From Aquila chrysaetos chrysaetos (Eukaryota; Chordata; Aves; Accipitriformes; Accipitridae), in NCBI RefSeq assembly GCF_900496995.4, contig NC_044010.1, positions 1,178,001-1,242,000 on the forward strand: 64,000 nt of DNA, written 5' to 3'. Numbering within the stretch: position 1 is the stretch's first letter; the number at the start of each line of letters is the position of its first letter. This document shows positions 1 through 64,000 of this stretch, piece after piece. Under the pieces are notes generated by a model that was given only the letters and a program-made list of their open reading frames with translations, was not told the DNA's origin and did not search any database. The position numbers and the translations under genes are program-made.

Positions 1-99
1 CATCTGTGCTAGGGAATATATGGGTGGCTGGGAAGGGAGTCTTGGTAGTTGCCTAGCTAAGATAAAGGATCTCAACTCTTCTTTTTTTCCTCACTGTAG

Positions 100-12925
<12,826 letters not shown>

Positions 12926-12959
12926 TTGCCTCTCTTGAACAGAAGCGGGAGGGGGATCC

Positions 12960-13253
12960 CTTACCCCTCCCTGTGCTATTCCCGGGTTCGGGGCTTCCCT
13001 TTCTCCCGGAATTGCGCCTTCCTCGTCCCGTTGCCCCCCGCCCGCCGGAGCGCGGACCGGGCGCCTTCCCCGCTCCCCCTGACGCGACGCCCGGCCCCGT
13101 CCCTCCGACGTCACCGCCCGAGCCACTCAGCCAGCAGCAGCGGGTGGCGTTAGCCAATGGGTGGGGGGGAGGGAGGCGGGACCGAGGCCCCGCGCATGCG
13201 CCGGTGCGTGTGTCGCTCCGCACGTGCGGCGGCCGTCCCGGTAGCCCGGCGCC
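12960..13253 (+). promoter_or_regulatory. NOP2: NOP2 CpG-island promoter with CRE-like site, CCAAT box and E-box
   Basis: Very CpG-dense block between the CHD4 poly(A) site and the NOP2 start codon. It has a CRE-like GACGTCAC at 13107-13114, a CCAAT box at 13153-13157 and a perfect CACGTG E-box at 13221-13226, 27 bp before the ATG. No TATA box is seen. CACGTG is the MYC/MAX and USF site, and NOP2 is a known growth- and MYC-linked nucleolar gene. Use of these sites here is inference. The E-box is so close to the ATG that the 5' UTR is either very short or includes it. Confidence 0.65.
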
Positions 13254-16200
13254 ATGGGGCGGAAGCTGGACCCCGCCAGGAAGGAGAAGCGCGGCCCCGG
13301 GCGCAAGGCCCGTAAGCAGCGGGGGGCCGAGGTGGAGCTGGCCCGCTTTCTGCCGCCAGGTAAGTCCGGTCTGAGCCGGCCCGGAGGCTCTCCCGCTTTC
13401 TGCCGCCGGTGCGGGGCTGCCGCCTGACCCACCGCGTGTCTTTCCTCAGAACCGGAGACCGGTAGGAAGAAGCTTTCCAGTCACGGGAGGAAGAGGTGAG
13501 GGTGGCGGGGACGGGGCGGGGGGGGGGGTGACCGGGCCGGGCTGGGGCTGACCGCCGCATCTCCTCCCCGTCCAGGGCTGCGAAGAGGCGGCTGGGAGCG
13601 GGGAGGAGGCTGCTCGGAGGAGGAGGAGGAGGAGGAGGAAGAGCAGGAGGAGGAGGAGGAGGAGGAGGGCCAGGAGGGCCGGAGCCGGCAGGTGAGTGCC
13701 AGGCGGGGGCCGGCAGCCACCCTGTTCTGCTGCCCCCCCCCCCGCCCCAGCTCCGGTATGGGACAAGCCGTATGTCATTATTTCAAACGGATTTTTCCTG
13801 ATTTCTGGTCGCTGCGGTGCTGTCAGAAGAACAGACCCGTAAAAGGTTTCTTTTCCACATGTTAAAGCCGCTTCTGATTTACCCCAGCGAGGTGGGGTCG
13901 CTGAGGATTTCTACGCTCCCCGCGTTAACGTCCCGCCTAGCCTGGGAAGCTGTCGCGGTAGGAAAAAGGAAGGATAGACAAAGATTTGGGAATGAGGGTG
14001 CCGTAATACGTCAGAGCAGATGCCATAAGAATTTTGTAGCTGCGTTTTTCTTTGGTAATTCTAGTTAGATCTCTTTAAAGTTTCCTCAGAGGAGAGGTGA
14101 GAATACGTTCTTGTTTGTGATTAAGAAAACTGATGAGAGCCAGCAGTCCCTTCTCTTGGACAGGCAGCTCAGGACTAGGATGAAGGCCTGTGTTGTATAA
14201 CGACGAAAAAAACAGGGCAGCTGCTTTTGAGAATAATGCCTAACTTTTAACCATTTCTTCTGCCTGTAGATAAAGAGCAGGTATCCTCACAGAAGGAGAA
14301 ACATGCCCTCAAGGCAGCAGGACAACCCCCCCGTGGCCGGTCTGGCTTCAGTGATGACAATTCAAAATTGCTGGCTCCGGCCAAAGCCAAGAAAATCCGC
14401 TCTAAAGGAAACAACGTGGAGTTATCTAGTGATGGTGAGGTGGAAGAGGGCAGCTGGGAGATGGAGGAGGAGGAGGAGGATGGGAGCAGCGACGAGATGG
14501 TGGATGATTATGGTGCCTCATCATCAGAGGAAGAAGAGGTAGGAGCTTTTTGCCCTTAATTGTGCAAGGAATACTTGACTTTGCTGGCTGAAAGGACCCA
14601 TCAGGCCTGGGGAAAAAAGGGTGACTTTAGTGGGGGGGTGGATGGTGAGGTGGCAGAGAGCTTTCCCCTTCTTTCCTTCACAAGAACAATTTCAAGTTTA
14701 GCAATTGATCCCAGTGTAACATTTGGTGCTTTTGTTTGTTGTCCTTTTTAAACAGAGCAGATAAATTTCACCGATGGTGGGAAGTAAGGGGGAACCTGGG
14801 GATATTGTTTCATTAATCTTTTGTCTCTGTTTAGTTGCTGCCTATTGAAAAAGCTGCCCTGAAGCAGAAGTCTGACAGGTGAGGATTCGAGAACGTCGCC
14901 AGTCCGCAGAGTCTTTCCTGGTCAGATGAGGAGCCTGTGTTCATTATTCTGTCCTCTCTGCTATCTAAGAAACAGTAATTGTGAAGTGCCTGTGTGATAC
15001 TGTTCTTGCGTAAAACATCCGTCCTGTTCTTTGTCCTTAGGGGAGGCCTCAGTGAAGATGACAGTGAAGAGGAGGAGGAGGAGGAAGAGGAGGCAGCAGT
15101 AGAGGAGGCAAGCAGGCAGAAAATGGGACAGAAGGAGGAAGAGAGCACAGATCTGCAGCTCAACCTGGATATAGACGAACAATTTAAACTGCCAACTGAT
15201 GAACAGATTGAGAGAGAGGATATCCTTTTTATCTGCGACACCCGTAAGCCATATGCATGCAGCAGCACGGGGCCTAGATACAACCAAAGAGCTTAATTTG
15301 GACTTTATCATGAGTTTTGCTTAGCGAGAGTGTTTTGTGCATGACAAGGTATTTTTAGATGAGCTGCCCTAATAGATAGCATACGACGCTGCACTTCTGT
15401 ACAGCACAGTTAGGAAATCTGTTATGCCCTGTATGGAGCTTGGAGCCTGCCCCATTTTCCTTTCTGGTCCTAAATGCGCATGGATATCTTATCATGTAGT
15501 TCGTTCCTCTCTACCCTGATTTTCCTGGCAGGTGTTTGTCTAACCCGTTCCTAGAGCCTCTGATAACAGCAACTCCAGCATCCAAAGTGTTTGCTATTGG
15601 GCTTTGGTGATTTTTAATTTCCTGCCCCCCAGTACAATTTAATCCTGCCTCTTCTCGTTCTCCTCTGTACCTCTTAGTTGCCCTTGGCGAACTTGTAGTC
15701 TCCTTTCTGCTATAAGTAATGCTTTCAGTATTAAAAGACTTATTTTGTTGTCTTCTCTTTCCTATTTTTTTCTGTTTATCTAAAGTAACTAACCAGATTC
15801 TTCTAAGTACCTTGTAGCTCCTGCCTTGTGAACTTTTTTGTCCGGTTCCACCTTTTGAATCCCCCCTCTGCTGAGCCCTGATGAAAGCATATTCCAACAA
15901 GGCCTTTCTGCTGCGGGTGCTGTTGTGATGCAGGAGTCCTGCATGACTGATTGTGCTTGTAAAGAGCCTGTGTGCGAGCGTCTTGGCTGTTGATGATTCC
16001 TTAATGGTCTTTCTACCTGCTGAGCCGCCTGACCTGCACATCATTCACCAGCGCATCAAGGGCAACATGGAGGTGCTGCAGGACTTTGTGGTGAAGCGGG
16101 AGGAAGGACGCACGCGACAGGAGTACCTCGCGTTGTTGCGCCGGGACATGGCTGCCTACTATTCCTACAGTGACTTCTTGCTCATGAAGCTCATGGACAT

Positions 16201-18691
16201 CTTCCCGCTCCCTGAGGTAGGATCCTGCCCTGCTCGTGTCTTTGCTGACTGACGAGGATTTGGCTGCCTCCCCGGTCTTAATTTTTATCTCTATTCTCTG
16301 TCCCTTCTTTCATCCAGCTGATAAACTTTCTGGAAGCCAATGAGGTTCCCCGCCCTGTGACCATTCGCACCAACACACTGAAGACGCGGCGACGGGACCT
16401 GGCGCAGGTGAGCAGGAACCCGTGGTTATCTCCTGCGCCGCCTGTCACACGGGGCGGCATCTCAGTCCCATCTCCTTGTCTTGCAGGCTCTAATCAACCG
16501 TGGCGTGAATCTCGACCCCTTGGGGAAGTGGTCAAAAACGGGACTTGTTATTTATGACTCCTCTGTGCCCATCGGTGAGATCACCCTTCCTGTCGTAGGG
16601 CTGAGCTGACCCGCTCTTGGCTCCCGTTCTTTCATGTGTCATCTTCTTTTGTTCTGCCTTCCCTGCCCAGGTGCCACCCCTGAGTACCTGGCTGGGCACT
16701 ACATGCTGCAAGGAGCCTCCAGTCTCCTCCCTGTCATGGCTCTGGCTCCGCAGGAAAACGAACGCATCCTGGATATGTGTTGTGCCCCGGGAGGAAAGAC
16801 CAGCTACATAGGTACCACCCTGAAGCCTTGGGAGGGACGGATGTTCTGTGAAGTGATGGGTTTCCACTGGTCTATACAGAAAGGGGGAACAGAGGGGGAC
16901 TGAGCTCAGGGAAAGGAGGGGGGTGGCTGTCCCTACGGGCAAAAGCGCAGGAGGTTTTCAGCCCCTTGCTGATGTGTTTTGCTCTCCGGCAGCTCAGCTT
17001 ATGAAGAACACAGGTATGATCTTGGCCAACGACAGCAATGCTGAGCGGCTACGTAGCGTGGTAGGGAACTTGCATCGGCTGGGAGTCACCAATGCTGTAG
17101 TGAGTAACTGCGATGGACGCCAGTTCCCCAAGGTATGTTCCTGCCTGCTTTGGGGTGTCCTTACCGTGCTTACCTAGAGCTGCTGTGCTGTCCCTTTAGT
17201 GAAGCTGTGTTCTCCAAAGCCATTTGTCACAGGAGGATGAGCAGAGCTGCTGGGGAGTGTATTTGTTATTTGATATGGAGACAGGAAGGTGGACAGGGAG
17301 GAGTGAGAGATCTTTCCTGCCTTCCTGGTCTTCTGGTTCCCCTTCTAGTTTTGGTCTTGTTCTGAGTTCCCACCTGTGAGCATAATTCCAAATGTACATC
17401 TGCCTGTAGGTGCTTGGAGGGTTTGACCGTGTCTTGCTTGATGCTCCTTGTAGTGGAACAGGTGTCATTTCCAAGGATCCTGCTGTCAAAACCAACAAGG
17501 TAAGTGACCAGTGGGGAACAAGATGGGGACTCAAGTATATGTCATGAGAGGAAGAACTTCAGGGCAGCTTTGTTCTTGAGAGATGCCTGCAAGAGACACA
17601 CACTTTTTTTCTTTCTCTTTTTTTATTTTGCATGTTGTACCAGGGCTAGGTTTTTTAAGGTTAGCTCTGCAGAAGACTCCAGAACCTTGTATATCATATG
17701 TGCTTTGCTCTCCTGTCATTCCCCCATCCACAACAGAGGTCTGGGGTGCTTCCCTGTGCCTCTGGCATCCTAACCTATCTTTCTCTTTCAGGATGAGAAA
17801 GACATCCTGCGCTGTGCTCACCTGCAGAAGGAGCTGATTCTTAGCGCTATTGATTCGGTCAATGCTGCCTCAGAGACGGGGGGCTACATTGTCTACTGCA
17901 CTTGCTCCATCATGGTAAGTCCCCTCCACGCTCCGCTGCGATCATCTGCTACTCAGGGGACTGGTGAGCTTTGGATCCTAATGCTTAGTCTCTGGCAGGT
18001 GGAGGAGAACGAGTGGGTTGTGGATTATGCCCTGAAGAAACGCAACGTTCGTTTGGTGGCCACAGGCCTGGACTTTGGCAAGGAAGGCTTCACCAGGTGC
18101 GTGCCAGGTCACACCTGCACAGGTGACTGTTCCTTTAGTGGCCAGGTTTGAGCAAAGGCGTTCTGTCACTTCTCACCCCACTTCCTCCTCCAGGTTCAAG
18201 GACCGTCGCTTCCACCCCTCCCTCAAGTCTACGCGGCGTTTCTATCCCCACACGCACAATATGGATGGGTTCTTCATTGCCAAGTTCAAGAAATTCTCTA
18301 ATGCCATCCCCCAGGCACAAAAAGGTAACCTAGTGCTGGCGCTCAGCCGAGCTGCCTGGGCCTGCTCTCACAGGCTGCTTCCCCTGCAGAAGCCATGCAA
18401 GTTCTTCTTACAGCACCTTTCTCTCTCGTTTCAGATGAAGAACCTGCTGTGAAAGCAGCAACTCCGTCTGCTGTCCCTGATACCACCGTCAGGGAGCCTC
18501 AGACAAAAAAGAGGAAACTTGAGGGATCAAAAGTTGACAAAGAGCAGAAGCCGCCACAGCCTGCTTTGAAGAAGAGACGTTCATTGCAGGCACAGAGGAG
18601 ACCATTGAAGGCTGGCCGTCCTTCTCCCAAAATGATGCGTCCTCAAGTCCCTACCAAGAAGAAGCATAGAGTGAAGCTGAACGGACAGTGA
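13254..18691 (+). CDS. NOP2: NOP2, nucleolar 28S rRNA (cytosine-C5) methyltransferase (p120/NSUN1)
   Basis: SAM-dependent m5C methyltransferase of 28S rRNA and 60S assembly factor in the nucleolus. Sixteen coding exons, 705 residues: 13254-13359, 13450-13495, 13576-13691, 14270-14538, 14835-14878, 15041-15219, 16017-16216, 16318-16407, 16487-16574, 16671-16811, 16993-17132, 17410-17499, 17792-17914, 17999-18096, 18194-18324, 18435-18691. The start MGRKLDP plus a basic stretch matches human NOP2. The N-terminus is Lys/Arg-rich, then acidic ([11 protein letters not shown]). The RsmB-type domain has the SAM motif [12 protein letters not shown] (exon 10), DAPCSGTG with one catalytic cysteine (exon 12) and YCTCSI with the second (exon 13). 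The Lys-rich C-tail is shorter than in human (about 810 residues in all). The intron after exon 6 is U12-type AT-AC. Exon 3 carries a GGA-repeat Gly run. Confidence 0.95.
15220..16016 (+). other. NOP2: U12-type AT-AC intron of NOP2
   Basis: No GT-AG pair joins exons 6 and 7 in frame at the family boundary. The intron instead starts ATATCCTTTTT at 15220, a perfect minor-spliceosome 5' splice site, and ends ...TTTCTAC at 16016. A TTCCTTAA branch-site motif lies at 15997-16004, about 12 nt before the terminal AC, as expected for U12 introns. Joining 15219 to 16017 keeps phase (exons 5-7 total 423 nt) and restores the family reading into [11 protein letters not shown]. Human NOP2 (P120) intron F is the classic AT-AC intron used in U12 splicing work, so this is the conserved orthologous intron. 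Confidence 0.93.
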
Positions 18692-18900
18692 GAGGAACTG
18701 CTTTTCCGGGTGTTGGTCCCCTCGGAGAGCAAAGGCAGGAGGCTGCTGCAGCTATGCATCTACCACCTTGTCTTTCCTGCTCTGTGCGGATAATCTCTGC
18801 AGCACTGAGCGCCTGGGACAGCTATAGCCCCATTTGCTCCTTTCCTTCTGCATCAAGGACTGACGCACAGACCCATTAAAAGTTTTATACTCTCGCTCAG
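18692..18900 (+). terminator. NOP2: NOP2 3' UTR with ATTAAA polyadenylation signal
   Basis: Short 3' UTR ending with the common variant hexamer ATTAAA at 18875-18880, followed by a T-rich stretch. A second signal, AATAAA, lies at 19473-19478 and could give a longer form. Confidence 0.65.
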
Positions 18901-21900
18901 GTCTTGTCCTCTTCCCTTGAACACAGAATACAGAATTCTGCCATGTCCCCTTACTCCTCCGCAACAGAAACCCCGTCCGTTCCCGTCCGATGCTCTGGCA
19001 TTTCTGGTGTCTGTTCTTACGCTCTGCAACACGGATGTTTGTGAAGAAGCAGCGGGAGCTGAAATCCTAGCTGCCTGGATGAAGGGCGTATTGTGTGGTG
19101 CCTGTCAGCAGAGTGCTTCGTCAGGGCAGGGCTGGAGCTCATAGGCCAGCGGTCCCGTGCTGGTCCCTAGTTCCCTGTTGTCACTGCGTGCTAATCCAGG
19201 TCACTGTTGCGATCGTCCCCGTTTCACCCTTGTGCTGGTCCCCAGCAGCCTCTTGGTTCTTGGCCGCCCGGGCTGCAGCAGGGATTGCGGCTGGTCCTGG
19301 AGCTGTACAATCACGTTCTTTCTTTTTGCCTTTTTGTTCACCTAGATGTGGTTGCTTCTCCTTGAGACTTAACAAGCAGTGGTCTGGGCTGTTTCTGTTT
19401 AAATGTCAGCCCAGGTCCTTTTCCCTTGTCAGAGTGAGTTGATAGTCTCTTCTTTGGTTCTGCTCTCCAGTGAATAAATCTTTTTCTAGAGACCGTTCAT
19501 TAATAAGCTTTCTACTAAGTGTGCTCTCCAGCTTCTGTTCCACCACAGCGTGCGTGGAGTTTGGTGTGTAACAGACCTGAGCCATAACTCTTGTTTCTGT
19601 AGTTGTCTCGCTGGCCCAGCTGACGTGAGGCTTTGCCTTGATTTTTTTTCCTCGCCAAGCTTTGGGTTCATGGGAGAGCTTGATGCGCTATTCCAGTGTT
19701 TGGTGTTAAGGACAGCTGAGCGCAGCGGACTGTAGGATCCGGGGAATCCTTTCTGTCCCGGTCTGCTACGTGTGAGGCTGCTGCTTTCCCGTGTTTCCAG
19801 GTTCAGCAAGTGGCGAGGCTGAGTGCGAACTCCAGCGACTCCCTCAGACACATGCACGCATACTATAGATGCAGCCAGCCGCAGACTGATTAGCAGAATC
19901 CGAAGAAAAGTGCTGTGGCGGGTGCCCAGGAAAACGCAAACGGCACTCACAAAACGTGAATGGCAAAAAAGGCCTAATCCTGTTCTTACTGCCCGGCCCA
20001 TCGAACCTAGAGCATGCTAGCGGATCGTGCGCACGCGCTTTCGTGGATCGCTGGTAGCTGGTCCTCAGACTTGTGGTCTGTCCGGTATCTGGCTCGCGGA
20101 CCTCTTATCCTATTTCTGGGCTAGTCCAGCTCACTGTTTGCTAGCAGATCACAAATGCGTGTGCCTGGAGAGGAAACGGCTAGGATTAGTTTAATACGAG
20201 GCCAGGCCAGGTGGTGGTAATGGGGTGCGGGGCTTAGCCAGGCAGGCACACGGACCACCAGCCGGTCTCTGTGTGACTGGCCCCTTCTATTCCTCCTCTC
20301 CATTTCCCATGCTCGCTTCTCCCTGATCTAGCTTCATGCCTCCCTTTCCCCTCCTTCCATCCTTCCCCTAAACATCCCATAGTAAGTTTTGCTCCCATAA
20401 TCTTCCCTGAAACATTGCATGATGAACTTTACGCAGTCCCACAATTCCCCTCAAACATCCCATAATAAATTTGCTCTTTCCCATGAAGCCCACGATAATT
20501 TTGCTTTCTTATCAGTTGTGAAGCTTCTGGCTGAAGCTCTTCAGGGTTGCGCTTGAGTGGTTTCTGTAATGGTTCAATCTGTCAGTGTCTCAGGAGTCCT
20601 GGTCTTTGTTACAACCCGTGTTATCTTCTGCTTTTTAGGGCTTATGTATCTGTGTGTTTAATTTATTATGACTCTGGTTTTGGGGGGGGTTGACTTTGTC
20701 TTTTTGTGTTGAATAGCCATTAACCAAGTATCCTTGTAGTTGAAAATTACTTTTTCCCCATGCTTCCCAGTGAATTAGGGCAGGGAGGAGCCTCTGAACG
20801 CGACCGTCTCACTCCAGGCTTGTGTGGTGAGGGCTCTGGATTGCCTGGACCCAAGGGAAGTTTTCCAGGGTCTTTCAGAAAATTAAATAAATGCTAGGTG
20901 CTATTAGGAAAGGAATTATTAGATAGCAAAATGGAGAAAATGATTGCCTCCCTGTATAAAATTACCTCCCTGTGTGTGCACTTCAATACTGGGTTTCTAG
21001 TGCCCTCCATCTGAGGAGGGATTGTAAAACTGGGAAATGTTCAGGGAGGACAAATACATCCTGAGCTATGGGATGGTTTCTGTGAGGGGAACAGCTGGAA
21101 TCTAGGCCTCTCTAAGATTGGAAAAAGTGACCATGGGGAAAGAAGTGATATAACAATGTGTAAAATTGTTAGTGGCGTGGAGAAGATGAATGAGGAACAA
21201 CTGCTTGTTCTTTTCCAGTAAACACAAAAACCCAAAACCATAGGACCCACCAAATGCACCAAAGGTGTAGGCAGCTGTGAAACTCCTTTCTGCAGGGTAT
21301 GGTGGATGCTAGAAGCTTACGCAGCTTGAAAACCCAGCTGTATTTTATATATGTGTATATATATCCTCCAGTCTTCTTTCTTTTCCAGTTCTAGCAGAGT
21401 TCCCCAGGAGTGATGAAAGACAGGATTTTAGCATACAACTCAAAACTGCAGCCGTACGGCAATCTTCCAGCTGTAGGGTGACTTGTACCTAAAAGGGCTT
21501 TTACCTCTGGCAAGCCGTGAGCCTGCCCGTTCAGGAGCGATGCTAACCTGTCCCGCTTTGCTGCTGCTGCCTATTGAGGTTCCTACGCTAGCGCATAGTC
21601 TCGGCTTGACAACCCGTTTATCTCGATAACCCCAGCGGCAGGGATAGAAAGTTCTTGGCTGGGATCCCAACGTAACCGTCTGGTTTCTAGTGGATCTCCA
21701 AATTACATCAGTCCCCTCCGAAAGGTGGGAATAGATGCTGCTTTAACCACGTCAATAAAACTACTCTCTCTTACCGAGCATCGTTCCACTCGCTTTGCTT
21801 GCCTGCAAACCTTGCGCTGCAGCTGGGGAGAGACAAAGGAAACTTTCAGCTCTCTTCGGCGGTTCGCTCCCCTTCTGCTCTTTATTTCGGCCATGGCAGT

Positions 21901-24900
21901 TACCGCTGCTCAGGGAGAGAGTGTTGAGCGTGACTTTGAAACGCTGCTGCCATCGAGCTTCGGAGGCAGTACTGGGGACGCAGCAGCTGGGGACGAAGGT
22001 TGGTGGCTTCCCGCGGCGTTCTGGTACGAGGCTGCTGGTCACACTAGCATTTGCAGCCGCCTTCTTACCCTGGGAATCTTTTTGTTAGCTGAAAGCTGAG
22101 ATTTTTGGAAAACGTGACTACTGGATCATCTTTCAGCACCTTCCTTTAACGTATTTGAATATCTGAAAGCTGCCGATAACGTGGCTTGCGAGAGCTGAGG
22201 CAGAGCAAAGCAAGAACTGAGGCAAAGCAAGGGTTGAAGGCAGATCCGAGGAGTAAAAATGCAGTCGTAAATTAAAAGCTGGTTGAGAGAAGTCAGTGTA
22301 ATGTGTCATGATATCCGTTCCAGCGTGCTGTGCGCAAATGCGACTGGGGTGGTATTTAATGTCTTGGAGGAAAAAAAAAAAGGTAAGCAATTCTGTGATA
22401 GAGCTGCCACGTGCTGTAAAGTTATTTAGGCCAAACAAGGCCAGAACGGTGCAAAACAAACGTGGTGCACAGAAGAGGTGAGGTCCTGCGTTAATGACGG
22501 CCAGCGCGGTGGGTTGTAAGATCCTGAATTCGGTGGGGATTCTGCACACCCTTCTCCCCAAAACGGAGAGGAACGAGTCTACCAGAGGAGCCTTATCAGG
22601 GTACAATTAAGACGGCCAGCTGGGCGTTCCTGCCTGCCAGGCTCCGGGGCGCTGCCAGCTCACCTCTGCGAAGCGGGAGGGAGACGCCGGGCGCTGCGCT
22701 GCTGCACCCTTGGCGTGGCAGAGCAGGGAAACCGGAGACTTCTGGGGACAGCAGTGCGTAAAGGAAAGAGAAGAGACTCCAGCAGCAGTGCGGGTCGGTC
22801 ACTAATTCCAGTGATGTCATACGCTGTAACGTCTGTTCCGCGTCTCGTGTCAGGCTGTGTCTAGAGGAAGGGACTGAAATCCTGCACTGCACATTTCAGG
22901 GACTTGGGTATAAAATTCAGATCCTCGAGCACACGCTCTGTTGCACGTAACCCCATAGATATACACACTTTTGTAGGGGCTGAACCCACAAACGCCCAAG
23001 CTCACATCAGTAGGTTTTGCTCCCCCGAGCTGTCCATCCCTGCCAGGACGCGGAGAGCCCCCGAAGAGGATGTCTGCGAGTCCTGCCTGCCTGATGTACT
23101 CAACGGGGAATTGCTGAGAAGAGTAAGGTCAGTTAGGTCCCTGGCTTTTGGCTGTGCTACCTAGAACTGGCTTCACATGCAAGACCTGGCTTACAAAACT
23201 CCCTCCTGGACTGGCGTTTGGGGTTTTTTAAGAGAAAATCCCATTCCCTCCTTTGCTGTTAGGCAGGGACATTCCTGTGTGTGCGTTAGTGTGGTGATCG
23301 CCCAGCTTCTGTTGGCAGCTGCTCCTCTGTGCCAGTTTCTCCCCATTTGCACCCAAAACTAGGCAGCTCACTCTGGGCTGCCGGCTTTGCTAGGCAGCAA
23401 GGTGCCCAAAAGTTGCATATTCATTGCAGCACCTGCCTCTGGTTGGGGATAGAAGCAATTTTAGGGGTCAGCTTTAGTGAAGCATCCTGGAAGTTGGAAT
23501 ACCTGGAGAGTTTACGCTGAAATGTTCCAGCAGTGTGGTACAAGGGAGAAGGTAGCGCTGGGGTACTCGGAGCGAAGGAGAGCAGGGAGGTGGGGTTACT
23601 ACTGTGACTTATGCTTTAAAAAAAGACCCTCGAGGAAAGCTGTGGAGCTAATTCGAACAGGTTTCACCTATGAAGCACCTTTGCAAGGAGGACGCGTTGG
23701 CTAGTAAGAGGTTCCGTGATCGGGGAGAGGGGGAGCATCTCAAACTGGCAATGGATGTTAAAGCCAGGCAAATTCAAATGAGAGGCAATGCCTGCGATTT
23801 TAATAGGTGGTTAGCCACCTGGGGAATCCACCTTGATTTGCCTATGAAGGATAATGGTAGAGGCTCAATCGCTTTTTCCCGTGCTGTCAGCAGCTAGAGA
23901 CACAGTCCCACACGAGTACCTGACTTGAGCTACAGAAATTTGCACCGTGTGTTTTGCACGGGGTCAGAAAACGCAGTGCTGCTTTCTCGGCCTTAAAATC
24001 TGTGGAAGCAAGATAGATATCGGCACGTTTGCGAATAAGCGTCTTGGCTACGGGTACAATTGTAAGAGCTGCAGCTCTGGATGTCGGCAGGTGGGGTCCG
24101 GCAGCGCCACTGCTGAGCCCAAGCTGATAAACTCCGGGCAGGAGCTGTTGGAGGGTCTGGAGAAGTGCCAGGGGTTTTGGTGAACCAAGAAGGGAAGATG
24201 AGGAAGAGGAGGAGGAGGAGTTGTGCTGGGGTGAGGTGGAGGAGCGTTGTGGTCCCCTGGGTAGCAGGATTGTCTCTAGGCTCTGGGCTTCCTCAGGGGT
24301 AACTAGAAGAGGTTGGCCCTTTGCCCCAGCCATCTTCCGTCTCAGGAGGAATCCTTTATCCCAGCAAGTATCCCGAGGAAGGGAAGCTAGGAAAAAAAGG
24401 ATGCTCCGGGCTGCCCTGTCCTCTCCAGGAGACGGGAAGAGGCTCTGGGGGTCTGTAGCCCAGCCCCGTGCTGCAAGCAGGACTGTCCCGGCACGAGGTC
24501 ACACCGCTGCGGCTCTGCGTAGCTGAGCCCTGAGGACCGCCGAGGATGGAGATCCCGCCACCTGCTCCGGCGCGGCGCTGGCCTCCCGGTGAAGAAGCTT
24601 CTCCTGATGGATGGTGATGCCTTCCTCCGCTGGCGTGTCATTAATCAGCTCTGCTTGCCGGGTTTCCCCGGCAGGACAGAAGCAGGCCAAGCAGAGCTTG
24701 GGAAAGCACTCGCTCCACGGTTTGCGGGGTTGCTCTCGCCCGTGCTCCCCGCCGGCCGCACGCAGCAGCAGATCACCCCGCTGCCCGATCCTGCTCGCCT
24801 GCGGCGGGAGGGGATTGCAAACAGGCTGGCGGGTACGGGGGCTACAATCGGGGGGGGGGGTGCGAGGGGGGAGGATGCTGGCAGAAAAAACCACGGCTTG

Positions 24901-26321
24901 CCGTGCGTGCCGGCAGGCTGCGGCAGCGGCGGGGAGGGTGGGTGGAGGAACGTGGCAGCAGGCAGGAGGGAGTCAGCGATGGTTTCCAGGGCACGTGCTG
25001 GGAGGTCTCCGAGCTGGAGCTGCTGCTGCTGCTTCAAAACAAGCTTTTTGACCGGGATCCCTCTTGGCCATCTGTCCTTCCCTTTTCCCTGGCTGTTTAT
25101 TTGGTAGTATTGCTGCCGGGCACATGGCTCCCTACAGGCTGCTGTTGCAGCGAGGGTTTTTGGAAGATGGGGATCTCCTGCCCTCCTCTCCCTTGACAGA
25201 AACGCTGCTCGACATGGCTCAGCCTTTCGGGTCAGAGGCCGAGCAAGGGAACAGCTGCTTAAGAAGAGGAAAACCGTTAAAAAGGAGGTGACGGAAGGAG
25301 AAGGAAAGCTCCCTTCGCTTCCCACCCTTAGCCAGTATGGGAGGGACTGAAATCCAGTTAGGACTTCCAGCGGTCATGGGTGTGCCAGGGAGGATGCAGG
25401 CGGGTTACTGGTGGGAGAGGAGGTGTTATAAATGCAAACGGGGGCCGCTGTGGGGAGCCCAGCATCGAGGGCAGGACAGGAGAGACGGGCAGGTCACAGG
25501 ACAAAACTGATGCTGGACACGGCAAGGCAGGAGAGGGCAACAAATTTGGTTCGGTCTGCTCCCAGGCAAGGAAGGCAGAAGAGTAGTGGAGGGATGGAGG
25601 AGCCCTGAAGGCCTGGAAGAGAAGCAGCGGGGAAAACGCAATAGGCAGATTCCCGGCCAAGACTAGCAAAGCTGGCCATCCTCAGTGGGTCCGGGAAGTT
25701 TCTGGAAGCGTGGACCGAGCCGTACCTCAGATCCCAAGGGAAGGGCTGCAGCGCATCGCCCCACCGGAGCCTGCCCAGCTCCTGCCACAGAGTTCAATGT
25801 AGCGCAGCGCTGGGCATCTCCTTTAATTCAAACCCATTGCTCGCTCGCTCGTCCTTTGCCGACGGGCTCAGCCGAGATCGCGGAGGCCGGTTTGCGCAAA
25901 CGCCGCGCTCAGCTGCGCGCTGGAAGTCCTGGGGGATCGGGCCACGAGCGCGCAGACGGCAAGGTAACACGGGCGTCCGCGTCCGTAAGCGCTGAGGTCC
26001 CGAGGGATTTGTGCGCAGCCTCCTCCCACCGCGTAACGGGGTGAGGGACCGTGCCAGTGCCTTCTGCAACGCTGACCCGGCGCTGAGGTCGGGGATCGGG
26101 GAAAGGCAGTGGGAAAAGACGTAAAGAAGGCTTAAAATAGGGGGCAGGAAAGAAGACCTGAGGCCGCTTTGTGAACAAGGAAGGCGAAAGCCGGTCGCAA
26201 GCCAAGCGTGGTATTTGGGAGGCTGGCGGCCTCCACGCAACCTCCTCTGCCCTCTGGCTCGCCATTGTCCGGTGGCAGCTCCCCGTAGGCGGGCTGCTGA
26301 CGGAGCGGGGACAGGGCTGCC
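18901..26321. other. Intergenic region NOP2-IFFO1, no gene recognised
   Basis: About 7.4 kb with only short, unconvincing open frames on both strands. I found no splice-consistent set of exons and no known protein motif. It contains a decayed tandem repeat (20366-20510), a short TA/TG-rich stretch near 21343-21365 and purine (GGA) runs near 24195-24222. CpG content rises towards the right end. Confidence 0.6.
20366..20510. repeat. Decayed tandem repeat, about 42-bp unit, about 3.5 copies
   Basis: Units begin at about 20369, 20409 and 20452 with AAACATCCCATA, AAACATTGCATG and AAACATCCCATA, each followed by a GTAAGTTTTGCTCCC-like second half. A last partial copy (CACGATAATTTTGCT) follows. Spacings of 40 and 43 bp and many substitutions mark an old minisatellite. 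It is not related to the large one at 26.3 kb. Confidence 0.55.
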
Positions 26322-29260
26322 TTTGGGGGGTGTCCAGTGAGGATAACGAGGGGGTTTCGGGGGTGCAGAGGGAAAGCCATGCCATTTTTAAAGGGGGGGG
26401 GGGTGTCCAGTGAGGATAACGAGGGGGGCTGCGGGGGTGCAGAGGGAAAGCGATGCTGTTTTTAAAGGGGGGGGGGATGTCCAGTGAGGATAACGAGGGG
26501 GGCTGCGGGGGTGCAGAGGGAAAGCGATGCTGTTTTTAAAGGGGGGGGGGGATGTCCAGTGAGGATAACGAGGGGGGCTGCGGGGGTGCAGAGGGAAAGC
26601 GATGCTGTTTTTAAAGGGGGGGGGGGGATGTCCAGTGAGGATAACGAGGGGGGGGCTTCGGGGGTGCAGAGGGAAAGCAATGCTGTTTTTAAAGGGGGGG
26701 GGATGTCCAGTGAGGATAACGAGGGGGTTTCGGGGGTGCAGAGGGAAAGCGATGCCGTTTTTAAAGAGGGGGGGATGTCCAGTGAGGATAACGAGGGGGG
26801 CTTCGGGGGTGCAGAGGGAAAGCGATGCCGTTTTTAAAGGGGGGAGGGATGTCCAGTGAGGATAACGAGGGGGGCTTCGGGGGTGCAGAGGGAAAGCGAT
26901 GCTGTTTTTAAAGGGGGGAGGGATGTCCAGTGAGGATAACGAGGGGGGCTTCGGGGGTGCAGAGGGAAAGCGATGCTGTTTTTAAAGAGGGGGGGGATGT
27001 CCAGTGAGGATAACGAGGGGGGCTTTGGGGGTGCAGAGGGAAAGCAATGCTGCTTTTAAAGGGGGGACGGATGTCCAGTGAGGATAACGAGGGGGGCTTC
27101 GGGGGTGCAGAGGGGAAAGCGATGCCGTTTTTAAAGAGGGGGGGATGTCCAGTGAGGATAACGAGGGGGGGGCTTTGGGGGTGCAGAGGGGAAAGCGATG
27201 CTGTTTTTTAAAGGGGGGGGGGGATGTCCAGTGAGGATAACGAGGGGGGCTTCGGGGGTGCAGAGGGAAAGCGATGCCGTTTTTAAAGGGGGGAGGGATG
27301 TCCAGTGAGGATAACGAGGGGGGCTTCGGGGGTGCAGAGGGAAAGCGATGCCGTTTTTAAAGAGGGGGGGGATGTCCAGTGAGGATAACGAGGGGGGCTT
27401 CGGGGGTGCAGAGGGAAAGCCACGCCGTTTTTAAAGAGGGGGGGATGCCCAGTGAGGATAACGAGGGGGGGGCTTTGGGGGTGCAGAGGGAAAGCGATGC
27501 TGTTTTTAAAGGGGGGGGGGGGATGTCCAGTGAGGATAACGGGGGGGGGCTTTGGGGGTGCAGAGGGAAAGCAATGCCGTTTTTAAAGGGGGGGGGGGTG
27601 TCCAGTGAGGATAACGAGGGGGGCTTCGGGGGGTGCAGAGGGAAAGCGATGCTGTTTTTTAAAGGGGGGAGGGATGTCCAGTGAGGATAACGAGGGGGGG
27701 GCTTCGGGGGTGCAGAGGGAAAGCGATGCTGTTTTTAAAGGGGGGAGGGATGTCCAGTGAGGATAACGAGGGGGGCTTCGGGGGTGCAGAGGGAAAGCGA
27801 TGCCGTTTTTAAAGAGGGGGGGATGTCCAGTGAGGATAACGAGGGGGGCTTCGGGGGTGCAGAGGGAAAGCGATGCCGTTTTTAAAGAGGGGGGGATGTC
27901 CAGTGAGGATAACGAGGGGGGGGCTTTGGGGGTGCAGAGGGAAAGCGATGCTGTTTTTAAAGGGGGGGGGGGGGGATGTCCAGTGAGGATAACGGGGGGG
28001 GGCTTTGGGGGTGCAGAGGGAAAGCCATGCCGTTTTTAAAGAGGGGGGGATGTCCAGTGAGGATAACGAGGGGGGGGCTTTGGGGATGCAGAGGGAAAGC
28101 GATGCTGTTTTTAAAGGGGGGGGGGGGGGATGTCCAGTGAGGATAACGAGGGGGGGGGGGCTTTGGGGGTGCAGAGGGAAAGCAATGCCGTTTTTAAAGG
28201 GGGGGGGGGTGTCCAGTGAGGATAACGAGGGGGGCTTCGGGGGTGCAGAGGGAAAGCGATGCCGTTTTTAAAGGGGGGAGGGATGTCCAGTGAGGATAAC
28301 GAGGGGGGCTTCGGGGGTGCAGAGGGAAAGCGATGCCGTTTTAAAGAGGGGGGGATGTCCAGTGAGGATAACGAGGGGGGGCTTTGGGGGTGCAGAGGGA
28401 AAGCGATGCTGTTTTTAAAGGGGGGGGGGGGGATGTCCAGTGAGGATAACGAGGGGGGCTTCGGGGGTGCAGAGGGAAAGCGATGCTGTTTTTAAAGGGG
28501 GGGGGGGGGATGTCCAGTGAGGATAACGAGGGGGGGGCTTCGGGGGTGCAGAGGGAAAGCAATGCTGTTTTTAAAGGGGGGGGGATGTCCAGTGAGGATA
28601 ACGAGGGGGGCTGCGGGGGTGCAGAGGGAAAGCGATGCCGTTTTTAAAGAGGGGGGGATGTCCAGTGAGGATAACGAGGGGGGCTTCGGGGGTGCAGAGG
28701 GAAAGCGATGCCGTTTTTAAAGAGGGGGGGTGTCCAGTGAGGATAACGAGGGGGGGGCTTCGGGGGTGCAGAGGGAAAGCGATGCTGTTTTTAAAGGGGG
28801 GGGGGGGGATGTCCAGTGAGGATAACGAGGGGGGGGCTTCGGGGGTGCAGAGGGAAAGCAATGCTGCTTTTAAAGGGGGGAGGGATGTCCAGTGAGGATA
28901 ACGAGGGGGGCTTCGGGGGTGCAGAGGGAAAGCGATGCCGTTTTTTAAAGAGGGGGGGATGTCCAGTGAGGATAACGAGGGGGGCTTCGGGGGTGCAGAG
29001 GGAAAGCGATGCCGTTTTTTAAAGAGGGGGGGATGTCCAGTGAGGATAACGAGGGGGGGCTTTGGGGGTGCAGAGGGAAAGCGATGCTGTTTTTAAAGGG
29101 GGGGGGGGGGGATGTCCAGTGAGGATAACGAGGGGGGCTTCGGGGGTGCAGAGGGAAAGCGATGCTGTTTTTAAAGGGGGGGGGGGATGTCCAGTGAGGA
29201 TAACGAGGGGGGCTTCGGGGGTGCAGAGGGAAAGCGATGCCGTTTTTAAAGGGGGGGGGG
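26322..29260. repeat. G-rich minisatellite, about 39 units of about 75 bp
   Basis: The core TGTCCAGTGAGGATAACG recurs 39 times, first at 26331 and last at 29189, spaced 71-81 bp. Each unit reads core, G-run, CTTCGG/CTGCGG/CTTTGG, GGGTGCAGAGGGAAAGC, GATGC(C/T)GTTTTTAAAG, G-run. Length variation lies almost only in the two G-runs (about 5-12 G). Every unit therefore has four or more G-tracts on the + strand and could form G-quadruplexes. Units are nearly identical, so the array is young or homogenised. Open frames through it come only from the unit often being a multiple of three and are not genes. Confidence 0.97.
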
Positions 29261-29278
29261 CAAGCACTAAAGGCTCTC

Positions 29279-29345
29279 CAAAAAAAAAAAAAAAAAACAA
29301 CCCAAAAGAAACAAAAGAAGAAGAACCGTTAAAAAAAAGAAAAGG
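29279..29345. repeat. A-rich tract after the minisatellite
   Basis: A run of about 19 A followed by CAACCCAAAAGAAAC-type A-rich sequence and a second A8 run. It marks the sharp border between the minisatellite and the IFFO1 CpG island. It could be the tail of an old retroposed sequence, but no body is recognised. Confidence 0.5.
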
Positions 29346-39462
<10,117 letters not shown>

Positions 39463-40150
39463 TGAGGGGAGGCCCTGCTCCCTCGGACCCCCTTGCTGGC
39501 ACGCCTGGGAGAGACTGTCAGGGACGTGGAGCCGCTGGTAAACGTCTGTCACCCAGGCTCGCTCCCGTTCTGGGGTGCTTGGCAGATCCCGCACCCTCCC
39601 GCCACCGGATATCTCGCAAATGGGAATAGCTAGATAGACCTGAGCACCCTCGCCTGGGCTGCTCAGCCTCCAGCCCCTTCTCTATTCCCTTCCCCTGCTT
39701 TGGTTAAACCGCGGTTCGGGCAGGGAGGCTCCGAACCCGCCACGGCGGAGTTCTCCGGGACCTGACCCCAGGCCCCCCCCCCCCCCCCCCCAGACCCCCC
39801 TCCTCTCCCTCCGTCCAGGTACGCTTGACCTGCCCCCTGCCCTCCCTGCGCCACGCGGAGCCGAACGAGAGCCGTACCTCCCTGCAAACTGGACCTTACA
39901 CTGGTGCCAACTGGACCGAGCCCGGGGCTCTCTCTATCCTTGCTGCTGGCCGGGTTGTTCCGGCCGGTCCCCGCGCCGGGCACCCCAAGTGTCGTGTCCC
40001 CCCCCCCCAAAAAAAAACCACCTCTGCCTCGTCTGGGGCAGGGGCCAAGTCCCGCTCACCGTGCACTTTGCTTTGCCGCACGTTGTCGGTGCGCTCGCGT
40101 CTGTGTTACGGGGGCGAGGGCTCATTAAACGGGACGGTTTCCTTTTCTAC
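39463..40150 (+). other. IFFO1: IFFO1 3' UTR
   Basis: GC-rich 3' UTR with long C-runs (39774-39792, about 40001-40009). It ends after the ATTAAA signal near 40124. Length is about 0.7 kb if that signal is used. Confidence 0.55.
40124..40129 (+). terminator. IFFO1: Probable IFFO1 polyadenylation signal ATTAAA
   Basis: First good hexamer after the stop codon, followed 10-20 nt later by GGTTTCCTTTTC, a plausible T-rich downstream element. No AATAAA is closer. Confidence 0.55.
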
Positions 40151-43100
40151 AGCGTCGACGGGTGCGGGCTCTCCCTGTGCTGCCGCGCGGATTGAGGTCG
40201 GGGCGGGGGGGGGGGGGGGGGGCTGTCCTCCGTCGGACCCCCAAGCTCACGTCAATGGGGGTCTCCCGTGGGATGCTGGCGTCCCTTGGGTGTGCCAGGG
40301 ATGGGACAGCGGCAAGGTCGCTGTTCTGGGAGCCGCGGGCCCTCGACGGGCCGTGCGTAGCACCGGTGCCTTGCTCTTCACCTGGAGCATCCTCAGCGCT
40401 GAGGCCGAGGGGTTGGAAACGAAGCCGAACGTGACTTGTGGACCTTCCTCTCCCCACGCCTGGTCTCCTCTGCCACGCCAGGGCACCCCAGAGCATTTTC
40501 TCGCCTGCCCTCAGCCCCACGACCAGCCTCGACGTAACCGCGGTGGGGGGGTTCCCCTGTCCCCCCCCGTCTCTTGTAGCGTTTGCCTGGGTGGCCGTTG
40601 CACGCGATTCCCCGGTGATTAGGTAAGATTAGGTGAGGCAGATAAAATGGGGGCCGAGCGATGCAGCGGTTTATCTCCGTATCTGACGCCGCCGTGGGCT
40701 TGGGCTGCGAGCATCGGTGCATCCGCCCGGCGTTTGGGCAGGGTGAGGTCCTCTGCCTGCCCCCGCAGGACGCGGTAAGGCACGTGTTGGTGTTTCGGCG
40801 TGGGCTAAGCTGGCCGGTTGGAGCCGGCGGGGAGGCGAGGCCCTGGGCTTTTTCTTTCAAGGGATAGATGCCTCGTGTGCAGTAGATCAGGGATCGCTTT
40901 CTATCCTGCCCGCAGGCTCTTCTGGTTCATGCAAATCCCCTTTCCCGTATGTCTCTCTGCAGCATTTTCTGCTCTTTCTCTGCTGCGGAGATCTCTGTGA
41001 GTGGCTGGCTAAGTCTGGCTTCCCCCGTGCATAATCCATGACATGTGTACCTCGGCTTCTCAGTACTGCTTAAGAAACCCACAGGACTGTAGAGCACGTA
41101 CCCTGAGAGATTTCAAGCATGAAGCACGCAAGGACCGACATCTCTGCCTCGAGCAGTCATTGCCCAGAGGAGCAGCTGGTGCTGCCAGACGTTGGTGTGC
41201 CAGGACACGTGGGGACCCCAGTCCCGCACCGCTTCTCAGGGCTTCATTTGCAGTGAAACCGAGATCTCCCCCACCCGCGTGTGCAAGATGCTCTTCTCTG
41301 GTGAATTGTGTCACCAGCGATAGGCTCCGTTCGCCTACCGGTTTGACAGCCCCTGAGATCTCGCTGGCGGGACATGCAATGCTGATCCTTTGCCTCAGCA
41401 ATTTCTCAGCATGGGAAGCACAGCCCCGACTCCAGTGTTAGCCGGACCATCTCCCCTGCATCTACCTGTCCATCAGTGGTGACCCTACATCTTTGATGCT
41501 GGATATGAGGAGGTATGGACCTCCCATCTATTTAACTCTTCTCTGTGGGCTCCTTTGGGGAATATCTAGCCTGCTTGTCTCCACCATGAGCCCTGCTGGG
41601 AGCTGTGGTACCTAGGAACTGCTCAGCGCTGTGTTGCTTCTCGTGTCCCTAACCTCATCCCTTTTCCAGGACACCTCTTGGCAGTGCCTGCTCAGGAAGA
41701 AGTATCAGAAGAAATTGTCTAGTGAAGACCCAGGTCTTGGCTGCTTGATCCTTCTGAACACTTGCTGGTCTGTATTCATCTCACAGGGAATAATTGTACC
41801 TCATGTACCCTTAGACCCCAGCCCATTCAAAAATCTTAGTTTGGCCTAAATTTTCTGAAAGACTTGGTTGCAGGGGCAGCTTGGCCATGGCCGGAGTGGG
41901 CTTTTTCCTGCTCTTGACCAAGATGATGAACTGATGAAATGAACTTTGGAGGAGCAGGTTAGTTACTCTTTCCAGCTGACCGTGCTCATCCATGAGCATG
42001 TTGCAGCTGAGTCTAGTACGGTCCTTAGTGCACTAAAGGAGACTTTGGCATGCAGGGGACAAAGTCCTGTCTCGGTGTCCATGCATTAATGTGAATGTTT
42101 ATTGCCCAAGAACAGTCGGAGCACAGATGTGTCCTACTGAGTGGGTTCCATGGCAGGATGCATCCGGGCAGCCCCTCTGTCAGCATCCATCTCGGGACTG
42201 TGGCCGCTGTCTGGTGACCTCCACGAACATTTGTCCAAGACCATCCTTTTAGGATCATGTCTCTCTGGGTTGGCAGTGAGGTCCTCCCATTGAATATTTA
42301 GGCAGGCTGGTTCAGCTTCCTCACCTTACAGAAGTCTGTGTTGGCAGAGACTTACTCGGGCAGTCTGGAAACGTGCTGCTAGCGATTGCTCTGGCTTCTC
42401 CCTCTCCGATGTTAGGACTGTTGTGTCTAGGTGAGGACAGGCACAACTTTCATATCGGCAGCGGGAGTGGCACAAAACCCCTCCCTTGAGGCAAGAGCTC
42501 TCCCCGGGCTGGGACAGACCCACTTGTGAGCATCCCGCTTCCACGAGGCGCTGAGGGACACGATCAGCCCTCGGGCTGGGGTGAGAGATGCAGTTCTCTG
42601 CCGCGGCTGCTGTGCACCACGCTCCCTGGGCTGAGATCAGCCTCTTGGCAAGGGACTTCAACGGACGGTGCCAGGCATTTTGCAGAAGTGAGCCCTGGCT
42701 CCCTGCCGAATGCGTTTCTGATCCTGTAGCGTGTAGAGAGTGGCCTCCCCAGCCCCTTCCCTAGTGAAGTTCCCTAGGACTCATCTGAAAGGTGAGCTCT
42801 CGTCCTCAGAGACCCTGCCTGGCAAGGTAGCTCTGAGACCAGGCTCACTGAGTTTGTTGATGAAGACTACCAGATTTTTCCCGCAGAGAGGATGGGGAGC
42901 ATCGCCCTCCTTGCACCTCACCACACGGGTGTGGGATGTTCTTGCTGGCTCTAGAGAAGGTTCAGTCAACCTAAGCACTAAGTAGCCCAGTTCCTCTTCC
43001 CTGTGTTAAGCAAGCCTGCTCCCTCCCTTCACTCATTTCTGGATCCCATCTATTTTACGTCATATCTCAGAACTGAAAGAGTCTGACTTGTCCGTCCGTT

Positions 43101-45060
43101 CAGTTAAGGTCCCGTGTATTCCACCCAGCACCCTTCTGCTGAAGGCGCTTTGTCACCTGTCCCACACGACTTGGCTTTGTGCACGTTAGCTTTTCCCTGT
43201 CTCAGGATTCCTTAGATGGACCTAAATGTGATGCTGACAGCCTTCACTGGAGCAACTTTTGATTCTCTGGTAACCTGTCTGTTATTCTGTTTATCTGGTT
43301 TCTTAGCCAAGAGGTAGGAGAGATCAAAGCTGCATAAAAAGTCGGTCTTGTTTGTAAATTTGAGCTGGGAGATTGGCTTTCCTAAGCCTCGTACCTCTGC
43401 TACAAAAGCTTTGCTTGTTCTCGAGAAGGCTATACTCTTTATATGGTTATGGTTGTTGCTATCTATCTCAGGTACCTGTGGCACAGTGTCCCAGAGTGTC
43501 CATACCTGCTGATCAAGTATGTCAAATAATACTCTGGTTACTGGTGAGAAACCTCCTTTCAAGAGGAGAGGTCAGAATTAATGCAGAACACAGTGGAGTG
43601 CTGTCTCCTTGGAGGTGCACCTGGATGATGCATGGACAGGCTCCTGAAAACATCTGGCAAGCCCCTGCCCTTGGTGATTAATGCTGGGAGCGATAGTGAG
43701 ACAGCATGGAGACCTGGATGGGCTACAGACAGCTTTAGGGAAGCCCCGTCACCTTTGAAAATCTTCCAGTGGATGTATGAGACTGTGAGAGGTGTTTTAG
43801 CTGTGAATTTTCTAAAAGCTTGGGCCACTTTCTCTTGGGATGGGAACAAGGAGGGGATGCTCTAGGTCTTCTGGCAGAGGGGGGTATAGATTTCATAGCT
43901 TGGAGAACAGCTGTAAGAGCTGGGAAGGTGCTAAGGTAACGCTATGGAAAAGGAGCTCCAGCGGCCACCAAAAGGCATCGTGATCAAACTGAACCAGTAT
44001 CACAACAGATGGTAAGAAGTAGCATTTTCAGCTTCGATAGCAGACTGCATCTGGGCAAGGTGCAAGAGGAAATAGAAGCTCTCAGGGTAGGAAGAAATAT
44101 GGTTAATTGATATTGTTCATGGCTGCATCGTAGAACTGCTAGCTCACCAGTCTAACCCGTTGGGTGAAGGTGGAATAGGCAAGAGCAATTGTGAATTGGG
44201 GTCGCAAGTTGTGCTAAAAATCATATTCACTCTAGAGCTAACAGCCAGACAACATGCTCTAACACGCAATTTCATCAAGGCATTGAAGGGTCTTTTATAT
44301 GCTCCTGAATCCCCAAACAAAACACGGTGATTTATTCTGTAAGTACCTCTCTGCTTTATGTGAAAAGGAAAATTACGTTGTCGTGGGGGACTTTGGCTGG
44401 GGATACCAAAGAATATGCTGTGCCGTGGAGAGTTTCTCATCAACTTACAGATGATGGCATGCCCAAGTAAGGCAATGATTTTAGATGTCCTTATGACAGA
44501 TGAAGACTGGGTTAGGATTGGTGGTTGCCTAAAGACAAGGGATCAACTGAGAAACAAATCAAGACAACACCCAGGACAAAAATGCCATAACAGAGAACTG
44601 CATGGTGTTATGTAGCCTTTTCTTACAGTGAAATCGTTTAGGGGAAGTATTAAAAAAGTCTGATTAAGTGGGAGATCTTTGGAAAGAAGAGAGTTTTTTC
44701 CAGTTATTCAAAAAGCTGTGATTCAGTACGCATGAGAAGATAGCTTTCAGTAAACTACTTCCTTGAATAAGTGGCCATGTGACTATAGTACTTAGAAATG
44801 AGAATAACTAATAAAAATAATAATAAAGCCTGACCTTAATTAATGAAAATAAACCTTGTAACAACCACAGCAACTGTGGGTGGGGAAAAGGAATAGAGGG
44901 ATAACAAAATAATTCAGCTGTATAAAAAAGGTCTTCAGCTACTCATATAAATAACAATAGCTGGATGTCTAAGGACACTAACAAGTTGTTCTGGTTATAT
45001 TTAAAGAAAAATCAATCCTGGCAGTAATACAAACCTTTTTTCTTGGCTGAAATAAATTGT

Positions 45061-45080
45061 AAAAAAAAAAAAAAAAAAAA
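45061..45080 (+). repeat. A20 tract preceded by AATAAA
   Basis: A run of 20 A preceded by AATAAA at 45051-45056. Together with the A22 run at 45340-45361 (preceded by AATAAG) this resembles retroposed poly(A) tails on the + strand, but no parent sequence is recognised. Confidence 0.45.
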
Positions 45081-45339
45081 GAGCAAAAAAAGAGAAGTAC
45101 TCACCAGATATATGTCTGTTCTCTATTTGGAAAAAGCAGAATGTGGTCAGAGGGGAATGATGAAGCACTTTCCAGGCCATTAGCAATTAAGGAGGATCCT
45201 TGACAGGATCTTCTCAGAATAAACACTTCTATATTTCCAGGCACAGATGACCTAGAGCACGCTAATACGGGGAGGTGCACAGAACAAGCCACCGCACAAA
45301 GCCTGAGGCTGCTTGGGGAGATGGAATAAGTGATGCTGT

Positions 45340-45361
45340 AAAAAAAAAAAAAAAAAAAAAA
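45340..45361 (+). repeat. A22 tract
   Basis: Uninterrupted A run, second of two within 300 bp. Either a simple repeat or the tail of an old retroposed copy. Confidence 0.55.
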
Positions 45362-48300
45362 GAAGGGACAGCGCTGTCGCTGCGTTCCTGCAAACGGTTT
45401 TGCAAAGCACTTCAACCTCAGTGGTGATGAAAAAGCGTTGGGCTGCTGAAAGCCATGGTTTGCTGATGTCAATTTTTAAATGCATTGGGGGAGACATTTA
45501 AAAAAGACTGGGTGGATGGGTGAACAAATGACGTCAGTGATTAGTCTGACAGGCCATGTATGAAAACCAATGAGAAACCAGCGGAGAGGGGAGGAGGGTA
45601 GAAATCACGAAGGAATGGAAAAAATCTGCACAGATTTATGGAGGAACAGGGAATTGACAGACAAAACTGGTACCATTTTTGATACATAGAAACAATACAG
45701 ACTTTCAAAAGGAGAAAATAGCTCAGTCAAAATGCCAAGAGACACTAAAATATATTTTTTTAATAGGGTCAAAACATAGGTTCTGTTGCCATACATATAT
45801 AGCCAATTTTTAAGCTATGCCTAGATAGGTCTAAGAGCAAGAAACATTAGTGACTAACCATCCCCAGGACAACAGGAGGGCTGGAAAGCCTTAGGGAGCA
45901 GGGCTCACAAGCAGCTTCGTGAGAGCTCTCAGCCAGCCGCTGAAGCTGATGCCATCTTTAAACAGCTTTTAGCCCCATGTGACACCGGTGTGCTTTGTCC
46001 TGCTTTGCATCACAAGTTGGAGTAGCTGGAGCAAAGACTCCTAACCGTGATTCCAGGCTGGAGAAAAATGTTTTGCGAGTGAAAAGTTTAGTTATTTTGC
46101 TCCTGAAAAAAAAAAAAAAAAGGGCAAGTAAGTGAGCATTTTTTTCCCCAGTGCCTAAAGTCACTTGGTGATGATGGTCTAGATGGCAATTTAGTCAGGC
46201 TGAGAAAGGCGTACTAGGAGTCTGAGGAGATGGGGAAGCTGGAGGCCACGTGCATTCAGTGAGATTTCAGTGTCTGCCTGGGGTCCAGCACCTAAACTAG
46301 TACCCAACTTGGTAACTAAAAAGCTAGCGATTGTAGAGATTACAAACCACCTATTATTTTTTTCAGTCCCAGGACTCAGAGCAAGGCCAACAAAGGTTGC
46401 TTGCTTGTTTGGTGCAGAGTTGGGCAACATTACAGGAGGGCTTTGAGACCTGCAACGTCAGAGTCGTTTCCCCCCCGCCCCAACATGTATTATTTCTCAT
46501 TTAGCAATTTGAATTTCACCCACCATTTTAATAACCCAGTGACTTGGTCACGAAATCCTTCTGCACCTTTCCACAGGCTGATTCAGTGTTGAGTGTCCCG
46601 CATCGTTTCGCATAACTAACAACCCTTGGCACCCGGTGCTCCAGACTTGTTGTGAAGGTGTTGAATGGAAGTGACCCTGGGGCAGATGTCCTCAGACACT
46701 GGCCACTCGCACCTTCTCTCCGGTCACCACCAGTTTTCAGCTGGAGAGGGTGGTCTGCCCTGTCCTGGGGCAGTTCAGGGTCCTGCAAAGGTTTTGCCAG
46801 TCTGGTTTTCTTTCCTAAATCCAGTTGCTTTTCATCACGGGGGGGCTGACGCGAGCGGTGAATTACTGCTTACAGCACGGTTACCTGCGCACCCGATTCA
46901 CGCTGGAGACCGCCCGAGCCCGGCGCTGAGGGTTTGCTGCCCTTCACGCCCGGCACTTCGGTTTGCAACGGTGGCTTCGTGTCATCGCCGATGACGAAAA
47001 GCTCTTGTCTGGGAATACCCCAAAGCTCCTGTGATGGCAAAACACCCATTTTACTTTTCTGCCGTGGCCTTAGCTTCCCTAATCACTCCCACACCATCTT
47101 ACTGCCTTTCGGCAGCTTGCTTTTCTCCAAGATGCATTTGAAAAAGGTTTTCATACTACTTTTTCTATTTGTCACATAGTCGCCTAAAAATCTGCCCCTT
47201 TTTAGGCTCTTAAGTTTAATTTGCTAGTAGTTATGAGTTTTTCTTCTATTTGCATTTGACTACAGCTTCAGCTTTTTGACAGCTGCCTTTTCAAATCTTA
47301 CACAGTAAAGTATAACCCAGTACTACTGTTCCTTCTATGACCATTTAATTGAGAATAACTCCCCCGAGAAGATGACACTTCTATAGTAAGATAAAATATG
47401 GAGGTAAGTAAGTAAGTAAGTTAGCTGTCCTGTAGTAAGAAATTACATTCAGCTCAGAGAAGTAAGTAAAAAATTATTTGGTTTTGCAGTGTGTATATAG
47501 TACAATTGCCCAAAGGCAGGCAGCTTGGTTTTGATGAAACACCCGCTTTCTGTGAGTACTGCCGGTGCCCACGGGGTATTTGCGTACCCTGAGTTTAAGA
47601 AGTCGGTCATGAACCTGCTTTTTGTGAATGGCATCTATGACAAAGGAGTTTGGAACATTATCATTTAAGATGCTCGTCTTATACAACCATCCAATACATG
47701 CCTTGTGTCATAGTCTTTCCTATCAGAGACTTGTATCTCCTCTTCCTTGCACAGATCTTGGCAATTGCTTTGCTCAAAGACTCATTTACTTCAGAAGCAG
47801 ACAGAGTTATGTTTTATATGTCCAAGACTTCTTTTACTGTGCTTATACAGTCACCATTTTGTTTGTTACATTTTGGTGTGATTTTTCAAGCAAGCTTAAT
47901 TAGTTTCCACATCTGCTCAAGATGGTTTTACTATATAGCATCCTCCTCAACACTGAAGTTTCATGCTGGCATCTTGAGAAGGTGGCGGTCTGAGGACAAC
48001 TAGCCATTTCTTGGGGGAGTAATGCATGTGTGGCAAGTGTGTACAAATGCCAATGAAGTATTAAATAATTTCTCTAAACATTCAGAGTTGCCATAAAAGG
48101 GAATTTTCCTGTAACAAACACCACTGCTAATTACCATACCGCAGCATCACTTGCATTTCCTCTGTCTTAAAAAAAGAAAACAAAAGGTGCAGCTTACCAC
48201 CCCTAGAAATGGTTGGCTGCCCATCAGAGAAGTTGTCCCTTGGGTCGGCCGGAGAGCTTTGCGTCAGCACAGCCCTGCAAAGGAGCGAATCCGTACCTAT

Positions 48301-50900
48301 CTCGGGTGCATCCCTCTCTCGCGATGGCCCAGCACAGCGCGGAAGGCAGAATCAAACCTTTGGCCAGGATCGGTGTCTTTCTACACCTTCCCCTTGCAAA
48401 GCGTTCATAAAGCAGGGCGGATTCTGGTTTATCGCAGCTGCTCTTAGAGCCGGTTTGTCCCGGCAGAGTGGCACGATCGCTTTTGCTGAACAAGAGCCTC
48501 TTTATGTCTGTCTGAGCGCCTGCCTTCCCTCACCACGCATTTCTATCAGTTTTCCTTAGAAATGCTTCAAGAGCAAACCTAGAGCTGCCCTACTTAAGAG
48601 AAAAACTCTTCTCCAGAGAGAAAAGCAGCTGCCACAGCAGATCTCCCATCTTTATCCCAATGCCATCCACAGTCATATATGTCAATTTTTGAAAATGACA
48701 AAAAAAAAAAAAAGGAAGGTTTTAGGACAAGGTTGCAGTTCTTGGACAGGCTGGCCACTGAGCTAGCTTTTCCATCTGTCCGGAGGGGCCTTGCTGTGGT
48801 GCCATCTGCAGGCACAGTGTCTGGATATAAAAATGAGGATTTAGGAGAAGAGCTGTGCTTTTTCGGGAGCTTTTATGAGAGAGGAAACCAAGCCCTCCAG
48901 GCGGTCCAAAGGCTGCATGACTTGTTTGCCACACTCGCTCTCCCTGTTTTCTGTACAAGAGCAACCATGTTTTAAATTCTGTGATTCCTGGCTTGCCTCA
49001 TCGCCTGCGTGCCATATCATTTTTCCAAGAATTTCAAGCCAGATTGTAAACTGGTTGAAATAGTATTTCAAAACACAGTGAACCTTTATCTGAGACATTC
49101 CCAGCAATTGTTGGTCTGAGAGCACATACTCTTCCTCCACCCCACCTCCCAGGTTGTATGAATTTGCTCATTCCCACAGCAATTTGATCTCAGGTTGGAT
49201 AGGGCTCACTCTTGTTAAAGAACAAGAGCTCTTTGCTCTAGGTGAATTTTCAGGCAGCCTTATCTTGCTCAGGAAACTTAAGGCTTTTTAGAAGAAAAGG
49301 GTGACTCACTGAAATATTCCTACTTTAAACCCAGTTCAAAATATCTCTGTTTTACATGGGAAAAGAGGCATCCTCCCCCCCCAAACAAGGTGTTTCAGTA
49401 GCCTCTCTACACTTCCAGATTATCAAGGCGCTCGCTGGCACGTACATAAATACAGGACAGCCATTCAAAGCACCCAAGCACAGCAATCGAGGACAGGATG
49501 GGATCAACCCAAGATTCATTTGTAAGCCTGACAGGCCTGCAGGCAACACCTCTCCCCAGCAGAAACCCAACTCCACAGGAGGGCTGCCTCCAGTTAGCTC
49601 CAGTATCAGGCAGCTCCCATTTAACTCCAGAGTTACCGAAAGCTCCCGCAGGGCCGTTTGTGGGGTAAGCCAGGTATTGCTGCTGTCCCAGGGCTAACAA
49701 GCTGCTCAGAGTCCCAGCTCCTATCCAGAAGCAGGTTATTCAACCTTTTTCTCTTTGCAAAGCAACTTTCAGTCATTGCCCTCTAGTCCAGTAAACATTT
49801 AATTTTTACGCAGCCCAACCGCTGGAGATAAGCGGCTCCAGGGAACTGTGTCCAACATACCTTGATCCTGTGAGCTTAAATCCTCCGGCTTAAGTCCTTG
49901 CTCCAGATCATGGTCTAAAGCAGTTGCGGTCCAGACGACAGCTCCAACCCTGCCTGCTAGGGAGAGAATGACAAAGCACCCAAGACAATAAACGAGCTGC
50001 TAAAAATGGAGGGCTGCACAATTTTACGCAGTGCATCGCTTATCTACCCTCGGAAGGCTCAGCCCCTGCCCAGCAGCGTTTGTGCTTCCAGGAGGAGGTA
50101 ACAGTCCCTGGCAGAGGGCTGACACTCACCTTGCAGAGATTTGCTGCTCAGGAGCTTAACTGCAACTGCCCCTCCTTCCGCATAGAATTAAGCCAGAATT
50201 AAGACTAGCTACCACCATGGTAACACTGGCCTCCAACACGTCCCTAGGCAGCCATTTCCTCTAGGGCAAGTTGATTTGTTTTCAGAGGTAAAAGCAAATG
50301 AAAAATTTTCCTTGTAGTATTTCTGCTAAGGTAGGAGGAATGAGAAGAAATAATTCCTGTTTCTTGCGCCCCTTTGCCAAACCAAATGCGAAAGAAGTCA
50401 TCTGCTCAGCACTTTATTCTGCATACACCCACCAGACAAGCAAATCCAGAGCTAGACGGTGGACAGAGCAGCAGAGCCGCCTTCCATTCCACCACACAGC
50501 AGTCCTGCGAGCCTGCACCACACCTTATTTTGGCTTACGGGCAGGAGTCTTGCCTCTCGCAGCTGGCACAGACAGCTCACCAGTCCGCATACCACAGCTC
50601 CGCTCGCTCCAGCCTGGCGCTCAGTGGAGATGGGCGCTCGCTGCTCTTTGAAGCAAGTCTGGCATCCCAGGAGTCCGCCGTGCCCATGCACGACCCGCGC
50701 TGTCCAGAACGACTCTGCTGGCATTTCCCAGGGTTCACAGCCTCAACCCGGCATCCACATAGCACTGCTTCGAAGAGCTGGCCCAGCAGTTGCAGCCAGG
50801 GCCCATCTTGAAGCAGGCACGTCCATTTGCTCGTTACACCCCCCTACTAGCTCCCATTTCCCACTGACAGACAGACAAGGCATTTCAGATGGTGATCACT

Positions 50901-50906
50901 TTTATT
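50901..50906 (-). terminator. GAPDH: GAPDH polyadenylation signal AATAAA
   Basis: AATAAA on the minus strand, 213 bp downstream of the GAPDH stop codon, giving a short 3' UTR of about 0.23 kb as usual for this gene. Confidence 0.85.
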
Positions 50907-51118
50907 GATGTAAGGTGGTACACAAACAGATCAGTTTCTATCAGCCTCTCCACCTCCCCCAGGCTCGGGGAGAAGTTGGAGGAGTGGGGGAGACAAGGGA
51001 ACAGAACTGGCCTCTCACTGCAGGATGCAGAGCTAAGCGGTGGTGAAGAAGGGCAGGGGCTCCAACGAAGGAGAGTCCTGCTTCCCTAGGCAGCAGGGGG
51101 GCTGGCTGTGTGCTCGGC

Positions 51119-54441
<3,323 letters not shown>

Positions 54442-54817
54442 CTTCGCCTCTTCGGGATGTTCCTGAGGGGAGAAACCGCCGGTGAGTGCGGGGAAACGGC
54501 CACCCCCCCCCCCCACACACACACCCACCCCCGCGCCCGCACCGTTAACGTCTCACCCCCCGCCGGGGGCGGGAAGGAAGGGAAGGGGGGGGGGGGGGCA
54601 CACACACTCCACCCCCGCCGCCTCCATCTTGAGGCGAACCGCTCCGCACCGCCTTTGTGCCCGCCGCCACGCGGTCCGGCCCCGCTCCTTCCTCCTCCTC
54701 CTCCTCCCCTCAGCCCGGCCCTCCCCCCGGGTGGGTGATGGTGGTCGCCCGTGTGTGTCGTCCCCGTCCCCCCCCCCCGCCGCCTTCCTCCTCCTCCTCC
54801 CGCCCCACGCCCGTTAC

Positions 54818-54856
54818 CTGCTGCCTCCGTGCCGCCCCGGCGCGCAGTGAGAAGGT
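54818..54856 (-). other. GAPDH: GAPDH non-coding exon 1
   Basis: On the minus strand, about 30 bp after the TATA box, the sequence runs to CGGAGGCAG and a GTAACG donor at 54817-54812. The 5' UTR then continues in the second exon (54462-54419), which opens after a CCCCTCAG acceptor and holds the ATG at 54441. The split is the usual vertebrate GAPDH arrangement. The 5' end is estimated from the TATA position. Confidence 0.7.
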
Positions 54857-54879
54857 GGCGCAGCCCCGCTCCGCCGCCC

Positions 54880-54885
54880 TTTATA
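54880..54885 (-). promoter_or_regulatory. GAPDH: GAPDH TATA box in a CpG island
   Basis: TATAAA on the minus strand inside a CpG-dense block, placed about 25-30 bp before exon 1. Vertebrate GAPDH promoters combine a TATA box with a CpG island, as here. Confidence 0.8.
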
Positions 54886-56812
54886 GCCGCGGAGGGGAAG
54901 GGCTGGAGACCGCCCCGCCGGGCCGGCGCCGAATGGGGACGCGGGGGCCGGGCCGGGCTACGTGCGCCCGAGCTGCGGGTGCGGCTGCCTTTCCCCCCCC
55001 CCTCAGTAACCCCCCCACACGTGTAACAAAGGCCCCGAGCCGGTTTAGGGAAGGGGACGGGGTGTCTGCAAAGGTCCCGGCGGGTTTCGGGGGTGCGGGG
55101 TGTACCTTCCCTCCGAGCCAGCCCCGGGGGATGGCGGTGGTGAGGGGTGGCGCGGTCCCGGAGGAAAACGGGAGGGGTCCGCAGGGTGGGGAAGGGCAGC
55201 TGGGACCTTGCCTGGGGAGGCGGGAAGGACACAGACACACACACACACCCCCTCCCCACACACACACCACCCCCCCGGCGGTGATGGCCGCTGAGGGGTT
55301 CGCCCACCCCCGGGGAACGGCGTGGGTTGCTTTTACCTGGTGACAAAGGAGAGACACACACACACCCCCCCCCCCGGCTGCAGCCTGCTCCCCTCTCCCA
55401 ACCCTCCTGCTCCCCCAGCATGGCGGCGAGGGCAGAGGGGCCGCGGAGATGCTGGGGACACCTCGAGGGAGCAGCAGGTCCACCAGCATCTCCCATTTCC
55501 CCCAGCGCTGGCAGGCAGCGGGGAGCTGGCTGGGAGCTCGCTTCCCCCCCACCCCCAGGCTGGGGACCCCCCCCCAGCTGCCTGTCTCTGGCTCCCCCGG
55601 GTGGGTTTAGCCAGGCGTCCTCTGGATGGGACCACCGGCCCGGCAGGCCACGCGCCGCGGCGTGAGCACCATCTTAATGAGGCACTGCGGCACCGCCGCT
55701 ACCCGCGGGACGTGACGGCGGAAATCCTGCCCGTCTGCCGGCCCGCGTCCGCCGCCTCGGCCCGCCTTCGCCCGCTGCCTGCGAGAAGGCAGCGCTCCTT
55801 GCATGGCGGCCGTCGCCGCTGCCCGGGCTCGCCTTCACCCCCCCCACCACCGCGACGGGCTCCCTCGCCGAGCCCGTGCCGGGCTGCATCCCCCCCCCCC
55901 GCCCCGGCTTGGCGCGGGGCTCGCGCGGCCCCGGTGCGGCGGGACAAACCCGCGTTATAGGCGCGAGGCCCAGAGCGTGACCGAAAGCCTCCGTCCCCTG
56001 GGGAGGGGGTCCCGGAGGAAGGTGTGGGAACGGCGGGGATGCAGATCCGGGGTGGTGGGAGCAGGCCTGTCTCTCCGGCTTGCCTGGCTGAGCGGGGCTT
56101 CAGCGGGGATTTGAGGATGAGGAGGGAGGAGAGGGCTGGGGGAGCCATGCGGGTACTGGGGCGGGGGGGGGGCAGAGAGGGGTCACGCAGCTCGAACGTA
56201 ACCCAACTCTCCTTCTACCGCTGCTATTCCCGGTGCCGCCGAGGAGCCGGCGGCTAAGTTTAGACCCGGCCGAGGTTACGACCTTTTCTTAAAGGCCAGG
56301 AGATGATGGCTCGCGTGGTACCGCGGCGGGGCTGGGGGCGTGCAAGCCCGTGCCGGGGTTCGTGGTGCCCCAGCCGCAGCCCGCCGAGGGGCCGGGGGGC
56401 TCTCGGGGACAGCTTCTGCACAAACAGGAGGCCCCTGTGTTTGCTCGGCAAACACCGCAGCACCGGCCGCCCTGCGCCGGGGGGGGGCACAGTGCGGCTG
56501 GGATGAGCCAACGTGGCCTTTCTGCCCCCGTGCCCGGCTTGCGGTCGATATCTCGCCTGCTGCCCCCCCCCCCCTCACCGCCGCAGTCCCGGCGGCACCG
56601 TGCTGCAACCGCGCGTGCCGCCTGGCCCACTCGGAATGGCGGCGTGCACCCAGCGTGGCCCCGCGCGTGGGGGCCAGGGGAGGCTGGTTCTGCCGACATC
56701 TCCCGGCCTGCCCCCCGCTGCCAGCCCCTCGCCCCCGCACGGCCCCCCCCCGGGGCCTCTCGCGGATGCACCGCCGCCGCCGAGCTGGGACGCGGAAATT
56801 AATACAGCTCTG

Positions 56813-56818
56813 TTTAAT
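56813..56818 (-). terminator. Possible polyadenylation signal ATTAAA of the natriuretic peptide gene
   Basis: First plausible hexamer downstream of the TAG stop on the minus strand, about 500 bp away, in a short AT-rich island inside GC-rich DNA (56800-56825). Confidence 0.45.
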
Positions 56819-57318
56819 TATCGAGCGAGTCCTCAAGCACGGAGGGGAGGGAGGGGGCTGCCGGCGGAGCAGGGGGTCCTGCGGCCGAGGGGCAGCCGTG
56901 GAGCCGGGCAGCTCCTCCTCGTACCGCCACCGCCGCTCTCCTCCGGGGCAGGGGCTCCGGGGTTTTCGGCCGCCGGCTCGTCGCGCTGGTTCCCAAGCCG
57001 GTGCTGCGGGCGCCTGGGTCTCCTTCTCCGGCTGCGGAGAAGCGGGGCTGGTGAGCCGCCCAGCGGCGCGCTGCCTGCCTGCTCTCGCACCCCGGCTGGG
57101 CCCCCCCAGCACAACCCCAGTAAAGCGCCGGTGGTCCCGCGTCCCAGCCTTTGCCCCGGCTGCAGGCGGGTGGTGGTCCCGCAGCCTGCCCCGCTGGCCC
57201 CATCCCCTCGCTCCCGGTCCTCCCCGCTATCCGTGCTCTCAGGTCTGCCCTTACTTCTTCCCTGCCTGCTTGTTTGAGCCCTCGCTGCTGGCCCTCTCCC
57301 CTCGGACCCCCTCCGAGA

Positions 57319-57387
57319 CTAACACCCCAAACCGCTGAAGGTCCCGATCCGGTCCAGTTTCAGCCCAAAGCAGCCCCTGGGCACGGC
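57319..57387 (-). other. Mature natriuretic peptide segment (22 residues) plus stop
   Basis: Codes AVPR followed by the 17-residue disulfide ring between two cysteines, with the invariant FGLKLDRIG core. It is preceded by Lys at the position where human CNP-22 is released. A longer form could be cut after SRK upstream. Confidence 0.8.
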
Positions 57388-59196
57388 CTTCCAGGCCCAA
57401 TCTCCAGGCAGTGCCCATTTGCGACTGGCGAGGGTCTTGCGCCAGAGAGAGGGACGGGCAGCTTTAGCCCCAGACGGGAGCAAGGGGAGGGTGGAGGAGA
57501 GAAACTGGGGGCCGAAGCTGGACCCCTCCTTCGTGTCCTCTTCGGCCAGCGTGGACTCGGGCTCCAGGGGCAGCAACTGGGAAAGGAGCATCTGGGATAA
57601 AGAGAGGAGAAGGGGGTGAGAGCGGGGTCGCCTGTGCTCCCGGCGATAAGCCTTGTACCCCCTCGCACCCCACTGCTCACACCTTCCTTAGGGCTCGGGC
57701 GGGACATAAAATGGTGCCAGCACGCAGGCACTGTGCCTGTGACCTTGCATCCAGACACAGGGAAGGGCTAGACCGGCCCCTCCTGCAGCCCGAAATGATT
57801 TTGCTGTCCGAAAGAGCAGGCAGGCAGCTGCTGTGAGCCTCTGCCTGCCTGCAGATTGCCCTGCTCTTGTCAAACCATCCCCTCCGCATCCCCCCCCCGC
57901 CCGGTACTTGGAAGGTAACAGGCTTCAGTCCTTGCTCCTTTTGCTGATGCTGAGCACCTCCATGTGCTCAGGCTGCTGTGTGGCATCTCTTTTTTTTTTC
58001 CAGAGGGCTGGTGGGGAGGAGGGACCAGCCCCAAATACCTGCTGCTAAAGATGAGGGGGAGGCAGAAGCAGAGCAGGGGTGAGGAAGGGGGGACTCCCCA
58101 TGTGCCGGGAATCCTCTAGGTTATCTGTGCAGGCGCGTACGTGCTGATCGTACACCCCCGGCACTGCCGACAGCCTCCGGCTGTAGGGAGATGAGGGTTG
58201 GGAAGTACATCGGGCGCAGCGGAGGCATGGCATGGCTGCCCAGGGAAGCAGCCTGCGGTAGCCGTTCCACATCTGTCCCTCACGTGGGTGCTGAGCTAAG
58301 GCTGAAGATGCCTTTGTGCAGCTCTTTTCGGTAGCGAGTTAATTGAAGCGGACACGGGCATCTTCAGCGAGGAGTGAAAGCGGTGAGTCATAGCAGGATC
58401 AGTCTTGTGATTTTAGTTCACGTCCTAACTACCTCCCTGCAGCTTTCCCAGGGTGACGTGAAGGCAAGGTCTTGGGGCGCAGGTTACGGTTTGAGTAAGA
58501 GGGAGCTGGGTAGATTTGAAAGCCAGAAGTATTATTGCTGTAATTGCTGAGGATAAAAGATTTACCCAAGTGAAGAAGCCCTTAGCTGGCATCCTGACCG
58601 GGGCTCTTGGCCTTAAAGAGGGGCTACCTGGGGGTAATAACGAGCTTAGGAGTGAAAATCCCGGCCTAGCAGGATGCGCCTTCCATCCGGGACGTCAGAA
58701 CCAGGCACTGAACATGATGAGGGACACGACTGTAATTTCTGGTGGCTGCTGACACAGGGCGGAGTTAGACAGGACCAGTCTCTTCACCATTAAAAGCCTC
58801 TGCAGGCAATGTGGGGAGTCCCACGGGCAGCCTGCCCCAGACCAGAGAGCACTAAAAAGCTTTTGTCTGCCCGCTGTCTTGTAATGCTGCTGCTCCTTAA
58901 GAGCTGGGTTGTGAGGATGCGGTCACCCTAGAGCTGAGGCTGTTGGACTGAAGGGGAGGGAGGGAGCGGTGGGAATAGACAGCAGCCTCCGGTAGCTGGA
59001 ATTTGGGATCACCGCTCATTCCAGGTTCAAACACGACCTCCCCAAATTGCCCCTCCGCTCCTGAAACCTCCCTCAGCTCTCTCCCAGTCCGTCCTACCTG
59101 TAGCCTCTGTCCTGGTAAGGACACGGTCTGAACGCTGGCAGAGAGCAGAACTAAGAGGAGGAAAAGCGAGCAAGGCCACGACTGGAGCCCCAGCAT
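57319..59196 (-). CDS. C-type natriuretic peptide precursor (CNP-1-like)
   Basis: Secreted hormone precursor of 123 residues; human preproCNP has 126. Exon 1 (59196-59098) encodes a signal peptide, MLGLQSWPCSLFLLLVLL then SASVQT, ending in QRLQ at phase 0 before a GTAGGA donor. Exon 2 (57591-57319) opens after TTTATCCCAG and encodes an acidic pro-region, basic pairs (WRK, SRK) and the ring GCFGLKLDRIGTFSGLGC. The TAG stop follows the last Cys directly, the CNP hallmark; ANP and BNP have a tail. A lysine precedes the last 22 residues, as before human CNP-22. The ring differs from human CNP at two positions (Thr-Phe for Ser-Met). CNP ligands act through NPR-B guanylyl cyclase (family knowledge). 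Position beside GAPDH fits the CNP-1 paralogue kept in fish and birds and missing in mammals, rather than NPPC (CNP-4); that assignment is inference. Confidence 0.88.
57592..59097 (-). other. Intron of the natriuretic peptide gene, 1.5 kb
   Basis: Phase-0 GT-AG intron splitting the signal-peptide exon from the prohormone exon. A T-run lies at 57990-57999. No further exon is needed for frame and none was recognised. Confidence 0.65.
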
Positions 59197-59279
59197 CTTC
59201 TTCTTATCCCAGGGCTTGTGGGAGGTGAGGCAGGACCTGCAGCATCCGTGTCGGATGCGGTCCCTAGCCCCTCTTCGCC

Positions 59280-59285
59280 TTTATA
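59280..59285 (-). promoter_or_regulatory. TATA box of the natriuretic peptide gene
   Basis: TATAAA on the minus strand, 84 bp before the ATG at 59196, leaving room for a 5' UTR of about 55 nt. No upstream ATG lies between. A TATA box is usual for natriuretic peptide genes. Confidence 0.7.
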
Positions 59286-59289
59286 GCTT

Positions 59290-62200
59290 TGGTTCTGGCA
59301 GGCGCCTGGCCCCCAGCTCTCTGCTGAACTACCCCCCGGAGCTCCTTAACCTTTCAGCCCTTTTGTCCAGGGTGATATATTTCAGGGTGAGCTCAGCAAG
59401 ACCCCTTCCTCTAAAGAAAAAGGACACAAAGGTGTTTACTGAGTGTCTGGGAAGATAGATGTGAGTTGAGCTGCTGCTGGCCAGGACCTGGAGGTATCTG
59501 TCAGGGTCAGGAATGGGGTGACACTTTGAAACACGTCCCAAAGGAGGATATTGAAGGCTGCATTGTATAGTGATATTGAACATACTCCTCGTAGGCAGAG
59601 TGCTGTTAATGCTATTTCTCTAATCAGCGTGAGCATGAACTACAGCTCAGCTAGTGGTAGGCACACTGCTGACTGCACAGAGCTGACACAAATGCAGCTC
59701 CGTGACAATACAGGCTTTCGTTTTTAAGATTTATATCTTGGTGAGCCGGTTGGCCTGGGAATGAAGAGCTCTTGCTGCAGAAGGTGTGTGAATTCCAGCG
59801 CTAACTCTACGGGATTTGTAGCGGTGACGGGTGTGTGGGTCTAGTACTAGCGGGCATATAACTTGCAGGCTGGTTGTCCTGAGTCACCATCTGGAGGGCC
59901 GGGCTGAGTTTCCAGAGGAACCGGCACAGAAAAGAGCTCGTCGAGGCTCAGCTTGCATTTTCTCAAGCTCAGGCGCACAATGGAAGCGGGACGGCAAGGA
60001 GCAGATTCCTACCTCCTAAATCTTCTGGCCATTAGTTCCCCCCCCGCCTTTGTTTACCTCTCCCATTTTACTGTAGTTTCTCACCAGTTGAACAAGGCAA
60101 TGAGGTCACTGTTTGGAGATCAGGGTGCAGAAGTCAGCCTGGGTGTGAAGACAGAAACTAATCAGGAAAGTTTGTCAGGGGAGAGGAATGGGGGGACTGT
60201 ACCCCAGTGCAGGATGAGTAGTGGGTGTGCTGGGGTGAGTTTAATAACACCTTCAACTTCCCTTTCTTCAGTACTGTTGCACAGAGCCGTTGGGTCAAAA
60301 CTTGACAGGCAGTGTTCTGCTGCCTGCTTTTGTTTATTTCTTTTTTAAGGAAAGAAGAAAATTAGAAAAAAGAAGTCTTTTGCAGAGATAACAAAAGTCA
60401 CAGTTCAGTTATTTGCCCTGTCTTTCTTCCTCTCCTTCCCTCCCAGCATTTTGCACTCAGAGATGCACGTTTGTGGGTCCCTTTCTTCCCTGCCCAAGGA
60501 GCCAGAAAGTTTTACGAACCGTTTTGCATCCAGTCCATGAAAAGTGAAACTTCAGTCTTCAGGCTTCAGCCCGGAGCATTGACACTGGAAGCAGAAGAGA
60601 CTTTGGACAGGTGGGGGCATCCAAGTATGTCAGCTCTACCCAATACCTGCAACCCGTGGGAGGTGCTGGTTCCAGAGCAATGCTCTGGTGATCCTGTCCG
60701 GCAGTCCCCTGTCACCGCCTCGCCTGGGCCAGCTTTCCGGGGCACGCCGGCAAATGGAGGGGCTCCCTAGGCCCCGGTTAACGGCCTCCACCAAGACATT
60801 TCATGGGGAACAGGATTACTTTCATGCCAGCTTTTTAAACTACGAAGCACAGGTGACTGCTGGAGAGTCACGGGATGTGCTGTTCACGTGGGTATTCGGA
60901 CGGGGTGCTCGTGCACAAACGGAGCGTGGGATGCGTGTGCGCAGCCAGCCCCTCTGTGTGCTGGATGCGGTAGGGTACGGTGCTTTGCGGTGTGAAAGTT
61001 TTGGAGGGGTGGGAGAGAGAGGAAGGAGGATGGGACGTGAGCACGTGTTCATCCCACATGCAAGATGTCTCAGAGGATGTTGTTCTGTACTTCCCAGTCA
61101 CATCCGACCATCCAGAAGCAGCTGAGTCAGTCCGCTAGAGTATTCATGCTCCTGGCAAGACAGCTGCAGGCAGATGCATCTCAGGTTGAACGCACCGCTT
61201 CCAGGAGTCAGCTCTTTCCTGAGTGAAAGGTAAGTATAAAAGCAACAACGCTTTGGTTTTGATAGGAAATGTAGTGGTGGTTTGATCTGGCAGCCCTCGA
61301 ACGTGGTAGCCCCCATACTGCAAGAAGAATGCCAGAAATGTGTTTGCAACTGCTCCAAATTCCAGCCCACTTGCACGCAGACTGAGCCCTGCAGGGATGG
61401 ACAGGCTCCGAGCTCTCAAGTGACCAGTCTCCTCCTTGGGTCCAGCAAAAGCTGAGGCTAGCAAGAGGGAAGGAGTGATCATTGTCCCATACCAAGCAAG
61501 AAACTTTAGAGGCTGGAGAAAAAGGTTGCAAATTTTCTTGCAGATTTGCAAATCCAGCAAAGCTCGGATAAATTGCAGGTGCTCAATGACTCAGGTGCCG
61601 TGAAGTTGCAGCTGCTCCGTGTCCCAGATCCTTGCTGGGACTGCAGTAGAACTGAATAGTTGCTCTGACATGTCCTGGCAATGACTGTGAAGTGAAGAGG
61701 CTTTGGCAGACGAGTCCCCGATTGCCCCAGTTTTCTGACTCAAATAGGTTATTGTCCTTTCCTCTCTGGTGCTAACAAGTTTCCTCTGTAAAAACCCTTC
61801 CCCCTCTGATGCTGGGGCACCGATTCTAGAGCTTGCAAGACCACTGGAAAAGTGGTCTCCTGCTGAATCACAATCAGTCTTTTACAAACAGTTGCTTATA
61901 AAGGAAAGGAGCAGGGCAACTGGAGAGTGGGAGGACTAGGAACTGGGTGCAGTACCCTGGGGGAACAACCCTTGGCCCACAGTGATGGAAAGGGCTGATG
62001 GTTGCTGCAGGCTCTAGAAGCAAGGACGATATTCACACCATTCCACTGGTACCACATGTAGGAGTTTGGAGCCCACCGCGGTCAGGAGTTCCTCAGAGAC
62101 TGGAAACGCCACTGATCTCGGCACTGACTAATCCCACTGCCTCAGAAGCGAGGGAATGGGATTACTCCTTCAGTAGCAATTCCTGGTCATCGCGGCAGCC

Positions 62201-64000
62201 ACTGAAACAGCCGCTTGCGAGGAGCAGAAGGGCAGCAACCAGCTGCTTAAGGCAGCAGCCACTGCGTAGCTGTTCAAACCCCTCTTGGTTTTTTGCTTCA
62301 TCTTTGGATGAAGCAGGACTTTCTTTGTCCATGACACAGGATCGCTAATCCCTCCGATGCCAGGAGAGGCCAGTGAGGAGAGGGGGATGCTCCACCTGAA
62401 GAGCCTGCAGAAAGGGACCATCAGGAGCTCCCGCTCACTGACCTTCTGCTCTCGCTTGACCAGGCAGTGCTGTGCACAGGGAAGAGCAAAAGACGGACTG
62501 CAAAGCAGTGAAGGAGCTGCTGCGTCAGTCCAGTCATTGACTGCCAAACCCTCCTTCCGTCTCGGAAAGGTGGCTGTGCAGCTCTCCTGAAGGAAAAGGT
62601 TTAACCGCTTGTAGTGGAAAAGCATGGCCTGAAGGTAAGCCAATGCTTAGACACTTTTATGGCCACCTCGCTCCCTCCAGCCACCCATTCCCATCTCCCT
62701 CACTGCAGTGTTGTCAACGTATTATCTCATATATATGCAAGATTTATTGCACAGGCTTGTCAAGCCTTGAGCCTGGGTAGAAATCCATATATGCTGTCCT
62801 TTTTCTTTCATTCCCATTTGTGAGTGACATACCCTGTGGGTGGCGGTGGGGGAATCACATACAGCATGCATGACTCTGTGTTGTATTTACCGTTAATGCT
62901 GTAGCTGCTCCCTCTGTCTCCTGTAGCTTTCACTGAATATTTTATCAGGGAGGATGGGAGAGAGGGACATTGCTGTAGCTTTCTGATCTTTGTATTTCAT
63001 GATTGTCCTGTTCTTACTGGGGTGCTCTGGAGTTGGGGAGGGTATATTGGTATCTGGCTATTACACTAGTGGTGGCAAGGGGGCAAATCTTTCTACCGAG
63101 TTCTGGGACTCAAGTGTGGTGTTTGGTCCACACGTCCCAGCCCAGTAAATACACCTGTCACGCCATCATTCCCTCGTTAAATGCTTGTAGAAACAAGTAG
63201 ACGTGTTTATGTCCACTCAGGTATTAGCACAAAACCCCCATATTCCCAGGTCAATGCAAAGCTATGCAATTTCTAATACAGTATCTTTTTTTTTTTAATA
63301 TAGGGATCAAAATAAGCTACAGCAGTTTTTTATCACTACTTATGCAGCCAGGCCAGAGGAGAACCGAGCAGCAGGCTCTACTTGCTGGTGAACCAAGGGC
63401 GACCATGACAACTGCAGGAACTTGGTAGATGCTCAGAGACAGAGAATGCGGAAGATCTGCAGGAACCTGTCCAGCTAGCGCCTAGTCTGCTTTCTAGGCA
63501 ACTGACAGGTAAGAGGAAATAATTCTGTACTAGTAGCTCTGGGACAAATGCCAGTTTGCCTGTGAGAGAGGAGGGTTAAAGGTTGTTTATGTGATTAACA
63601 CAAATTCAAATTTAGGGCACTTAATGTTCACGTGGCAGTCCAAGAAATGTCAGGACTGACCTGAACACCAATGTGGCATTCCTGGAAGGAAAGAGCTTAA
63701 GTACCAGTCTTACTTGAAACATAACTGGATTCACAGCAAATACATTCCAGAAAGTGCAGTGAGACAACTAACGTTACCAGTATACTTGGTAACTTAAACA
63801 AAGATAATTCTAAAGTTTTTGGGTTTTTTTGTTTTTCTTTTAAAAACTTTTAAATGTTATATTTTTTTCCTACTCACTTTGCACATTCTCTGTTGAAGCG
63901 CTCTAGCTACAGTCTAAGTCAGCCCTTCTCTCTCCCCCGCTCTCCTCACCCAATCGCTCAACTCTTCTTTGAGGAGATCTGTACAAGAAAAAGATGCAGG
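59290..64000. other. Right-end region, no protein gene recognised
   Basis: About 4.7 kb. In mammals NCAPD2 would follow GAPDH here, but I recognise none of its exons. Good + strand splice donors occur at 61230, 62635 and 63509 with acceptors at 62462-62463 and 63302-63303, which may mark an unannotated + strand transcript. A T-run lies near 63285-63297. Confidence 0.5.

Follow-up and report, generated by a model that had tools for sequence, protein, structure and literature searches.

The window analysed here is a 64-kb stretch of the genome of Aquila chrysaetos chrysaetos. On its minus strand lies a two-exon gene, here called CNP-1, whose product of 123 amino acids terminates in GCFGLKLDRIGTFSGLGC. 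The stop codon follows directly after the last cysteine of the ring CFGLKLDRIGTFSGLGC. The features of the window are collected in Table 1.

Table 1. Features of the window, in window positions.
Feature	Position	Strand	Remarks
SCARNA11 small Cajal body RNA	8688-8827	+	75.3 bits, gathering score 37; in the CHD4 region
Open frame with CHDCT2-domain exon	11717..12382	+	CHD-type gene, presumably CHD4
Open frame with NOP2 exon(s)	17774..18148	+	Family match
Open frame with presumed IFFO1 exon	29602..30444	+	Filament match of 22.9 bits, below the cut-off of 40
GAPDH	51100..54441	-	Downstream of CNP-1 on the same strand; start codon read by eye, lower limit approximate
Possible poly(A) signal ATTAAA	56813..56818	-	About 500 bp past the stop codon; weak
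Exon 2, coding part	57319..57591	-	Prosegment, hormone and stop codon
17-residue disulphide ring CFGLKLDRIGTFSGLGC	57322..57372	-	15 of 17 residues as in the CNP of PDB 1jdp
Probable 32-residue hormone (predicted)	57322..57417	-	Follows a dibasic RK site
Intron	57592..59097	-	Phase 0, GT-AG, 1506 bp; a corresponding phase-0 intron can be modelled in four paralogues
Exon 1, coding part	59098..59196	-	33 codons; start codon and a hydrophobic stretch resembling a signal peptide
Candidate TATA box TATAAA	59280..59285	-	Consensus match; starts 89 bp before the start codon

Both exons of the gene are open. Exon 1 begins with an ATG at 59196 and its last codon is CAG, and exon 2 consists of 91 codons (90 residues and the stop). 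The splice sites are intact, with the donor CAG/GTAGGA and the acceptor TTTATCCCAG/A after a long pyrimidine tract. The stretch searched for the donor has four in-phase GT sites, and only CAG/GTAGGA has a good donor fit. Start codon and TATA are also intact; besides the TATAAA that begins at 59285, another consensus match stands at 59735. The ATTAAA is the sole AATAAA or ATTAAA on the minus strand between 56300 and 59300. The original prediction had joined 59098 to 57591 across a phase-0 intron, giving 123 residues with a stop after the last cysteine, and had placed a TATA box upstream. The gene model agrees with this base for base, and the TATAAA is where a TATA box was proposed.

The gene region contains one two-copy direct repeat of 26 nucleotides (77%), regarded as chance. 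No tRNA was found in the 64-kb window.

The product matches the Pfam family ANP (PF00212) with an E-value of 5.8e-12 and a score of 46 bits, where the cut-off is 27. In a ranking of PDB entries CNP comes best with 29.2 bits; BNP reaches 20.0 and ANP 17.1. Two natriuretic peptides, presumably from snake venoms, rank between CNP and BNP with 26.8 and 22.2 bits. The ring is identical to that of CNP at 15 of 17 positions, and to those of BNP and ANP at 12 of 17 each. It keeps the LKL triplet of CNP, which is important for NPR-B. A C-terminal tail after the last cysteine is absent from the window gene and from two other CNP paralogues of the genome, and present in the BNP and ANP types. The Pfam domain, the ring, the missing tail, the gene structure and the comparison of paralogues all agree with the CNP-type reading made earlier. 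They support the identification of the gene, as predicted from its sequence, as a C-type natriuretic peptide gene.

The ring is short, which could favour a chance motif. A relaxed ring pattern matches once in the six frames of the window, and in none of 100 mononucleotide shuffles. A search of the whole genome (1.23 Gb; 1233.7 Mb) scored 29 candidates, of which at least five match. All of these exceed the cut-off, and none is interrupted by a stop; match counts in the genome searches are lower bounds. A candidate signal exon is found upstream of each paralogue. Chance is contradicted by the Pfam score, the genome search and the shuffles, and this explanation, whose probability is negligible, was rejected.

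The genome thus holds at least five natriuretic peptide genes. These are CNP-1 in the window, fourth of the at least five matches with 47.6 bits, a CNP-3 type (contig C6, at 6327405; ring CFGVKLDRIGSLSGLGC), a CNP-4 or NPPC type (contig C10; ring CFGLKLDRIGAMSGLGC, 16 of 17 residues identical to CNP), a BNP type (C6:6314238) and an ANP type (C6:6321010). The labels of the paralogues come from comparison of the ring and from the tail, and for the C6 cluster also from an adjoining CLCN6 exon. This exon matches H+/Cl- exchange transporter 6 in the PDB (E 4.4e-36), and its CBS domain falls just under the cut-off. The BNP-type peptide presumably starts like chicken BNP. A section of PMC8626375 describes such a peptide as common to parrot, chicken, tortoise and crocodile, and not to snakes.

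As in the window gene, a phase-0 intron after a hydrophobic first exon, here 31-40 codons long, can be modelled in each of the four paralogues. These are sequence models, in which the first exons were hand-picked among ATG frames that contain a hydrophobic stretch, each gene offering 1 to 4 candidates, and made to end at in-phase GT sites, with phase 0 only being sought. Within the stretch searched there was one such site each for the CNP-3, CNP-4 and ANP types, and two for the BNP type.

The window gene is a locus distinct from both other CNP copies. The gene on C10 is similar to it in having no tail after the last cysteine and in its phase-0 intron model, and the ring of the window gene is 15/17 identical both to this paralogue and to the CNP of PDB 1jdp. 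However, the C10 gene has a KK pair before the ring where the window gene has none, its prosegment is different, and it lies on another contig. The CNP-3 type shares 14 of 17 ring residues with the window gene, likewise lacks a tail, and has a similar leucine-rich segment opening exon 2, but it sits in the CLCN6-BNP cluster and retains KK before the ring. The CNP-4-type gene, at C10:11853255-11853347 on the plus strand, has a very G+C-rich prosegment with runs of alanine, serine and glycine. Five ORFs from nine stretches flanking it were scanned against Pfam and gave no family match.

The label CNP-1 is reached by elimination, because the CNP-3 and CNP-4 types are found elsewhere in the same genome, and also from the paralogon described below. 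Part of PMC2873334 lists a CNP1 for chicken (UniProt A9CDT5) and for zebra finch (gene 100226912). Both carry the name C-type natriuretic peptide 1, and the window gene is likened to them by this listing. In a section of PMC8203102 the promoter region of chicken CNP1 is located on chromosome 1 at about 76.43 Mb, with p values of 0.0235 for its change in RNA-seq and 0.228 for its change in methylation. The window gene looks like the orthologue of this already known bird gene. Chicken GAPDH, we assume, is also on chromosome 1. The gene had been called easily missed, yet it is not new, since CNP1 is listed in two birds and RNA-seq values exist for chicken. The expectation that birds and fish keep extra CNP paralogues agrees with these listings (PMC2873334) and with a CNP-1 in zebrafish, given in a passage of PMC10454581. 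Overall, the window gene is very probably the avian CNP-1 gene, a working two-exon prohormone gene.

Ten ORFs of the window were scanned with Pfam; five have a family match and five have none. An address of CHD4, NOP2, IFFO1 and GAPDH had been proposed for the gene. Of this order, GAPDH, NOP2 and a CHDCT2 domain were matched, whereas the Filament match of the IFFO1 exon is below its cut-off. We take the CHD-type neighbour to be CHD4, and the exon with the weak Filament match to be IFFO1. Between NOP2 and IFFO1, at window positions 26325-29260, stand about 39 copies of a G-rich tandem repeat of 74 bp, with long open stretches on the minus strand.

Upstream of CNP-1, at about C7:1264000-1268500, there are open frames on the minus strand that we take to resemble NCAPD2, which would put CNP-1 between GAPDH and NCAPD2. 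Searches with these frames found nothing in the PDB and nothing above the cut-off in Pfam, where one ORF gave two matches to unrelated families at chance level (E about 0.02). Beyond them lies an exon of the ASC channel family, with 36.8 bits against a cut-off of 23.6. A literature search on synteny of CNP-1 with GAPDH, CHD4 or NCAPD2 found no relevant title.

The flanking genes bear on the age of CNP-1. Three loci of the genome carry the CHDCT2 domain: one in the window, one at C6:657,233-658,091, and one on contig C122, which has the highest score. Of 33 candidates scored with the IFFO1-type exon, the one match other than the exon itself lies at C6:7,624,855 and is 62% identical. The cluster of BNP, ANP and CNP-3 types is found at C6:6.31-6.33 Mb, about 5.7 Mb from the CHD paralogue and about 1.3 Mb from the IFFO1-type paralogue. 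Contig C6 makes up 54.4 of 1233.7 Mb, or about 4% of the genome. Paralogues of two flanking genes thus lie on the contig of the natriuretic cluster, which suggests a duplicated block that originated in early vertebrate duplication. The block is drawn from two of the flanking genes, the CHD and IFFO1 types, and just one of the two CHD paralogues (C6, not C122) fits it. Within these limits, the shared contig argues that CNP-1 is as old as the genome duplications of early vertebrates and did not arise in birds.

A different origin is suggested in part of PMC2873334, where avian CNP1 is described as an apparently avian-specific duplication. The window gene would then be a recent duplicate of NPPC or CNP-3, relocated beside GAPDH. 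The paralogues on C6 argue against such a duplication, being what a duplicated block predicts, and they agree with the CNP-1 that a passage of PMC10454581 reports in zebrafish. The prosegment of the window gene, compared by eye, can scarcely be aligned with that of either CNP paralogue. There is no second close copy among the at least five family matches in the genome. A recent duplicate is therefore very unlikely, and an early origin of CNP-1 is preferred. To our knowledge, mammals have no CNP-1; birds and fish keep it.

The cluster on C6 contains an open gene of ANP type between the BNP and CNP-3 types (C6:6321010-6321099, minus strand), with the ring CFGTRMERIGAQTGLGC and the tail NQYKAR. 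Its Pfam score of 37.6 bits passes the cut-off. Against the PDB its best matches are to ANP or urodilatin, with 26.3-31.3 bits for eight of the nine entries and 16.8 for the ninth, 1anp; BNP scores 22.3 and CNP 20.3. A gene model with an open signal exon followed by a phase-0 intron is possible. The match begins 6.7 kb beyond that of the BNP type. In alligator, according to part of PMC5940360, the probe stretches for Nppb and Nppa have the same order and are about 7 kb apart.

Nppa has been reported lost in birds, in sections of PMC5940360 and PMC8626375, the former of which has it retained in alligator, turtle and frog. The G+C content is 74% around the ANP type, compared with 45% around the BNP type and 44% around the CNP-3 type. 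The ANP-type gene may be the one termed renal natriuretic peptide in chicken; as stated in a passage of PMC2873334, that gene was not found in zebra finch. In birds, CELA2A is reported to lie between Nppb and CNP3. Over 50 kb, two of three short trypsin motifs are absent as exact strings, a search that an intron-split gene would escape. The third motif, in a loose form, matches once, near C6:6,344,783, outside the interval from BNP to CNP-3.

The window gene differs from the other CNP paralogues in its cleavage sites. The dibasic pairs before the first cysteine of its ring are RK at -23 and -17 only, and position -7 has WK where the two other CNP paralogues have KK. A dibasic KK just before the 22-residue hormone is thus absent. 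Such a site is usual in CNP, not defining. Since the pair before the ring is missing, processing could differ from that of the other CNP paralogues. In zebrafish, a part of PMC10454581 reports, CNP-4 has a furin site and the other three have dibasic sites. The sequence points to a hormone of 32 residues released by a cut at RK, or of 22 residues by cleavage at a single lysine. Without the KK site, CNP-1 may be released as the longer form.

The absent KK site is also what a decayed or unexpressed copy might show, its ring being a relic, and the gene is known here from sequence alone. This explanation is extremely unlikely, as the open exons, the intact splice sites, start codon and TATA, and the 15 of 17 CNP ring residues that have been kept all speak against it. 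So do the RNA-seq values for chicken CNP1 in a section of PMC8203102. A working CNP-1 gene is therefore the reading adopted here.

Natriuretic peptides are secreted as prohormones, carry a disulphide ring, and act on guanylyl cyclase receptors to produce cGMP. From what is known of the family, the signal peptide would direct the CNP-1 precursor into the secretory pathway. The prosegment would be cleaved either at the dibasic RK, for a hormone of 32 residues, or at a single lysine, for one of 22, and the C-terminal ring of 17 residues would be closed by one disulphide. The ring would be a local ligand, probably in brain, of NPR-B (GC-B), raising cGMP; both receptor and tissue are suggested by family knowledge. 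Trajanovska et al. in 2007 reportedly found chicken CNP-1 expressed in brain. The gene itself would have come down from the genome duplications early in vertebrate history.

With the window copy, a hormone gene kept by birds and fish has a clean gene model and a well-marked place in the genome. The wider gain is a set of five natriuretic genes, which includes an ANP type where its loss has been published. On balance, we lean towards the view that the eagle has these five genes with an open ANP type among them, that the published loss of Nppa does not hold for all birds, the gene having gone unseen in sequence of 74% G+C or corresponding to the chicken renal natriuretic peptide, and that CNP-1 is perhaps a hormone of 32 residues.
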